The notes under the pieces were generated by a model, which did no database searches, was not told the DNA's origin, and was given only the letters and a program-made list of their open reading frames with translations. The translations under genes and the position numbers were made by a program. This document shows, piece after piece, positions 1 through 64,000 of a DNA stretch of 64,000 bases (the stretch's first letter is position 1; the number at the start of each line of letters is the position of its first letter). The stretch comes from Neptunicoccus cionae (lineage in GTDB: Bacteria; Pseudomonadota; Alphaproteobacteria; Rhodobacterales; Rhodobacteraceae): positions 53,881-117,880 of the forward strand of contig NZ_BMKA01000007.1 in assembly GCF_014643735.1 (NCBI RefSeq), read 5' to 3'.

Positions 1-1878
1 GTGGAGACTGAAAAGGGCGAAATCCGCTGCGAATTTGTGGTGAATGCTGCGGGCTATTACGCACAGCGTGTGGGGGAATGGTTCAAGCCCTATGGCGGGC
101 GCACTGTGCCAATGATGGTGATGAGCCACCAGTATATGCTGACCGAAGAAATCCCCGAGATAGAGGCTTATACCAAGGAACACGGCAAGCTGCCTTTGCT
201 GCGAGATGTGGATTCCTCTTACTATCTGCGGCAGGAAAAGACCGGCCTGAACCTTGGCCCGTATGAACGCAACTGCAAGGCCCATTGGGTGACACCAGAA
301 GACCCGATGCCCGAGGATTTCAGCTTTCAACTGTACCCCGATGATCTGGAACGACTGGAATGGTATATGGAAGACGCAATGGCCCGTGTGCCGTTGCTGG
401 GGCAAAGCGGCATTAACAAGGTGATCAACGGCCCGATCCCCTATGCCCCTGACGGCTTGCCGTTGCTTGGCCCTATGCCTGGTGTGAAAAACGCGTTTGA
501 GGCGTGTGTCTTTACCTTTGGCATCGCGCAGGCCGGTGGCGCTGGCAAGGTGCTGGCGGAATGGATCACCGAGGGCGAGACCGAGTGGGATATGTGGGCG
601 GTCGATCCGCGCCGCTATACCGATTACACAGACGAAGATTACTGCGTTCAGAAAGGGATGGAGGTCTACGGCCACGAATACGCCATGCACTTCCCCCACC
701 ACGAATGGCCTGCGGGACGGGACAAGAAACTGTCCCCGAACCACGATAAGGTTGTCGAACTGGGCGGCGTCATGGGGGCCTATAACGGCTGGGAGCGGGC
801 CAACTGGTTTGCCAAGGACGGTGATGACACCTCGGAGGACTCCACCCACACGTGGAACCGACAGGGGCCGTGGACCCAGCGCGTGAAAGAGGAATGCGAA
901 GCGGTGCGCGACCATTGCGGTGTGCTCGACTTGCCGGGGTTTTCGCGGTTCTGGATACAGGGCGAAGGCGCTGATGACTGGCTGCGCGGATTTTGTACCG
1001 GCGGCATCCCCAAGGCAGGGCGGATGAACCTAATCTATGTATCGGACAGCCGTGGACGGATCTTAACAGAAATGTCCTGCATTCGTCTGGAAGAGAACAG
1101 TTTCGTCCTGATCACCGCCGCCACAGCGCAGTGGCACGACGGAGAGCTGATCCGCAATTCCGTGCCCGAAGGCGTGACGGTCCGCGAAACCACCACCGAA
1201 CGGGACACGCTGATCGTGACCGGCCCGAAATCCCGCGCGGTTCTGTCGGGCATTACAGATGCCGATCTGGAACAGGGCTGGCTGACCCACCAGTGGGCGA
1301 CAGTGGCAGGGAAAAAGGCGTTTCTGATCCGTGTTTCCTTTGCGGGGGAGCTCGGCTGGGAAATCCACGCCGAAAACGCCGATATGCCGCCGATCTATCA
1401 GGCGGTGCTGGATGCGGGGGCCAAGCCCTTTGGCATGTATGCGCTCAATTCCCTGCGGATCGAAAAAGGCTACCGCGCGTGGAAGGGCGATCTGTCTACG
1501 GATTACACCCTGCTGGAGGGCGGTCTGGAGCGTTTCGTCAAGCTGGACAAGCCGTTTGAGTTTACAGGCAAGGCTGCGATCCAGAACGAAAAGCAGCAGG
1601 GCCGCAAGAAGGCGTTTGTTACGCTGCTGGTGGACGCTGGAGAATCCGATGCGCCATATATGTCAACGCTTTGGCATGACGGGCAGGTCGTGGGTGAAAC
1701 CACTTCGGGGGATTGGGGCTACCGCGTGAATGCCTCGGTTGCGCTGGGCATGGTGCGGGCTGATCTGGCGGAAGCCGGAACCGAATTGGAAGTGGAAATC
1801 TACGGCAAGCGGTTCAAAGCCGTGGTGCAGGAAGATGCGCCGCTTTGGGACCCGCAGAACGAACGTTTGCGCGCCTGA
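1..1878 (+). CDS. FAD-dependent dimethylglycine/sarcosine dehydrogenase-type protein with GcvT domain (5' end missing)
   Basis: Only the last 625 codons are inside the window; family members are about 810 residues, so roughly 190 N-terminal residues including the FAD dinucleotide-binding motif lie upstream and the GTG at base 1 is not the start. Visible residues 1-230 are the rest of the FAD oxidoreductase fold (GLPLLGPMPG near 150). From about 255 (GAYNGWERANWF) the protein is a GcvT-like, tetrahydrofolate-binding domain with its C-terminal barrel. Such enzymes oxidatively demethylate N-methylated glycines, pass one-carbon units to tetrahydrofolate and electrons to ETF. It is a paralogue of the complete enzyme at 3219-5666, and a methyltransferase gene follows after 16 bases. 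The exact substrate (dimethylglycine, sarcosine or other) cannot be read from sequence. Confidence 0.85.
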   Translation: METEKGEIRCEFVVNAAGYYAQRVGEWFKPYGGRTVPMMVMSHQYMLTEEIPEIEAYTKEHGKLPLLRDVDSSYYLRQEKTGLNLGPYERNCKAHWVTPEDPMPEDFSFQLYPDDLERLEWYMEDAMARVPLLGQSGINKVINGPIPYAPDGLPLLGPMPGVKNAFEACVFTFGIAQAGGAGKVLAEWITEGETEWDMWAVDPRRYTDYTDEDYCVQKGMEVYGHEYAMHFPHHEWPAGRDKKLSPNHDKVVELGGVMGAYNGWERANWFAKDGDDTSEDSTHTWNRQGPWTQRVKEECEAVRDHCGVLDLPGFSRFWIQGEGADDWLRGFCTGGIPKAGRMNLIYVSDSRGRILTEMSCIRLEENSFVLITAATAQWHDGELIRNSVPEGVTVRETTTERDTLIVTGPKSRAVLSGITDADLEQGWLTHQWATVAGKKAFLIRVSFAGELGWEIHAENADMPPIYQAVLDAGAKPFGMYALNSLRIEKGYRAWKGDLSTDYTLLEGGLERFVKLDKPFEFTGKAAIQNEKQQGRKKAFVTLLVDAGESDAPYMSTLWHDGQVVGETTSGDWGYRVNASVALGMVRADLAEAGTELEVEIYGKRFKAVVQEDAPLWDPQNERLRA

Positions 1879-1894
1879 TAGAAGGGAGATTACG

Positions 1895-2767
1895 ATGACG
1901 ATTACAATTCTTGACGGTGGCATGGGGCAGGAACTGCTGCGCCGATCGGCCCATCCGGCCCACCCTATGTGGTCTGCTAAGGTGCTGATGGATGAACCGG
2001 AAATTGTGCAAGGCCTGCACGAGGATTTCATCAGGTCCGGTGCGCAGGTGATCACGCTCAACAGCTATTCCGCTACACCGGAACGGTTGACGCGGGACGG
2101 CAAGCCGGACTGGTTCGAGCCGCTGCAAAAACGGGCGATTGCGCTGGCCAAGGCGGCGCGGGACGGGATTGATCCTTCGGTGAAGATCGCAGGGTGTCTG
2201 CCGCCGTTGCGGGCATCCTATCGTCCTGACCTGTCGCCGGATTTTGAAGACAATTTGCGCCGTTACCAAGAAATCGTGGCGGTACAAAAGGATCATGTGG
2301 ATCTGATCCAATGCGAAACCATGTCCTCCATCGCCGAGGCAACGGCGGCCTGTACCGCAGCCGTGGAAACCGGTCTTCCGGTCTGGCTGGGCCTATCGGT
2401 GGCTGATGATGCCAGCAACACGTTGCGGTCAGGCGAGCCACTGGAACAGGCGCTCGACGCGGTAGAGGGGCTGGGGGCGGCGGCGATCCTGCTGAACTGC
2501 TCCATCCCCGAAGCGATCAGCGCTGCCCTGCCACTGGTGGCACAACGGGGCGTTCGGTTCGGCGCATACGCCAACGGGTTCACGTCAATTTCGGCCTTAC
2601 AGCCCGGCGGAACAGTGGATGGATTGCAAGCACGCACCGATCTGGGGCCAGCGGCATACGCCGATTTTGCGGCGGAATGGGTCAGCCTTGGCGCAACCAT
2701 AATCGGTGGCTGTTGCGAGGTCGGACCAGACCATATTGCCGAACTCAGCCGGAGGTTTGCAGGATGA
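1895..2767 (+). CDS. homocysteine S-methyltransferase family protein (betaine-homocysteine methyltransferase-like)
   Basis: 290 residues; the ATG at 1895 follows the ribosome binding site GAAGGGAG. The N-terminus has the family start ILDGGMGQELL, and the three zinc-ligand cysteines are in place: NCS in the middle of the protein and GGCCEVGP near the C-terminus. The family moves a methyl group from a donor (betaine, S-methylmethionine or dimethylsulfoniopropionate-like compounds) to homocysteine, making methionine. Lying between two dimethylglycine/sarcosine dehydrogenase-type genes, betaine is the most plausible donor: the product dimethylglycine would feed the neighbours. That donor is inference. 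The stop overlaps the next start (ATGA), so the genes are probably translationally coupled. Confidence 0.85.
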   Translation: MTITILDGGMGQELLRRSAHPAHPMWSAKVLMDEPEIVQGLHEDFIRSGAQVITLNSYSATPERLTRDGKPDWFEPLQKRAIALAKAARDGIDPSVKIAGCLPPLRASYRPDLSPDFEDNLRRYQEIVAVQKDHVDLIQCETMSSIAEATAACTAAVETGLPVWLGLSVADDASNTLRSGEPLEQALDAVEGLGAAAILLNCSIPEAISAALPLVAQRGVRFGAYANGFTSISALQPGGTVDGLQARTDLGPAAYADFAAEWVSLGATIIGGCCEVGPDHIAELSRRFAG

Positions 2768-3222
2768 AACTGCCCAAATCAGCGATTGAAACCATCGAAA
2801 TGTGGCGCCTTGGTTTCGTGGCCACGGTCACAGCAGGGGGGCGACCCAATGTTTCACCCAAAGGCACGTTCGTGGTGCTGGACGAACAAACCATTGCCTT
2901 TGGTGAAATCCGTTCGCCGCAGACCATAACCAATCTGACCAACATGCCCGAACTGGAAGTGAACTTCGTGGATCAATTCACCCGCAAAGGTGTGCGGGTG
3001 CGCGGCGAAGCGCAGATGGTGCGGCGTGGGACGGAGGAATTTGATACGCTGATCGGCCATTGGGAAACCCTGTGGGGTGATCTGGCAGCGCGGATCAATG
3101 TGATCGTGAAAATTCCTGTGTCAGAGGCAAAACCCCTGAGCACACCACCCTATGATGACGGCGCAACCGAAGCTGAAATGATCGCCACCTACAAGACCAA
3201 ATTTGCGGAGTTCTACCCATGA
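2764..3222 (+). CDS. pyridoxamine 5'-phosphate oxidase-like flavin-binding protein
   Basis: 152 residues with the split-barrel look of the PNPOx-like family (GFVATVTAGGRPNVSPKG near the N-terminus, then strands including FGEIRSPQTITNL). Members bind FMN, F420 or haem and act as small reductases or oxidases; the true substrate is not evident. It starts at an ATGA overlap with the methyltransferase and ends in an ATGA overlap with the dehydrogenase at 3219, so it belongs to the same operon. Its role in methylamine/betaine breakdown is inferred only from position. Confidence 0.75.
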   Translation: MKLPKSAIETIEMWRLGFVATVTAGGRPNVSPKGTFVVLDEQTIAFGEIRSPQTITNLTNMPELEVNFVDQFTRKGVRVRGEAQMVRRGTEEFDTLIGHWETLWGDLAARINVIVKIPVSEAKPLSTPPYDDGATEAEMIATYKTKFAEFYP

Positions 3223-5666
3223 GCAATGTACCGGATCAGGCCCGCGTGGTCATTGTCGGCGGCGGTGTGATCGGCTGTTCCGTGGCCTATCACCTGACCA
3301 AACTGGGCTGGAAGGATGTGGTTCTGCTGGAGCGCAAGCAGTTGACCAGCGGCACCACATGGCACGCGGCAGGGCTGATTGCGCAGCTTCGCGCAACGGC
3401 AAATATGACCAAACTGGCGAAATACTCGCAGGAATTGTACGGCAATCTGGAAGCGGAAACAGGCGTGGCCACAGGCTTTAAGCGCTGCGGTTCGATCACC
3501 GTTGCCCTGACCGATGAACGGCGCGAGGAAATCTTTCGTCAAGCCAGCATGGCGCGGGCCTTCGGGGTTGAGGTTGAAGAAATCTCGCCCGCCGAGGTGA
3601 AAGCCAAATACGAACACCTCAACATTGACGACGTAAAGGCGGGTGTCTGGCTGCCGCTGGACGGGCAGGGCGATCCGGCCAATATCGCACTGGCGCTGGC
3701 CAAAGGTGCGCGCAATCGCGGTGCCCGCGTGATTGAACGCACCAAAGTCACGGGAATGAGCAAACAGGGCCGGAAAATCACTGGCGTGGACTGGGTGGCA
3801 GAGGATGGCGAGAGCGGCCATATCAAGGCGGATATGGTGGTGAATTGCGGTGGCATGTGGGGGCATGAACTGGGCCGTATGGCAGGGGTGAACGTGCCGC
3901 TCCATGCTTGCGAACACTTCTATATCGTCACCGAAGCGATCCCCGGTCTGACCCAGATGCCCGTGCTGCGGGTGCCCGACGAATGCGCCTATTACAAGGA
4001 AGATGCAGGCAAATATCTGTTGGGCGCGTTTGAACCGAATTCCAAACCTTGGGGCATGAACGGCATCCCCGACAATTTCGAGTTTGACCAACTGCCCGAG
4101 GATTTCGACCACTTCGAGCCGATCCTAGAAGCCGCCTGCGAACGTATACCGATGCTGGCTGAGGCAGGAATTCACACATTCTTTAACGGTCCGGAAAGCT
4201 TTACCCCCGATGATGCCTATCATCTGGGGTTGGCACCAGAGATGGACAATGTCTGGGTCGCGGCGGGCTTTAATTCCATCGGTATCCAGTCGGCAGGTGG
4301 CGCGGGCATGGCGCTGGCGCAATGGATGGATGAAGGGCAGAAACCCTTTGATCTCGGGGATGTAGACATCAGCAGGATGCAGCCGTTTCAGGGCAACAAA
4401 CACTATCTGTTTGAACGCTCCAAGGAAACGCTGGGGCTGCTCTATGCGGATCACTTCCCCTATCGCCAGAAGGCTACGGCGCGTGGGGTGCGGCGCACGC
4501 CGTTCCATCATCACCTGTTGGAACAGGGCGCTGTGATGGGCGAAATCGCCGGATGGGAGCGGGCCAACTGGTTTGCAAATGAAGGGCAGAAGGCGGAATA
4601 CGAATATTCGTGGAAGCGGCAGAACTGGTTTGAAAATTCCGCTGCCGAACACCGCGCCATTCGTGAAAACGTGGGGATGTATGATATGTCCTCCTTCGGG
4701 AAAATCCGTGTGGAAGGGCCGGATGCCGAGGTGTTCCTGAACTATGTCGGGGGCGGGGATTATTCGGTGCCTGTGGGCAAGATCGTCTACACGCAGTTCC
4801 TGAACAGTCGTGCGGGGATTGAGGCAGATGTGACCGTCACTCGACTGTCCGAAACCGCCTATCTGGTGGTGACACCCGCAGCGACACGACTGGCGGATCA
4901 GACATGGATGGAACGCCACACTGGCGATTTCCGCGTGGTGATTACTGATGTGACAGCAGGTGAAGGTGTGCTGGCGGTGATGGGACCGAACAGCCGTGCA
5001 CTTCTGGAAAGGGTCTCTCCCAACGACTTTTCTAATGCTGTTAACCCTTTCGGCACGGCGCAAGAGATCGAACTCGGCATGGGGCTGGCACGGGTGCATC
5101 GCGTGACCTATGTGGGGGAGCTCGGCTGGGAGATTTACGTGTCTTCCGATATGGCGGGTCACGCGTTTGACACGTTGCACGCGGCGGGGCAGGATATGGG
5201 GCTAAAGCTGTGCGGGATGCATATGATGGACAGTTGCCGCCTGGAAAAAGGCTTTCGCCACTTTGGTCATGACATCACCTGCGAAGATCACGTGCTTGAG
5301 GCTGGACTGGGGTTTGCGGTGAAAACCTCCAAACCCGATTTCATCGGCCGCGATGCGGTGCTGGCCAAGAAAGAGGCGGGCTTGAACGCGCGCATGGTGC
5401 AGTTCCGCCTGAAAGACCCTGAACCGTTGCTCTATCATAACGAACCTATTGTTCGGGACGGCGAAATTGTCGGGTATCTGTCGTCAGGCAGTTACGGGCA
5501 CACGCTCGGCGCGGCGATCGGGATGGGTTATGTGCCGTGTAAGGGCGAAACGCTGGACCAGCTTCTCGGGTCCAGTTTTGAGATCGAAGTCGCCGGTGTG
5601 CGCTTTGCGGCCGAGGCCCAAACCCGCCCTTGGTATGACCCGAAAGGCGAGCGGGCCAAAGCGTAA
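3219..5666 (+). CDS. FAD-dependent dimethylglycine/sarcosine dehydrogenase-type protein with GcvT domain
   Basis: 815 residues, full length for the family. Residues 11-30 hold the dinucleotide-binding motif (VIVGGGVIGC), and TSGTTWHAAGL around residue 49 carries the histidine that corresponds to the covalent flavin site of mammalian dimethylglycine dehydrogenase. The FAD domain is followed by the linking middle domain and, from about residue 440 (GEIAGWERANWF), by a GcvT domain that takes the released one-carbon unit as 5,10-methylene-tetrahydrofolate. Electrons normally go to electron transfer flavoprotein; etfBA lie at 49813-51500. It is the last gene of the operon, followed by a hairpin at 5680-5701. 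Substrate choice between dimethylglycine and sarcosine is unresolved. Confidence 0.88.
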   Translation: MSNVPDQARVVIVGGGVIGCSVAYHLTKLGWKDVVLLERKQLTSGTTWHAAGLIAQLRATANMTKLAKYSQELYGNLEAETGVATGFKRCGSITVALTDERREEIFRQASMARAFGVEVEEISPAEVKAKYEHLNIDDVKAGVWLPLDGQGDPANIALALAKGARNRGARVIERTKVTGMSKQGRKITGVDWVAEDGESGHIKADMVVNCGGMWGHELGRMAGVNVPLHACEHFYIVTEAIPGLTQMPVLRVPDECAYYKEDAGKYLLGAFEPNSKPWGMNGIPDNFEFDQLPEDFDHFEPILEAACERIPMLAEAGIHTFFNGPESFTPDDAYHLGLAPEMDNVWVAAGFNSIGIQSAGGAGMALAQWMDEGQKPFDLGDVDISRMQPFQGNKHYLFERSKETLGLLYADHFPYRQKATARGVRRTPFHHHLLEQGAVMGEIAGWERANWFANEGQKAEYEYSWKRQNWFENSAAEHRAIRENVGMYDMSSFGKIRVEGPDAEVFLNYVGGGDYSVPVGKIVYTQFLNSRAGIEADVTVTRLSETAYLVVTPAATRLADQTWMERHTGDFRVVITDVTAGEGVLAVMGPNSRALLERVSPNDFSNAVNPFGTAQEIELGMGLARVHRVTYVGELGWEIYVSSDMAGHAFDTLHAAGQDMGLKLCGMHMMDSCRLEKGFRHFGHDITCEDHVLEAGLGFAVKTSKPDFIGRDAVLAKKEAGLNARMVQFRLKDPEPLLYHNEPIVRDGEIVGYLSSGSYGHTLGAAIGMGYVPCKGETLDQLLGSSFEIEVAGVRFAAEAQTRPWYDPKGERAKA

Positions 5667-5679
5667 CCCGATCACATCA

Positions 5680-5701
5680 GGCATCCCGCAAACGGGGTGC
5701 C
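5680..5701. terminator. hairpin between convergent genes
   Basis: GGCATCCCG and CGGGGTGCC form a 9-pair stem (one G-U) with a CAAA loop, 13 bases after the dehydrogenase stop and 11 before the stop of the convergent protease gene. No U-run follows on either strand, so it is a weak or Rho-assisted terminator candidate. Confidence 0.5.
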
Positions 5702-5711
5702 TGCGCGCGGT

Positions 5712-7187
5712 TTATACGATCAGGTCATCAGCCAGCGCTTCGAGCGTGGTGTCGCGAACCGTCAGCACGGTGCGGGCGGGGAATTTGATCACTACGTCAT
5801 CGCCGTTCTGATTTGCACGGGTCAGAGCCTCTTCGACTGTATCAAAACCGAAACCGGTCAGGTCGATGGTGTCTTTGTCGTCCTCAAAATCCAGAATGAC
5901 ATCCTTGCCAAAACCCGGCGCAAAGACAAAGATATCCGCGCCACTGCCGCCTTCCAACTTGTCCTTGCCGCGGTCACCGGACATCCGGTCTTTGCCAGCG
6001 CCGCCAATCAGTTTGTCATGGCCTGCACCCCCAAAAAGACGATCCGCACCATTGCCCCCGTCAAGCAGGTCACGTCCGCCAAGACCGAACAGTTTGTCGT
6101 TGCCGCCGTTCCCCTTGAGCGTGTTCTTACCCTCGGTGCCGGTCAGTTTATCCTTGCCCTTGTCAGAGCCTTCCAGCTTTTCAAAGCCGGTAACGCTGTC
6201 GCCTTTGGCACCGCGCCCCGTAGCGCCGGTGGCCAGATTAACCATCACGCCCCGCGCGGTTTCGTAGGACAGGGTGTCTACCCCGTCACCGCCGTCAAAG
6301 CTGTCCTTGCCAGCGCCTGCGAAAACGAAATCCTTGCCGGCACCTGCATCTACCGTGTCATTGCCAAAACCGTCATAAATGCGGTCGTTGCCTTCCTTCG
6401 TGCGGATCACATCATTACCGCCTTTGGCAATCACAATATCATTGATGTCCCGCCCCAAAAGCCACTCGCCGCTGTTCGTGCCGGACTGTTCAACCGCTTT
6501 GTATTTGCCAACCCATCGGGCCTGCAAATCGGCGGTGCCATAAACCAGTTGGGTCGCTTCGATATCCAAAGTGCCGAGTGTGGTGGTGGAGCGGGAGCGG
6601 TCATAGGACATCACGGTGTAAATGCCGCTGTCATAGGCGTCATCAATCACGGGTTCGCGTTCGAACGGGTGTTTCAGACCGATGGCATGGCCGATTTCGT
6701 GGATCAGGATCGAATACCCGCGAATGCCCGGGGCCATAGAATTGGCATCTGCCTGATAGAAATTGGCGTTCATGAAAATATCGCCGCCCATATTGTGGTG
6801 GGTGTTCTCTAGTAGCCATTCGCCGTCCACGAACTCTGCGTACCTGTATTGCGGGTAATACCCCCAACCGGAGACCTGATTGCCGACAGAATTCAGGTTT
6901 CCTGTCATGTCAAACATGGCCATCTGGATGTCACCACCGATCTTTTCCGGCACGCGCACGAAATCAATCCCCGAAGCATCGCCCCAAGTGGTCAGCGCCT
7001 GTTCGATATGGGCGATGTGGCTTTCCGTGAAGCCGGCGAAACCGGGCCGCTCGTCGGTGTCATAGGCGTTTTGTTCTGCGGGAAAGCTGTAAGTGACAAC
7101 CACAGAAGTGCCAAGCGGAGCTTCGATGTTCCAGCGGCGGTCTATGTCAGTGCCAAGAAGCGAGAGAACTTCGTTTGAAATTTCCAT
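5712..7187 (-). CDS. serralysin-like M10 zinc metalloprotease with RTX calcium-binding repeats
   Basis: 491 residues. The zinc site HEIGHAIGLKHP lies at residues 163-174 and the Met-turn VMSYDRS at 192-198, the metzincin signature of serralysins. Residues about 255-430 are glycine/aspartate nonapeptide repeats (GGNDVI, GAGKDF, GGAGHDKL and others) that bind calcium, and the C-terminus ends DDLIV, like type I secretion signals. There is no N-terminal signal peptide, as expected for export through an ABC/MFP/TolC-type secretion system; no such exporter genes are in this window. The start ATG at 7185-7187 was taken because the protein begins close to the catalytic domain as in relatives. Probably an extracellular protease; its target is unknown. 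Confidence 0.9.
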   Translation of the reverse strand: MEISNEVLSLLGTDIDRRWNIEAPLGTSVVVTYSFPAEQNAYDTDERPGFAGFTESHIAHIEQALTTWGDASGIDFVRVPEKIGGDIQMAMFDMTGNLNSVGNQVSGWGYYPQYRYAEFVDGEWLLENTHHNMGGDIFMNANFYQADANSMAPGIRGYSILIHEIGHAIGLKHPFEREPVIDDAYDSGIYTVMSYDRSRSTTTLGTLDIEATQLVYGTADLQARWVGKYKAVEQSGTNSGEWLLGRDINDIVIAKGGNDVIRTKEGNDRIYDGFGNDTVDAGAGKDFVFAGAGKDSFDGGDGVDTLSYETARGVMVNLATGATGRGAKGDSVTGFEKLEGSDKGKDKLTGTEGKNTLKGNGGNDKLFGLGGRDLLDGGNGADRLFGGAGHDKLIGGAGKDRMSGDRGKDKLEGGSGADIFVFAPGFGKDVILDFEDDKDTIDLTGFGFDTVEEALTRANQNGDDVVIKFPARTVLTVRDTTLEALADDLIV

Positions 7188-7210
7188 AATAATACCTGAA
7201 TTTTATTTAG

Positions 7211-7233
7211 GGCGGTGCGCGATATGCACCGCC
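7211..7233 (-). terminator. hairpin downstream of SnoaL-like gene
   Basis: GGCGGTGC and GCACCGCC form a perfect 8-base stem with a 7-base loop. It lies after the stop of the gene at 7298-7708 and before the protease start, so it probably ends the upstream transcript. No clear U-run on the minus strand. Confidence 0.45.
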
Positions 7234-7297
7234 GTCCCAAGATCTATAGGGCAGGAATGGTCCGCGTGTCACCTGCCAGTTGTTCGGCTGGCGAAAC

Positions 7298-7708
7298 TCA
7301 GCTCAGCGCGTTGCGGAACTCCAGAAAGCGGGCGTCTGTCTGGACCCGAGCCATCATCGCGTCCTTCAGCGCACCGATGGATTTATAGGGGCGCATCACG
7401 ACTTCAAAGTTGATGATCTTCCCCTCGTCATCCAGCGTCAGCAGGTCCACGCCAACAGCGTCGAGCTCCCCGATCTTGCACTGGAACTCCAGCGCCCAAT
7501 CTTTGCCTTCGCCCATTACGCGGCGGTATTTGAAATCTTCAAACACTTGCCCCACATGGCCCAACACAGCAGCCACAGGTTCCTTGCCGGTCCAAGTGGC
7601 GAAGTAGGTGGGGGGGCGGAATTCGACCTGATCGGCCAGTATGGTCAGCATTCCGGCTTCGTCGCCTTTGCTGGCAACTTCCGTGAATTTTTCTATGGTC
7701 GGGTGCAT
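7298..7708 (-). CDS. SnoaL/NTF2-like fold protein
   Basis: 136 residues beginning MHPTIEKFTEVA; the ATG at 7706-7708 is preceded on the minus strand by a strong AAAGGAGG ribosome binding site, and the longer frame upstream was therefore not used. The pattern (N-terminal helix, DQVEFRPPTYF, tryptophan/glycine-rich middle, a long strand IINFEVVMRPYKSIGALKDAM) fits the NTF2-like cone fold used by ketosteroid isomerase/SnoaL-type enzymes and by many small-molecule binding proteins. No catalytic assignment is possible from sequence alone. It stands alone between the protease and a divergent pseudouridine synthase. Confidence 0.65.
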   Translation of the reverse strand: MHPTIEKFTEVASKGDEAGMLTILADQVEFRPPTYFATWTGKEPVAAVLGHVGQVFEDFKYRRVMGEGKDWALEFQCKIGELDAVGVDLLTLDDEGKIINFEVVMRPYKSIGALKDAMMARVQTDARFLEFRNALS

Positions 7709-7813
7709 GGGTGTCCTCCTTTGTTGCAGACAGCTTAGGAGGGTGATCTGTTTTCGGGCAAGCCTGACCTTGCGCAACTTTCCCTTTTGCAGCGTTGGGT
7801 ATATGGCGGGGCG

Positions 7814-8488
7814 ATGAAACCGCCGTTCCAATATATGCCCCCGACTGATCCGGTGCAGGTGCTTTACCGTGACGATGATCTGTTGTTTGTGGACAAACCT
7901 GCGGGCCTGCTATCTGTGCCGGGACGTTTGCCCGAACATAAAGACAGCCTGTTAAACCGGTTGCAGGCCGAAGATCCGCAGGTGCGGTTGGTGCATCGGC
8001 TGGATATGGACACATCCGGCGTGATGGTTTTTGCCCGCACAGCGGCGGCGCAGCGGGCGTTGAACTGGCAGTTTGAAACCCGAAGCGCGGCGAAAACCTA
8101 CATCGCGGAAATTTCGGGGCATCCGCGAGCGGAAAGCGGTACAATTGATGCGCCAGTGATGAAGGACTGGCCGAACCGTCCGTTGCAAAAAATTGATCCC
8201 GAAGGCAAACCTTCGCGCACGGACTGGCGGGTGATGCGGCGGCTGGCGCAGACGACATTGGTAGAACTGATCCCGCTGACAGGGCGCAGCCACCAGTTGC
8301 GTCTGCATATGGCCCATATCGGCCACGCGATTGTGGGGGACAGGTTCTACGCAACGCCTGATGTGGCCGAAAGCAGCCCTCGCCTGCATCTCCATGCCTA
8401 TCAACTGACCTGTGAGCTGCCAACAAGTGGGGCGGCTTATACCGCAGCGGCCCCTTGCGCCTTTGCACGGGAATTTACGAACCCCTGA
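7814..8488 (+). CDS. RluA-family RNA pseudouridine synthase
   Basis: 224 residues. The catalytic motif HRLDMDTSG at 61-69 with Asp64 identifies the RluA family, which isomerises specific uridines in 23S rRNA or t[14 protein letters not shown] (28-38) and [10 protein letters not shown] near the C-terminus are further family motifs. There is no N-terminal S4 domain, so it resembles RluA or the short RluC/TruC-like enzymes rather than RluD. The ATG at 7814 begins at the usual position; an in-frame start at 7787 adds nine residues and neither has a convincing ribosome binding site. The target base cannot be told. Confidence 0.85.
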
Positions 8489-8540
8489 CTTGATGCCGCG
8501 CCGTGGCGGGGGTAGGTCTGTGCGCAAAGGAGAATACCCT

Positions 8541-9692
8541 ATGACCCATCAACCGATTGATCCCGTTAAACTGACTGCTGACCTTGTGAAGTGCGCCTCT
8601 GTCACCCCTGTTGAAGGCGGCGCGCTGGTGCTGCTGGATAAGCTGCTGTCCGGTGCGGGGTTCACCTGCACGCGGGTGGATCGGGGCGGCGTTTCCAACC
8701 TGTTTGCCCGCTGGGGGCAGGGGGCGAATGGGCGAACCTTCGGATTTAACGGCCATACGGATGTGGTGCCTGTGGGGGATGCGGATGCCTGGACGGTTGA
8801 TCCTTTCGGTGCGGAAATCAAGGACGGTATTCTATACGGGCGCGGGTCTACGGATATGAAATCCGGCGTGGCCGCCTTTGCCGCCGCTGCGATTGATTTT
8901 GTGCGCAACAGTCCGCCGGATGGGTCTGTCGTGTTGGCCATCACGGGCGACGAAGAAGGCGATGCGCTGGACGGAACAACCGCGCTGCTGGACTGGATGG
9001 ACGCACAAGGGGAGCGGATTGATCATTGCCTTGTGGGGGAACCCACCTGCCCGAATGAAATGGGCGATATGATGAAAATCGGGCGGCGCGGGTCGATGAC
9101 GGCATTTTTCACTGCAACTGGTGTGCAGGGCCATTCCGCCTATCCACACCGCGCCAAGAACCCGCTGCCAGCAATGGCGCAACTGATGGCGACACTCGCC
9201 GCCCATACGCTGGACGAGGGGACGGAGCATTTCGATCCGACCACCCTTGCCGTGACCACCATCGACACCGGCAATCCGGCCAACAATGTTATTCCGGCCC
9301 AGTGTAAGGCCACTGTGAACATCCGGTTCAATGACACGTGGACTTCGACCGCGCTGACCAACTGGCTGAAGCGCGAAATGGACGGGGTGGCGAGCCTGTT
9401 CGACATCTCGTTTGACATGCGGACCAAAGTTTCGGGCGAGAGCTTTTTCACTCCGCCGGGGGAGTTGTCCACGCTGATCGCCAAGTCGGTGAAGGCGGAG
9501 ACAGGGGTGGAGCCTGTGATGTCCACATCGGGGGGCACCTCGGACGCGCGGTTTGTCAAAAGCCATTGTCCGGTGGTGGAATTCGGGCTGGTGGGCAAGA
9601 CCATGCACCAAGTGGATGAACACGTCGAAGTCGCCCAGATCGAACAGTTGAAGTCCATCTACAGTCGCATTCTGACGGATTACTTCGCCTGA
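8541..9692 (+). CDS. dapE: succinyl-diaminopimelate desuccinylase
   Basis: 383 residues, normal length. Zinc ligands appear in order: His72 and Asp74 in [13 protein letters not shown], Asp105 in [10 protein letters not shown], the acid pair in ITGDEEGD (138-139), and a C-terminal histidine in [14 protein letters not shown]. The enzyme hydrolyses N-succinyl-LL-diaminopimelate to LL-diaminopimelate in lysine and peptidoglycan synthesis; dapA of the same pathway is at 19868. The start ATG follows AAAGGAG. The stop overlaps the next gene start (TGATG), so dapE and the acetyltransferase are coupled. Confidence 0.93.
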
Positions 9693-10108
9693 TGTTGCGG
9701 GTTGAGGTTACGGACGATCTGGACAGTTGCTTTGCCCTGCGCCGCAAGGTGTTCATTGAGGAACAAGGCGTCACAGAGGCCGAGGAAATTGACGGCAAGG
9801 ACGGCGAGGCGACTCATGTGATCGCCCGATATAACGGCGATCCGGTGGGCTGCGCACGGGTTCTGTCCTATGGCACCACGGCCAAAATTGGGCGGGTCTG
9901 TGTATTGCCGGAGCATCGGGGCAAGGCGGTCGGGATTGCTCTGATCGAAACCTGCCATGATGCGGCCCGCACGACTGGGGCCACGCGGGCGATCCTCGGG
10001 GCGCAAACGCGTGCTTTGTCGTTTTACGAAAGGCTCGGCTATGCCAGCTACGGGGATGTGTTTGACGATGCTGGTATTCCCCATCTGATGATGGAACGGG
10101 GCCTGTGA
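9692..10108 (+). CDS. GNAT family N-acetyltransferase
   Basis: 138 residues. FALRRKVFIEEQGVTEAEEIDGKD at the N-terminus and the acetyl-CoA-binding stretch IGRVCVLPEHRGKAVGIALI (Arg/Gly-rich loop) are typical of the ElaA/YjcF-like GNAT group. FYERLGYASYGDVFDDAGIPHLMME is the usual C-terminal end. The acceptor is unknown. Translation is probably coupled at both ends: its ATG overlaps the dapE stop and its stop overlaps a GTG start of the next gene. Confidence 0.85.
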   Translation: MLRVEVTDDLDSCFALRRKVFIEEQGVTEAEEIDGKDGEATHVIARYNGDPVGCARVLSYGTTAKIGRVCVLPEHRGKAVGIALIETCHDAARTTGATRAILGAQTRALSFYERLGYASYGDVFDDAGIPHLMMERGL

Positions 10109-10695
10109 CGCCACAGCTTTATATTATGGTTAAAGAACCCCGTCCGGGCCGTGTGAAAACGCGGCTGGGTCGGGACATCGGCACAATTCCTGCCACATGG
10201 TGGTTCCGCCACCAGACCCGCCGGTTGATCCGCCGCCTGTCAGCGGACCCGCGTTGGCAGACTGTGCTGGCGGTGTCTCCGGATCATGCGGGGGCGCAAG
10301 GCCGTTTCTGGCCGTCAAACCTGCCACGTATGGCACAGGGGGGCGGTGATCTTGGCGATCGGATGGGCCGTGCCCTGCGCAGCCCTGTTGCGGGGCCTGT
10401 GCTGGTGATTGGTGCTGATATTCCAGGTATCACACCTCGCCATATTGCCGATGCGTTCAAGGCGCTGGGCGATCATGATGCGGTGCTTGGCCCTGCACCT
10501 GACGGGGGCTACTGGCTGATCGGATTGAAAAACGCCCGCCCCGCGCCGCGCGATTTGTTCAAAGGCGTGCGCTGGAGCAGTGAATTTGCCCGTGCCGACA
10601 CGCTGAAAAGCCTCGGCGGATTGTCTTGTGCGATGGTGGCGGAATTGCAGGATGTGGACCGCGCCTCTGACCTTGCCACAGTCGCTGCGCCGTAA
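10105..10695 (+). CDS. DUF2064 (TIGR04282-like) nucleotidyl/glycosyltransferase-fold protein
   Basis: 196 residues from a GTG start that overlaps the previous stop (GTGA). The motifs MVKEPRPGRVKTRLG, QGGGDLGDRMGRAL, VIGADIPGI and GPAPDGGYWLIGL are those of the DUF2064 family, which has the GT-A nucleotide-sugar transferase fold seen in molybdenum-cofactor and F420 nucleotidyltransferases. Some members are annotated as arsenosugar biosynthesis enzymes; nothing here links it to arsenic, so the substrate stays open. It ends 57 bases before RNase R. Confidence 0.7.
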   Translation: MTPQLYIMVKEPRPGRVKTRLGRDIGTIPATWWFRHQTRRLIRRLSADPRWQTVLAVSPDHAGAQGRFWPSNLPRMAQGGGDLGDRMGRALRSPVAGPVLVIGADIPGITPRHIADAFKALGDHDAVLGPAPDGGYWLIGLKNARPAPRDLFKGVRWSSEFARADTLKSLGGLSCAMVAELQDVDRASDLATVAAP

Positions 10696-10752
10696 ACCGC
10701 CGCACAGCGTTTTGCCAATGACCTTTCCCCTGCACCGTGGTATCGCAGGGAC

Positions 10753-12975
10753 ATGAAACAACTACCTACAAAAGAACAAGTCCTAGAGTGGATCAAGGAC
10801 AACCCCGGCAAATCGAGCAAACGGGACGTGGCGCGGGCCTTTGGGATCAAAGGCAGCGACCGGATAGAGCTGAAAAAAATTCTCAAAGAACTGACCGACG
10901 AAGGTCATATCGAGAAGAAGAAGCGCAACTACACAGGCGCGGGCGAGCTGCCCCCTGTGTCCGTGATGATGGTGCTGCCACCGGATGAAAACGGCGATCT
11001 GTTTGCCAAGCCGCTGGAATGGGACGGGGAAGGCGATGGCCCCCGTGCGCTGATCATGGCCAAAAAGGGCGATCCAGCCCTTGGTGCCAACGATCAGGTG
11101 CTGCTGCGCCTGTCACCGTCAAACGACCCTGATGTGAAATACGAGGGCCGTTTGATCCGGCGGATCGGTTCCGGCCCGCAGCGCATTCTCGGGATTTACC
11201 GTGTCGGCTCTGAGGGCGGACGGCTGGTGCCGGTAGACAAGAAAGCAGACCGTGAATTTATCGTGCCGGGGGCGGAGGCTGGCGGCGCCAAGGACGGCGA
11301 ACTGGTCGAAGCCGAACAGATCGGCAAACAGCGCCATGCCGGACTTGGCAAGGCGCGGATTGTGGAGCGTCTGGGAGATCCGATGGCGCCCAAGTCCATT
11401 TCGTTGATTGCGATCCACCAGCACGGCATCCCTGACCACTTCCCCGATGATGTGGTGGCAGAGGCCGAAGCCGCCAAGCCTGTGGCGCTGGGCGACCGGA
11501 CCGATCTGCGCGCGCTGCCGCTGTTCACCATCGACCCGTCCGATGCACGGGATCACGATGACGCAATCTGCGCCATTCCTGACGATGATCCGAAAAACGA
11601 AGGCGGTCACGTGGTCTGGGTGGCGATTGCTGATGTGGCCCATTACGTGCGCCCCGGTTCGCAACTGGACAAAGAGGCCCGCAAGCGGGGCAACTCCAGC
11701 TATTTCCCCGACCGTGTTGTGCCAATGCTGCCCGATGCGCTTTCAGGGGATTTGTGTTCCTTGCATGAAGGTGTGGACCGTGCCTGCATTGCCGTGCGGA
11801 TTGTGCTGAACGCCAAGGGCCGCCGGTTGCATCACGAATTCCATCGCGGGTTGATGCGCTCCCCCGCGTCCCTGTCCTATGAACAGGCGCAGGCTGCATC
11901 GCAGGGTAAATACGACAGCGCGACCGAGCCCTTGGCGGGTCCGATCAAAGACCTGTTTGCCGCCTATGCCAGCGCCACGAAAGCCCGCAACGAACGCCAA
12001 CCGTTGAACCTTGATTTGCCCGAACGCCAGATCGTTCTGTCCGATGAAGGCGTGGTCACAAGCGTTGCGTTCCGTGATCGGTTTGACGCACACAAGCTGG
12101 TGGAAGAATTCATGGTAACGGCCAATGTATGTGCCGCTGAAACGCTGGAACAAAAGCGCCAGCCGCTGTTGTACCGGGTGCATGAAGAACCTTCGCCCGA
12201 AAAACTGGAATCCTTGCGCGAAACCGCTGAAAGCGCGGGTCTGACTTTGCCCAAAGGGCAGGTGCTAAAGACCGCGAACCTAAACAAGCTGTTGGATGCG
12301 GCGGCAGGCACAGAGGATGCGGAGGTTATCAACCTGACGGTTCTGCGTTCGATGACGCAGGCCTATTACGGTACGGATAATTTCGGCCATTTCGGTCTGA
12401 ACCTGAAACGCTATGCGCATTTCACCTCTCCGATCCGGCGCTATGCCGATCTGCTGGTCCACCGTGCGCTGATCACGGCCCATGGCTGGGGCGAGGACGG
12501 GTTGCGCCCCGAAGATGCGGAAGGTCTGTCTGACACCGGCGACTGGATTTCCCAAACCGAACGGCGTTCTATGCTGGCGGAACGGGACACCACGGACCGC
12601 TACCTTGCGGCTTTCCTGTCCGAACGGGTCGGGAACGAGTTTTCTGGTCGCGTATCCGGCATCGCGCGGTTTGGTTTGTTCGTAAAGCTGGATGAAACCG
12701 GCGCGGACGGGATGATCCCATTGTCTAATCTGGGCCGTGAATACTGGGTCTACGATCACGAGAATAAATCACTAAAAGGGGATCGTTCTGGTCGGGTGAT
12801 TTCGGTTGGGATGCCTGCAACTGTGCGCTTGGCCGAAGCTGCCCCTATGACGGGTGGATTGCTGCTGGAGCTGATCGAAGTGGGCGGCAAACCCATGCCC
12901 AAAGGCGACAGTGGCCGTCGAGCGCCCAGCAAAAAGCGCAAGCTGGTTAAGGGGCGCAAGAAGAAGAAACGGTGA
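10753..12975 (+). CDS. rnr: ribonuclease R
   Basis: 740 residues. An N-terminal helix-turn-helix-like segment (KRDVARAFGIKGSDRIELKK) is followed by OB-fold cold-shock domains, the RNB catalytic domain with the acidic cluster IDPSDARDHDDA (about 260-271), and a C-terminal S1 domain (GRVSGIARFGLFVKL near 630). The tail is lysine/arginine-rich, as in RNase R. The enzyme degrades structured RNA 3' to 5' and takes part in rRNA quality control and trans-translation, where it works with SmpB (21355). The ATG follows a weak GCAGGGAC site. Confidence 0.93.
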   Translation: MKQLPTKEQVLEWIKDNPGKSSKRDVARAFGIKGSDRIELKKILKELTDEGHIEKKKRNYTGAGELPPVSVMMVLPPDENGDLFAKPLEWDGEGDGPRALIMAKKGDPALGANDQVLLRLSPSNDPDVKYEGRLIRRIGSGPQRILGIYRVGSEGGRLVPVDKKADREFIVPGAEAGGAKDGELVEAEQIGKQRHAGLGKARIVERLGDPMAPKSISLIAIHQHGIPDHFPDDVVAEAEAAKPVALGDRTDLRALPLFTIDPSDARDHDDAICAIPDDDPKNEGGHVVWVAIADVAHYVRPGSQLDKEARKRGNSSYFPDRVVPMLPDALSGDLCSLHEGVDRACIAVRIVLNAKGRRLHHEFHRGLMRSPASLSYEQAQAASQGKYDSATEPLAGPIKDLFAAYASATKARNERQPLNLDLPERQIVLSDEGVVTSVAFRDRFDAHKLVEEFMVTANVCAAETLEQKRQPLLYRVHEEPSPEKLESLRETAESAGLTLPKGQVLKTANLNKLLDAAAGTEDAEVINLTVLRSMTQAYYGTDNFGHFGLNLKRYAHFTSPIRRYADLLVHRALITAHGWGEDGLRPEDAEGLSDTGDWISQTERRSMLAERDTTDRYLAAFLSERVGNEFSGRVSGIARFGLFVKLDETGADGMIPLSNLGREYWVYDHENKSLKGDRSGRVISVGMPATVRLAEAAPMTGGLLLELIEVGGKPMPKGDSGRRAPSKKRKLVKGRKKKKR

Positions 12976-12990
12976 CGGAGTTCGCGCGGT

Positions 12991-13740
12991 TTAGCTTAGC
13001 AGCAGACGCAGGATCAGGGTGATGGCGGCAATAGCAGACAGGCCGAGCGCATAGGGCCGCAGGGCCTTACGCTCCATCCGTTTGGCCAGCGGCATGGACG
13101 CCGATAGACCCAGCACAATTGCAGGGATCAGGGACAGGGCGAAGATAAGATGCCGCCCTGTCACCAGCCCTTGCCACGCAAGGGCCAGCACTGATACGCA
13201 CATGCCCCAGAAGAAGAACGCATTCTGCATCGCGCGGGAGCGTTTGGCAGGTTCGTGCTGGTACAACAGCGCCATGGGCGGTGCGCCGACAGCTGTAATC
13301 GTGCCCATTAATCCCGCAGTGATGCCCGCCAGTGTCAGCGACAGCGGGCGGATCTGTACACGGATGCCCGACAAGCTGAGCGCGATGCCAGCCAGCACCA
13401 CCAGACCTGTCAGTCCAGCGATCATGTCCACGTCCGTAATCTGCGCCGCCACCATCGCCGCCAGCACCGCGCCAAGCGCACGGCCAAAGAAACCGGGAAT
13501 GATCTCGGCCTTGTTGATCGCGGAAATATCCACCGCAGTAGAGGTCAGACCGACAGAGATTCCCAGCAGCAGCAAACCCGCGGGCAGAAACTGGGGCGCC
13601 ACCAGCGCAATCAGCGGTGCGGCAACGATACCAAACGCCTGACCGGACAGGCGCTGCACAAAGGACGAAAGTGTCACCGCGCAGAAACAGGCGAACCACG
13701 TGCCCAGACCAATATCCAGAACCGCAAAAAGGTCAGTCAT
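12991..13740 (-). CDS. TauE/SafE family membrane permease
   Basis: 249 residues, almost entirely hydrophobic with about eight predicted membrane segments and short loops, the arrangement of the TauE/SafE (DUF81) family. Typical features are GAVLAAMVAAQ and GTITAVGAPPMALLYQHEPAKR in the second repeat. Members export sulfite, sulfoacetate or other organic sulfonates, or have unknown cargo. Its start overlaps the 3' end of the VOC gene by eight bases on the same strand, so both probably share one transcript. No sulfur-metabolism genes lie beside it. Confidence 0.8.
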   Translation of the reverse strand: MTDLFAVLDIGLGTWFACFCAVTLSSFVQRLSGQAFGIVAAPLIALVAPQFLPAGLLLLGISVGLTSTAVDISAINKAEIIPGFFGRALGAVLAAMVAAQITDVDMIAGLTGLVVLAGIALSLSGIRVQIRPLSLTLAGITAGLMGTITAVGAPPMALLYQHEPAKRSRAMQNAFFFWGMCVSVLALAWQGLVTGRHLIFALSLIPAIVLGLSASMPLAKRMERKALRPYALGLSAIAAITLILRLLLS

Positions 13741-14134
13741 AGGAGGCGATTTCGATCAGGTTGCCATCCGGATCACGCAGATAGACCGAACTCATCGGAC
13801 CCTGTGCTCCGGTGCGGGGAACCGGCCCCTCCAGAAGCGCTACCTCGCAGTGCTGCAGATGCGTGATCCAATCGTCCAGCGGCGCGTTTGTAAGCAAACA
13901 CAGGTCGGCAGAGCCGCGCGCCGGTGTGCGGGCATGGGGGGCAAAGGGCGCATCGGCCGGATGCAGGTTGATCTTGATGCGGCCAAAAGCCAATGCACTG
14001 CGGATGCTGCCGTCTGCAACGGTAAATTGCGTCTCTGTCATCCCCAGCACTCGGGTGTAAAAGGCAACGGTTTCATCCATATCCCCGACTGTAAGGACCA
14101 GATGGTCCAAGCCTGTAAGTTCCGGTTTCGTCAT
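13733..14134 (-). CDS. VOC (glyoxalase/dioxygenase) superfamily protein
   Basis: 133 residues. GLDHLVLTVGDMDETVAFYTRVLGM at the N-terminus and VYLRDPDGNLIEI at the C-terminus are the paired beta-alpha-beta-beta-beta halves of the vicinal-oxygen-chelate fold, with a metal-ligand histidine (LDHLVL) and glutamate (NLIEI). The fold serves glyoxalases, ring-cleaving dioxygenases and antibiotic-resistance proteins, so the reaction is not determined. It is the first gene of a two-gene minus-strand unit with the permease. Confidence 0.82.
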   Translation of the reverse strand: MTKPELTGLDHLVLTVGDMDETVAFYTRVLGMTETQFTVADGSIRSALAFGRIKINLHPADAPFAPHARTPARGSADLCLLTNAPLDDWITHLQHCEVALLEGPVPRTGAQGPMSSVYLRDPDGNLIEIASYD

Positions 14135-14201
14135 AAAATATCCGCCGTCTTAATAAATTCACCCCTTGCCTATACCTGCTCAATCGGGCGAAGAACAGGT
14201 T

Positions 14202-15017
14202 ATGGAAGCAATTGGTAGAACTGTCGAAATCTCCGATACACTCGATCCGGCGCGCGCGGCTGCGATGAAGGCTACGCTGGACCTGTCCGGCCCTGTGCCA
14301 GAGGCCCGCGATGCGCTGCCGCCCTTTTGGCATTACGCCTATTTCTGGGAGCCGCAACGCCCTGCCGATCTGGGCCGCGACGGGCATCCCCGCACGGGGG
14401 ATTTCATCCCGAACCTTGGCTTGCCACGACGGATGTGGGCAGGCGGCGCGCTGGAATTTCACGCATCAATCCGGCTTGGCGAACCTGCGGTGAAGCGCAC
14501 GACGATTACAGACGTTCAGGAAAAAGACGCCCGCAGCGGCAAGTTGGCTGTGGTGTCGCTGGAACATAGGATCACCCAAAGGGGCGAACTGTGCCTGTCT
14601 GAAACCCAGTCCCTGCTCTACCGTGCAGAGGCCGCGCCGGATGCGCCAAAACCTATTCCACCTGTTGCGCCCACAGATGAGACCGTCAGCCAAAGCCGCA
14701 AATTCTCGGCCACCGATTTGTTCCGCTATTCCGCGCTGACGTTCAACGGCCACCGCATTCACTACGACCGCGATTATGCGAAGGAGGTCGAGGGCTATGC
14801 CGGGCTGGTGGTTCACGGCCCGATCCTTGCGCAGATGCTGGTGAACCTTGCCGAAAGCATGTTGGGGGAACTGTCCAGCTTTTCCTTTCGCGCCACAGCG
14901 CCGCTGTTTGATTTTGAAGAAGCGACCTTTTGCGCGCGCCCTGAAGGGGAAGACGGGCTGGCGCTTTGGGTGCGCGGACCCGACGGGCGCATGTGTATGA
15001 GCGCGACAGCAGGTTAG
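14202..15017 (+). CDS. MaoC/FAS1-like dehydratase family protein (mesaconyl/itaconyl-CoA hydratase-like)
   Basis: 271 residues from the ATG at 14202. The protein shows two hot-dog halves: PPFWHYAYFWEP and LPRRMWAGGALEF in the N-terminal half, and in the C-terminal half FSATDLFRYSALTFNGHRIHYDRDYA followed by GLVVHGPILAQML, the hydratase motif with catalytic Asp and His. This resembles the HTD2/mesaconyl-C4-CoA hydratase group, which hydrates enoyl-CoA esters. The exact acyl-CoA is inference. It converges on the oxidoreductase gene with a gap of only three bases. Confidence 0.75.
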   Translation: MEAIGRTVEISDTLDPARAAAMKATLDLSGPVPEARDALPPFWHYAYFWEPQRPADLGRDGHPRTGDFIPNLGLPRRMWAGGALEFHASIRLGEPAVKRTTITDVQEKDARSGKLAVVSLEHRITQRGELCLSETQSLLYRAEAAPDAPKPIPPVAPTDETVSQSRKFSATDLFRYSALTFNGHRIHYDRDYAKEVEGYAGLVVHGPILAQMLVNLAESMLGELSSFSFRATAPLFDFEEATFCARPEGEDGLALWVRGPDGRMCMSATAG

Positions 15018-15020
15018 GGG

Positions 15021-16100
15021 TCAGCCGCCCGCCAGATGCCAGTCTACGGTAAAGCTGTTGGGGATGGCGTAGGGTTCGTCGCGGATCATTTGGGCCATGA
15101 CCGTCCCAAGACTATGGGCGAGGCTGAACCCGATCTTGAACGCGCCCGATACTGCAAACACCCGTTCCAGTTCCGGCAGTTTCCCCACCATCGGGTCACG
15201 CCGCCGCGCCTTTGGTCGGATACCGGCCCAGCGTTGCAGAACGGGGGCGTCTGCCAGTGCGGGGATCATGGAACGGGCCTGCGCGATCACGGGGTCCAGT
15301 TTTTCATCGGGTTCGGGATAATCCCAGCTTGTTTCCGAAGTCGATCCCACTGCGACCGTGCCGTTTTCATGGGGGATCACATAGACACCGCCCGCATAAA
15401 CCTGTGGCTGTCCGACCAGATCCGCGTCTAGCAAGGCGGCTTGCCCTTTGACGCCGGTTTTTTCGTGTAGGGGCACATAGGGGGCCATCAGGCGAAAGCC
15501 TTGCGATCCGGCGGACAGAATGACGGCGTCCGCTTCTACAGTGCCAAAAGCGCCGATGATCGCGCCGGAATGGACGCTTGCGACAGGGTGGTTTTCTAGG
15601 ATCCTCACACCCCGCGCGATACAGGCTTTGGCCAGCGAGCGGGCGGCCTGTGCCGGAAAGATGCGTGCGGAGAGGGTGTCGTGGATCACCCCCAGCGGTG
15701 CCGCTTCTGGGGCGATCAGTTCGGGGCAGGGTTGCAGCGTCCAGTGGTATTGCCCGCGCCAGAGCGTGCGGGATTCCTGCGCGCGGGCCTCGGCCAGTTC
15801 GCGGCTGCGTTCGGTTTGCAGCGGTTGCAACCGCCCGATACGCCCATAGCCGGAGCGCAGGCCGGAGGTTCCGTCAATTTCCGACCAGAAATCTTCTGCG
15901 CTGTGCAAGGATTCCAGCTGGAACTGTTTCTTCGGCGTCCAAAGGTCCGGCACCAGCGGGGCAAGCGCGCCGACAATCCCGCCACTGGCTCCACTGCCGA
16001 TCTCTCCAGCCTCATAGACCGTGACCGTGTCGCCGCGTAGCGCACAGGCGTAGGCGCTGGCCAGCCCCCAGATTCCGGCCCCCACAACAATTACCCGCAT
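15021..16100 (-). CDS. FAD-dependent oxidoreductase, candidate MnmC oxidoreductase half
   Basis: 359 residues. MRVIVVGAGIWGLASAYACA at the start is a Rossmann FAD-binding motif, followed by YEAGEIGSGASGG, and the C-terminal region (WAGIRPKARRRDPMVGKLPE, then SGAFKIGFSLAHSLG) is that of the DAO family. The closest functional idea is the C-terminal, cmnm5s2U-demodifying domain of MnmC, because the separate MnmD methyltransferase starts 57 bases away on the other strand; in E. coli both are one protein. A glycine-oxidase/ThiO-type amino-acid oxidase is the alternative, and sequence reading alone does not decide between them. Confidence 0.65.
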   Translation of the reverse strand: MRVIVVGAGIWGLASAYACALRGDTVTVYEAGEIGSGASGGIVGALAPLVPDLWTPKKQFQLESLHSAEDFWSEIDGTSGLRSGYGRIGRLQPLQTERSRELAEARAQESRTLWRGQYHWTLQPCPELIAPEAAPLGVIHDTLSARIFPAQAARSLAKACIARGVRILENHPVASVHSGAIIGAFGTVEADAVILSAGSQGFRLMAPYVPLHEKTGVKGQAALLDADLVGQPQVYAGGVYVIPHENGTVAVGSTSETSWDYPEPDEKLDPVIAQARSMIPALADAPVLQRWAGIRPKARRRDPMVGKLPELERVFAVSGAFKIGFSLAHSLGTVMAQMIRDEPYAIPNSFTVDWHLAGG

Positions 16101-16157
16101 TCGATCACCCCTATCCCGGCTTTCTTTCGTCTGGCGCTTGACCTAAAGCAATCGGGT

Positions 16158-16841
16158 ATGAGCGACCAGAATGAATATGCACAGCTTAGCTGGCGGGACG
16201 GGAAAATCCCCGTAGCGACGCAGTTCGACGATCCTTATTTCTCTTTGGAAAACGGCATCGCGGAAACCGCCCATGTGTTTCTTGCGGGGAACGATCTGCC
16301 AGATCGGTTTGCGGCGGGCTTTCACATTGCCGAACTGGGCTTTGGCACCGGACTTAACCTGCTGTGCGCGTGGAAGGCGTGGGAAGATGCGGGCGAGACA
16401 ACCCCACTGCGCTACACCAGCTTTGAGGCTTTCCCAATGGCCCCCGCAGATATTGCACAGGCGCAGGCGGCTTGGCCGGAGCTGGCGGATTATGCCGCGC
16501 GGTTTGCACGGGCTTGGGATCACGGCGCAGGACAGCTTCACTGCGAGACACTGCACGCAGAAATCGTTACCGGAGACGCCCGCGAAACCCTACCGCGCTG
16601 GTCGGGGAGGGCAGATGCGTGGTTCCTCGACGGGTTTTCACCAGCGAAGAACCCCGAACTTTGGGGGGAGGCACTGATGGCAGAAGTGGCACGGCACACC
16701 GCGAAAGCTGGCAGTTTTGCCACCTATACCGCCGCTGGACACGTGCGTCGGGCCTTGGCATCCGGCGGGTTTGCCGTCACAAGGGTCAAAGGGTACGGCC
16801 GCAAGCGCCACATGACCCGAGGTTCCCTCGAATCCGGATAG
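16158..16841 (+). CDS. mnmD: tRNA (5-methylaminomethyl-2-thiouridine)(34)-methyltransferase MnmD
   Basis: 227 residues. The DUF752/MnmD signature is clear: LSWRDGKIPVATQFDDPYFS near the N-terminus, the SAM-binding loop AELGFGTGLNLL, DAWFLDGFSPAKNPELWG, and FATYTAAGHVRRALASGGF towards the end. It transfers a methyl group from SAM to nm5s2U at the wobble position of tRNAs for Lys, Glu and Gln. Here it is a stand-alone gene without the oxidoreductase domain fused in E. coli MnmC. The divergent gene at 15021-16100 may supply that activity. An exporter gene follows after four bases. Confidence 0.9.
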   Translation: MSDQNEYAQLSWRDGKIPVATQFDDPYFSLENGIAETAHVFLAGNDLPDRFAAGFHIAELGFGTGLNLLCAWKAWEDAGETTPLRYTSFEAFPMAPADIAQAQAAWPELADYAARFARAWDHGAGQLHCETLHAEIVTGDARETLPRWSGRADAWFLDGFSPAKNPELWGEALMAEVARHTAKAGSFATYTAAGHVRRALASGGFAVTRVKGYGRKRHMTRGSLESG

Positions 16842-16845
16842 AACG

Positions 16846-17757
16846 ATGACCAAAGACAACCCGCGCGCCGGTATCTGGCTGATGATTGCTGCGACTTTCG
16901 TGTTTGCGGCGCAGGACGGTATTTCTCGCCATCTGGCGGATACCTATAACGTCTTTATGATTGTGATGGTGCGCTATTGGTTCATCTTGCTGGTGCTGAT
17001 GGCGGTGTCCCGTATCCGCAGCGGCAGTCTGTTCGGGGATGCGCGCACAACCCAGCCGTTTTTCCAGTTCTTCCGCGGCTTCGTACTGGCGGTAGAAATT
17101 CTTGTAACGATCCTGTCGTTCACCCTGCTCGGCCTGATCGAGGCTCATGCCATTTTCGCGGTCTATCCCCTGCTGATTGCGGCCCTGTCCGGTCCGGTCC
17201 TGAAGGAAAAGGTCGGCTGGCGGCGCTGGGCGGCGATCGGTGTCGGTTTTGTTGGAATGCTGATCATCCTGCAACCCGGTGTGAAAGTGTTCTCGCCGCT
17301 GTCGCTTGTGTCTTTTGCGGGGGCATTATTGTTTGCGCTGTATCACCTTCTGACCCGTATGGCAGCCGCCAAAGACAGTGCAGAGACCAGCTTTTTCTGG
17401 ACGGCAATCAGCGGCTTTGTCGTTATGACAGCCATCGGTCCCTTCTTTTGGGAACCGATGCTGCCCGAGGATCAAATCTGGATGGCGGTGCTTTGTGTGA
17501 CTGGTGCGCTGGGGCATTATCTGCTGATCAAAGCCTATGAAATGGCGCAGGCGAGCGTGGTGCAACCTTTCGCCTTTATGCAGCTGGTGTTCGTGTCTTT
17601 CATCGGGGTTCTGGTTTTCGGAGAGCACCTGCCGTTTTCTACCGCGATTGGCGCGGCGATCATTGTTGCGGCGGGGCTTTTCACGCTCTGGCGGGAGAAC
17701 CGTGCGCGGCGGGCGGCCTTGCGCGCCAAGACAGTGTCGGGGACCACAGGCACCTGA
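16846..17757 (+). CDS. EamA-type (DMT superfamily) transporter
   Basis: 303 residues with about ten membrane segments in two EamA repeats (GIWLMIAATFVFAAQDGISR in the first, FAGALLFALYHLLTRMAA opening the second). This superfamily contains metabolite and amino-acid exporters of the inner membrane. The positively charged C-terminus (WRENRARRAALRAK) is probably cytoplasmic. It begins four bases after mnmD and so probably shares its transcript, but no functional link to tRNA modification is known. It converges on the transglycosylase gene with a six-base gap. Confidence 0.85.
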   Translation: MTKDNPRAGIWLMIAATFVFAAQDGISRHLADTYNVFMIVMVRYWFILLVLMAVSRIRSGSLFGDARTTQPFFQFFRGFVLAVEILVTILSFTLLGLIEAHAIFAVYPLLIAALSGPVLKEKVGWRRWAAIGVGFVGMLIILQPGVKVFSPLSLVSFAGALLFALYHLLTRMAAAKDSAETSFFWTAISGFVVMTAIGPFFWEPMLPEDQIWMAVLCVTGALGHYLLIKAYEMAQASVVQPFAFMQLVFVSFIGVLVFGEHLPFSTAIGAAIIVAAGLFTLWRENRARRAALRAKTVSGTTGT

Positions 17758-17763
17758 CGCGGG

Positions 17764-19719
17764 CTAGCCGCCGATCAGATCCTTGCTCAGGCGCAACGGC
17801 TTTGCTGTGCCGCTCAGCCGCATCCGATAGACGAACAGTGCCTCGCTGACCCGCATCACATAGTTGCGGGTTTCGCGGTATGGGATGTGCTCGATCCAGT
17901 CGATCTGGTCGATCTGCGGAGCACGGGGATCGCCGAATTCTTCTATCCAGCGGTCTGCGCGGTGGGGGCCGGCATTATAGGCAGCAAAGGCGAGGATATA
18001 GGACCCGTCATAGCGTTCCAGCATGGACGCAAGATAAGCCGTGCCAAGCTGCGCGTTATAGCGCCAGTCTTCGGACAGTCGGGTCTTGGAATATTCGACA
18101 CCTATGTCCTTTGCCACCTCCTTGGCGGTTCCGGGCATGACCTGCATCAAGCCCCGCGCCCCCGCCGGAGAAACCGCTTCGGGGTTCAACTCGCTCTCGC
18201 GCCGCGCAATAGCCAACGCCAGTTCGGGGGCCACATCGCCCGAATGTTTGGCCAGTTCCGTCACAGGGAAATAGCTGCGGGGCAGAATAAACCCGCGCTT
18301 CGCAGCCTCTTTTGCCACGGCCAGCGCCACATAGGGCCGGTCAAGCGACAGGGCGAGATCGGCCAGATGGGTCGTCTGTTCCTGCGAAGTGGTCTCCGCT
18401 ACGTGGGAAAAGAACCATCGCATCAGGTATTGCCGGTCAATGGCATGCAACAGCAGACCCGCACGAACGGGACTGGAGGCTGCAAGCGGGCTGTCAGCCC
18501 AATCTTTAACCTCTCCGGTGCCCGTCAACTGGATGTCTGGTTCAGCTGCGATTTTCTCGGCGGCCAACTGCCCGTAAAAGCTGGTTTGATGCTCCGCGCC
18601 TTGCCGGAAATACTCTGCCGCTTTGTCGAAGTCCTTAAGCGCTTCGGCGGCACGTCCCCGCCAATAGCCCGCCCGCCCGAGACTGATCGGGGTGCGGACC
18701 GCGTTATAGTGGTTTTCAAAGTGTATGGCTGCCTGTTCGGGAGCTGCGAGCTTTCGCAACGCTACATAGCCTGCGATCCATTCAAGGTCCGCATAATCGC
18801 TGCCCTCGCTCAGCCCGTGCTGGCTGGCCAGCCAATAGGCCAGATCGGGATCGCCCGCCCGCATGGCGCGGCGCGCATAGGTGCGGCGGCGGTTGCCCCA
18901 TTCCTCGGCGCGCCCCAGATTGGACACATCGGCGGATTGTTCAGCAAGCAGTGCCTCGGCATCGTCCCAGCGGTTTTTCTTGACCCGCCACATGAAGCGA
19001 TCATAGGCCAGTCCGCCATCAAGCTGCAGGGCCTTGGGGACTCTTTCAATCGCTGCATCCACACCGTCGGCTGTTTCCTGCAACGCAATCCGCGCCAGCG
19101 CCAGAGTCTGCCGCTCTTCTGGGACAAGCGGCATCATTCGCCGCGCGGCCGAGATACGCCCCCGCCATAACAGCATGTCCTGCCGTGCAATATGATGGGG
19201 CTTTAGCGTGTCTTCATATTCGGCCAGCAGGGTTGTTTCTAACGTGGTGGTCAGGGAAAGTGTCGTCCATGCGCGGATCGCCTCGGCACGGGCCTTGTCC
19301 GGCTGTCCGTCCTTTGCATAGGCCTTGACGAGCCGTACCGCGCCAATGCCCGTCTGCGGTTGTTCAGCGGCAAAATAGGAGATGACCACTTTTGGCTCGG
19401 CGTCGGTCGGGATTTTCACCTCGCCCTTGGCCCGCAGGGATTTCAACCCCGGCCAGTCCGGATGCTCCGTTAGAAATTCTACATATTCCGACCAGTTCCC
19501 GTTGTCTCGTCGAAGGCGTTGCCATTCCAGCAGAGCCCGCGCGACAGGATCGCTGATCCCGTTCATCAGATCGTCAAGCTGATCCCATTTGCGGGCCGCG
19601 ATCGCGGCAAGAGCCTGCTCCACCCCGGTTGTGTCAACCTTGGTCGCAGACTGGCCTACCGCACCGCGCGGCGCTGCAAAAGCCAGCAGTGAAACCGTTA
19701 GGATAATCAAAAAACGCAT
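17764..19719 (-). CDS. soluble lytic murein transglycosylase (Slt70-like)
   Basis: 651 residues from the ATG at 19717-19719, chosen because it opens a signal peptide (MRFLIILTVSLLAFAAPRGA) after a G-rich ribosome binding site; the upstream in-frame extension has no such signal. A long alpha-helical superhelical U-domain fills residues about 40-470. The C-terminal lysozyme-like SLT domain has the catalytic glutamate in RRESELN (Glu508), then GARGLMQVMPGTA and YNAGPHR. It cleaves the MurNAc-GlcNAc bond of peptidoglycan in the periplasm, producing 1,6-anhydro ends. It stands divergent from dapA with about 150 bases between. Confidence 0.92.
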   Translation of the reverse strand: MRFLIILTVSLLAFAAPRGAVGQSATKVDTTGVEQALAAIAARKWDQLDDLMNGISDPVARALLEWQRLRRDNGNWSEYVEFLTEHPDWPGLKSLRAKGEVKIPTDAEPKVVISYFAAEQPQTGIGAVRLVKAYAKDGQPDKARAEAIRAWTTLSLTTTLETTLLAEYEDTLKPHHIARQDMLLWRGRISAARRMMPLVPEERQTLALARIALQETADGVDAAIERVPKALQLDGGLAYDRFMWRVKKNRWDDAEALLAEQSADVSNLGRAEEWGNRRRTYARRAMRAGDPDLAYWLASQHGLSEGSDYADLEWIAGYVALRKLAAPEQAAIHFENHYNAVRTPISLGRAGYWRGRAAEALKDFDKAAEYFRQGAEHQTSFYGQLAAEKIAAEPDIQLTGTGEVKDWADSPLAASSPVRAGLLLHAIDRQYLMRWFFSHVAETTSQEQTTHLADLALSLDRPYVALAVAKEAAKRGFILPRSYFPVTELAKHSGDVAPELALAIARRESELNPEAVSPAGARGLMQVMPGTAKEVAKDIGVEYSKTRLSEDWRYNAQLGTAYLASMLERYDGSYILAFAAYNAGPHRADRWIEEFGDPRAPQIDQIDWIEHIPYRETRNYVMRVSEALFVYRMRLSGTAKPLRLSKDLIGG

Positions 19720-19867
19720 ACAACACCCCCAAAGACGCTCTAATGATAGCGTGTAACAACAGTATTTCACCCCTTTGACGAAGCAATTCAATTTTTCGTC
19801 GTTCCGTTTCATTAATTTCCCTGCTAATTGGACCCGACTCAATTCATCCCAACCGGAGGCCAAGCCC

Positions 19868-20740
19868 ATGTTTAAAGGTTCCTATGTCGCGCTTATCACC
19901 CCGTTTTCGAACGGTAAGGTGGATGACAAGGCGCTCAAGGACTTGGTCAATTGGCATATTGCCGAAGGGACTCACGGTCTGGTTCCTGTGGGAACAACCG
20001 GCGAAAGCCCCACTTTGACCCATGTAGAGCACGAGCATGTGATCAAAGTTGTGGTGGAAACCGCAGCAGGCCGCGTGCCTGTGATTGCGGGTGCTGGTTC
20101 GAACAACACGGACGAAGCCCTGCGTTTTACCCAATACGCCAAAGACATCGGCGCGGATGGTGCGCTGGTGGTGACGCCGTATTACAACAAGCCGACACAA
20201 CGCGGGTTGATCGCCCATTTCGAAGCGGTAAACGAGGTCGGCCTGCCGATCATCATTTATAACATCCCGCCCCGCAGCGTGGTGGATATGACGCCCGCAA
20301 CCATGGGGCAACTGGCCAAGCTGGACAATATCGTCGGCGTGAAAGATGCCACCGCCGATCTGTCCCGCGTTTGTGCTCAGCGCATTCATTGCGGCACGGA
20401 TTTCATCCAGATGTCCGGTGAAGATGCCACCGCTCACGGGTTCAACGCCCAAGGCGGCGTCGGCTGTATTTCGGTCACGGCCAACGTCGCACCGAAACTG
20501 TGTTCTGACCTGCAAGAGGCTACTCTGGCCGGTGATTATGCCAAAGCGCTGGAGCTTCAGGACAAATTGATGCCGTTGCACGAAGCTATCTTCACCGAGC
20601 CGGGCCTTGTGGGTGCGAAATACGGTGTGTCCAAGCTCGGCCATTGCTCTGCCGAGGTGCGTCTGCCCCTGACGCCACTGCTGGCAGAGACTGAAGCCAA
20701 GATGGATGCAGCCATGCGCACGGCCGGTTTGATCAACTGA
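19868..20740 (+). CDS. dapA: 4-hydroxy-tetrahydrodipicolinate synthase
   Basis: 290 residues beginning [13 protein letters not shown] after the ribosome binding site CCGGAGG; the longer frame from 19775 has no support. Active-site features are [10 protein letters not shown] (41-50), the tyrosine in [10 protein letters not shown] (Tyr131) and the Schiff-base lysine in [10 protein letters not shown] (Lys159). It condenses pyruvate with aspartate semialdehyde, the first step of diaminopimelate/lysine synthesis. A hairpin with a T-run follows the stop. The next two genes (P-loop kinase, smpB) probably have their own transcript. Confidence 0.95.
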
Positions 20741-20787
20741 TCCGACCTGTCACGCGCGCCTGCGCTGCGTTGAAAATTTGAATTTTA

Positions 20788-20819
20788 CGGCGGGGGCAGG
20801 GAATGCTGCCGCCGTTTTT
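20788..20819 (+). terminator. rho-independent terminator after dapA
   Basis: CGGCGG...GGCAG pairs with CTGCCGCCG (two-base bulge on the left arm) and is followed directly by TTTTT, 48 bases after the dapA stop and immediately before the next gene start at 20825. Confidence 0.7.
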
Positions 20820-20824
20820 GTTGA

Positions 20825-21355
20825 ATGGATGATATTTTGACTGCACATAAGAAACCCTGTGATGTTCACTTGATTGCCGGTTGCACTGGTGCCGGTAAAT
20901 CCACCTATTCCTTCCGTCTGGCACAGGAATTGCGCGGCGTGCGCTTTGCTATAGATGAATGGATGGAGCGGCTGCACAATCAGGACAAACCCGCAGAGCT
21001 GCGGTTCGAGTGGTTCTATGAGCGTGTGCAGCGCAACTGCCACCAGATGCGCAAGATGGCCGAGCAGTTGGTCCCGCTGGGCGTTCCAGTGATTTTCGAC
21101 TGTGGATTGACCAACAGCCATGAGCGGGGCATTTTTGAAAACTGGGCAGAAGAGCATGGTTTTTCCACGCAATTACATTATGTAGATGTTCCAACGGAAA
21201 TACGCTGGCAGCGGGTGTTGAAACGTAATGCCGAACAGGCCGAGACCTTTCAATTTGAGGTCACGAGAGAAATGTTCGACGGGATCAACGCCATGTGGGA
21301 AGCCCCGAGCGAAGAAGAAATGCACCGTTTGCACGGTGTCAGGATAACAGACTAA
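20825..21355 (+). CDS. P-loop (AAA_33-type) kinase-like protein
   Basis: 176 residues. [16 protein letters not shown] (residues about 18-33) is a Walker A motif, [14 protein letters not shown] gives the Walker B-like acid, and the later arginine-rich helix ([13 protein letters not shown]) fits a lid. This is the small-molecule/nucleoside kinase-like P-loop class that also includes zeta-toxin relatives and chloramphenicol phosphotransferase-like proteins; no substrate can be assigned. The stop TAA overlaps the smpB ATG (TAATG), so the two are probably translated together. The start has no strong ribosome binding site; the next in-frame methionines come too late to keep Walker A. Confidence 0.7.
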
Positions 21356-21837
21356 TGGCCGCAAAGAAGAAGAAAGCCGATCCGAACAACAAGCTCGTCG
21401 CGGAGAACCGCCGCGCGCGCTATGACTATGCCGTGGAAGATACGGTGGAGTGTGGCATGGTGCTGCAAGGCTCCGAGGTGAAATCTTTGCGGCTTGGGTC
21501 GGCCAATATTGCTGAAAGCTACGCAACGGTTGAAGACGGCGAGTTATGGTTGGTGAACAGCGCGATCCAGCCTTATGCGCAGGCCAAATCCTTCAACCAC
21601 GAAGAGCGCCGCCGCCGCAAGCTTCTGGCTTCCAAACGGGAACTGGCCAAGATGTGGCAAAGCATTGGTCGGAAGGGCATGACGCTTGTTCCGCTAAAGC
21701 TTTACTTCAACGACAAAGGTTTGGCGAAACTGCTGATCGGCATCGCCAAAGGTAAGCGCCTGTCGGATAAACGCGAAACTGAAAAGAAACGGGACTGGCA
21801 GAAGCAGAAGGCACGGCTTTTGCGGGACAACAGCTGA
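21355..21837 (+). CDS. smpB: SsrA-binding protein SmpB
   Basis: 160 residues. The family motifs [31 protein letters not shown], and the C-terminal [17 protein letters not shown] are all present. SmpB delivers tmRNA to stalled ribosomes; its partner RNase R is encoded at 10753. The start at 21355 overlaps the kinase stop; the extended frame from 21295 lies inside the kinase gene. A tmRNA gene is not seen in this window. Confidence 0.95.
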
Positions 21838-21906
21838 TCGTCAGGGGCGGAGCGCAATTCTCCCCTTGGCAAAGCTGCGCGTCTGTTTTCTTATGACAGC
21901 CAACAC

Positions 21907-21933
21907 TTGAAACCTGTTACAGGCAGGGATAAT
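21907..21933 (+). promoter_or_regulatory. possible promoter with internal palindrome upstream of sseA
   Basis: TTGAAA (21907-21912) and GATAAT (21928-21933) resemble a sigma-70 promoter, but the spacing is 15 instead of 17. Between them lies the 11-base palindrome CCTGTTACAGG (21913-21923), where a repressor could sit. The sseA ATG follows 27 bases later. No experimental support. Confidence 0.35.
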
Positions 21934-21960
21934 CCCAAGGGAACAGCGCAGAGGTATTTT

Positions 21961-22812
21961 ATGGCACAAAGTGATCAAACAACCATCGTATCAACCGACT
22001 GGTTGGCCCAGCATCTGGATGCACCGGATTTGCGCATATTGGACGCGACCACCTATCTGCCGGGCGATCCACGGGATGCCAAGGCGAATTACGACGCGTC
22101 CCACATCCCCGGTGCGCGTTTTTTTGACATAGACGATGTGTCTGACAGTAATTCCGACCTGCCCCATATGGCCCCCCCTACTGAAAAATTCATGTCCCGT
22201 ATGCGCGCCCTTGGTGTGGGTGACGGACACCGCGTGGTGGTTTATGACAGCGAAGGTCTGTTTTCCGCTGCCCGTGTCTGGTGGTTGTTCCGCCATATGG
22301 GCCAGATGGACGTGGCCGTTCTGGATGGCGGCCTGCCCAAGTGGATCGCCGAAGGCCACCCCACCGAAGACCTACCCCCCATGATCCGCGACCGTCACAT
22401 GACCGCACGGCGGGACGCAACGCTGGTCAAGGATGTGACACAGGTGGCGCTGGCCTCCAAACTGAACCAAGCCGAAATCGTAGATGCCCGCGCGGCAGAG
22501 CGTTTCCGTGGGGAGACCGAGGAACCCCGCGAGGGGCTGCGTTCCGGCCATATCCCGAATTCCAAGAACGTGCCGTTCAAGTCCCTTTTGAACGAGAACA
22601 GCACCTTCAAATCCCCCGATGACCTGCGCGCAGTCTTTACTGATGCCGGCGTTGATCTGAACCGCCCCGTAATCACCACTTGTGGATCCGGTGTAACCGC
22701 TGCGATTCTGTCGCTTGCACTAGAGATTATCGGCCATCGGGACCATTCGCTCTATGACGGATCATGGGCGGAATGGGGTAGTTACAACGACTTGAAAGTA
22801 GAACAGGGCTAA
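21961..22812 (+). CDS. sseA: 3-mercaptopyruvate sulfurtransferase
   Basis: 283 residues, two tandem rhodanese domains. The first, inactive domain contains VSTDWLAQHL and GHIPGAR-like ASHIPGARFFDID; the second holds the active site CGSGVTA with Cys241, whose loop is that of mercaptopyruvate sulfurtransferases rather than thiosulfate sulfurtransferases. It moves sulfur from 3-mercaptopyruvate to thiol acceptors or cyanide. The ATG at 21961 starts the conserved domain; an upstream TTG in frame overlaps the possible promoter. The aminotransferase follows after 21 bases and may supply mercaptopyruvate by cysteine transamination (inference). Confidence 0.88.
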   Translation: MAQSDQTTIVSTDWLAQHLDAPDLRILDATTYLPGDPRDAKANYDASHIPGARFFDIDDVSDSNSDLPHMAPPTEKFMSRMRALGVGDGHRVVVYDSEGLFSAARVWWLFRHMGQMDVAVLDGGLPKWIAEGHPTEDLPPMIRDRHMTARRDATLVKDVTQVALASKLNQAEIVDARAAERFRGETEEPREGLRSGHIPNSKNVPFKSLLNENSTFKSPDDLRAVFTDAGVDLNRPVITTCGSGVTAAILSLALEIIGHRDHSLYDGSWAEWGSYNDLKVEQG

Positions 22813-22833
22813 GGCCCGATTAAGGATACGACA

Positions 22834-24018
22834 ATGCTCGAGAACCTGACACAGCAACCGCCTGACAAGATTATCATGCTCAGCGGCATGTTCCGCGCCG
22901 ACCCGCGCTCTGAAAAGATCGACCTTGGTGTCGGTGTTTATAAAGACGCCAACGGCAACACGCCGATCATGCGGGCGGTCAAGAAGGCTGAACAGTTGTT
23001 GTGGGATACGGAAACCACCAAAAGCTATACCGCGTTGATCGGGGATGGCGGCTTTCACAAGGTAATGGCTGATCTGGTGCTTGGCGACGCAGTTGAAGCA
23101 GAACGCCTGTCCTTTGCCCACGCGCCCGGTGGCACAGGGGCGATCCGTCAGATTCTGGAACTGATCAAAGTGGCCTCTCCGGATGCGACTGTCTGGATGT
23201 CAGACCCAACTTGGCCAAACCATCCTGCGATGGTCAAAGGCGTTGGCATTCCGATGCGGACCTATGCCTATTTTGACGCAGATACGGGTGCTGTGAACTT
23301 TGATGGTATGATGGCGGATCTGGCAGAAGCCAAAGCCGGTGACGTTGTGATCCTGCACGGCTGTTGTCACAACCCGACCGGCGCCAACCTGAACGAAACC
23401 CAATGGCAACAGGTTGCCGATCTGCTGCTTGAAAAAGAAGCGATCCCGTTTGTGGACATCGCCTATCAGGGCTTTGGTGACGGGCTGCAAAAAGACGCAT
23501 TCGGTGTGCGCTTGCTGGCGGAAAAATGCCCCGAGGTTCTGATCTCGGCAAGCTGTTCCAAGAACTTCGGCATCTACCGCGAGCGTTGCGGTCTGGTGAT
23601 TGCCATTTCGCGGGATTCCGAAAACGCCGGTCTGACCCAAGGGATGCTGTCGAGCCTGAACCGTTTGAATTTCAGCTTTCCGCCGGATCACGGTGCACGG
23701 CTGGTGACGATGGTTCTAAGCGACCCTGAACTGCGGGCCGATTGGGAAGCCGAACTGGAAGAGGTGCGCACCAGCATGCTCGGTCTGCGCAAGAAGCTGG
23801 CGGATGCGCTGCGCGACGAAACAGGTTCGGACCGCTACGGCTTTATCGCTGAACACCGCGGCATGTTCTCTCGTCTGGGGCTGACCGAAGAACAGGTCAC
23901 CAAACTGCGCGAGGATCACGGCATTTATATGATCGGTGACAGCCGCTTCAACGTGGCCGGATTGTCCGAAGCTTCTATTCCGAAGATTGCCAAGGCTGTC
24001 GTCGCTGTTGGTGGCTAG
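22834..24018 (+). CDS. aromatic amino acid/aspartate aminotransferase (class I)
   Basis: 394 residues. DLGVGVYKDANGNTPIMRAVKKAE is the N-terminal hallmark of the subgroup Ialpha aspartate/tyrosine aminotransferases. HGCCHNPTGAN binds the cofactor phosphate/ring region and SASCSKNFGIYRERCG carries the pyridoxal-phosphate lysine (Lys243). The family swaps amino groups between aspartate, phenylalanine, tyrosine and 2-oxo acids; tyrosine/aromatic specificity is likely but not proved. It follows sseA by 21 bases, so the two probably form an operon. Its strong terminator (24046-24080) lies inside the convergent TetR gene. Confidence 0.87.
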   Translation: MLENLTQQPPDKIIMLSGMFRADPRSEKIDLGVGVYKDANGNTPIMRAVKKAEQLLWDTETTKSYTALIGDGGFHKVMADLVLGDAVEAERLSFAHAPGGTGAIRQILELIKVASPDATVWMSDPTWPNHPAMVKGVGIPMRTYAYFDADTGAVNFDGMMADLAEAKAGDVVILHGCCHNPTGANLNETQWQQVADLLLEKEAIPFVDIAYQGFGDGLQKDAFGVRLLAEKCPEVLISASCSKNFGIYRERCGLVIAISRDSENAGLTQGMLSSLNRLNFSFPPDHGARLVTMVLSDPELRADWEAELEEVRTSMLGLRKKLADALRDETGSDRYGFIAEHRGMFSRLGLTEEQVTKLREDHGIYMIGDSRFNVAGLSEASIPKIAKAVVAVGG

Positions 24019-24021
24019 GCT

Positions 24022-24627
24022 TTAGGTACCATAAAGTTTCTGGATGACCGCACAGGCCTTGTCTGTGCGGTCTTCTTTTTGCGCCTCTGTCAGTTCGGGG
24101 ATAACGCCTGTGACTCGCTGGATTTGGGTATCCCCGATCAAGACTGTCAGAAACATATCCGCAATTTCGCTGCAATTGCTGCGATGCAGCAATTTGCGAT
24201 CCAGCGCGATGCGGATCAGGCTTTCGACCAGCGGGGCGATGGTGTTTTTGCTTTCCCGCGCAATTGCGTCGCCCAACATTCCGGTGTGATATACATCCCC
24301 CGCCGCAGCACGGCTCAATGCAATGGCGCGGCGACTGGTGACGAGTTCCAGCAGTAGCGGACCAAGCAACCGCAGCTCCTCTATCGTGTCGCCATCCTCT
24401 TGAATTGATTGGGTTAACTGCGCTTTGACTGTCGCCGCGTTTTCTGCGACCAGACTGGCAAACAATGTCTGTTTATTGCCATACCAGCGATAAAGCGTTT
24501 CATTCGAACACCCCGCCTGCCGCGCGATATCCAGCATAGAAGCGCCTTTGTAGCCCTTCTTTTCCAGAACGGTATAAGCGGCTTTCTGAATGCGCGTGCG
24601 GCGGTCTTTTTGCTTGGCGGTTTCCAC
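24022..24627 (-). CDS. TetR/AcrR family transcriptional regulator
   Basis: 201 residues. The N-terminal helix-turn-helix is typical: RTRIQKAAYTVLEKKGYKGASMLDIARQAGCSNETLYRWYGNKQTLF, residues about 10-57. The C-terminal ligand-binding part is not assignable to a class of inducer. The gene is convergent with the aminotransferase, with only three bases between stops, and its last 60 bases contain that gene's terminator hairpin on the plus strand. Two TGTACAGAA direct repeats upstream (24654-24701) could be its operator. Confidence 0.85.
   Translation of the reverse strand: METAKQKDRRTRIQKAAYTVLEKKGYKGASMLDIARQAGCSNETLYRWYGNKQTLFASLVAENAATVKAQLTQSIQEDGDTIEELRLLGPLLLELVTSRRAIALSRAAAGDVYHTGMLGDAIARESKNTIAPLVESLIRIALDRKLLHRSNCSEIADMFLTVLIGDTQIQRVTGVIPELTEAQKEDRTDKACAVIQKLYGT
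24046..24080 (+). terminator. rho-independent terminator of the aminotransferase, inside the TetR gene
   Basis: GACCGCACAG and CTGTGCGGTC form a perfect 10-pair stem with a 7-base loop, followed by TTCTTTTT. It begins 28 bases after the aminotransferase stop and lies entirely within the 3' coding end of the opposite-strand TetR gene. Confidence 0.85.
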
Positions 24628-24653
24628 GATTATCCCCCTGTTCTGACAGGTAG

Positions 24654-24701
24654 TGTACAGAATAGTACGGAAGAACGCAAAGCGTATTATTTTGTACAGA
24701 A
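24654..24701. promoter_or_regulatory. direct repeats TGTACAGAA, candidate regulator sites
   Basis: TGTACAGAA occurs at 24654-24662 and again at 24693-24701, 39 bases apart, in the 109-base gap upstream of the TetR gene and downstream of the DUF2268-like gene. Repeats near the start of a TetR gene are commonly autoregulatory operators; this is inference. Confidence 0.4.
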
Positions 24702-24736
24702 ATCAAGGATGAGGAGGTCTTAATGGTGGGTTGGCT

Positions 24737-25399
24737 TCACGAAACCAAAGCCTGCGCTGCCACGGCGTTCAGCACTTTGGGGGCGGGCACGTTGATCAGC
24801 CGCTCCGGTGTCAGGTCCGCACCGCTGAGCAGCCAGTTTTCAACAATACGCGCGCCCATGGTATAGCCGAGCCAGCGCGGATAGGCGCCCGCACCGGAAA
24901 ACCACTCGCTGTGGTCAAATTTGGTGGACATCATTGTGCGCTGATCCGGCCAGAGCTTTACCAGTTCATCGTCATCAAAGGCGCAGTCCCACGGTTCACG
25001 GGGGGAGTCGAACACAAGTCGCACGAACTGGGCGGCAAGCCCTTCGCTGACCATTGCCCCACCCAGCGTAAAGCCATAGCCCGGCCCCGCAGCCCGCATG
25101 GCAAGATGGGCGGTCTTTACCATCTGCCGCTGCACAAGACCGTTGGTCAATGTGTCGGCGAAATTCTCGTTGTAGGGGTCAAAGATCAACGTGCTAAGGT
25201 TCGGACGGGTCACATGGGCGGACATTCCGGTTTCCGGCGTCACGGTTTCATTGCCCCGCTCGATCAGCACATCCATCTGCGAGGGGCGGACGAATGGAGA
25301 CATCAAACCGTAGGCGTCGTTGATCTGTCCGGTGATCCGGTCTTTCCACGCGCTAAGATCGCCCGTGGCATCCAGCCAATGTAAGGTCCAATTGCTCAC
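24737..25399 (-). CDS. DUF2268-like protein lacking the expected zinc motif
   Basis: 220 residues. The pattern around residues 91-125 (RQMVKTAHLAMRAAGPGYGFTLGG, then AMVSEGLAAQF) resembles the core of DUF2268 putative zinc proteases, in which a helix with HExxH precedes a conserved SEGLA. Here the helix reads KTAHL at 95-99, so the glutamate and one histidine of HExxH are missing while SEGLA is kept. If the family match is right, the protein is unlikely to be a conventional zinc protease. No signal peptide or membrane segment is seen. Its minus-strand gene is divergent from the transporter at 25586. Confidence 0.55.
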   Translation of the reverse strand: MSNWTLHWLDATGDLSAWKDRITGQINDAYGLMSPFVRPSQMDVLIERGNETVTPETGMSAHVTRPNLSTLIFDPYNENFADTLTNGLVQRQMVKTAHLAMRAAGPGYGFTLGGAMVSEGLAAQFVRLVFDSPREPWDCAFDDDELVKLWPDQRTMMSTKFDHSEWFSGAGAYPRWLGYTMGARIVENWLLSGADLTPERLINVPAPKVLNAVAAQALVS

Positions 25400-25511
25400 G
25401 TTTCATTCCCAGCGTGGATGGCAGTTGCCCTATCATAGTGGATCATTTTGCCATGCCAAGGGCCGCGGCGTGCCATTTACCGGATTTCAAACTGTCACTT
25501 GCCAAGCCCGC

Positions 25512-25561
25512 GCGGAGGCGGTATGCCCCGCCAGCCCCAATACCGGGGAAAAAGTGTCCGC
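25512..25561 (+). promoter_or_regulatory. structured leader (three-helix junction) upstream of the transporter
   Basis: Three nested or adjacent perfect helices: GCGGA (25512-25516) with TCCGC (25557-25561) enclosing GGCGG/CCGCC (25517-25521/25528-25532, 6-base loop) and CCCC/GGGG (25535-25538/25545-25548, 6-base loop). An A-rich linker joins the last helix to the outer strand. It ends 24 bases before the ATG of a queuosine-precursor-type transporter. It does not match a riboswitch class I know. Confidence 0.5.
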
Positions 25562-25585
25562 TACCTTTTCAAAACGGAGAAAAAT

Positions 25586-26215
25586 ATGTCTCGTGGCCTT
25601 ATCCTTGGCGTCATCGCCATGGCGGCAGTTGTTGTCGCCTCTAATATTCTTGTGCAATTCCTGTTCGGCAACTGGCTGACCTGGGGCGCATTTACCTACC
25701 CTCTGGCATTTCTGGTGACTGACCTGACCAACCGCGTCTATGGCGTCAAAGCTGCGCGCAAAGTGGTGCTGGCCGGTTTTGCTGTCGGAATCCTTTGTTC
25801 TTTCATCGGCACGCAGATCATCGGTGAATTCGGGCCGCTGGTCACACTGCGCATCGCAATTGCCTCGGGCACGGCGTTCCTGATCGCACAACTCGTAGAT
25901 GTTTTCATCTTTAACCGTTTGCGGGACGGCGCATGGTGGCGCGCGCCGCTGGCGTCTACGCTCATTGGTTCGTCGCTCGACACTGCGTTGTTCTTTACGA
26001 TTGCCTTCGCGGGGAGCCTGACCTTTATCGAGCCTGCGAACGATGTCTCTTGGGCCGGTGAGGTTTTGCCATTGCTGGGGGTTGGTCCATTGGCTCCGTT
26101 GTGGGTCAGCCTTGGGGTTGCGGACTGGTTTGTGAAGCTTTCGCTTGCTGTGATTGCGTTGATACCGTTCCGTTATCTCGCCGTTACGCTGTCTGGTAAG
26201 AAGGCCAATATTTAG
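25586..26215 (+). CDS. VUT-family (YhhQ-like) queuosine precursor transporter
   Basis: 209 residues from the ATG at 25586, preceded by CGGAGA. About six membrane segments; AFTYPLAFLVTDLTNRVYGVKAARK is the family hallmark, followed by FIFNRLRD and LIGSSLDTALFFTIAF. YhhQ/QPTR proteins import queuosine precursors such as preQ0 or queuine for tRNA modification. The upstream in-frame extension to 25448 runs through the structured leader and is not used. The leader at 25512-25561 suggests RNA-level control. Confidence 0.82.
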   Translation: MSRGLILGVIAMAAVVVASNILVQFLFGNWLTWGAFTYPLAFLVTDLTNRVYGVKAARKVVLAGFAVGILCSFIGTQIIGEFGPLVTLRIAIASGTAFLIAQLVDVFIFNRLRDGAWWRAPLASTLIGSSLDTALFFTIAFAGSLTFIEPANDVSWAGEVLPLLGVGPLAPLWVSLGVADWFVKLSLAVIALIPFRYLAVTLSGKKANI

Positions 26216-26230
26216 GCAGGAGATAACTTC

Positions 26231-26251
26231 TTAACCACAAAATCTGGTTAA
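26231..26251. promoter_or_regulatory. inverted repeat TTAACCA-N7-TGGTTAA
   Basis: Perfect 7-base arms around CAAAATC, 15 bases after the transporter stop. AT-rich and without a U-run, it looks more like a protein-binding dyad for the small unit downstream than a terminator. Of the 318 bases between 26216 and 26533, this, the 18-codon ORF and two hairpins are the recognisable content. Confidence 0.4.
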
Positions 26252-26350
26252 AGTTGTAAAAAACGCTTTGTGATTTCCAAAAGTCGTGGCACGATTCTGG
26301 TGCGGGGTTCAAAACAACTCACGCGTGAAACAATCAGAAAGGAGGTGCCA

Positions 26351-26407
26351 ATGATTATTGGGAAACAGGAGCAGCTGGTGAAGGTTAAAAGCGAGGTGAG
26401 CGTCTAG
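26351..26407 (+). CDS. 18-codon small ORF (leader peptide or microprotein)
   Basis: ATG at 26351 with an excellent ribosome binding site (AAAGGAGGTG, 3 bases before the start), reading MIIGKQEQLVKVKSEVSV and stopping at TAG 26405-26407. It resembles nothing I recognise. The strength of the ribosome binding site and the terminator about 75 bases further on argue that it is expressed as its own short transcript, either as a microprotein or as a decoy ORF within a regulatory RNA. Confidence 0.45.
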   Translation: MIIGKQEQLVKVKSEVSV

Positions 26408-26479
26408 AGGGCAGCCCTTCTATACACCCATCCGGTTTCAAGATTTTCCAATCTTGCTTGCCACCTCCAACTCTCGAGG

Positions 26480-26511
26480 AGAGCCCTGCCAGTGCTTCGG
26501 CAGGGCTCTTT
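26480..26511 (+). terminator. rho-independent terminator of the small transcription unit
   Basis: AGAGCCCTGCC and GGCAGGGCTCT form a perfect 11-pair stem with loop AGTGCTTC, followed by TTT. It may also serve the convergent sigma factor gene ending at 26534, because the complementary strand reads as the same stem. Confidence 0.75.
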
Positions 26512-26533
26512 CCATTTCCGGCTTCTGGTGCAG

Positions 26534-26998
26534 TCAGAGATAATCGCGCAACTTGGATCGCGCGCGACTCATCCGTGACATAACGGTGCCGATGGGCAGC
26601 TCCAACTGCTCTGCCATATCCGAATAGGACAGGCCCGCATCCACGCGCAACCGCATCACGGTCCGGTATTCTTCCGGCAACCTGCCGATTGCAGCGAGGG
26701 TCTGGGCGCAGGCCAAAGCGCCATAAACATCCGCATTCTCATCTTCAGGGTCCTGATCGTCGATCGGCACATGAGACGGCGCACGTCCTTTCTTACGGGT
26801 CTGGTCCAGAAACAGGTTACGCAAAATCACCGCCATATAACGGCGCGGGTGTTCCACATCGGACAGGCAGGTTTCGCGGCTGAGGATATGCAGCACAACG
26901 TCTTGGACCAGATCTTCCGCCTGATCGCGGTTGCGGGTCAGGTGGTGGGCGTAAACAAGGAGATCTTCAAGATGGTCAAACAGTTTATCGCGGTTCAT
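26534..26998 (-). CDS. ECF-type RNA polymerase sigma factor
   Basis: 154 residues with the two sigma regions only. Region 2 is ARNRDQAEDLVQDVVL-like (HHLTRNRDQAEDLVQDV, then RYMAVILRNLFLDQTRKK); region 4 is LPEEYRTVMRLRVDAGLSYSDMAEQLELPIGTVMSRMSRARSKL with a clear helix-turn-helix. No anti-sigma gene with membrane or zinc motifs is adjacent. The gene is divergent from an EF-hand protein whose upstream region contains an ECF-like promoter (27132-27157), so that gene is a likely target. A GGAACCC sequence on the minus strand near 27064 could be part of its own promoter. Confidence 0.88.
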   Translation of the reverse strand: MNRDKLFDHLEDLLVYAHHLTRNRDQAEDLVQDVVLHILSRETCLSDVEHPRRYMAVILRNLFLDQTRKKGRAPSHVPIDDQDPEDENADVYGALACAQTLAAIGRLPEEYRTVMRLRVDAGLSYSDMAEQLELPIGTVMSRMSRARSKLRDYL

Positions 26999-27131
26999 GG
27001 CGCGGCTCCGATTGGTTAATTGCCCCCTTTAGCTACGTGGTTTTGCGACAATGTCGTTAGGAGGGTTCCCGCCCACGGCCAAATACTGCCAATCGGTCTT
27101 GGCTGTTTTCTGCCACCCTGAATTGAGCGTG

Positions 27132-27157
27132 GGAATAAACCACCCCCGGATTTCGTC
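27132..27157 (+). promoter_or_regulatory. ECF-type promoter candidate for the EF-hand gene
   Basis: GGAATAAAC (27132-27140) and CGTC (27154-27157) are spaced like -35 and -10 elements recognised by many ECF sigma factors. The start codon lies about 58 bases further on. The divergent neighbour encodes an ECF sigma factor. Confidence 0.5.
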
Positions 27158-27215
27158 CTTGTCTGTAGAGAGCGCAATCCGCGTCTCTCGTCGAAAACGA
27201 ACAGGAGTTATACCT

Positions 27216-27458
27216 ATGCGTAAAACAACAATGACCTTCGCCGCGATCCTTGCCACTGCTTCCATTGCGCAAGCTTCCAATATGGCCGAAATGGATGCCA
27301 ACGCCGATGGCGCCCTGAGCGTGGAAGAATTCACTGCTGGTCATGAAGGTGTTGATCCGGCTGTATTTACCGAAGTGGATACAAACAAAGACGGGCTGAT
27401 TGACCCGTCGGAGTATGACGCCGCGACAGCAGAAGACGGCGTTTTGGCGGAAAGCTGA
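27216..27458 (+). CDS. secreted EF-hand calcium-binding protein
   Basis: 80 residues from the ATG at 27216, preceded by ACAGGAG. Residues 1-20 form a signal peptide ending in IAQA. Two EF-hand loops follow: DANADGALSVEE (27-38) and DTNKDGLIDPSE (55-66), both with acidic residues at positions 1, 3, 5 and 12. It should be a small periplasmic calcium-binding protein. The frame continues upstream to 27051 but without signal-peptide logic. It is divergent from an ECF sigma factor and probably its target. A terminator shared with the next gene follows. Confidence 0.82.
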   Translation: MRKTTMTFAAILATASIAQASNMAEMDANADGALSVEEFTAGHEGVDPAVFTEVDTNKDGLIDPSEYDAATAEDGVLAES

Positions 27459-27473
27459 TCGCACACAAAAAAA

Positions 27474-27495
27474 GGCCGGTCCATCAGGACCGGCC
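27474..27495. terminator. bidirectional terminator between convergent genes
   Basis: GGCCGGTCC-ATCA-GGACCGGCC is a perfect 9-pair hairpin, preceded by AAAAAAA and followed by CTATTTTT, so it has a U-run in both directions and serves the EF-hand gene and the gene at 27520-27870. Confidence 0.85.
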
Positions 27496-27519
27496 CTATT
27501 TTTACAAGGTCGCTAAATA

Positions 27520-27870
27520 TTAGCGAAGTGTTTCTTTAAGATACTCGGAGCGTGTCATCTCATCTTGGGTGCGGCCGTTCACACGCTCGAACTCGGTGCC
27601 GTAATTGCGAGACACATCTTCGTCTTCAGTGCCAGGAGTAACGGCCTTATAACGCTCGTTGTTCTGGATTTTCGCTGATGTGTCGTTCAGCTTTTGATCC
27701 GGTGTCACAGCGTCGTAACGCGCGTTGTCGTCAATTTGCACACCGGTGTCATTCAGAGTTGTCTCTGGTGTTACGGCGTCATAGCGTTCATTGTCTTTGT
27801 TGTCTGCGTGTGCGGCGGTCACGGATGCCATGATTGCTGCAGCTGCTGTTGTTGTAATAAGAGTTTTCAT
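27520..27870 (-). CDS. small secreted protein with three 22-residue repeats
   Basis: 116 residues. Residues 1-22 are a signal peptide (MKTLITTTAAAAIMASVTAA, cleavage near HADN). The mature part contains RYDAVTP at 29-35 and 51-57 and RYKAVTP at 73-79, an exact 22-residue period, each unit continuing with LNDT-like residues and an acidic stretch. The C-terminal 35 residues are charged. I do not recognise a family; a periplasmic or surface repeat protein is the most that can be said. It shares a bidirectional terminator with the EF-hand gene. Confidence 0.7.
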   Translation of the reverse strand: MKTLITTTAAAAIMASVTAAHADNKDNERYDAVTPETTLNDTGVQIDDNARYDAVTPDQKLNDTSAKIQNNERYKAVTPGTEDEDVSRNYGTEFERVNGRTQDEMTRSEYLKETLR

Positions 27871-28024
27871 GTCTCGTTCCTTTCGTTTCCGTCTTGCGAT
27901 GGATTACATGTAGGAGCGATCGGGGGACGGGACCACACACGGTTGTTATCAATATAGTGATGACGGTTTATGGAACCAAAGTCGGCTTAAAGCGTAGCAA
28001 ATCAAAGGGAAGGCTGGTTCTGAA

Positions 28025-28438
28025 ATGTACGTAACTGATAGCATATCAATCGAGGAATGGGAACTCACAGAAAGCTTTCATCGTGCATCGGGGCCGGGCG
28101 GGCAACATGTCAACAAAACCTCCAGCGCTGTGGAGTTGCGATTTGAGGCAGAGAGATCCCCGAACCTGACAGGAGCCGTTAAGGCGCGGTTAAAGCGATT
28201 GGCCGGGCGCCGCTGGACAAAGGACGGCGCGGTGATCGTCACATCTGAATCCCACCGCAGCCAGCAAATGAACCGCGATGATGCACGGGAGAAACTGGCG
28301 GAGCTGATCCGTAAAGCGACAGAAGTCCCCAAACGCCGTATTAAGACCCGCCCTACGCTTGGCAGCAAGCGTCGCCGACTGGAAGGGAAAAAACAAAGGG
28401 GTGCGGTGAAAAAACTGCGCGGTAAGGTGGATGAGTAA
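28025..28438 (+). CDS. arfB: alternative ribosome-rescue factor ArfB (YaeJ-like peptidyl-tRNA hydrolase)
   Basis: 137 residues. The release-factor motif SGPGGQHVNKTSSAVELRF (residues about 22-40) contains the catalytic GGQ, and the basic tail from about residue 100 (KRRIKTRPTLGSKRRRLEGKKQRGA) is the part that enters the empty mRNA channel. It releases peptides from ribosomes stalled without a stop codon. The protein lacks the codon-recognition domains of RF1/RF2. It complements trans-translation (smpB, 21355). A GGAAC...CGTA pattern upstream near 27974 might be a general-stress promoter but is weak. Confidence 0.9.
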   Translation: MYVTDSISIEEWELTESFHRASGPGGQHVNKTSSAVELRFEAERSPNLTGAVKARLKRLAGRRWTKDGAVIVTSESHRSQQMNRDDAREKLAELIRKATEVPKRRIKTRPTLGSKRRRLEGKKQRGAVKKLRGKVDE

Positions 28439-28453
28439 TCCCGCTGCTGGCGC

Positions 28454-29746
28454 TTAGACCACCACTTCCATTTCCGTTTGATCCCCGACGCCAAAGACCC
28501 GCTTGTAACGCGCGATCTCATCCGCAGGCCCCATCGCTTTGCGTGGGTTATCCGACAGCTTCACAGTCGGGCGCCCGTTGGCGGAAACCGCCTTACACAC
28601 CAGCGAAAACGGGGCCAGCGCGTCATCAGGCACAAGGCCGCGGAAGTCGTTGGTCAACATGGTGCCCCAGCCAAAACCGACCCGCACCCGACCGGTGAAC
28701 TGGTTTGCCAGTTCGATAATCTTGCGATCGTCCAACCCGTCGGAAAAAATGATCCGCTTCTCGCGCGGGTCTTGTCCACGGGATTTCCACCAGTTGATTG
28801 CCATCTCTGCGCCGGTGGCCGGATCGCCGCTGTCAATGCGGATGCCGGTCCATTTGTCGAGCCATTCCGGCGCACGCTCTAGGAAACCTTCGGTGCCATA
28901 GGTGTCGGGCAGCATGATCAGCAAGTTGCTGTCGTGTTCTTCCTGCCAGTCTGCAAGCACCTGATAGGGGGCCTGTGCCAGTTCTTCGTCGCTGTCGGCC
29001 AGCGCGGAATAAACCATCGGCAGTTCATGGGCATTGGTCCCGATGGCCTCAACCTCGCGGCGCATGGCAATCAGGCAGTTAGATGTGCCGTTGAACCGAT
29101 CGCCCAACCCTTCGTGCATGGCCTGAACACACCAGTCCTGCCACATAAATGAATGACGCCGCCGTGTCCCGAAGTCTGCCACGTTCAGGTTTTCCACCTC
29201 GCGCAGACGTTCGATCTTTTCCCAAAGCTTGGTCATGGCGCGGGCGTACAGCACCTGCAATTCAAACTTCCCCATCCCCTTTAGAACCGCGCGCGAGCGC
29301 AGTTCCATCAGGATCGACAGGGCCGCGATTTCCCACAGCATGACCTCGGGCCAGGACCCTTCAAAGGTCAGCTCGTACTGTCCGTCTACTTTCTCTAGAT
29401 GATAGGCCGGCAATTGCAGCTTTTCAAACCACTCCATAAAATCGGATCGGAACATCTGGCGCTTGCCATAGAACATGTTGCCCCGCAGCCAGGTGCTTTC
29501 GCCCCGTGACAACCGAAGGGAGCGCACATGATCCAACTGTTCGCGCAGCACGCCTTCATCGACGATATCCGCCAGCCGTATGGTCTTGGTCCGGTTGATC
29601 AGGCTGAAGGTCACTTGCGCGTCCGGTTTGTTGCGAAACACCGACTGGCACATCAGTAGTTTGTAAAAATCCGTATCGATAAGCGAGCGGACGATCGGGT
29701 CGATCTTCCATTTGTGGTTATAAACTCGGGTGGCGATATCGACCAT
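28454..29746 (-). CDS. pncB: nicotinate phosphoribosyltransferase
   Basis: 430 residues. MCQSVFRNKPDAQVTFSLINRT at the N-terminus, LTFEGSWPEVMLWEIAALS, RRRHSFMWQDW with the phosphorylated-histidine region, and IRIDSGDPA plus FSDGLDDRKII in the C-terminal phosphate-binding part match the family. It converts nicotinate and PRPP to nicotinate mononucleotide in the Preiss-Handler NAD salvage route. It follows pncA on the same strand (108 bases between), so nicotinamide is turned to nicotinate and then recaptured by one transcription unit. Confidence 0.93.
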   Translation of the reverse strand: MVDIATRVYNHKWKIDPIVRSLIDTDFYKLLMCQSVFRNKPDAQVTFSLINRTKTIRLADIVDEGVLREQLDHVRSLRLSRGESTWLRGNMFYGKRQMFRSDFMEWFEKLQLPAYHLEKVDGQYELTFEGSWPEVMLWEIAALSILMELRSRAVLKGMGKFELQVLYARAMTKLWEKIERLREVENLNVADFGTRRRHSFMWQDWCVQAMHEGLGDRFNGTSNCLIAMRREVEAIGTNAHELPMVYSALADSDEELAQAPYQVLADWQEEHDSNLLIMLPDTYGTEGFLERAPEWLDKWTGIRIDSGDPATGAEMAINWWKSRGQDPREKRIIFSDGLDDRKIIELANQFTGRVRVGFGWGTMLTNDFRGLVPDDALAPFSLVCKAVSANGRPTVKLSDNPRKAMGPADEIARYKRVFGVGDQTEMEVVV

Positions 29747-29836
29747 AGTGCAGGCTCCGGTTGTCCGAACTGTGTTAGAACAGGGGTTTGGCGGCTTGTC
29801 CAGCCTGTCGGGGGTGGTGGGGTGAGGGGTGGTGTT

Positions 29837-29854
29837 ACCGGGCTGAAGCCCGGT
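29837..29854. repeat. REP-like hairpin ACCGGGC-TGAA-GCCCGGT
   Basis: A perfect 7-8 base stem with a tight loop lies directly after the pncA stop. Short palindromes of this kind are often scattered between genes in this group of bacteria; only one copy is seen here. It could also end or attenuate pncA transcription. Confidence 0.45.
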
Positions 29855-30463
29855 CTACTTTAGGATTACGCCGAGGCTGTCCATTTCTTCCAGCGCCACC
29901 GCCAGCGAGCCGTCCATGTCGATGGCGCGGCAGGCCTCTTGGATCACAGTCACCTGAAAGCCCAGCTTGATCGCGTCGACCGCTGAAAACCGCACGCAGA
30001 AATCTGTGGCCAGACCGACCATCACCAGCTTGGTTATCTTGCGTTCCCGCAAATAGCCTTCCAAACCAGTCGGGGTTTCGTGGTCGTTCTCAAAAAATGC
30101 AGAGTAGCTGTCGATCTTGGGATTGAACCCTTTGCGGATGATCAAATCGGATGTGTCGGTGTTCAACCCGCTTTTAAACGCAGCCCCCGCCGTCCCCTGC
30201 ACACAGTGGCGCGGCCACAGAACCTGCGGACCGTAGGGCATTTCCGTCATGGAGAACGGTTCGGCACCGTCGTGATTATCCGCAAACGAACTGTGGTTCG
30301 ACGGATGCCAGTCCTGTGTCAGGATGCGCACGGGATAGTCGTCTTGCAAGGCGTTCACCGTCTCGACAATCTGGTCGCCCCCTTCCACAGCAAGGCTTCC
30401 GCCCGGACAGAAATCATTCTGTATGTCGATCATGATCAAAGCGGTGCTTGTGGCCTGTGGCAT
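29855..30463 (-). CDS. pncA: nicotinamidase/pyrazinamidase
   Basis: 202 residues. The catalytic triad is visible: Asp in [18 protein letters not shown], Lys in the region [16 protein letters not shown], and the cysteine in [18 protein letters not shown]. The metal site near DWHPSNH (Asp, His, His) is complete. It deamidates nicotinamide to nicotinate and is followed by pncB. It is divergent from trhO with 95 bases in between. Confidence 0.93.
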
Positions 30464-30558
30464 GGTGTTCTCCCTGTTATCCCGAATTTATGTGGTGCAG
30501 GGGGCGCTTCGTCAACCGTGCTGCTTTGCCACTGGAATTTCCTGCCAGACAAGGCTAT

Positions 30559-31476
30559 ATGCGCGCCATGTCAAAGATCGTTGTCGCAGCCCTGTACCAC
30601 TTTACCCGTTTTGAGGATCACACATCCTTGCAAGCGCCGCTTCAGGCCGTCTGCGATGCGGGTGGCGTGAAGGGATCGCTGCTGCTGGCCTTTGAGGGGA
30701 TCAACGGCACGATCGCAGGGCCACGCGCCGGAATTGACGCTGCGCTCGCTCATATCCGCGGCTTGCCTGGCTGTGCGGATTTTGAGCACAAGGAAAGCTA
30801 TGCCTCGGAAATGCCCTTCCTGCGCATGAAGGTGAAGCTGAAAAAAGAGATCGTCACAATGGGCCAGCCCGATGTGGACCCTACGGCCAATGTAGGCAAC
30901 TACGTTGAGGCACAGGACTGGAACGATCTGATTACCCGTGACGATGTTGTGGTGATCGACACCCGCAACGATTACGAAGTGGCCATCGGCACCTTTGAAG
31001 GCGCGGTTGATCCGCAAACCAAATCGTTCGGTGAATTTCCCGCGTGGTGGGATGAAAACAAGGACCGCTTCCACAATAAGAAAGTCGCCATGTTCTGCAC
31101 CGGCGGTATCCGCTGTGAAAAATCCACTAACTTCCTGCTGAATGAAGGCGTCGAGGACGTTTACCACCTAAAGGGCGGTATCCTGAAATACCTTGAAAAT
31201 GTGCCGGAACAGGAAAGCACTTGGAACGGCGAGTGCTTTGTCTTTGATAGCCGCGTTTCGGTGAAACACGGGTTGGAAGAAGGCAAATACGAACTGTGTT
31301 ACGCCTGCCGGATGCCGCTTGCGCCGGAAGATTTCGCACGACCCGAATATGAAAAAGGCGTCTCCTGCCACCAGTGCATCGACAGCCATTCAGAAGAACG
31401 CAAAGAACGCTTTCGCGAACGTCAGAAACAGGTGGCTCTGGCCGAAAAACGCGGCAAGCAACACATCGGCTCCTGA
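30559..31476 (+). CDS. trhO: tRNA uridine(34) hydroxylase (rhodanese-type TrhO)
   Basis: 305 residues from the ATG at 30559, chosen because AAGG lies four bases upstream; an ATG three codons later is possible. An N-terminal domain ([23 protein letters not shown]) precedes a rhodanese domain with the active-site loop [11 protein letters not shown]. The C-terminus carries a zinc-type cysteine set ([14 protein letters not shown]). TrhO forms 5-hydroxyuridine at the wobble position of tRNA. The family used to be annotated only as rhodanese-like. Confidence 0.88.
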
Positions 31477-31507
31477 ACTACCACCGGCTTCAATGTTCCA
31501 AAAATAC

Positions 31508-32761
31508 TCAACCCGCCGGTGACGCCGCGCGCAGCTTCAGCGGTATTTCCTTTACCGGCAGATGCACAATCGCGGAAAACGCACCGACTCCGATGCCAAC
31601 CCACCAGACCACGTTGTAATTGCCGTAAAGATCATACAGCGCGCCGCCCAGCCAGACGCCCAGAAATCCGCCTAACTGGTGGCTGAAGAAGATGATTCCG
31701 TAGAGCGTCCCCATATAGCGCATCCCGTAGATATGCCCCACCAACCCCGAGGTCAGAGGCACAGTCGCCAGCCACAACAGCCCCATCAGAAAACTGAACA
31801 GCAACACTGTCAGCGGAGTGATGGGCGTCAGGATGAACCACGCCGCCAGCAAGGTACGACCGATGTAGATGTAGGTCAGCAGGTATTTCTTACTCAGCTT
31901 TTTGCCCAACAAACCCGCGGTAATCGTCCCGATAATATTGGCCAGTCCGATCACCCCGATCGACACCGCCCCGAGCGCAGAGGTGCTGGTGATCCCCATA
32001 CCGGCAAGCAGGCTGTCCTGCCCGATTGGACCGCACATCTCGGTTACGAAGGCGGGGAAGTGGGCCGTGATAAAGGCCAGTTGAAAGCCGCAAGAAAAGA
32101 ACCCCAGAAAGATCAGGGTATAGGACGGATCCTTGAACGCTTTGAGCAGGATTTGGGACATGGTCTCTTCCAGCTCTGCGGTGCCGGCGGCTTCGGGCGC
32201 GCGCAGCATGGGCAGCAGTAAAAGCACCATCATAATGATCGCGGCAAAGATTACAAAGACCTGTGACCAGTTCATATAGGCCAGCAGGATCGCGGCAAGT
32301 GGCGGGCCAATAACCTGACCAAGCGATCCCGCCGCCGTTCCGATCCCAAGCGTAAGGGAACGGTTCTCATCGCTCGCCGCCCGTCCGATGACCGCCAGAA
32401 TGACACCAAAGCCAGTGCCTGCGATACCAAACCCGATGATGATTTCATAAAGCTGATGTGCCCCCGGCGTGGTGGCCGTACTGCTTAGCAACAATCCGGC
32501 AGCGTAACACAATACCCCTAGGAAGATGGCTTTGCGGTCGCCGAACTTTTCTGCGATTGCGCCGAATATGGGCTGCCCTATGCCCCATGCAAGGTTCTGG
32601 ATGGCAATGGCCATGGAAAACTCGGACCGCAACCAGCCGAATTCCGTCGCGATGGGGATCTGGAACACGCCGAAACTGGCGCGCAGGGAGAAACCGGTCA
32701 TCAGGATCAAACACCCCGCAATCAGGATCGGAGTGAAAAGCGGTTGTGATTGATGTTTCAT
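31508..32761 (-). CDS. MFS transporter
   Basis: 417 residues with twelve hydrophobic segments in two halves. The first cytoplasmic loop reads GAIAEKFGDRKAI, the MFS signature, and the mirrored loop in the second half is AGLLGKKLSKKY. The overall pattern, including GWLRSEFSMAIAIQNLAWG, fits the monocarboxylate/oxalate-formate exchanger branch. The substrate cannot be assigned; no catabolic genes flank it. It is convergent with trhO and divergent from zapE. Confidence 0.82.
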   Translation of the reverse strand: MKHQSQPLFTPILIAGCLILMTGFSLRASFGVFQIPIATEFGWLRSEFSMAIAIQNLAWGIGQPIFGAIAEKFGDRKAIFLGVLCYAAGLLLSSTATTPGAHQLYEIIIGFGIAGTGFGVILAVIGRAASDENRSLTLGIGTAAGSLGQVIGPPLAAILLAYMNWSQVFVIFAAIIMMVLLLLPMLRAPEAAGTAELEETMSQILLKAFKDPSYTLIFLGFFSCGFQLAFITAHFPAFVTEMCGPIGQDSLLAGMGITSTSALGAVSIGVIGLANIIGTITAGLLGKKLSKKYLLTYIYIGRTLLAAWFILTPITPLTVLLFSFLMGLLWLATVPLTSGLVGHIYGMRYMGTLYGIIFFSHQLGGFLGVWLGGALYDLYGNYNVVWWVGIGVGAFSAIVHLPVKEIPLKLRAASPAG

Positions 32762-32849
32762 GGGGATCCAAACTGCGTTGCGCAGCCCTTAACGGCTTGT
32801 TAGGGGTGACAGAGCAAAATCGACCAATCTGTGCAAGGGCAGAATTGTT

Positions 32850-33923
32850 ATGGGCAGCGTCACAGAAATTTATCAACAGCGGGTGACCAGCGGTGCCTTG
32901 CACGAGGATCCCGCACAAATCGCGGTGCTGAAACTGTTTGAAGGCGCAACTGCGCGGCTGTCGGCCACCCCTGCGAAAAAGGGTCTGCGCGGCCTGTTTT
33001 CCAAAGCGGTTGAACCGGTGCAGGGATTGTACCTCTACGGGGGTGTCGGGCGTGGCAAATCCATGTTGATGGACCTGTTTTTCGACAGTCTTGACGAACC
33101 CAAGAAGCGGCGCGTTCACTTTCATGCCTTTATGCAGGAAATCCACAACCTGATGCATGAGGCCCGCAAAAACGGGGTCGAAGACGCAATAGAGCCGGTG
33201 GCTGCCGATGTCATCAAATCCGCCCGCGTTCTGTGCTTTGATGAGATGCAGATCACCGACATCACCGATGCGATGATTGTTGGAAGATTGTTCGAAAAAC
33301 TGTTCGAGGCCGGTGTGTTAATCGTAACCACCTCTAACCGGCATCCCGATGATCTCTATAAAAACGGGCTGAACCGGAACCTGTTTCTGCCGTTTATTGA
33401 CCTGATCAAACAGCGGATGGAGGTTTACAACCTCGACAGTGAAACGGACCACCGACAAAACCGGCTTGAGGGGCATAAAACCTACTTCACGCCAATTGAT
33501 AACGCCGCAGAAATGGCGATCCAGCGGGTTTGGACGGATGTGGCGGGCAGCAAGGCAGAACCGTTGGTGCTGCACCATAAATCCCGCGAAATCCGGCTGC
33601 CTGCCTATCACAACGGCGTGGCCATGGCGACTTTCCGCGATCTGTGCGGCCAGCCGCTTGGCCCCGGAGATTATCTTACCATCGTTGAGGCAATCCGCGT
33701 ATTGATCCTCAAGGACATCCCACGACTGGGCCGTGCGAACAACAACGAGGCGAAAAGGTTTGTCACGCTGGTCGATGCCCTCTATGAGGCGCGAACCAAA
33801 CTGATCGCCAGTGCGGCAACCATACCGGAAAAGCTTTATGAAGAGGGCGAAGGCGCATTCGAATTTGAACGCACCGCCAGCCGTCTGCGCGAAATGATGA
33901 GTGCGGACTGGGGTAAGCCCTAA
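32850..33923 (+). CDS. zapE: cell division protein ZapE (AFG1-like ATPase)
   Basis: 357 residues. GLYLYGGVGRGKSMLMDLFF contains Walker A, VLCFDEMQITDITDAM Walker B, and VTTSNRHPDDLYKNGL the sensor motif of the AFG1/ZapE family. The C-terminal ERTASRLREMM end is also typical. In E. coli ZapE is a Z-ring-associated ATPase; mitochondrial AFG1 relatives help remove faulty respiratory subunits. The gene stands alone with its own start 89 bases from the divergent MFS gene. Confidence 0.92.
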   Translation: MGSVTEIYQQRVTSGALHEDPAQIAVLKLFEGATARLSATPAKKGLRGLFSKAVEPVQGLYLYGGVGRGKSMLMDLFFDSLDEPKKRRVHFHAFMQEIHNLMHEARKNGVEDAIEPVAADVIKSARVLCFDEMQITDITDAMIVGRLFEKLFEAGVLIVTTSNRHPDDLYKNGLNRNLFLPFIDLIKQRMEVYNLDSETDHRQNRLEGHKTYFTPIDNAAEMAIQRVWTDVAGSKAEPLVLHHKSREIRLPAYHNGVAMATFRDLCGQPLGPGDYLTIVEAIRVLILKDIPRLGRANNNEAKRFVTLVDALYEARTKLIASAATIPEKLYEEGEGAFEFERTASRLREMMSADWGKP

Positions 33924-34037
33924 CTCACGCAACCGTTTGATTGCTCTGTTCTGCTGATCGGGTAATGTAGCCCCTGTTGACGGGTGTCTGCGACCTGTGT
34001 CTTGATTGCCGGCTGCTGCCGCCTAAGGAATTCCTAA

Positions 34038-37000
34038 ATGGAAAAAAGCCTGTTCCGATACATTTGGAAGTATTCCAAGCGCCGCCAGTTACTTTTGCTT
34101 GCGCTGACAATTGTGACATTTCCGGTGCTTTACATCAGTTTGGAACTGCCCAAGCGGATTATCAATGATGCGATCGGGGGCAGTGGCGAGGATATTTCGT
34201 ACTTCGGCTTTACCTTCAGTCAAACCGAGTTTTTGATGGTTCTTTGTTTCGGTTTCCTGATCGCCGTATTGGCAAACGGGCTGCTGAAGATGCGCCTGAA
34301 CACGATGAAGGGCGTGCTGGCAGAACGGTTGCTACGCCGGTTCCGGTTCCAGTTGTTGACCCGAATGATGCGGTTCCCGCGTCCCTATTTCCGCCAGACC
34401 AGTCAAGGCGAACTGGTGGCGATGGTCACATCCGAGGCTGAACCGATGGGCGGTCTCATGGGGGATATGATCTCGCAGCCGGTGTTTCAGGCGGGGCAGA
34501 TGATCACTATTCTGGCCTTCCTTTTCGCCCAGAGCTTCTGGTTCGGGCTGGCATCGGTGGCGCTGATCCCGTTACAGGCATGGCTGATCCCGCGTCTGCA
34601 ACGTCAGATTAACCTGCTGAACAAATCCCGCATCGAAGAGGTGCGGCACCTCGCCTCTGATATCGGCGAAACTGCGGCGGGTGTCAGTGATATTCGCACC
34701 AACGGCGGGTTGCGGTACCGTGCGGCGCAGTTTTCAGACCGGCTTGGCAATCTGTTCAACATCCGGTTTGAGATCTACCAGAAGAAATTCTTCATGAAGT
34801 TCCTCAATAACTTCATCAACCAGCTGACACCGTTCTTTTTCTATTCGGTCGGCGGGTATCTGGCGATCAAGGGTCAGATAACGGTGGGCGCTCTGGTGGC
34901 TGCACTTGCGGCCTATAAGGATCTGTCGTCGCCGTGGAAGGAGCTTTTGATGTATTACAATCAAGTGCAGGATATGGGGCTGCGCTGGCAGATCGTAACG
35001 GAACGCTTTGCGCCAAAAACGCTGGTGGATGACAGCCTGTTTGAAGGCGAAGCGGAGGAAATCCCGAGCCTGCGCGGCGATGTCGTACTGGATGATGTTA
35101 CCGTACGCGATGACGCAGGCGATATCGTGCTCGAAGATATTACCCTCACAATCCCCAAAGGGGCGCGGGTGGCGATCAAGACGACCAACGAAACCGCCGC
35201 GCTGGCCTTTGCCGATCTGCTGACCCGAGAGGTGCTTCCTGCGCGGGGGCGGGTGCGGATTGCGGGGCACGATCTGAACAGCCTGCATCAATCCGTGGTG
35301 GCAAACCGCATCGGCTATGCCAGCCCTTTTCCGCAAATTTTCCAAGGCACAATGGGTGAGAACCTGCTAATGCCTTTCCGCCGCAAGCCCCTGATTGACA
35401 GCGACATTCTTCCTGAAATGCACCGCTGGCAGGAAGAGGCCCGCCGTGCTGGCAACAGTGATGATCCGCTTGGTGTGAGCTGGCTGGACCCATCGCTCGC
35501 CGGTTTCAAAGACGAAGATGAAATCCGCGACTGGTGGTTCAGTCTGGGTGAAGCCATGGGGATCGACGAGTTTATGGTGCGCCGCGCCTTGCGTCATCGG
35601 CTCGATCCGGTGAATCAACGTGAATTGGCCGAGAAGATCGTGGAACTGCGCCCCGAAATTGCCCGACGGTTGAAAAAAGCGGGGCTCGGGGATATCGTCC
35701 ATCATTTCGATCCGCGAAAGTTCAATCCGGTCTCGCCGCTGGGCAGTAACCTGTTGTATGCGATGCCAACGCGGATGTTGACGCAAGAAAGCCTCGCGGA
35801 GCAGCGCAAGTTCTTTAGCATTCTCAAGAAAGAAAACATCGTTGACGAAGTGGCGGAAATGTCCGCCAGTCTGATCGAAGGGGTGGTCGCGACGTTTGGC
35901 GAAGATGGCACCGATCACCCGTTGTTCCGCCAGTTGAATATGGATGACGCGCTTTATCACAAGCTGCGCAATGTCACGAAAAAACGCCGCCTCCAAGGCA
36001 ACGATGCGCTAACTCCGGAAGAGTTCGCGCTGATGCTGACGGTGCCGTTTGCGTTTAGCGCTGAACAGATCGGCCCAGCTTTTACGGACAGTTTTAAGGA
36101 ACGGGTTCTGGACATCCGTATGCAAAATGCAGAGCATATGGTGGCAGAGTTGGACGGTCTGTTCGAAACCATCCACCCCGATCGCTACATGCCTGTGATG
36201 ACGGTGCTCGGGAACGCGATTTTCGGGCGGATTTCGCGGATGGCGGGTGCCCGTGAAAAAGAAGTGGAAGATCTGGTTGTCGAGGTTCTGAACGAACACG
36301 GCTTGCGGCGTCTGGCGGCACAATCCATCTACGATCTTGCCACCGGTTCGGGAGGGCAAAACCTGCCGCGCGTGTTCCGCGAAAGGATCGCGTTCAGTCG
36401 GGCCGGACTGAAGAAACCCGACATTCTCATCCTTGGCAACGCTCTGGCCAGTCATGACTCGGCCAAACGTGCGCAGATGCGAGAGCGGATTGGGGCATTG
36501 ATGCCCGACACTACCAAGATATTCATCGAGAACCATTTCTCAAACCCTGATCTCTATGATCTCTACGTCGAGATTGTGGACGGACGTATCGACGGTGTGC
36601 GTCGGGCTGAAGAACCTGCGGATGAAGACGCAAAACAGGATCTTAAACGCAAGCTGCGGGTGGTGGCGCAGACCGGTCTGTTTGCCAATCTCGACCAGAA
36701 ACAACAAAGACTGCTCGCTTTTAGTGCGCAGTGGTATCCGGCGAAATCAGGGCAGGTCATTTTCGCACGGGATCAGGCACCGGACGCGGCTTATCTCTGT
36801 GTGAAGGGCAAAGCAGGGATCTACTGGGCGGGCGAGGGTGCGGAGGACCGGTTGGTGACTGAAATCGAACCGGGACGTTTGATCGGGGATCTGGCCATTA
36901 TCCTGAACGAGAAACGGGCGATGGATCTGATCGCATTGGAGGATTCCCAGTTCTTGCGTATTGGCGCATCCGAATTGCTGGCTGTGATTGAAAACGATAC

Positions 37001-37127
37001 CAATGTGGCGACCAGTCTGTTGCGCACCGTTGCAGGCCATTTGATCGGCGCGGCCGAGAACGCACGCGCAACGCGGGAGTTCGCGGTGAAAAAGGGGCTC
37101 GACCTGTCCGAACTGGACGGGGAGTGA
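34038..37127 (+). CDS. ABC-exporter-like protein with degenerate, interrupted ATPase domain and C-terminal cyclic-nucleotide-binding domain
   Basis: 1029 residues. Residues 1-330 look like an ABC exporter membrane domain (hydrophobic segments near 18-35, 64-84, 150-180 and 255-292). At 346-450 an ATPase domain begins (VVLDDVTVRDDAGDIVLEDI), but Walker A is replaced by AIKTTNETAAL (379-389) and the Q-loop by ASPFPQIFQGTMGENL. About 315 extra, mostly helical and charged residues follow (451-765). The domain then resumes with a kept signature TGSGGQ (769-774), DILILGNALASHD where the Walker B acid should be, and a histidine in IENHF. Residues 875-1010 form a cyclic-nucleotide-binding fold (LIGDLAIILNEKRAMDLIALED). 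ATP hydrolysis seems unlikely. The single gene ends before a terminator. Confidence 0.75.
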   Translation: MEKSLFRYIWKYSKRRQLLLLALTIVTFPVLYISLELPKRIINDAIGGSGEDISYFGFTFSQTEFLMVLCFGFLIAVLANGLLKMRLNTMKGVLAERLLRRFRFQLLTRMMRFPRPYFRQTSQGELVAMVTSEAEPMGGLMGDMISQPVFQAGQMITILAFLFAQSFWFGLASVALIPLQAWLIPRLQRQINLLNKSRIEEVRHLASDIGETAAGVSDIRTNGGLRYRAAQFSDRLGNLFNIRFEIYQKKFFMKFLNNFINQLTPFFFYSVGGYLAIKGQITVGALVAALAAYKDLSSPWKELLMYYNQVQDMGLRWQIVTERFAPKTLVDDSLFEGEAEEIPSLRGDVVLDDVTVRDDAGDIVLEDITLTIPKGARVAIKTTNETAALAFADLLTREVLPARGRVRIAGHDLNSLHQSVVANRIGYASPFPQIFQGTMGENLLMPFRRKPLIDSDILPEMHRWQEEARRAGNSDDPLGVSWLDPSLAGFKDEDEIRDWWFSLGEAMGIDEFMVRRALRHRLDPVNQRELAEKIVELRPEIARRLKKAGLGDIVHHFDPRKFNPVSPLGSNLLYAMPTRMLTQESLAEQRKFFSILKKENIVDEVAEMSASLIEGVVATFGEDGTDHPLFRQLNMDDALYHKLRNVTKKRRLQGNDALTPEEFALMLTVPFAFSAEQIGPAFTDSFKERVLDIRMQNAEHMVAELDGLFETIHPDRYMPVMTVLGNAIFGRISRMAGAREKEVEDLVVEVLNEHGLRRLAAQSIYDLATGSGGQNLPRVFRERIAFSRAGLKKPDILILGNALASHDSAKRAQMRERIGALMPDTTKIFIENHFSNPDLYDLYVEIVDGRIDGVRRAEEPADEDAKQDLKRKLRVVAQTGLFANLDQKQQRLLAFSAQWYPAKSGQVIFARDQAPDAAYLCVKGKAGIYWAGEGAEDRLVTEIEPGRLIGDLAIILNEKRAMDLIALEDSQFLRIGASELLAVIENDTNVATSLLRTVAGHLIGAAENARATREFAVKKGLDLSELDGE

Positions 37128-37252
37128 TTGCTACAGGTCGGCCGAATTTTTGGGGTAGGGCGTAGAGTGCTGTGGGTTAGTTAATCCTGAACCTGCGGGA
37201 AACGCCGGACCGTTCCGGTTTGACCGGCTGCAATCGCGGGCCGAAAATTAAA

Positions 37253-37281
37253 AAACGCGCGACGGGTGTTGTCGCGCGTTT
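37253..37281. terminator. bidirectional terminator
   Basis: AAACGCGCGAC and GTCGCGCGTTT form a perfect 11-pair stem with a 7-base loop, with an A-run before and T-rich sequence after. It separates the ABC-like gene from the convergent MltB-type gene. Confidence 0.8.
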
Positions 37282-37304
37282 CCATGTTTTGAGGGGGTGC
37301 CTGT

Positions 37305-38567
37305 CTACCGAATGGCGCGTCGCAGGAATTTCAGCACTTCCTGATCGGCTTTGCCGGTTGGCTGGCGACCAGCACGGCGCTGCACATCGCTTATCGCGTC
37401 GAGTGTTTTGGGGCCGATAATCCCGTCTGGCTCGCCGATGTCGTAGCCCGCTTTCAACAGCAGTTCCTGCACTTCCAGCTTTTCCGGCAGACGCAATGCG
37501 CCCGGTCCACGGGGCCAGTCCCGCACAAATTCTCCACCGCCGTTTATCTTGTCAGCCAGATGCCCGACCGCCATCGCATAGGAGTTGGCATTGTTGTAGC
37601 GCTTGATAACAAAGAAGTTTTTGAACACCGCAAAGGCCGGTCCGTCTGCACCCGCAGGCAGCAGAATCGCTGCACTTCCATAGTTCGGGATCTTGCCGCC
37701 CGACATTGTGCGCACGCCCAGTTCAGCCCAGCGGGCAGGCGTTGCCTTTACCTTCAGTGATGCGTTGCCATAGTTAAAGCCCTTTGGAAGCTGTACTTCG
37801 ATCCCCCAAGGTTGGCCCTTAACCCAGCCGTTGCGGCGCAGGTAATTCGCCGTAGAAGCCAGTGCATCAGATGGATCCCGTTGGTCCCACACATCCCGTT
37901 TGCCATCGCCGGTGAAATCCACCGCCAGTGCGTCATAGCTGGTGGGTATGAACTGTGTGTGGCCCATCGCGCCAGCCCAACTGCCCATCATCCGGTTCGG
38001 AGTGATGTCGCCGTTTTGGATGATTTTCAAAGCGGTCAGAAGCTGGTTTTCCCCGAATTTGCGGCGGCGCCCTTCATAGGCAAGGGTGGCCAGAGCCTCG
38101 ATGATGTTAATGTCGCCCATATTCTCGCCGTAGGAGCTTTCGAGCCCCCAGATCGCGACAACCACGGACCATTCCACACCGTATTTATTCTCAATCCGGC
38201 GCAGTTTTGATTTGTGCTTACGCACCATCGCCTTGCCGTTCTTGACCCGCTTGGGGGATGTGGCCGTGTCCAGATAATCCCAGATCTCGCGTGAGAATTC
38301 CGCCTGTTTGCGGTCTGATGCGATGACCCGTGTGTTCAGTTTTACGCCCCGAAATGCACGATCATAGGTGCTGGACGAAATGCCGTTGGCCAAGGCCCGC
38401 GCCTTGAAGCTGCGCACCCATTGCGCAAAGCCCGATTGCGTTTGTGCCATCAGGACCCCTTGATCCGGTTTGGCCGGTGGTAGCGGAGATGTTTCCACTG
38501 CGGCACCAAAGGCCAGACTGGGAAGAAACGCCAGTGCGGCCATAAATTTAAGTCCACGTTTAAGCAT
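37305..38567 (-). CDS. lytic murein transglycosylase (MltB/SltB type) with peptidoglycan-binding domain
   Basis: 420 residues from the ATG at 38565-38567, which follows GCAGGAGC and opens a signal peptide (MLKRGLKFMAALAFLPSLAFG); the longer frame upstream is not used. The catalytic domain has AIWGLESSYGENMG with the active glutamate and SWAGAMGHTQFIPTSYD. The C-terminal 70 residues (VQELLLKAGYDIGEPDGIIGPKTLDAI) are a PG_binding_1 domain. It cleaves peptidoglycan glycan strands in the periplasm; no lipobox cysteine is seen, so it is soluble, unlike E. coli MltB. Confidence 0.9.
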   Translation of the reverse strand: MLKRGLKFMAALAFLPSLAFGAAVETSPLPPAKPDQGVLMAQTQSGFAQWVRSFKARALANGISSSTYDRAFRGVKLNTRVIASDRKQAEFSREIWDYLDTATSPKRVKNGKAMVRKHKSKLRRIENKYGVEWSVVVAIWGLESSYGENMGDINIIEALATLAYEGRRRKFGENQLLTALKIIQNGDITPNRMMGSWAGAMGHTQFIPTSYDALAVDFTGDGKRDVWDQRDPSDALASTANYLRRNGWVKGQPWGIEVQLPKGFNYGNASLKVKATPARWAELGVRTMSGGKIPNYGSAAILLPAGADGPAFAVFKNFFVIKRYNNANSYAMAVGHLADKINGGGEFVRDWPRGPGALRLPEKLEVQELLLKAGYDIGEPDGIIGPKTLDAISDVQRRAGRQPTGKADQEVLKFLRRAIR

Positions 38568-38638
38568 GCGATGCTCCTGCTCTGATCGCCCGATTTTTGG
38601 CAAAGCATAACGGGGAAAACCTTTTGGCAAAAGAAGAA

Positions 38639-39355
38639 TTACGTAGGATTTTGCGGTGGGCGATCTGCCGCTTCTTCGGACTGGATCGTGGCCAGCGCAT
38701 CGCGCAGAAGGCTGGTGCGGTGGGGGCGGAAGGATTGCTCGGTCAGGGCGAGTTTCTGTATGCGATCCACGCGAAACGCGCGAAAGTCTTGACGCAGCTG
38801 ACATTTCGCCAGCAACATCAAAGTTTGATCCATAAAGATGATCGAGAGCGGCCAGACAGTGCGCTCCGTTTGTGCGCCTTTAGCATCGCCGTAGTGGATG
38901 TGAATCGCCTGTTCGTCGCGGGTGGCCTGCCGGATGGTAGCCACATCCACGGTGATTTCGGGGCGGCTGTGGAAACGCTTGGCGCTTAGCACGCTGTTTT
39001 GCATCTGGCGCGACAGTCGGTCCGGCAGGCTCGCCGCGAGTTTCGCCAGAGCATTGCGCGCAGCGTCGGCAAGCACCGGATCGCCGATTTCGATGACTTC
39101 CCGCAGACCGAGTACAAGCGCCTCGGTCTCATCCGTGTTGAACAGCATCGGCGGCATGGCGGTGTCTTCGACCAATGTGTAGCCAAAGCCAGCAGCCCCG
39201 TCGATGATCGCTCCGGCGCGGCGCAAACTGTCCACATCGCGGTAAACGGTGCGCAAAGACACACCAAGTTCGCCCGAAAGTTGGGCCGCCTGAACCGGAG
39301 CGGGGAGCAGCCGCAAAAGCTGCATCAACTGGAGTATGCGTTCGGATTTTGCCAT
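38639..39355 (-). CDS. YafY-like helix-turn-helix/WYL domain transcriptional regulator
   Basis: 238 residues. The N-terminal HTH_11 domain (RILQLMQLLRLLPAPVQAAQ, LGVSLRTVYRDVDSLRRAGA) is followed from about residue 130 by a WYL domain (IHIHYGDAKGAQTERTVWPLSIIF, ARCQ-like stretch, FRVDRIQKL). Such regulators bind an effector through the WYL domain. It is divergent from the DUF1801 gene at 39432, the usual place for a target, and the 76-base intergenic region contains an operator-like dyad (39376-39396). Confidence 0.88.
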   Translation of the reverse strand: MAKSERILQLMQLLRLLPAPVQAAQLSGELGVSLRTVYRDVDSLRRAGAIIDGAAGFGYTLVEDTAMPPMLFNTDETEALVLGLREVIEIGDPVLADAARNALAKLAASLPDRLSRQMQNSVLSAKRFHSRPEITVDVATIRQATRDEQAIHIHYGDAKGAQTERTVWPLSIIFMDQTLMLLAKCQLRQDFRAFRVDRIQKLALTEQSFRPHRTSLLRDALATIQSEEAADRPPQNPT

Positions 39356-39375
39356 AGTGTCAGAATACTACACAG

Positions 39376-39396
39376 TGCTGACAGTTTTTGACAGCA
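39376..39396. promoter_or_regulatory. operator-like inverted repeat TGCTGACA-GTTTT-TGACAGCA
   Basis: The arms match in seven of eight positions and lie between the divergent WYL regulator and DUF1801 genes, 36 bases before the DUF1801 start. Likely a regulator site; inference. Confidence 0.5.
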
Positions 39397-39431
39397 GGCC
39401 TGTGATGTACTGACGACGAAAGGAGCCAGCT

Positions 39432-39839
39432 ATGACGCAATTCCCCCCACCAGAGGTTCAGGCCGCGTTTAACAGTTTTCCGCCCGCAGAGCAGGAAAAG
39501 CTGCTTGCGGTGCGCCGATTGATATTCGACAGCGCGGTCGCAGTAGAGGCCGGTGCGGTGACAGAAACGCTGCGTTGGGGGCAGCCAGCATATTTGGTGA
39601 AGAGGGGCAGCAGCCTGCGGTTAGGCGTCGGAAAGACGGGGCAGGCTGCGATTTTCGCCCATTGCCAGAGCAGTATCATCGGCAGTTTTGCCACAGCTTT
39701 TGGCGGAGATTTTGCATTGGACGGGAACCGCGCGGTCTATCTGGATCGGGTGGGGCCGGAAGAATTGGAAAAGTTGCGTTTTCTGATCCTGCACGGCCTG
39801 CAATACAAGCGTGCGCCCAAGGCGCGGGTGAGTGTGTAA
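39432..39839 (+). CDS. DUF1801 domain protein
   Basis: 135 residues; ATG follows GAAAGGAGC. AFNSFPPAEQEKLLAVRRLIFD, ETLRWGQPAYLVK and ALDGNRAVYLDR fit the DUF1801/YdhG-like fold, small proteins sometimes tied to iron or stress responses. Function is not known. Its divergent WYL regulator neighbour is the probable controller. A long nested palindrome begins four bases after the stop. Confidence 0.75.
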   Translation: MTQFPPPEVQAAFNSFPPAEQEKLLAVRRLIFDSAVAVEAGAVTETLRWGQPAYLVKRGSSLRLGVGKTGQAAIFAHCQSSIIGSFATAFGGDFALDGNRAVYLDRVGPEELEKLRFLILHGLQYKRAPKARVSV

Positions 39840-39842
39840 TGG

Positions 39843-39910
39843 ATCACCCTGCATTTACGAAGCTTCATATATCACGCGTCTTGTATGACGCTTCATATTT
39901 GCAGGGTGAT
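39843..39910. repeat. nested palindrome
   Basis: Outer perfect arms ATCACCCTGCA (39843-39853) and TGCAGGGTGAT (39900-39910) enclose an inner hairpin GCGTC-TTGTAT-GACGC (39876-39891) and two direct copies of GCTTCATAT (39862-39870, 39890-39898). It starts right after the DUF1801 stop. It may be a transcript-end structure, a small RNA or a miniature mobile remnant; no target-site duplication was evident. Confidence 0.55.
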
Positions 39911-39946
39911 AAATCGGGAAGTTGTTTAATACCAATGATTTGGTCG

Positions 39947-39966
39947 GGCGACAGTTTGCTGTCGCC
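39947..39966. terminator. hairpin GGCGACAG-TTTG-CTGTCGCC
   Basis: Perfect 8-pair stem 18 bases from the stop of the convergent FMN reductase gene and 107 from the DUF1801 stop. No U-run, so termination is likely but unproved. Confidence 0.55.
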
Positions 39967-39984
39967 GCGCCATTGTTCAACTGT

Positions 39985-40521
39985 TCAGATGATCGCGCGC
40001 AGTTTGCCCATCAGCTTTTGCACTGCCTTGGTATAACGTTCATCCTTCAGGCTGCCATCCTCGTCAAATGCGCTAGAGGCCGAAGCCACAGCCACAGCAG
40101 GACCCTGCAACACGATCGGTTGAAAGGGCGTCAGGCATTGGCGCAGCGAATTTTGCGTCATCACACCCCCGGTCCGCCCGCCAGTTGCTGACATAATTGC
40201 AATAGGGGTGTCGCCCATCGGCATCGGCTTTACGCGACTGACCCAGTCCAGCGCGTTCTTCAGCACGCCAGAGATATTGCCATTGTATTCCGGTGTCGCA
40301 ATCACGATGGCATCCGCATCCTGCATTTGCCCGTGCAATGTCAGGACCTCTGCCGGAATGCCCTCGGCGTCTTCCAGATCTCCGTCATAGAGCGGGAAGC
40401 GAATGTTGGCATAAGTCACATCAGCCGCGCCAAACGCTGCCACCGCTTGATCAAGCAGTTTCCGGTTCAGGGATCCGGCACGCAAAGAGCCGCAAATAAC
40501 GAGAAGTTTCGGGTCAGCCAT
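39985..40521 (-). CDS. NADPH-dependent FMN reductase family protein
   Basis: 178 residues from the ATG at 40519-40521. LLVICGSLRAGSLNRKL near the N-terminus is the flavodoxin-like phosphate-binding loop, and IVIATPEYNGNISGVLKNALDWVSR is the diagnostic motif of the family (quinone, azo or chromate reductases using FMN). The two codons further upstream in frame add no conserved sequence. Electron acceptor unknown. It lies divergent from the glycan cluster. Confidence 0.87.
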   Translation of the reverse strand: MADPKLLVICGSLRAGSLNRKLLDQAVAAFGAADVTYANIRFPLYDGDLEDAEGIPAEVLTLHGQMQDADAIVIATPEYNGNISGVLKNALDWVSRVKPMPMGDTPIAIMSATGGRTGGVMTQNSLRQCLTPFQPIVLQGPAVAVASASSAFDEDGSLKDERYTKAVQKLMGKLRAII

Positions 40522-40728
40522 GTTAAATCCTTTTATCTTCACCCCCAAATACAATGGGCGGCGTATAAGTCCAGTCCTTCCGCCTGCATTACAATCTGTT
40601 CACGGTTTTGCCTTATTACAACATTAACAGGCATATTGGTGCTGGTGGCGGCTGTGTGATTGTAGCTTGCCCATGCGCCGCTTATGGTATGGAAAAAAAG
40701 AACCAGCGGTCTACAAAGGGACAGTATC

Positions 40729-42369
40729 GTGGCAGGCAAAGACTATCAAATTGCGGCATTGTGGATGGAGGGCAGTCTAAGCTTTCTAGAGCAGTTGTGC
40801 CTGAAATCCTTTGTAGATGCGGGTCATCATGTAAAGCTGTACCACTACGGCCCCCTGCGGAATGTGCCCGAGGGCATGGAACTCGCCGATGCGGCCGCGG
40901 TTCTGCCTCGTACCGATTTTCTGGCCCACGCCCGCACGGGCTCTCCGGCGCTTCATTCCGATCTGTTTCGCTATAAAATGCTGGAACAGAACAAGGATAC
41001 CATCTGGGCGGATACCGATGCTTATTGCATGAAGCGGTTTGAAACGCCGAACGGGCATTTTTATGGCTGGGAGTCAGACAAACATATTAACGGCGGTGTG
41101 CTTGGCCTACCGTCCGATTGCGATACTCTGGGGGAGCTGCTGGAATTCACATCCGACGAATTCGCAATCCCGACATGGTATGGTGACGATTACACCCGCG
41201 AACTGGAAGAAGCCCGCGATGCCGGTAATCCGGTGCATGCGTCAGAGCAGCCTTGGGGCGTATGGGGCCCCCACGCGGTGACGCATTTCCTGCATAAAAC
41301 CGGTGAGGCGAAATATGCCTTGCCGCTAGAAGGTCTCTATCCCTTCACCTATAAAGACCGCCGCATGATGTTGAAGCGTAACTTCGACACCACCCCTTAC
41401 GTGACCGAGAACACCTATTCCATTCACCTTTACGGTCGCCGTATGCGTGCGCGTCTGGTTGAAAAAGAAGGCGGTGAACCCCATCCTAAAAGCCTGTTGG
41501 GGCAGTTGATCAAGAAGCACGGTATCGACCCGTCAAAAGCCCCTCTGCCTATGTCAAAGGCACAACAGGCAGCGGCGAAAGCCCCAAAGGGAGAGAAGGT
41601 TAAACCGACAGAGAAACCTGCCAAACAAAAGAAACCCGCCGCGCCGGTTGCTGCCAAAGCAGCGCCGCTGGAACCATCCGCACGGACAGGGATCGGGCAG
41701 GTCAACCTGACTGACATTGCCAATAAATACAGCACGGACAAAGGCTCTGCCAAACACCGCTACACAGAACTTTACCAGATGTTGTTCCTACCCTTGCGCG
41801 GCCGCAAGCTGAACCTGCTGGAAATGGGCTTGCTAAACAGCGGGCCAGAGCACGAAATCGCGGCAGAGCGGATCACCAATGATGCGCCTTCCGTCCATAT
41901 GTGGTTGGAATATTTCCCTAAGGCACAGGTCTATGGCCTTGATATATCGGATTTTAGCTGGCTCGATAATCCACGCTTTACCTATGTGAATTGTGACATG
42001 GACAGCCGTGAAAATATCCAGAAAGCTGCAAAAGGCCTGCCGCAGATGGATATTGTCGTGGACGACGCCAGCCATGCTTCCCACCACCAGCAGGGCGCCT
42101 TTCTGGAACTGTTCCCGAAGTTGGCCTCTGGCGGGTTTTACACCATTGAAAACCTGCGCTGGCAACCCAACCATATGGAGCAGAAGGGTATCACCAAGAC
42201 GGCTGATCTGTTCTACGGCTATCAGAAAGACGGGGTGTTTACCCATTCCGATCCAGCCATTGCCGACGAATTTAACGCGCTGCGGGAACAGATTTCGGGG
42301 TGTTTCATCTATCAGGTTGGCTTTAACAAATCCCGCAAGGACCAGTTGATGGTTGTCCAGAAACGGTAA
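40729..42369 (+). CDS. glycosyltransferase-methyltransferase fusion protein
   Basis: 546 residues from the GTG at 40729, chosen for the AAAGGGAC site upstream; an ATG at 40684 gives 15 more residues but has no such site. Residues 1-265 look like a DXD-type glycosyltransferase of the capsular/galactosyltransferase kind (HSDLFRYKMLEQNKDTIW, then DTD at 95-97). Residues about 270-325 are a lysine/proline/alanine-rich linker. From 325 on (LTDIANKYSTDKGSAKH, LLEMGLLNSGPEHE, IVVDDASHASHHQQGAF) the protein is like macrocin-type sugar O-methyltransferases. It could add a sugar and methylate it. It opens a five-gene cluster; the next gene starts five bases on. Confidence 0.72.
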   Translation: MAGKDYQIAALWMEGSLSFLEQLCLKSFVDAGHHVKLYHYGPLRNVPEGMELADAAAVLPRTDFLAHARTGSPALHSDLFRYKMLEQNKDTIWADTDAYCMKRFETPNGHFYGWESDKHINGGVLGLPSDCDTLGELLEFTSDEFAIPTWYGDDYTRELEEARDAGNPVHASEQPWGVWGPHAVTHFLHKTGEAKYALPLEGLYPFTYKDRRMMLKRNFDTTPYVTENTYSIHLYGRRMRARLVEKEGGEPHPKSLLGQLIKKHGIDPSKAPLPMSKAQQAAAKAPKGEKVKPTEKPAKQKKPAAPVAAKAAPLEPSARTGIGQVNLTDIANKYSTDKGSAKHRYTELYQMLFLPLRGRKLNLLEMGLLNSGPEHEIAAERITNDAPSVHMWLEYFPKAQVYGLDISDFSWLDNPRFTYVNCDMDSRENIQKAAKGLPQMDIVVDDASHASHHQQGAFLELFPKLASGGFYTIENLRWQPNHMEQKGITKTADLFYGYQKDGVFTHSDPAIADEFNALREQISGCFIYQVGFNKSRKDQLMVVQKR

Positions 42370-42374
42370 TTCCC

Positions 42375-43283
42375 ATGTCTGAAGAGATCCAATCCGAAGA
42401 GATGGAACGACAGGTTGAACGGGGGATAATCCCCGACTGGTATCGTGACATCTATCCGGACGGGGAACGGGACGGCTTTTACGAAAAGCTCGGCTCTCAT
42501 TCCTTGTGTTATGTGGAGCGCAGCCTCGGGCAGCTTGTCATCAGTTTTGACAATCTGGCAGAGGCCGGACACGATGGCTATGACCGAGAGGCTTGGGCAT
42601 CGGGGTTTTGCAATTACAACAACTGGTCCCATCTGGGGATTTTTGCCCAAGGGCCAAGCTGGTTTCGCGATGAACGTCTAATTGCACGTCTGGAAAAGCT
42701 GCGGGATGACGGCTTTTTTGCGCAGTTCAACTATGTCACATTGGCCGGTGCGTCGATGGGCGGCTTCGGTGCGTTGGTGTTTTCTGCCCTTGTCCCGGGC
42801 GCAACTGTCATCGCTTTCAGCCCGCAATCCACTCTGCGCGAAGACCTTGTCCCTTGGGAAACCCGCTATGCAAAAGGCAAGGAATACGACTGGACCTTGC
42901 CTTACGGGGATGGGGCACGCGCGCTTGATACGGCCGCCAAAGTCTATGTGATTTACGATCCTTATGAACCAAGCGACAGCCAGCATGCGGCGCGGCTTAC
43001 GGGGGCAAATGTTGTTCCGTTGCGGGCCTACGGGTTCGGCCATCGCTCTGCCCTGTTCCTGCGCAGGCTTGGCGCGTTGAAGCCTGTGATGGGGGAGGGC
43101 GTGATCGGCACATTGGACGCAGAACGCTTTGCCCAAATGATCCGCAATCGCGGCGCGGTTTACCTTTATAAAACCCAGATGGAAAATTACATGCGCCGAC
43201 GCGGGCGTGAGGTCTGGGTGCCAAAGCTGCAAAAAGCGTTCAAGAACCGGCGCAAACGCCTTGAAGCGGGGCAATCGGGATGA
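42375..43283 (+). CDS. alpha/beta-hydrolase-like protein of the glycan cluster
   Basis: 302 residues. The nucleophile elbow LAGASMGGFGAL gives Ser127, with a plausible acid at Asp195 (VIYDPYEPSD) and histidine at His223 (YGFGHRSALF), so a serine-hydrolase triad is likely. The C-terminal 60 residues are very basic (RRRGREVWVPKLQKAFKNRRKR). Similar proteins have been called phosphosulfate reductase-like; nothing here supports that. An esterase or acyltransferase acting on the glycan is a reasonable inference. Its stop overlaps the next start (ATGA). Confidence 0.6.
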   Translation: MSEEIQSEEMERQVERGIIPDWYRDIYPDGERDGFYEKLGSHSLCYVERSLGQLVISFDNLAEAGHDGYDREAWASGFCNYNNWSHLGIFAQGPSWFRDERLIARLEKLRDDGFFAQFNYVTLAGASMGGFGALVFSALVPGATVIAFSPQSTLREDLVPWETRYAKGKEYDWTLPYGDGARALDTAAKVYVIYDPYEPSDSQHAARLTGANVVPLRAYGFGHRSALFLRRLGALKPVMGEGVIGTLDAERFAQMIRNRGAVYLYKTQMENYMRRRGREVWVPKLQKAFKNRRKRLEAGQSG

Positions 43284-44320
43284 GCAGCTTTCTTGGCGTC
43301 ACCTGCTTGCGCAATGAAGGGCCATATGTGCTCGACTGGCTGGCCCATCATCTGGCCGCCGGATTCGATCACATGTTGGTGCTGACCCATGATTGTGACG
43401 ATGGCAGCGCAGAACTGCTGCAGGCTCTGTCCGCAGACGAACGCGTCACCCATCTGCCGTTTGATTATACCGCTGAAAAGTCTGTGCAATGGCAGGCGCT
43501 AAACATTGCCAAGATCCACCCGCTGGTGAAGTCTGCGGATTGGGTGATGTTCTTTGATTGCGACGAATATCTGAACCTGCCTGAACCTTACACCAGGCTT
43601 AAAGACTTGGTGCCCACGATGCCGGATGCCGAGGCGATTGCTTTTCCGTGGCGACTGTTCGGCTCTGCCGGACAGGAAGCGTTTGGCGACGCACCCGTGG
43701 TGGAGCGGTTCACACAGGCAGCCCCGCGGCACATCCATTATCCGCTGGCCAACCTTTACAAAACGCTGTTTCGGCCCAAATCCTTTCGCCAGCTTGGCGT
43801 CCACCGTCCGCGCAACAAAAAAGACAGCGTGCCGCGCTGGTATGTGTCCAGTGGCCAGCCCTTGCCCGAGAGGGTGGCGGCAAATGACAAGGCGATCTCG
43901 CTTTATGGATTGCTCGACGCCGATGCGCCGATTGCCTATCTTAACCACTATTCCGTCCGTTCCGCGCAAGAGTTTTTGCTAAAGGCGCAGCGGGGCTTGC
44001 CCAACCATATGGACCGCGCGATTGACCTGTCTTACTGGGCGGAACGCAACTTTAATGCAGTCACCGATGACAGCATTTCGCGCATGGCACCGGCGACAGC
44101 GTTGATGCGGGATCGCTTGCACGAACGGCCCGACGTGGCCGCGCGGTACGATGCCTGCGTGGCAGAGCACCAGCGCCGGATTGCGGTGTTGCTGGAGGAT
44201 CTGGATAACATCCGCATGATCTGGCGGCTCGGCCTGCTGGCGGGCAGCACACCACCGCCGCGCGCACGGGCGCAGCGATACATACAGAACCAGATTAAAG
44301 CGATGCAGTACAATGGCTAA
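43280..44320 (+). CDS. glycosyltransferase, family 2/92-like
   Basis: 346 residues. SFLGVTCLRNEGPYVLDWLAHH at the N-terminus and the metal-binding triplet in VMFFDCDEYLNLPE (Asp93-Cys-Asp95) mark a GT-A fold of the GT2/GT92-like group, which also keeps FPWRLFGSAG and LNHYSVRSAQEFLLK. It is closely related to the C-terminal half of the next gene and coupled to both neighbours by overlaps of four and eight bases. Sugar donor and acceptor are unknown. Confidence 0.82.
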   Translation: MSSFLGVTCLRNEGPYVLDWLAHHLAAGFDHMLVLTHDCDDGSAELLQALSADERVTHLPFDYTAEKSVQWQALNIAKIHPLVKSADWVMFFDCDEYLNLPEPYTRLKDLVPTMPDAEAIAFPWRLFGSAGQEAFGDAPVVERFTQAAPRHIHYPLANLYKTLFRPKSFRQLGVHRPRNKKDSVPRWYVSSGQPLPERVAANDKAISLYGLLDADAPIAYLNHYSVRSAQEFLLKAQRGLPNHMDRAIDLSYWAERNFNAVTDDSISRMAPATALMRDRLHERPDVAARYDACVAEHQRRIAVLLEDLDNIRMIWRLGLLAGSTPPPRARAQRYIQNQIKAMQYNG

Positions 44321-46577
44321 CCCGACAGGAAACGAATTGCTGAGGCGCAGTCTCGGCGTGGTTGAAGCTGAAGGAATTGTGCTGCTCGATGCTGTGTCGC
44401 AACTGCGCGAGGGCAAGCGCTTCGTGCATCTGTTCTTTCGCAGCGATGCAGATACTTTGCGGGTGTTTCCGGGCAAGGAGATGCGCGTTCTGGAAACCCG
44501 CAGCATTGGCGGTGCGATGTGGTGGACCTGCGAGGCGGATGCGCCGACCGGCCCGCTGAAGATGGTGTTTGCCGACACGCCGGTCGTGATTGAACCGGCG
44601 GAGCAGGAAACGGGCCTGTTCGCGGATAAGAACTGTTTAGTGTCTATCCGCAACGGGGAAACGGCTGAAACGGTTCTGGACTGGTTGGCCTATCATGCGC
44701 AGCACCACGGATTGCAGGGCGCGGTTATTCTGGATCGGGCAAAGCCCGGCAGCGACAAGGGTTTCATGCGCAAGTTGCGCGATGGGGTGAAGCAGCTGGA
44801 ACAGCCTTGTACCGTGCTGTTGCTGGACGGTGCGACGCCTCTTGGCCATCCGGATCGACCCGCCGAATCCCACCCGTTCTGCGCGCCGGATGCACCGGGC
44901 AAGGACCGGATGGATATTCCCGCGTCTGACCCTTGGGCCGCGCCCCTGCGCGAGGTGTTGATTTACGAACAAATCCGCAATCGTTTTCTGAATGCGGCGC
45001 GGGCTGTGGCGAATATTGATGTTTACGATCTGATGGTTGAAGGCGATCAGCCTAACACGCTTTTTGACGCCGCCGTTGCAGCACCTTCTGGCTGTATCCC
45101 GCTGGCAGGGCGGCATGTTTACCCGTGGCGCACCCGCAAAAATATGCCAGCCAAATTCGGCGATCATATTTGCGTGCAGTTTGATGCCCGAAAGCTGAAG
45201 CAACGCTGGTGTATCGCCCCTGCTAAGGCCGCAGACAATGCGATCTGGCGGCTGATCCGTGTCGGTAATGTAGCTGTGGATGTGAAAACCGTGCGTCCGT
45301 TTTATCGGTACATGTCGCTGCGCCACCCGACACCCTCGGTCGCCAAGATCGTTCCGAAATCCAGTCTTGTGGAACATGAACCGCTCATCAAACTCGCCCG
45401 TAAACGGTTCGGGTCCAAGCCGGTGCGTATGCCGGAAATCAAACCGGAGAAAGACGCCGGACGGGGCCGCGCAGCAATCATTACCTGTATGAAAAACGAA
45501 GGCCCGTTCATTCTGGAATGGCTGGCCTATCACCGCGCGATCGGGTTTGATGATTTTCTGGTTTATACAAATGATTGCACGGACGGCACGGATACCATGC
45601 TCGACCTGCTGCAAAAACGCGGCTTGGTGCAGCATCGGGACAATCCGTTTAAAGAGTCCGGGCTAAAGCCCCAACACGCCGCTTTGCAAGCCGCCGAGAG
45701 CGAAAAGATCATGCAGAAAGCGGGCTGGCATGTCTGCATGGATGTGGATGAATTTATCAATATTAAATGCGGTGACGGGACGCTGGACGCGCTGTTCAAC
45801 GCGGTGCCGGATGCCAATATGATCGCAATGACGTGGCGGCTGTTTGGCAACGCAGATGTGGACGAATACCGCGACGAACTGATCACCGAGCGGTTTGACC
45901 GTTGCGCGCCGGAATTCGCCAACAAACCCCACCAGGCTTGGGGGTTTAAGACGCTCTACCAAAACATCGGGCTGTTCAAAAAGATGGGGGTTCACCGTCC
46001 CAAAGGGCTGAACCCGCAGCTTTGGGAGCAGATCAATTGGGTCAACGGTTCGGGCAAGCGGCTGCCCAAGGACATCTACCGCAATGCGTGGCGGTCTACG
46101 ACGGAAACTTACGGCTATGACCTGGTGACGCTGAACCACTATGCGGTGCGCAGCGCTGAAAGCTTCTTGGTCAAACGGGATCGCGGACGGGTGAACCACG
46201 TGGATCGTGATCAGGGGCTGGCCTATTGGTTTCGGATGAACAACAACTCCGAGGAAGAAACCTCGATCAAGCGAATGCTGCCAAAACTGCGGACGGAGTA
46301 TGACAAGCTGCTGGCTGATCCGGAAATTGCCGCGATCCATGCGGAGTCCGTCAAACGGCACCGTGCCAAGATCGACGAACTGCGCAACACCGAGAAATAC
46401 ACCACTTTTTACAAGGAACTGACCGGCCCGCGATTGCGAAAACTCTCACGGCTTCATTCCCATTTCGGGGCTAATGTGTTTCTGACAGGACCGGATTGTG
46501 TGCCCGACGAAGTTGTCGCGAAGGATCCCGAAGCGGAGTTCTTTTTCACCATTGAACGGGGCGAGACGAACCATTAA
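44313..46577 (+). CDS. two-domain glycosyltransferase (degenerate N-terminal copy plus GT2/92-like domain)
   Basis: 754 residues. The C-terminal domain starts near 388 (AIITCMKNEGPFILEWLAYH), has the metal triplet DVD at 477-479 (CMDVDEFINI) and shares MTWRLFGNAD and LNHYAVRSAESFLVKRDRG with the preceding gene. The first 385 residues contain a weaker echo, SIRNGETAETVLDWLAYH (111-128) and NIDVYDLM near 234, but no clear DXD, so this half looks like an inactive duplicate or an acceptor-binding domain. Overlaps the previous gene by eight bases. Probably acts on a surface or secreted glycan. Confidence 0.72.
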   Translation: MANPTGNELLRRSLGVVEAEGIVLLDAVSQLREGKRFVHLFFRSDADTLRVFPGKEMRVLETRSIGGAMWWTCEADAPTGPLKMVFADTPVVIEPAEQETGLFADKNCLVSIRNGETAETVLDWLAYHAQHHGLQGAVILDRAKPGSDKGFMRKLRDGVKQLEQPCTVLLLDGATPLGHPDRPAESHPFCAPDAPGKDRMDIPASDPWAAPLREVLIYEQIRNRFLNAARAVANIDVYDLMVEGDQPNTLFDAAVAAPSGCIPLAGRHVYPWRTRKNMPAKFGDHICVQFDARKLKQRWCIAPAKAADNAIWRLIRVGNVAVDVKTVRPFYRYMSLRHPTPSVAKIVPKSSLVEHEPLIKLARKRFGSKPVRMPEIKPEKDAGRGRAAIITCMKNEGPFILEWLAYHRAIGFDDFLVYTNDCTDGTDTMLDLLQKRGLVQHRDNPFKESGLKPQHAALQAAESEKIMQKAGWHVCMDVDEFINIKCGDGTLDALFNAVPDANMIAMTWRLFGNADVDEYRDELITERFDRCAPEFANKPHQAWGFKTLYQNIGLFKKMGVHRPKGLNPQLWEQINWVNGSGKRLPKDIYRNAWRSTTETYGYDLVTLNHYAVRSAESFLVKRDRGRVNHVDRDQGLAYWFRMNNNSEEETSIKRMLPKLRTEYDKLLADPEIAAIHAESVKRHRAKIDELRNTEKYTTFYKELTGPRLRKLSRLHSHFGANVFLTGPDCVPDEVVAKDPEAEFFFTIERGETNH

Positions 46578-46621
46578 CTTTTGCCGCGCAGGCAGCCGGA
46601 CGCAGTGAACAGGAATATCCA

Positions 46622-47521
46622 TTGGAACTTCGCATCTTATATGGCGCCCATCAGACCGCACAGGAACAATTGCGGGCCCATCTGGAACACAACAGCGATC
46701 TGTTGGCGGGGCAGGGCATCTATATGCCCGCTGCGGACACGGCCGAAGTGGCGATGAACACCGCTATTAAGGCCCTGCGCAAGGGCAACGCGGATGAAGA
46801 AACGGCGCAAACCCTGATGCAGGAACTTTCAGGTGGCAAGCCGTGGAAACGCATTCTGGTGATCCGCCCCGCGATCAGCGGTTCATGGATGCGCCCGACC
46901 AAAGAGGGCACGCTCTATCCCCGTGGCAGCTCTACCGCTGTGCAACTGAACCGTCTGGTGGGGGAGGATCGCGTGCATCTTTACTTTGCCACCCGCAATC
47001 CGGCGAGCTTTCTACCCGCCTGTTACAATCTGGTGGTCCAAAGCAAACCGGATCAGAGCTTTCAGGATTTTGCCTATCAGTCAGACCCGTCCGATCTGCG
47101 CTGGTCCGAATATCTCCACCGCGTTCAGGGCAAGGAGAGCGAGCAACCGATCACCGTCTGGTCCTATGAGGATTTCCCCTACATCTGGCGCAGCATCGCG
47201 CAGGCGTTTTCAGGGGTGGCCAACAAAGAGGATCTTGTGGCGGCACAAGGGGATGCACAACCTGAGATGTCCCTCAAGGGGGCCATGTTGATGCAGGCCT
47301 ATCTGGCAGAGCATCCGACCACAGATGAACCTAAACTGCGCAAACTGGCGCAGAAGTTTGAAGAGAAGTTCCCAGCCAAACCGAATGATTCCGTGCCAGA
47401 AGTTTGGCCCTCCGAATTGGTAGAGGCGCTGTCAGATGCCTATGACGATGATAATTATTACATCGACCGGATGGAGAATATTCAAACCATCCGGCGACCT
47501 GTCTATCCAGAAATGCTCTGA
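46622..47521 (+). CDS. unrecognised protein at the end of the glycan cluster
   Basis: 299 residues from a TTG start at 46622, supported by AACAGGA seven bases upstream; no in-frame ATG fits better. The sequence begins MELRILYGAHQTAQEQLRAHLE, then GQGIYMPAADTAEV, VIRPAISGSWMRPTKEGTLYP and VHLYFATRNPASFLPACYN, ending in an acidic, tyrosine-rich stretch. The opening, a lengthy region resembling sulfotransferase-type first strands with later ATRNPASFLPACY, suggests a P-loop-less transferase, but I do not recognise a family. Position after three transferase genes (44-base gap) suggests a role in the same glycan. Confidence 0.6.
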   Translation: MELRILYGAHQTAQEQLRAHLEHNSDLLAGQGIYMPAADTAEVAMNTAIKALRKGNADEETAQTLMQELSGGKPWKRILVIRPAISGSWMRPTKEGTLYPRGSSTAVQLNRLVGEDRVHLYFATRNPASFLPACYNLVVQSKPDQSFQDFAYQSDPSDLRWSEYLHRVQGKESEQPITVWSYEDFPYIWRSIAQAFSGVANKEDLVAAQGDAQPEMSLKGAMLMQAYLAEHPTTDEPKLRKLAQKFEEKFPAKPNDSVPEVWPSELVEALSDAYDDDNYYIDRMENIQTIRRPVYPEML

Positions 47522-47524
47522 GCG

Positions 47525-47572
47525 AATGTTTCACGTAAAACCAATTGCGTGAAACAAGCGCTGTGAAACATT
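47525..47572. promoter_or_regulatory. parS-like cluster of half-sites
   Basis: TGTTTCACGTAAAACC (47527-47542) matches the ParB site consensus TGTTTCACGTGAAACA at 14 of 16 bases. Two further right half-sites follow: CGTGAAACA (47548-47556) and TGTGAAACA (47562-47570). The left arm can pair with either, so the same DNA also reads as a hairpin between convergent genes. Which role applies is undecided. Confidence 0.5.
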
Positions 47573-47580
47573 GAAAGGCT

Positions 47581-48189
47581 TTAGTATTCGACGCCAATCT
47601 GCGCCTTGATGCCAGAGCGGAACGGGTGTTTGACCAATTCCATTTCCGTAACCAGATCAGCCACTTCGATCAGTTCTTCCTTGGCATTCCGGCCCGTCAG
47701 AACAACATGGGTCATTTCCGGCTTCTCGTTGGTCAGGAATTCGACCACTTCGTTCACGTCGATATAATCATAGCGCAGGGCGATGTTGATCTCGTCCAGC
47801 AACACCATGTGGTTGCTTTCATCGCGGATCAAATCCTTGGCCTGTTCCCAAGCCGCCTGCGCCATCTCTGTGTCGCGGGTTTTGTCCTGAGTTTCCCAGG
47901 TAAAGCCTTCGCCCATTGTATGGAAAGAGCAAATGTCGGTGAATTTCGACAGGATCAAATCCCGTTCGCCGGTGCTCATGCCGCCCTTGATGAACTGCAC
48001 GACACCGCATTTCATGTCATGGGCGATACAGCGGAAGATCATCCCGAAAGCCGCCGAGGATTTTCCCTTGCCCTTGCCGGTGTGGACAATCACCAGACCC
48101 TTTTTTTCGGTCTTGGTGGCCATGATCTTGTCGCGCGCAGCCTTCTTCTTGGCCATTTTCATCGCGTGGCGTTCGGTATCTTCAGTCAT
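47581..48189 (-). CDS. cobO: cob(I)yrinic acid a,c-diamide adenosyltransferase (CobO/BtuR type)
   Basis: 202 residues. The P-loop GLVIVHTGKGKGKSSAAFGM (near residues 29-48) is diagnostic of the CobA/CobO/BtuR family, as are CGVVQFIKGGMSTGERD and the core LLDEINIALRYDYI. It attaches the 5'-deoxyadenosyl group to reduced corrinoid. The N-terminal segment with KMAKKKAARDK is charged. An unrelated PduO-type adenosyltransferase is encoded at 51744. Its ribosome binding site is GAGGAGG. Confidence 0.93.
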   Translation of the reverse strand: MTEDTERHAMKMAKKKAARDKIMATKTEKKGLVIVHTGKGKGKSSAAFGMIFRCIAHDMKCGVVQFIKGGMSTGERDLILSKFTDICSFHTMGEGFTWETQDKTRDTEMAQAAWEQAKDLIRDESNHMVLLDEINIALRYDYIDVNEVVEFLTNEKPEMTHVVLTGRNAKEELIEVADLVTEMELVKHPFRSGIKAQIGVEY

Positions 48190-48273
48190 TGCAGTTCCTC
48201 CTCAAGCCCCGCTTACTTTAGGGCAAATCCGGCGCAGAGCCAGCCTGTTCGTTACAGTATCATCGCCGCTTAC

Positions 48274-48303
48274 CCTGTCGCTGTAGCATTGCACAGCGAC
48301 AGG
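48274..48303 (-). terminator. hairpin downstream of hbd
   Basis: CCTGTCGCTG and CAGCGACAGG form a perfect 10-pair stem (one more pair can form inside). It lies between the hbd stop and the cobO start and probably ends the hbd transcript; no strong U-run. Confidence 0.6.
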
Positions 48304-48324
48304 TTCAAAGCGGCGCGCGGCGGA

Positions 48325-49200
48325 TTAGCGGGTGGGAACCGGCTCGTCCCCGCGATAATCGTAAAACCCGCGTTGGGATTTGCGACCCAGCCAACCGGCC
48401 TCGACATATTTTGTCAGCAGCGGGCAGGGGCGGTATTTTGTGTCGGCCAGACCGTCATGCAGAACATTCATAATCGCCAGACAGGTATCAAGCCCGATAA
48501 AATCCGCCAGCTCCAGCGGCCCCATCGGATGGTTGGCCCCCAGTTTCATAGAGGTATCAATCGACTTCACGTTCCCTACACCTTCGTACAGGGTGTAAAT
48601 CGCCTCGTTGATCATCGGCATCAGAATGCGGTTCACGATAAAGGCGGGGAAATCCTCGGCGGTGCTGCTGGTCTTGCCGATTTTGGCAACCACATCTTCC
48701 ACCGCGCGGAAAGTGTCCTCGTCCGTGGCGATGCCGCGGATCAGCTCGACCAGTTGCATCACAGGCACCGGATTCATGAAGTGCAGACCCATGAACTGTT
48801 CGGGGCGGTCCGTGCGGGACGCCAGACGCGTGATCGAAATAGAAGAGGTGTTGGATGTCAGGATCGTGTTCTTGCGCAGGTGAGGCAGAAGATCCTCAAA
48901 GATCGCCTGTTTGATGGCTTCCCGCTCTGTTGCGGCCTCGATCACCAGATCCACATCGCCACATTCCTGCAATGTGCTTACCGGCGAGAGGTTGCCCAAT
49001 GTGCGCGCCTTGTCTTCCTCTGTCACCAATGAACGGGCGATCGCGCGGTCGAGGTTTTTACCGATCGCGGCCATGCCTGCGTCCAATGCCTCACGCGAGA
49101 TGTCGTACAGGCGCACCTGATAACCGGCGAGCGCAAAGACATGGGCGATGCCGTTGCCCATCTGGCCTGCACCGATCACGCTGACTGTTTTGATTTCCAT
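48325..49200 (-). CDS. hbd: 3-hydroxybutyryl-CoA dehydrogenase
   Basis: 291 residues. TVSVIGAGQMGNGIAHVFAL at the N-terminus is the NAD-binding motif, TSNTSSISITRLA and GLHFMNPVPVMQLVELIRG carry the catalytic Ser/His region, and FIVNRILMPMINEAI is the C-terminal domain hallmark. It reduces acetoacetyl-CoA to 3-hydroxybutyryl-CoA or runs in reverse, supporting polyhydroxybutyrate and fatty-acid metabolism. It lies in the etf gene neighbourhood, a conserved arrangement in relatives. The name paaH/fadB-like is possible but hbd suits best. Confidence 0.9.
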   Translation of the reverse strand: MEIKTVSVIGAGQMGNGIAHVFALAGYQVRLYDISREALDAGMAAIGKNLDRAIARSLVTEEDKARTLGNLSPVSTLQECGDVDLVIEAATEREAIKQAIFEDLLPHLRKNTILTSNTSSISITRLASRTDRPEQFMGLHFMNPVPVMQLVELIRGIATDEDTFRAVEDVVAKIGKTSSTAEDFPAFIVNRILMPMINEAIYTLYEGVGNVKSIDTSMKLGANHPMGPLELADFIGLDTCLAIMNVLHDGLADTKYRPCPLLTKYVEAGWLGRKSQRGFYDYRGDEPVPTR

Positions 49201-49263
49201 GAAGCTTCCTTTATGCTGCTGTGCAGCAATCTACACATTGCGAAGGAAGCTTCAAGGGATTGC

Positions 49264-49674
49264 TCAGCCGAAGGCGGTTCCACCCTCTAACTCGTGATGA
49301 GGGATCAACCGGCTGTCGGCAACGGCGGCCTGCCGGTGAAAGACGATGGCTTGGTATGCGGGGTCTGTGACCATCTCCAAAAAGGCACCAAGCGTGGGGT
49401 AGCGGGCGATGAAGGCAACGTCCCAATCTTCGCTTTCGGGACCGATCAGCATTCCCTTCGGGCTGCCACGCCAGATGATTTCACCGCCGACACGGGCAAA
49501 GATCGGGCCGCTTTCGGCGCCGTAGGATTTATAAGCCTCTTCCCCCGTCGCGGTGCGCCCGTCTTTGTAGTCTGCCTGATCCCGCAGCTTAACAAGGTTC
49601 AGCATGTTCACAGGCTGATCGCGGGGCAAGGATTTGAAAGCATCAAACTGGGCGCGGGTGGGGTCTACATTCAT
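49264..49674 (-). CDS. DUF1330 domain protein
   Basis: 136 residues. VNMLNLVKLRDQADYKDGR, then AYKSYGAESGPIFARVGGEIIWRG and FIARYPTLGAFLEMVTDPAYQ and a final histidine-containing stretch are those of the DUF1330 (dimeric alpha-beta barrel-like) family, whose function is not established. It sits between hbd (63 bases downstream) and the etf operon terminator. No partner is obvious. Confidence 0.75.
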   Translation of the reverse strand: MNVDPTRAQFDAFKSLPRDQPVNMLNLVKLRDQADYKDGRTATGEEAYKSYGAESGPIFARVGGEIIWRGSPKGMLIGPESEDWDVAFIARYPTLGAFLEMVTDPAYQAIVFHRQAAVADSRLIPHHELEGGTAFG

Positions 49675-49764
49675 GGCGGGCCTTCTTGTGTTCTGGTTGA
49701 TTTGATCAGCCTAACCGCGCCCAAAGGCCTTTTGGAGAAAACGCCACGTCATCGCCGCCAACGA

Positions 49765-49792
49765 AAAAGCCCGCCACAAAGGGCGGGCTTTT
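49765..49792 (-). terminator. rho-independent terminator of etfBA
   Basis: AAAAGCCCGCC and GGCGGGCTTTT form an 11-pair stem 20 bases downstream of the etfA stop; on the minus strand it is followed by the T-run TTTTTCG. Also usable from the other side. Confidence 0.8.
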
Positions 49793-49812
49793 CCAAAAGA
49801 TTTGAAACCGGA

Positions 49813-50739
49813 TCAGAGCGCTTCTGTCAGCTCTGGCACAGCGTCGAAGAGGTCGGCAACAAGGCCGTAGTCCGCAACCTGAAAGATCGGGGCTTCTTCG
49901 TCTTTGTTGATCGCAACGATCACTTTGGAGTCTTTCATACCAGCAAGGTGCTGAATGGCGCCGGAGATACCGCAAGCGATATAAAGATCCGGTGCAACCA
50001 CCTTACCTGTTTGACCAACCTGCCAGTCGTTCGGGGCATAGCCCGAATCCACCGCAGCGCGAGATGCGCCAACAGCCGCGCCCAGCTTGTCAGCCAGCGC
50101 TTCGATGATGCCAAAGCTCTCTTCAGAGCCAACACCACGACCACCGGACACGACGATCTTGGCAGATGTCAGGTCGGGACGATCAGATTCCTGAACCTTG
50201 TCTTCAACCCACTCGGACAGATCGTTACCGCCAGCAGCCGCAATGGTGTCAACGCCAGCAGAACCGCCTTCGCCAGCCGCATCAAACCCGGCGGTGCGGA
50301 AGGTGATAACCTTCTTTTCATCGGTGGATTTAACTGTCTGGATCGCGTTGCCCGCATAGATCGGACGCTCGAATGTTTCCGCATCGACAACACCGGTCAC
50401 ATCAGAGATCACCATCGCATCCAGCAGGGCCGCAACGCGGGGCAGGATGTTTTTGGCGTCTGTCGTTGCTGGCGCTACGATGTGGCTGTAGTCGCCCGCA
50501 AGGGAAACGATCAGGTCAGCCGTGGCTTCGGCCAGACGGTGGCCGTAGATCGCATCTTCAGCGCAGAGCACTTTGGACACGCCGGCGATTTTGCCAGCTT
50601 CGGCAGCGGCATCTGCGCAGGTTGCGCCACAGGCCAGAACAGTCACATCCCCAAGAGACGTCGCTGCGGAAACAGCCTTGGCTGTCTGGTCCAGCGCGAG
50701 TTCGCCATCGTTGATTTCGGCAAGTAGAAGTACAGCCAT
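49813..50739 (-). CDS. etfA: electron transfer flavoprotein alpha subunit
   Basis: 308 residues. The FAD-binding signature is complete: [57 protein letters not shown] and [23 protein letters not shown]-like [18 protein letters not shown]. With EtfB it takes electrons from acyl-CoA and sarcosine/dimethylglycine dehydrogenases and hands them to ETF-ubiquinone oxidoreductase. Its start overlaps the etfB stop by one base, so subunit synthesis is coupled. The dehydrogenases at 1-5666 are likely clients. Confidence 0.95.
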
Positions 50740-51500
50740 CAGAGAACCCCCGCTTCGTCTTTGAGTTTCGCAACCAGTTCGGCCACATCGGCAACCATTA
50801 CACCAGCCGCACGTGCAGCAGGTTCAGCGGTGCTGACAACCGTCAGACGGGGTGCAACATCCACGCCGTAATCGGCAGGTGTTTTCTCGTCCATCGGCTT
50901 TTTCTTGGCTTTCATGATGTTTGGCAGGGACGCGTAACGCGGCTCGTTCAAACGCAGGTCAACCGTTACGATTGCAGGCATCTTGATCTTGATGGTCTGC
51001 AGGCCGCCGTCCACTTCGCGGGTCACTGTGGCGTGGTCGCCATCAATGTCCAGCTCGGAGGCAAACGTGCCTTGGGACCAACCTGTCAGCGCCGCCAGCA
51101 TCTGGCCGGTCGCGTTCATGTCGTTGTCGATCGCCTGTTTACCGGCGAGAACCAGACCGGGCTGTTCTTCGTCGATCACAGCTTTCAGGATCTTTGCAAC
51201 GGCCAAAGGTTCGATGTCTGTGTGAACATCATCCGCAGCTACAACCAGAATGGCGCGGTCCGCACCCATTGCCAGCGCGGTGCGCAGGGTCTCTTGGGAT
51301 TGTTTAACGCCGATGGAAACCGCTACGATTTCCTCAGCTTTGCCAGCCTCTTTCAGACGGATCGCTTCTTCTACAGCGATTTCATCGAAAGGATTCATGG
51401 ACATTTTGACATTCGCCAGATCAACACCGCTGCCGTCCGCTTTGACGCGTACTTTCACGTTATAGTCGATCACGCGTTTGACAGGCACCAGTACCTTCAT
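50739..51500 (-). CDS. etfB: electron transfer flavoprotein beta subunit
   Basis: 253 residues beginning [19 protein letters not shown], followed by [45 protein letters not shown] and the basic-region [16 protein letters not shown], all typical of EtfB. Forms the heterodimer with EtfA. The ribosome binding site is GGAGAAACGC. Upstream, 243 bases separate it from the PduO gene, leaving room for its own promoter and a small hairpin at 51522-51539. Confidence 0.95.
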
Positions 51501-51521
51501 ATGCGTTTCTCCTGTTTGTAT

Positions 51522-51539
51522 TGCTCCGGGATTGGAGCA
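51522..51539 (-). promoter_or_regulatory. hairpin in the etfB leader
   Basis: TGCTCC and GGAGCA enclose GGGATT, 22 bases upstream of the etfB start codon. It could influence translation; the rest of the 243-base gap (51501-51743) shows no gene I can support. Confidence 0.35.
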
Positions 51540-51743
51540 GGATTAAGAATCTTCCTGAATGGATTTACGAAAAACCAGCCAGCAACGATAGAGATAAATC
51601 GACGCGGAGCCTCCGTTTTACGCCAAGTTATTATGGCAAAAACCATAAGGAACGTTTCGGAAACCACGGTCGGACCGCGCAAGGCGCCACCGCCTGCGGG
51701 TTCATTTTCTTCAAATATCCCCGCGCGGAGCGCTGTTGATTTT

Positions 51744-52316
51744 CTAGCGGTTCGCACCGGGCACCCATAAAATATCATCCGCGCCATTGTTGTTCGCCAC
51801 CCGTCCGGCCACAAAAAACCAGTCTGACAGCCGGTTAAGGTATTTCACCGCCGCAGGGTTCACGCTTTCAACTGTGGACAGTTCCACAGCCAGCCGCTCG
51901 GCACGGCGCAATACGGTCCGGCACAGGTGCAAATGTGCTGCAAGGGCAGAGCCACCGGGCAGGATAAAGCTACGCAGCGGGGTGAGATCGCCGTTCATCC
52001 CGTCGATCTCCCGTTCCAGCCGGTCCACCTGTTCATCGTTCACCCGAAGCGGGGGATATTCCGCGTCGGCGTCTTTATCCATTTCGGGGCGGCAAAGGTC
52101 TGCGCCTAAATCAAACAGATCATTCTGAATGCGCGACAGCGCCTCGGCCAGATCACCGCTGGCGTGCAGGCGGGCCATGCCGACCGTGGCGTTGGTTTCG
52201 TCCACCGTGCCATAGGCTGTCACCCGTGCAGAGTGTTTTGCAACCCGCGCGCCATTTCCCAGCGCCGTATCCCCGCCATCCCCAGTGCGGGTGTAAATCT
52301 TGTTCAGTACAACCAT
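51744..52316 (-). CDS. PduO-type cob(I)alamin adenosyltransferase
   Basis: 190 residues from the ATG at 52314-52316. NKIYTRTGDGGDTALGNGARV at the N-terminus binds ATP, and FILPGGSALAAHLHLCRTVLRRAERLAVEL forms the active-site helix of the PduO/MMAB family. It makes adenosylcobalamin for B12-dependent mutases. It has no sequence relation to CobO at 47581, so the organism carries two kinds. In relatives it is often near etfBA, hbd and the twin-segment membrane gene, as here. Confidence 0.92.
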   Translation of the reverse strand: MVVLNKIYTRTGDGGDTALGNGARVAKHSARVTAYGTVDETNATVGMARLHASGDLAEALSRIQNDLFDLGADLCRPEMDKDADAEYPPLRVNDEQVDRLEREIDGMNGDLTPLRSFILPGGSALAAHLHLCRTVLRRAERLAVELSTVESVNPAAVKYLNRLSDWFFVAGRVANNNGADDILWVPGANR

Positions 52317-52317
52317 G

Positions 52318-52518
52318 TTATCCCCCTGATCCGCGCAGGATAACAAACAGCAGGATCAGGATGATGGCAATAGCCTGCGCGATAATCCGGTAGCGCATCA
52401 GCTTGTTGCCGTACTTGCGGTTGAAATCTCCGCCGGAGGTGAAAGCACCAAGACCGATCATCAAAACGATGAACACGGCAAGAATTGCGAAGATAACGAT
52501 GTAGTAAAAGACTGTCAT
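52318..52518 (-). CDS. twin transmembrane-segment protein (HIG1/DUF2909-like)
   Basis: 66 residues with two membrane helices: FYYIVIFAILAVFIVLMIGL (about 4-23) and IIAQAIAIILILLFVIL (about 46-62), joined by a loop GAFTSGGDFNRKYGNKLMRYR. The layout matches small twin-helix proteins of the HIG1/DUF2909 kind found next to pduO genes in this group. A role as a respiratory-chain or membrane accessory is inferred. It ends one base before the PduO start codon, with no room for a separate promoter. Confidence 0.7.
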   Translation of the reverse strand: MTVFYYIVIFAILAVFIVLMIGLGAFTSGGDFNRKYGNKLMRYRIIAQAIAIILILLFVILRGSGG

Positions 52519-52580
52519 AAGCGGAGGCCTCTCTTTGCTTTAGACATAATCGCTTCGCGCCGCGTGACCACAGCTTTCTG

Positions 52581-53414
52581 CTACATGCGTCCAAATATCC
52601 CGTCGAGCGCGCGGGTCGGCAGCAAGCGGCGCAGGATATCGGCCATATAGGTCGGCCATGTCACAAAGTAGCGTGGCTTGGGGCGATCGCTTTCGATTGC
52701 GTGGATCAGTTTCTCGGTCACTGCTTCGGGGCCCAGTTCTCCACGATCCGGTTTGCTACTGGTTTTCTTCAGCTTGCTCAGCAACTTATCCTCGTATTGA
52801 TCCCGAATTTCGCTGTTCTCCCAATCGATCCAGCGCTCGAATTGCTTGATCGCGTTTTTACGAAAATCGGTGCGGATCGGGCCGGGTTCGATCAGGATTG
52901 TATAGATGCCAGTGCCGCGCAGTTCCAGCCGCAGGGTATCTGTCATGCCTTCCAGCGCGAATTTTGTCGCATTGTACGCCCCGCGATACCGCATCGCGGC
53001 AAGCCCGAGCACGGACGAACAGTTCACAATCCGCCCGTGTCCCTGATTGCGCATCACGGGGATGACCTGATTGATTAGGTCGAAATGGCCAAAGAAATTC
53101 GCTTCAAATATATGGCGAAGGGCGTCGCGGCTAAGATCTTCAACAGGGGCAGGGATCGCAAACGCGCCGTTGTTGAATACGGCGTCCAACGTGCCGCCGG
53201 TTTGCGTCAGGCAGGTTTGCAGCGCCTCGGTGATGGAAGTCTCGTCATCATAGTCTAGCCGGAAGCTGTTCAGTCCCTCGGCGCGCAACCGGTCGCAATC
53301 TTCTTGCGTACGGCAGGTGGCAAAGACCAGCCAACCCTTTCTGTGTAAAGTGTGCGCCGCATCGTAGCCTATGCCGGAGGAGCAGCCGGTGATGAGAATG
53401 GATTTCGAAGGCAT
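52581..53414 (-). CDS. short-chain dehydrogenase/reductase
   Basis: 277 residues. SILITGCSSGIGYDAAHTL is the NAD(P)-binding motif (TGxxxGIG), NNGAFAIPAPVE the central loop, and YNATKFALEG the catalytic YxxxK; the serine is in NCSSVLG. The C-terminal 60 residues are typical of SDR members that act on lipophilic substrates. Substrate unknown. It is the first gene of the minus-strand group and has no close neighbour upstream. Confidence 0.85.
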   Translation of the reverse strand: MPSKSILITGCSSGIGYDAAHTLHRKGWLVFATCRTQEDCDRLRAEGLNSFRLDYDDETSITEALQTCLTQTGGTLDAVFNNGAFAIPAPVEDLSRDALRHIFEANFFGHFDLINQVIPVMRNQGHGRIVNCSSVLGLAAMRYRGAYNATKFALEGMTDTLRLELRGTGIYTILIEPGPIRTDFRKNAIKQFERWIDWENSEIRDQYEDKLLSKLKKTSSKPDRGELGPEAVTEKLIHAIESDRPKPRYFVTWPTYMADILRRLLPTRALDGIFGRM

Positions 53415-53598
53415 GGGCGATATCCCGCTTGAGTTTGAATTCTGTTGCTTACTCTTGAAGGCTTGAAGGGTCCAGTACGCCGGAAATTATATCAATGTTT
53501 AGTGAAGTTTTTCTTGAAAAGTTGGCCCCATGCTCCATGTCAACCCCTATTCCGACGGGTGGCGGGCGGTTGGCGAAAAGGTTCTGGAAGGGGGACGC

Positions 53599-54354
53599 AT
53601 GACACGTTTTTTTAACATAGTATTTATGGTTTGTTTGGCGGCGGTGTTTTACGTCCGGAGCGAAACACCGATTAACGCGGTTGGATCGGTTCAGGCGGCC
53701 AAAGGGTCTGCCGGAGCAGACGTGGAACTGGCATCGGTTGATCGGAAAGACATCGTATCGGACAGTTCCGATCAGGATTTGAAGGTAACGGCGAACGCGG
53801 CGGTTGCGGCGGCTGAGCTGGCCTCACTTCAAACACCAGTTACTCCCCAAGCCCAATCCGGCAAGCTGCGTTATGTCATGGCATCTGATCCTGCAACAAT
53901 GCCGTTCACCGTTATGGCGGCGAGCTGGCAGCCAAACGCGGTACGCGCTCAGACTGTAGTTGCGTCTGCGAAGAACGATCCGGTGGCTGAACCGACACTC
54001 GCGATCGCCAGTGCTGATGTAAATTCTGGTACCTCCTCAAAGGTTGAAACCGCTGCCACGTCCCAGACCGCCGTGCCAGCAGAGGATGAGGCCGAACTGA
54101 ACACAGAAGTGACAGTGCTGGCTGAACCTGAGATCTCGGTCGAGCCTGTTCCGACAAAGTTATGGGCTGTGTCTGGTAACGTTGTGAATGCGCGCTCAGG
54201 ACCCGGTACTAACAATGCGGTTCTGGACCAACTGAAGCGTGGCGCTATTGTGGAAGACACCGGTGAGCGCGACGGCAACTGGTCCCGCGTGATTGTCAGC
54301 GCCAGCGGTCTTGAGGTTTGGATGCACCGCGACTTCCTCAGCGATGCTTCGTAA
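53599..54354 (+). CDS. SH3 domain (SH3b) secreted protein
   Basis: 251 residues from the ATG at 53599, which opens a membrane/signal segment (MTRFFNIVFMVCLAAVFYV) after a G-rich ribosome binding site. The middle is long, low-complexity and rich in alanine, serine, threonine and acidic residues, probably unstructured. The last 60 residues form a bacterial SH3 domain (AVSGNVVNARSGPGTNNAVLDQLKRG, WSRVIVSASGLEVWMHRDFLS). SH3b domains often bind cell-wall peptides or other proteins. It precedes parC but with a structured gap of 96 bases, so the two may be separate units. Confidence 0.78.
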   Translation: MTRFFNIVFMVCLAAVFYVRSETPINAVGSVQAAKGSAGADVELASVDRKDIVSDSSDQDLKVTANAAVAAAELASLQTPVTPQAQSGKLRYVMASDPATMPFTVMAASWQPNAVRAQTVVASAKNDPVAEPTLAIASADVNSGTSSKVETAATSQTAVPAEDEAELNTEVTVLAEPEISVEPVPTKLWAVSGNVVNARSGPGTNNAVLDQLKRGAIVEDTGERDGNWSRVIVSASGLEVWMHRDFLSDAS

Positions 54355-54376
54355 ACGCCTCTGATATTGCAGATTC

Positions 54377-54435
54377 GCCCCGCCAAGTAATTCGCGTCAA
54401 GATGAACTGTGTTCTGGACGCGGATTTCGCGGGGC
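54377..54435 (+). promoter_or_regulatory. nested stem structure before parC
   Basis: GCCCCGC (54377-54383) pairs with GCGGGGC (54429-54435) and, inside, CGCGTC (54393-54398) pairs with GACGCG (54417-54422). The structure ends 15 bases before the parC ATG and includes the only G-rich stretch that could act as its ribosome binding site. It could terminate the SH3 transcript or control parC translation. Confidence 0.45.
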
Positions 54436-54450
54436 TATATCACGATTTGC

Positions 54451-56778
54451 ATGGCTGATACGTTTGATGATCCCGATTCAATTGAAAACAGTGGTGGCAC
54501 TGCCGTAGAGACCCTGCGCCGTGCGATTGGCGACAGGTATCTGACCTATGCGCTGTCCACGATTATGCACCGCGCTTTGCCGGATGCCCGTGATGGATTG
54601 AAGCCGGTCCATCGCCGCATCCTCTATGCGATGAGCCGGTTGAAGCTGGCCTCCAACGGCAAGTATCTGAAGTCTGCCAAGATCAGCGGCGACACGATGG
54701 GGGATTTCCACCCTCACGGGGACGCAGCAATCTATGACGCGATGGCCCGACTGGCGCAGGACTTTAACGTGCGCTACCCAATGGTCGACGGTCAGGGCAA
54801 CTTTGGCAACATCGACGGGGACAACCCCGCTGCGGCCCGTTACACCGAAGCGCGGATGACGGCCGTGGCCGAAGCCATGCTGGAAGGCATGGAAGAAAAC
54901 GCCGTTGATTTCCGCGATAACTATGACGGGCGTTTGACAGAGCCGGTTGTGTTGCCTGCTTCCTTCCCGAACCTGCTGGCCAACGGTTCTACCGGCATTG
55001 CGGTGGGCATGGCGACGAATATTCCGCCCCACAACATCGAAGAGCTTTGCTCCGCTGCGATACGCCTGATTAAAGTACCCGGGACCACGGACGAAAAATT
55101 GCTGGATTATGTGCCGGGGCCGGATTTCCCGACCGGCGGCGTGCTGGTAGAACCGCGCGAGAATATCGCGCAGGCCTATCGGACGGGGCGCGGCGCGTTT
55201 CGTGTGCGGGCGCAGTGGGAAAAAGAGGAACTGACACGCGGGCAGTGGCAGATCGTCGTCACCGAGATTCCTTATCAGGTGGCCAAGTCCAAGCTGATCG
55301 AGAAGATCGCCGAACTTATCAACGCCAAAAAGATCCCGATTCTCGCGGATGTGCGCGACGAAAGTGCGGATGACATAAGGTTGGTTCTGGAGCCCCGCAG
55401 CAAGACAGTTGATCCGGTTGTTCTGATGGAAACCCTGTTCCGCCAGTCCGATCTGGAAACGCGGTTCTCTATGAATATGAACGTGCTGATTGACGGCCGC
55501 ACACCCAAAGTGTGCAGCCTCAAAGAAGTGCTGCGCGCATTTGTGGATCACCGCCGCGATGTATTGCTGCGCCGCTCCCAGTATCGTGTGGACAAGATTG
55601 AAAAGCGGCTTGAAGTGCTGGAAGGCTTTATCATTGCTTTCCTCAACCTTGACCGTGTGATCGACATTATCCGTTACGATGAAGATCCAAAAGCGGCCCT
55701 TCTGCTAGAGGATTGGTCCAAAGACCACCCCAAAGCCATGAGCGAAGCAGATTATACCGCGCCTTCCAATGTGATCGGGCCGGACGCAGAGCAACTGACC
55801 GAGCCGCAGTCCGAAGCCATCCTGAACATGCGCCTGCGCAGCTTGCGTCGTCTGGAAGAGATCGAACTGCGCAAGGAGCGGGAAGACCTTTGGGCCGAAC
55901 TCGACGGGCTTGAAAAACTGATCGGTTCGGAAGACCTGCAATGGGCGCGGATCATCGAAGAACTGAAAGAGACCCGCACCCGCTTTGGTAAGAAGTCTCC
56001 AGGTGGTCAGCGCCGCACGCTGCTGGAAGATGCGCCCGAGTTTGAAGAGGTGCCGCTGGAAGCCATGATAGAACGGGAGCCGATCACGGTTGTCTGTTCC
56101 TCGATGGGCTGGATCAGGGCGATGAAAGGGCATATCGACCTTAAGCAGGAGTTGAAGTTCAAGGACGGTGACGAAGGCCGCTTCCTGTTCCACGCGGAAA
56201 CCACGGATCGTTTGTTGCTGCTCGGATCGAACGGGCGGTTCTACACTCTTGGCTGTAACGCACTGCCTGGCGGCCGTGGCATGGGGGAACCTGTGCGCCT
56301 GATGGTCGAGCTGCCCAACGAAGTGGAAATGGTCACTATGTTTCTGCACAAACCGGGGCGTAAACTGCTGGTGGCCAGCAGTGCGGGCGACGGATTTGTT
56401 GTGGCCGAGGACGATGTTATCGCCCAGACCCGCACGGGCCGTCAGGTGCTGAATGTGCGCAACGAAGTCAAAGCGTTGGTCTGTACGCCGATTGACGGCG
56501 ATCACGTGGCCTGCGTCGGCGAAAACCGCAAGGTTCTGGTGTTCCCTGTCAGCGAACTGCCGGAACTGGGTCGCGGCAAGGGTGTGCGCTTGCAAAAGTA
56601 TAAAGACGGCGGACTGAGCGATGCCAAAACCTTTGATCTGGCAGACGGGTTGAGCTGGCTTGATCCAGCGGGGCGGACCCGCACACAAAGCGAGCTTGAC
56701 GAGTGGATTGGCAAACGGGCGAGCGCGGGCCGCATGGCGCCGCGCGGCTTCCCGCGGGACAACAAGTTCACCGATTAA
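54451..56778 (+). CDS. parC: DNA topoisomerase IV subunit A
   Basis: 775 residues from the ATG at 54451. RRAIGDRYLTYALSTIMHRALPDARDGLKPVHRR is the GyrA/ParC opening, FHPHGDAAIYDAMARLAQDF the DNA-gate region, and AAARYTEARMT supplies the active-site tyrosine Tyr131. The shorter C-terminal propeller lacks the full GyrA-box, so it is ParC rather than GyrA. With ParE it unlinks daughter chromosomes. A hairpin follows the stop at 56785-56816. Confidence 0.93.
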   Translation: MADTFDDPDSIENSGGTAVETLRRAIGDRYLTYALSTIMHRALPDARDGLKPVHRRILYAMSRLKLASNGKYLKSAKISGDTMGDFHPHGDAAIYDAMARLAQDFNVRYPMVDGQGNFGNIDGDNPAAARYTEARMTAVAEAMLEGMEENAVDFRDNYDGRLTEPVVLPASFPNLLANGSTGIAVGMATNIPPHNIEELCSAAIRLIKVPGTTDEKLLDYVPGPDFPTGGVLVEPRENIAQAYRTGRGAFRVRAQWEKEELTRGQWQIVVTEIPYQVAKSKLIEKIAELINAKKIPILADVRDESADDIRLVLEPRSKTVDPVVLMETLFRQSDLETRFSMNMNVLIDGRTPKVCSLKEVLRAFVDHRRDVLLRRSQYRVDKIEKRLEVLEGFIIAFLNLDRVIDIIRYDEDPKAALLLEDWSKDHPKAMSEADYTAPSNVIGPDAEQLTEPQSEAILNMRLRSLRRLEEIELRKEREDLWAELDGLEKLIGSEDLQWARIIEELKETRTRFGKKSPGGQRRTLLEDAPEFEEVPLEAMIEREPITVVCSSMGWIRAMKGHIDLKQELKFKDGDEGRFLFHAETTDRLLLLGSNGRFYTLGCNALPGGRGMGEPVRLMVELPNEVEMVTMFLHKPGRKLLVASSAGDGFVVAEDDVIAQTRTGRQVLNVRNEVKALVCTPIDGDHVACVGENRKVLVFPVSELPELGRGKGVRLQKYKDGGLSDAKTFDLADGLSWLDPAGRTRTQSELDEWIGKRASAGRMAPRGFPRDNKFTD

Positions 56779-56784
56779 GATTAC

Positions 56785-56816
56785 ATCAACCGGCGCTGGA
56801 TCATGTGCCGGTTGAT
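56785..56816 (+). terminator. hairpin downstream of parC
   Basis: ATCAACCGGC and GCCGGTTGAT form a perfect 10-pair stem with a 12-base loop, six bases after the parC stop. No U-run follows. Confidence 0.55.
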
Positions 56817-56909
56817 TACCATCCCCAGAGCGCCCGTGGATTACAGCTTTCCTGTTTCGGGCTTGCCGTGCATTATCCCCCGAAGCCCAAGATTTCCTGA
56901 AAGGCCAAC

Positions 56910-58205
56910 ATGAGCAGCCCAACGTCCGACGATCCGTTTTCCCGCCTGACCGCCCATGCGGATAGTCCGTCTGATGGACCGGCTGATCCGCCTATGGCGG
57001 TGGAATATCGCGGGACGCAGGGGCCGCTGTTTCGCCTCGGTTTGAAAACGGCACTGCTGACGTTGATCACGCTCGGGATTTACCGGTTTTGGGCCAAGAC
57101 CCGTGTGCGCAAGTACTTTTGGTCAGCCACAGCACCCGGTGGTGATCCGATGGAATACACCGGCAACGGGTTGGAAAAGCTGCTCGGCTTCTTGATCGCG
57201 GTGGCATTTCTGGCGGTATATCTGGGGCTGTTCCAACTGCTGCTGATGTTCGCAGGTCTTTCGCTTCTGTCCGGTTCGGGCAGCGGGCAGGACACTGCGC
57301 TGCAAATTATTGCCAGTCAGGCCACGCTGGTCGCGGTGGTACCGTTTATCTTTTACGCCCAATACCGCGCGCGGCGTTATATCCTGTCGCGCACGCGGTG
57401 GCGCGGCGTGCGCTTTGGGGTGGAACCGGCGGCATGGGGCTATGTCTGGCGGGCCACAGGACACTGGATTCTGACGATCCTGTCCCTTGGTTTACTGCTG
57501 CCGCGCCAGACTTTCCTGCTGGAGAAGTATAAAATCGACCGCACGTGGTATGGCAATGCGCGGTTCGTGCAGCACGGCCGCTGGCAGAATTTGTACCCCG
57601 CAATGAAACACTACTTTATCGCCGCCGCGGCCATGGCGATACCGGGTCTGCTTGCTGCATCCCAAGGCCAGCCGGTCTGGCTGGTGCTGTCGTTCTTTGG
57701 TGCACTGTGGTTCTATTACGCTGTGGTTTACTACTCGGTCGCGTCCTTTCGGATCATGGCAGGGAGCAAGCGGCTCGGCAATACTGTGGCGTTCAACGCC
57801 ACACCGCGCGGGTCCAAAGTGTTCTGGACCTACGTTCTGGGCGGTTTGCTGTCGTCGACCTGCGCGGGCATGGTGTTTTCGGCTTTCTTCATTGTGGCCG
57901 GTAATTTTCTGGGGTCTTCCGACATTTTCGCGCTAGAGGATTTCACAGAGTTCGGTGGCATTGAACAATTCGGCCTGACCGAGGCTATCGGGGTTTTTCT
58001 GGCTATCTTGGGCTACATCATGATGCTAACGCTCTACGGTGTTTTCGCCCTGATCTTCGTGCGCCAGCCGGTTCTGGAGCATTACGTGCAAGAGACACAA
58101 ATCCTGAACCCTGCCGCCCTGAACGACATCCAGCAACGCAGCCGCGATGAAATGGTTGAGGCCGAAGGCTTTGCCGATGCGCTGGATGTGGGCGCGGCAA
58201 TCTAA
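56910..58205 (+). CDS. DUF898 (YjgN-like) membrane protein
   Basis: 431 residues. About six to eight membrane segments; LITLGIYRFWAKTRVRKYFW near the N-terminus, LSRTRWRGVRFGVEPAAWGY and LPRQTFLLEKYKIDRTWYGN in the middle are the repeated DUF898 hallmarks. The function of the family is unknown. It precedes the M48 protease by 17 bases, so the two probably form an operon, a pairing often seen in relatives. Confidence 0.82.
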   Translation: MSSPTSDDPFSRLTAHADSPSDGPADPPMAVEYRGTQGPLFRLGLKTALLTLITLGIYRFWAKTRVRKYFWSATAPGGDPMEYTGNGLEKLLGFLIAVAFLAVYLGLFQLLLMFAGLSLLSGSGSGQDTALQIIASQATLVAVVPFIFYAQYRARRYILSRTRWRGVRFGVEPAAWGYVWRATGHWILTILSLGLLLPRQTFLLEKYKIDRTWYGNARFVQHGRWQNLYPAMKHYFIAAAAMAIPGLLAASQGQPVWLVLSFFGALWFYYAVVYYSVASFRIMAGSKRLGNTVAFNATPRGSKVFWTYVLGGLLSSTCAGMVFSAFFIVAGNFLGSSDIFALEDFTEFGGIEQFGLTEAIGVFLAILGYIMMLTLYGVFALIFVRQPVLEHYVQETQILNPAALNDIQQRSRDEMVEAEGFADALDVGAAI

Positions 58206-58222
58206 CAACGAAAGGGACGGGC

Positions 58223-59338
58223 GTGGAAACGGAAGAACCGGCCAAGGGCAAGTATTTCGACGGGGCCTCGGCGCGCCAGCACCGCGTGCTGGTCCACCGC
58301 GACCACCGTCACGGCAGCGAGGTTCTGGTGATCTGTCCCGACACCGGACCCGAGATCATCTGGCCTGTGGCTGACCTGCGCGAGGTGACGGATCAGGCGC
58401 GGGACGAAGGGATCGTCTTGCGACAGGGACAGGACGGTATCGCCCGTTTGATCCTGCCCCACGGACCCGCCGAAGACATCATCCGCGCCATTGCGCCCAA
58501 TCTGGCCAAGGTCAAAGTGTCCCGTTCCAAATTCCGACAATTGTTCCTGTGGACCGGCGGGGCGGCGGCGTCAGTTGTGATTATCATGGTCGTGATCCTG
58601 CCATCGCTTGCCAACCAGCTTGCCACCATGATTCCCCCTGATAAAGAAGCCGCCTTGGGGCGCACAGCGCTGGCCCAGATCAGCACGTTTCTGGGGGGCG
58701 ATGAAGCGGAGATGACCTGCGAAAGTCCGAACGGATCACAGGCGCTGCGCAAAATGACCGCGCGAATTGTGGGCGCGGCAGAGGTGCCCTATGATTTGAA
58801 GGTGAAGGTGTTTGATCACGAGATGATCAATGCCTTCGCTGTGCCCGGTGGTCAGGTGGTACTGTTTCGTGGTCTGATTGACGCGGCCCAAACCCCCGAG
58901 GAAGTGGCCGGTGTCTTGGGGCATGAGGTGGGCCATGTGGTCAACCGCGATCCGACGCGGCTGATGCTGCGCTCTGCCGGATCGGTGGGTATTCTGGGGA
59001 TGGTGTTCGGCGATTTTGCCGGTGGCGCGCTGGCGCTGGTGCTGGCTGAACAGTTGATCTCGGCAAAATACTCACAACAGGCTGAAACCGGCGCGGATGT
59101 GTTTGCCCATGAACGGCTGGCGGCGGCGGGACTGCCCGCCAATTCCTTCGCGCAGTTTTTTATTACGCTGCAACAGGAACATGGCGATACGGCGGGTTTC
59201 ATGTCCCATCTGGCGAGCCACCCCGATCTGCAAGGCCGCGCGGACGCGGCGCGTGCTGCGGATGCGGTTGGGGACGGTCCCTTCACGCCGGTTCTGACAC
59301 AGACCGAGTGGCGGGCGTTGCAAAACATCTGCGACTGA
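58223..59338 (+). CDS. M48 family metallopeptidase
   Basis: 371 residues from a GTG at 58223 preceded by AACGAAAGGGAC. One membrane segment (LFLWTGGAAASVVIIMVVIL, about 110-130) anchors the protein; the protease domain follows. HEVGHVVNRDP (His234, Glu235, His238) and the downstream ETGADVFAHERL glutamate form the zinc site. M48 proteases of the HtpX/Oma1/BepA type degrade membrane or envelope proteins. Its DUF898 partner may be a substrate or accessory, an inference from operon order. Confidence 0.85.
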   Translation: METEEPAKGKYFDGASARQHRVLVHRDHRHGSEVLVICPDTGPEIIWPVADLREVTDQARDEGIVLRQGQDGIARLILPHGPAEDIIRAIAPNLAKVKVSRSKFRQLFLWTGGAAASVVIIMVVILPSLANQLATMIPPDKEAALGRTALAQISTFLGGDEAEMTCESPNGSQALRKMTARIVGAAEVPYDLKVKVFDHEMINAFAVPGGQVVLFRGLIDAAQTPEEVAGVLGHEVGHVVNRDPTRLMLRSAGSVGILGMVFGDFAGGALALVLAEQLISAKYSQQAETGADVFAHERLAAAGLPANSFAQFFITLQQEHGDTAGFMSHLASHPDLQGRADAARAADAVGDGPFTPVLTQTEWRALQNICD

Positions 59339-59353
59339 ATCTGCTGGCATTGA

Positions 59354-59377
59354 AAAGGGCCGGAAATCCGGCCCTTT
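59354..59377. terminator. bidirectional terminator
   Basis: AAAGGGCCGG-AAAT-CCGGCCCTTT is a perfect 10-pair hairpin between the convergent M48 and cyclic phosphodiesterase genes. Confidence 0.75.
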
Positions 59378-59407
59378 CGGTGTCATGCAAGCCTGTTTCG
59401 GAAGAAA

Positions 59408-61387
59408 TTACCCGAGCGTGATGCGGTAGCGGGCAAATCCATCCGGTCCGTCGCCCGCCTGTTCCAGATCAACGCCCTTCACATCGGAAATCCGCTCTGC
59501 CCCTTTGGGGCCGGTATCAAACAGAACGCTGGTGTTTTCCAGCGGCGCGAACCCCCAGTTGCCGTCGGCTGTCGGGTTGATGGTGCCTTGTTCGACAATA
59601 TAGCGCACGATCACATCGCGGTTGGTGTCCGGTCCTTCAAAGACGATGGTGTCCCCTTTGGCCCCTGGAAACGCGCCGCCGCCGCTGGCGCGGTAGTTGT
59701 TGGTGGCCACGATGAATTCCATGTCATCGGTGACTGGTTTCCCGTCAAACATCAGATCAGTAATTCGCTGCGCATCAGGGTTAATCTCTGTGCCCTTGGC
59801 ATCAAACCGCGAGGGCTGGGAGAGGTCGATTTTATAGGTCACGCCGTCCATCACATCAAAGTTGTAGGACGGAAATTCAGGGTTCAGCAGGATTTGATCG
59901 GGCTTACCCGCTTCCACCTGATTGAACATTCCTGCCGAACGCTCCAGCCAGCCGCGAACCTGTGCGCCGTTAACCTTCACGGCGCGCACCGTGTTTGGAT
60001 AAAGGTAAAGGTCAGAGACATTTTTGATCGCCACATCGCCCTTTGGTACATCGGTGTAATACTCCGGCCCGCCGCGTCCACCGGCCTTGAAGGGTGCAGC
60101 AGCGGACAGGATCGGCAGGGCTTCCCATTCGGTGCCTTTCATCATCTCGGTAATGTACCACGTCTGCGCTTGAGAGACGATTTGCACGGAAGGATCGTCC
60201 GCGACCAGCGCGAAATAGGAATGCAGCGGCGCGGCGGTCTTACCTACCGAGCGACGCACATAGGCGAGCGTTGCGTCATGCTCGGCCTGAACACTGTTTT
60301 CCACCATGGCGACACTGTCCACCAGCGCGATGGTCTTGCGGTTTTCGTCCCGCTTGGAAATCGGGCGGGTTTCCGTGCTGGATGTGACCACCTGCCAAGC
60401 GCCGCCGGATTTCTCCAGCATCAGGTCGATCACCCCAAGATGCGAGCCCCAGAAGCCGCCCATTGTGGCCGGTTTGCCGTGGATCGTGCCTTTTTCGGCG
60501 TCCACTCCGGCGAAGCCTGCGTATTTCTCGCTCGGGAAGACCAGATGGCTGTGACCGGTCATCAGCGCGTCGATCCCGTCCACTGACGCCAGCGGCACAG
60601 AGGCATTTTCCATGCCCTCACTTTCCTGCGCAGACCCGATACCGGAGTGGGACAGCGCAATGATGACATCCGCGCCTTTCTCCTTCATTTCCGGCACCCA
60701 TGCCCGCGCGGTTTCCAGAATATCGCGGGCCTCGACCTTGCCTTCCAGATGGCGGCGGTCCCAGTTCATAACTTGCGGCGGGACAAAGCCGATCAACCCG
60801 ATCTTAATGCTGTGCGTTTCGCCGGACCCGTCAGTAATTTCCTTGTCGAGAATCACATAAGGCTTCAGCAATCCGGTGTCCCCACGGGGATTTGCGCCCT
60901 TTTCCTTAACTATATTTGCGCTGACCACAGGGAAGTCGGCTCCGGCGAGGGACTTCATCAGGAAATCCAGACCATAGTTGAATTCGTGATTGCCAAGGGT
61001 CGATGCCTCATAGCCAAGCGCGTTCATCGCGGTGATGATCGGATGGCTGTCACCCTCTTTCATGCCCCTTTCATAGGCAATGTAATCGCCCATCGGGTTG
61101 CCTTGCAGAAAGTCGCCGTTGTCTACCAGCATGGAGTTGGTGGATTCCGCGCGGATCGCGTCTATGTGGGCGGCGGTGCGGGACAGGCCCACCTTATCGG
61201 ACGGGCGGTCGGCGTAATAATCGTATGGAAAGACGTGAACGTGCAGATCAGTGGTTTCCATGATCCGCAAATGGGCCTGATTGGCCGCAGCATTTACGGA
61301 GAAAGGGTGCAACGCCAACAAGGCGGTTGTGGCGGCGCCGGTGCCGAGAAAACGGCGGCGGTTCATCTGTGAAAAAGACTTGGTCAT
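59408..61387 (-). CDS. cpdB: bifunctional 2',3'-cyclic-nucleotide 2'-phosphodiesterase/3'-nucleotidase
   Basis: 659 residues from the ATG at 61385-61387 after GGGAGTATCACC; the longer frame has no support. MTKSFSQMNRRRFLGTGAAT is a twin-arginine export signal. The metallophosphatase domain shows ETTDLHVHVFPYDYYADRP, DNGDFLQGNP, STLGNHEFNYGLD and TGHSHLVFP, the usual two-metal ligands. A C-terminal 5'-nucleotidase domain (EFIVATNNYRASGGGAF) follows. In the periplasm it turns cyclic nucleotides from RNA breakdown into nucleosides and phosphate. Gene name rests on domain order. Confidence 0.88.
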   Translation of the reverse strand: MTKSFSQMNRRRFLGTGAATTALLALHPFSVNAAANQAHLRIMETTDLHVHVFPYDYYADRPSDKVGLSRTAAHIDAIRAESTNSMLVDNGDFLQGNPMGDYIAYERGMKEGDSHPIITAMNALGYEASTLGNHEFNYGLDFLMKSLAGADFPVVSANIVKEKGANPRGDTGLLKPYVILDKEITDGSGETHSIKIGLIGFVPPQVMNWDRRHLEGKVEARDILETARAWVPEMKEKGADVIIALSHSGIGSAQESEGMENASVPLASVDGIDALMTGHSHLVFPSEKYAGFAGVDAEKGTIHGKPATMGGFWGSHLGVIDLMLEKSGGAWQVVTSSTETRPISKRDENRKTIALVDSVAMVENSVQAEHDATLAYVRRSVGKTAAPLHSYFALVADDPSVQIVSQAQTWYITEMMKGTEWEALPILSAAAPFKAGGRGGPEYYTDVPKGDVAIKNVSDLYLYPNTVRAVKVNGAQVRGWLERSAGMFNQVEAGKPDQILLNPEFPSYNFDVMDGVTYKIDLSQPSRFDAKGTEINPDAQRITDLMFDGKPVTDDMEFIVATNNYRASGGGAFPGAKGDTIVFEGPDTNRDVIVRYIVEQGTINPTADGNWGFAPLENTSVLFDTGPKGAERISDVKGVDLEQAGDGPDGFARYRITLG

Positions 61388-61547
61388 GGTGATACTCCCG
61401 TTGGCTGTTGGCAGGCTCCGGCCCTTAAAGACCGGATATGCCGCGCACCTAGCAGAGAGGTATGACAGTCTTGTGAAATCCTCATGCGAGGGCAAAGCGG
61501 ATGCCAGAGCCTAGGCCGCTTTGTCGCCTGAGACAAGATTTTCCGTT

Positions 61548-62921
61548 TCAACCTTGCGGGGCGGGCGAAATACGCAGCGGCACGCCGCCTTCGGGGCGCA
61601 GGGTCAGAACCAGTACTGGTTTCGGATCTCGCCCTTCAATCCGCTCGAACCGGAAGCGCGAGATCAGCGTGGACAGGATGATGGTGGCCTCAACCATAGC
61701 GAAGTGACTGCCGATGCAGACGCGGGGGCCATCCCCGAAGGGCAGCCAGCTAAACCGGTCGTGGCTGGCATCAGGGCCAAACCGATCTGGACGGAAAGCA
61801 TCCGGTTCATCCCACAACAGTTCGTTGCGGTGCAGCGCATAGACTGGCAACATCACCGTGTCCTTGCGCCGAATGTCGCGCCCGCATAGCGTGTCATCCG
61901 CCTGCGCAGTACGCGACAGAAAGGCGGCAGGGGGATAAAGCCGCAGGGTCTCTTTTATGACTTGCGTGCAATAGGGCATCCGCGCCGCATCCTCGCCGGT
62001 GGCGATCCGCCCTTGCAGAACGGACTGAGCTTCTGCCCGCAGCTTTTCCTGAACTTCAGGATCAAACGCGCATAAGTACAGCGCCCAGCCGAGTGTCAGC
62101 GCGGTTGTTTCATGGCCGGCAACGATGAAGGTTAACAGGTTGTCCCGCAGTTCCGCACTGTTCATCTGACGGCCGGTTTCAGGGTCTGACCCTTCTAGCA
62201 GCAGGTCCAGCAGGTCCGGCACCGGTTTGGGTCCGCTGGCACGGCGGGCGTTGATGCTTTCATCCGCGATGGACTTCATGTTGCCAAGGGAATTGGGCCC
62301 GAACACCCGCGACAGGCGCGGCACCCATGTGGGCACGCCGAGCACGTCGAACAGGGACACCCGCGCGGTCTGGTCGATATAGGCATCAATCGCGCGATGA
62401 ACGCCGCTGCTGTCCATCGACCCTGTGCCGGAAAATGTAACGTCGGAAATCACCTCGAACGTGGCGCGGACCATTTCGTCAAACACATCGGCCTGTCCGC
62501 CGCAGTTTTCCAACCGGTCGCAAACAGCCTGCGCACTGGCAGACATGATCGGGGCGAGCGCGGCAATGTTGCGGTGGGAAAACACAGGGGCAGCCGCGCG
62601 GCGCTGCCAGCGCCAGTGCGCCCCTTCCGCCACAAACATACTGTCGCCAATGGCGGGGCGCAGGATATTCTTGGTCACATCGGACTTCGGATAAATATCC
62701 AGCTTTTCCTTCAGAATGCGCCGGTTGGCCTCGGGGTCCATAACCATATGCCAGCGGATAATGCCGGTCTTGCCGGTGATAATCGGCTGTTTTGTGGCAA
62801 TTTCGGGGATGATCTCTATCAGGTTCTCCCGCGCCTTGCGCAGAGTTTGCAATATCCCCAACGGCTGTTGAACCAGTTCGACTTTGGGTGGCAGGGCAGG
62901 GGGGCGGGTTCCGTCTGGCAT
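61548..62921 (-). CDS. cytochrome P450
   Basis: 457 residues. The oxygen-binding I-helix FIVAGHETTALTLGWAL, the ExxR in IKETLRLYPPAAF, and the haem motif FGDGPRVCIGSHFA with the axial cysteine are complete. DPEANRRILKEKL in the N-terminal part is common to bacterial fatty-acid/CYP102-like or CYP153-like soluble enzymes. Substrate not assignable; electron partners (ferredoxin, reductase) are not in the window. The ATG at 62919-62921 follows an AGGAG site that overlaps a palindrome. Confidence 0.9.
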   Translation of the reverse strand: MPDGTRPPALPPKVELVQQPLGILQTLRKARENLIEIIPEIATKQPIITGKTGIIRWHMVMDPEANRRILKEKLDIYPKSDVTKNILRPAIGDSMFVAEGAHWRWQRRAAAPVFSHRNIAALAPIMSASAQAVCDRLENCGGQADVFDEMVRATFEVISDVTFSGTGSMDSSGVHRAIDAYIDQTARVSLFDVLGVPTWVPRLSRVFGPNSLGNMKSIADESINARRASGPKPVPDLLDLLLEGSDPETGRQMNSAELRDNLLTFIVAGHETTALTLGWALYLCAFDPEVQEKLRAEAQSVLQGRIATGEDAARMPYCTQVIKETLRLYPPAAFLSRTAQADDTLCGRDIRRKDTVMLPVYALHRNELLWDEPDAFRPDRFGPDASHDRFSWLPFGDGPRVCIGSHFAMVEATIILSTLISRFRFERIEGRDPKPVLVLTLRPEGGVPLRISPAPQG

Positions 62922-62930
62922 GGTCTGGCT

Positions 62931-62949
62931 CCTATACGCTTAGTATAGG
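62931..62949 (-). promoter_or_regulatory. palindrome CCTATAC-N5-GTATAGG over the P450 ribosome binding site
   Basis: Perfect 7-base arms with a 5-base centre; the arm nearest the gene overlaps TAGGAG, the ribosome binding site, nine bases before the start codon. It could be a repressor operator or an mRNA hairpin hiding the site. Confidence 0.5.
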
Positions 62950-63133
62950 CCAAACCGCCGTCGCTTCCAGTGATTTGGCAGCCCGAAGCCCGCGCAAAAC
63001 TGGCGGGTTGGGTGCAGCAATGGCGGTGTGATACGGATTTCACCCTGATAGACGGGGGATGCCGCGCGTTTTCCCCATTTTGACGGTTGATTTTTGTGCT
63101 CAGGCCAATTACCTGACAGCAAATCGGAATCGG

Positions 63134-63194
63134 GGTGCAGTCGCACCTCTGCGGGTCTTGTGGTAAGGCCTATCACACTTGGCACTGTCGTGCC
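63134..63194 (+). promoter_or_regulatory. tuf leader with two small hairpins
   Basis: GGTGC-AGTC-GCACC (63134-63147) and GGCAC-TGTC-GTGCC (63181-63194) are both perfect five-pair stems in the 60 bases before the tuf ribosome binding site. A TTGACG (about 63080) further up could be a -35 element. The 293 bases between 62922 and 63214 hold these and the P450 palindrome and no gene I can support. Confidence 0.4.
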
Positions 63195-63214
63195 GCATGA
63201 AGACGGAGGCCATG

Positions 63215-64000
63215 ATGGCAAAAGAGAAATTTGAACGCACGAAGCCGCATTGTAACATCGGTACAATCGGCCACGTTGACCACGGCAAGACGACTCTGAC
63301 GGCTGCGATTACCAAGCAGTTTTCGGACCACTTCAAAGCCTACGACGAGATCGACGGCGCGCCAGAAGAAAAAGCACGCGGTATCACTATTTCCACTGCT
63401 CACGTTGAGTATGAAACAGAGAACCGTCACTACGCCCACGTTGATTGCCCGGGCCACGCTGACTATGTGAAAAACATGATCACCGGTGCGGCGCAAATGG
63501 ACGGCGCGATTCTGGTTGTGAACGCGGCTGACGGCCCTATGCCACAAACCCGCGAGCACATCCTGCTGGGTCGCCAGGTTGGCATCCCGTCCATGGTTGT
63601 TTTCATGAACAAAGTTGACCAGGTAGACGACGAAGAGCTGCTGGAACTGGTTGAAATGGAAATCCGCGAGCTGCTGAACGAGTACGACTACCCGGGCGAC
63701 GATATCCCAATCATCGCCGGTTCTGCTCTGGCGGCTCTAGAAGACCGTGACGACAACATCGGTAAAGACAAAATCGCCGAGCTGATGGCTGCTGTTGATG
63801 AATACATCCCACAGCCACCACGCGCTGTTGACGAGCCTTTCCTGATGCCGATCGAGGACGTGTTCTCGATTTCCGGTCGCGGTACAGTTGTAACCGGCCG
63901 TATTGAACGTGGCGTGATCAATGTTGGCGACAGCATCGAAATCGTTGGCATCAAAGACACCTCAACAACCACTTGTACTGGTGTTGAAATGTTCCGCAAA
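63215..64000 (+). CDS. tuf: elongation factor Tu (3' end missing)
   Basis: The first 262 codons are in the window; the protein is normally about 391 residues. [29 protein letters not shown] contains the P-loop, [12 protein letters not shown] the G3 motif, and MNKVD (at about 63607) the G4 motif. The ATG at 63215 follows a tandem ATG at 63212 after GGAGG; the second is the usual start. EF-Tu brings aminoacyl-tRNA to the ribosome as a GTPase. Confidence 0.97.

Follow-up and report, generated by a model that had tools for sequence, protein, structure and literature searches.

Transport driven by ATP is what defines an ABC exporter, and the ORF at positions 34038 to 37127 of the window (the whole 64-kb stretch of DNA analysed) raises the question of what an exporter might do once the residues of its motor are gone. 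The first-pass annotation had described an exporter-like protein with a dead, interrupted ATPase domain and a cyclic-nucleotide-binding tail, and had read it either as a sensor or scaffold using an ABC shell or as one half of a heterodimer. Its architecture, dead motifs and insert stood up to comparison with relatives; its kept SGGQ signature did not. The protein belongs to a family, here called pseudo-ABC exporters, of which no description was found in the literature searched (subscription journals and preprints lay outside the coverage).

Domain architecture and ATP motifs

The ORF, the ABC membrane domain and the cNMP-binding domain recognised in the first pass were all recovered. In the 1029-aa product, Pfam assigned ABC_membrane to residues 39-290 (68.5 bits, cut-off 28) and cNMP_binding (PF00027) to residues 903-987 (50.7 bits, cut-off 27.5), and ABC_tran at residues 365-467 scored below threshold (23.2 bits, cut-off 25). 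Pfam and fold matching together placed an exporter transmembrane domain (TMD) ahead of a nucleotide-binding domain (NBD) fold. From its sequence and predicted structure, in which pLDDT falls below 50 in two TMD stretches (residues 157-174 and 284-293), the protein is judged to be an ABC-exporter half, ABCB-type by descent, with the NBD fold kept. The coordinates of its features are collected in Table 1.

Alignment with relatives confirmed that Walker A is without GKS/T, that the Q-loop glutamine is a proline and that the Walker B acid is replaced, the Asp-Glu pair being Gly800-Asn801 in this protein; the H-loop His is Asn832. Residues 771-774, previously taken for a retained signature, proved to be the Gly-rich loop preceding it, and the true signature position, 24 residues ahead of Walker B, does not read LSGGQ. 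Walker A Lys, catalytic Glu, H-loop His and the Walker A glycines are all missing from the protein.

Relatives with normal motifs, which had been considered a sign of sequencing or assembly error here, were not found. Among 153 aligned relatives (L188 was left out as the same locus as L007, and L041 and L067 were also dropped), intact Walker A (GxxGxGK[S/T]) and LSGGQ were each found in none and the Walker B Asp-Glu in three, and no aligned member kept the full motif set. Walker A Lys was absent from all 87 Rhodobacterales-type members. The 66 remaining members were less damaged, with Walker A Lys kept in 30, catalytic Glu in 33 and His in 17; Asp/Glu replaced the Walker A Ser/Thr in 53 of them and Asn/Ser replaced the Walker B Asp in 45, so that both Mg ligands are lost in most. 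This lighter damage outside the Rhodobacterales-type group suggests that the Mg ligands were lost earlier, and that the wider erosion within that group came later. By alignment and structural modelling, the NBD of the family is predicted to keep the ABC fold while being without the residues needed for Mg-ATP binding and hydrolysis, and automatic annotations of the type 'ABC transporter ATP-binding protein' are corrected accordingly.

The insert of about 315 residues noted in the first pass was borne out. Matches to ABCB-type exporters in the PDB and NCBIfam searches reach approximately residue 446 and resume at approximately residue 735 or 764 (in the PDB search, residues 735-851 match ABCB19 8wp0, E 1.4e-16), and this division of the exporter matches into two blocks indicates that the insert is real. 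The first pass missed that the insert contains an internal duplicate: most of it consists of the NBD's own Q-loop/helical subdomain repeated in tandem (HHalign E 1.9e-15), and one Asn in each of the three copies is invariant throughout the alignment.

Table 1. Features of the pseudo-ABC exporter gene, in window coordinates
Feature	Residues	Position	Strand	Remarks
Pseudo-ABC exporter, whole ORF	1029 aa	34038..37127	+	Single ORF, 950 aa or longer, in 78/80 homologous loci
ABCB-like transmembrane domain	1-330	34038..35027	+	Slowest-evolving domain
Degenerate NBD, first part	345-450	35070..35387	+	
Dead Walker A position, TTNETAAL	382-389	35181..35204	+	Alignment with relatives
Q-loop position (Pro430) and copy 1 of F-x-GT-x3-N element	430-450	35325..35387	+	Asn442 invariant, 153/153
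Insert, ~315 aa	451-765	35388..36332	+	Solved exporters align as two pieces skipping the insert
Copy 2, Q-loop/helical-subdomain module	527-612	35616..35873	+	Asn571 invariant, 153/153
Copy 3, canonical helical subdomain running into signature position	683-767	36084..36338	+	Asn726 invariant, 153/153
True signature position, LPRVF for LSGGQ	776-780	36363..36377	+	LSGGQ in 0/153 relatives
Dead Walker B, ILILGN	796-801	36423..36440	+	Alignment with relatives
Cyclic-nucleotide-binding fold, C-terminal	~875-1010	36660..37067	+	Pfam cNMP_binding; Gly950 and Arg960 of cassette kept, Glu replaced by Asp951

Distribution of the family and its membrane-domain-only relatives

The pseudo-ABC exporter family is widespread and mainly alphaproteobacterial. 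A tblastn search of plasmids with the protein gave 467 matching records, 199 of them at a coverage of at least 80%, and a scan of genome contigs gave 80 homologous loci, in which the only departures from a single long ORF were L041, truncated by a contig end, and L067, interrupted. With a profile of the insert region, matches were obtained in 26 of 299 genomes in the phylum of the Pseudooceanicola genome G001 (source of L015), a count that includes an ordinary 600-aa exporter (L122), and in 113 of 337 genomes in its class, approximately one third, a count that includes two contig-end fragments (G415, G572) and one gene with an in-frame stop (G495). In its family the profile matched 31 of 149 genomes, 22 of which carried at least two copies. 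Full-length genes 63-68% identical to the window protein were also present on four contigs labelled as Granulosicoccus/Gammaproteobacteria MAGs (L009, L011, L013, L014), a placement due either to binning error or to transfer.

Median dN/dS was 0.037 for the TMD, 0.065 for the NBD core, 0.079 for the insert and 0.067 for the cyclic-nucleotide-binding domain (cNBD), as computed from 14-16 of 17 pairs with synonymous sites near saturation. Since these values are low in all four domains, the protein is read as a working one. In 27 loci of one Rhodobacterales subfamily the pseudo-exporter gene is followed immediately, on the same strand, by a gene for a CAAX-type endopeptidase (for example L002:9086-9985). 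This is an undercount, since ORF calling overlooked the family gene itself in six loci (L005, L083, L141, L142, L143 and L146).

Proteins of about 434 aa that consist of the membrane domain without an NBD were also found, and the two that were compared are 40-42% identical to the TMD of the window protein. Their genes are flanked by copper genes on Pseudosulfitobacter, Sulfitobacter and Roseovarius plasmids; at L159:7773-9077, L160:7773-9086 and L231:4001-5305, on Roseobacteraceae plasmids, the neighbours are genes for an azurin-like copper protein and a cytochrome c. The pair from L159 and L160 gave a dN of 0.061 and a dS of 0.51. At least 80% of one TMD-only protein was covered by 93 plasmid records, many of them near-identical, and 26 of the 361 plasmid records matching a TMD-only query did so at 99% or more. 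With canonical exporters as the outgroup, the TMD-only proteins branched inside the pseudo-exporter family, in a tree whose bootstrap had not settled and whose outgroup rows were long; such relatives show that a membrane domain can be retained after its NBD is gone. The TMD-only ORFs at L232-L238 are more divergent (318-413 aa, approximately 25-36% identical to the copper-island form), and among these only L238 had an ABC NBD-like stretch close by.

The cyclic-nucleotide-binding domain and the glycan gene cluster

Most family members carry a cNBD, either fused or encoded by the next gene. It is fused in the Rhodobacterales-type group, where Gly950 and Arg960 are kept in all 87 aligned members, and also in Azospirillum and L007; in Rhizobium and most other sampled lineages it is the next gene. 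In the class-level sample a cNBD was present at all 40 loci, as a separate next ORF at 39, and at the phylum level (L127-L148) at 17 of 22. The loci without one (L143-L146 and L148) form the deepest branch, and the glycan cluster described below is absent from their flanks as well. When a Rhizobium cNBD was used as a tblastn query, 12 of the 80 loci L008-L087 were unmatched.

An intact cNMP phosphate-binding cassette has the form G-E...R-S/T-A. The 39 separate cNBDs of relatives show the consensus GEIAIL..PRTA, which we take to be a cyclic-nucleotide cassette. In the window protein the cassette is degraded to G-D...R-A-M and no longer has the intact form. Cyclase homologues near the gene were uncommon, being found in 7 of 123 sequences (the query's own locus included) and at one of the 40 class-level loci, which is the same locus as L007. 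In Rhizobium sp. N621 (L161:644-15280), one strand carries an upstream adenylate/guanylate cyclase, an ABC importer (ATPase, binding protein and two permeases), three glycosyltransferases, the pseudo-exporter and the cNBD. By analogy with HetC, whose cNBD bound ppGpp and not cAMP in the portion of the study cited (PMC10986499), the ligand of these domains may not be a cyclic nucleotide.

Outside the Rhodobacterales, many family members adjoin a conserved cluster of glycosyltransferase, phosphatase and deacetylase-like genes. Members of two or more of four glycosyltransferase families were encoded on the opposite strand at 37 of the 40 class-level loci (fetched stretch 11-20 kb), a proportion that is likely too favourable since the loci were hand-picked from the 113 positives, mostly better-scoring ones with long contigs. 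A histidine phosphatase was found at 33 of these loci and the deacetylase-like gene, whose name comes from plasmid annotation and which had no Pfam match above cut-off, at 29. A gene of the PF12692 methyltransferase family (for example L202:11185-11682) also lies some 2 kb downstream of the pseudo-exporter, on its strand, at 27 of the 40. In the phylum-level sample, drawn from 20 genomes, the glycan cluster was present at 13 of 22 loci and the glycosyltransferase pair was absent from 9. On plasmids of Sulfitobacter dubius and S. indolifex, whose pseudo-exporters are 69-70% identical to the window protein, the cluster genes lie directly upstream on the same strand. The glycan locus gave no match to a described system.

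No cluster gene was found in the flanks of the 80 loci L008-L087, mostly Rhodobacterales, in those of the 10 loci L149-L158, or anywhere in the 64-kb window, and the link to glycan genes there rests on co-occurrence. The cluster was likewise not found near the gene in Azospirillum (L004, L005) or L007. Three long plus-strand ORFs of the window (40684-42369, 43280-44320 and 44313-46577) give the impression of glycosyltransferase- or methyltransferase-like genes, and the interval 40684-46577 was unmatched by the glycan-cluster queries. Among 149 genomes of one family, the GT4 gene occurred in 30 of the 31 with a pseudo-exporter and in 5 of the 118 without (Fisher 3.7e-25), and the deacetylase-like gene in 29 of 31 and 3 of 118, respectively. 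As these genomes are related and shared ancestry inflates co-occurrence, such P values are too small; the better argument is the contrast with a single control, an unrelated neighbour gene from the same plasmid neighbourhood of L001, which showed no association (3/31 versus 15/118). Short TMD matches were present in three of the five genomes having the glycosyltransferase gene without a pseudo-exporter, and when any TMD relative was counted, it coincided with the glycosyltransferase gene in 33 of the 149 genomes, with exceptions of 1 and 2.

Possible function

The loss of the ATP motifs, in a protein belonging to a family with these traits, indicates that it probably works without ATP. We consider it an even call that the protein serves a glycan system as a pseudo-exporter that is regulated by a ligand and needs no ATP. 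It would dimerise as other half-exporters do, and the dead NBD with its extra helical copy would form a fixed docking or regulatory platform instead of acting as a motor. Binding of a cyclic nucleotide or a similar ligand to the cNBD would set the conformation of the membrane domain, and the pseudo-exporter might gate, scaffold or passively conduct a step of glycan or glycolipid export or assembly, probably at the surface, in an ATP-free manner. A bolder version is offered tentatively from the same comparisons: an exporter lineage may have abandoned ATP, its TMD becoming a ligand-gated, ATP-independent glycan conduit or flippase controlled by a cNMP sensor through a dead NBD that had grown by duplication of its coupling (helical) subdomain, while side branches may have discarded the NBD and some stand-alone TMDs may have been recruited to copper-resistance islands. 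For the co-inherited glycan locus, the family would provide a putative membrane component and regulator, and it would allow a motor-free exporter membrane domain to be tested directly.

Of the two interpretations in the first-pass annotation, the sensor or scaffold in an ABC shell without ATP-driven transport gains support from the motif loss in all 153 aligned members, the cNBD found with most of them and the NBD-less relatives. A stricter form of it, in which the protein moves nothing but anchors glycosyltransferases or a polymerase at the membrane while its cNBD relays a cytoplasmic signal, would also agree with the uniformly dead NBD, the frequent cNBD and the co-occurrence with glycan genes. 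We regard this pure regulator as rather unlikely, although deserving of attention, since the membrane domain evolves most slowly (dN/dS 0.037) and survives in TMD-only relatives having neither NBD nor cNBD, both of which fit a membrane domain that has a function of its own.

The other interpretation, in which the protein would be the degenerate subunit of a heterodimeric exporter and a partner able to use ATP would be encoded elsewhere, found no support and is improbable. Degenerate sites are known from TAP (ABCB2/B3), TmrAB and TM287/288, as far as the cited portions of PMC7756269 and PMC5216877 describe them, and chains of such transporters were among the tied best fold matches to the window protein. 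However, no canonical exporter half was found in 164 loci with flanks (short loci, two TMD-only loci and L188 included) using three query exporters that match each other at 9.5e-57 or better, and two-copy genomes pair two family members (22/31 genomes). The loss of the signature as well would affect both composite sites, which also argues against a heterodimer half.

Comparison with known systems sets the family further apart. Unlike the homodimeric ABCB-type exporters MsbA, PCAT1 and BmrA, the family has no intact ATP motif, and the window protein differs from them in its insert with a duplicated helical subdomain and in its C-terminal cNBD. It resembles the degenerate-site exporters TAP, TM287/288, TmrAB and yeast Pdr5 in that a site has lost the Walker B Glu and signature residues; those exporters, by the cited part of PMC7756269, retain one canonical site, whereas no aligned family member has a full motif set and the vicinity yielded no partner. 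The peptidase ABC exporter HetC of Nostoc is alike in joining a cNBD to an ABC exporter, but in the portion of PMC10986499 cited its cNBD is N-terminal, a C39 peptidase is present and the ATPase is essential, whereas the window protein has a C-terminal cNBD, a dead ATPase and no peptidase (no Pfam match to the C39 peptidase domain at E up to 1). The pseudo-exporter family fits neither the one-site degenerate exporters nor HetC, the one studied cNBD exporter found in the sources as cited.

A switch that still binds ATP through unusual residues without hydrolysing it is a very doubtful alternative to the ATP-independent pseudo-exporter. The Lys, Glu and His kept by some non-Rhodobacterales members would allow for it, but the window protein has none of these residues nor the Walker A glycines, and the Rhodobacterales-type group has lost the Lys throughout. 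A decaying gene, an assembly error or a chance ORF, to which the loss of every catalytic motif and the interrupted copy at L067 might point, was ruled out by the 78 of 80 intact loci, by purifying selection in each domain and by identical losses in the 153 aligned relatives.
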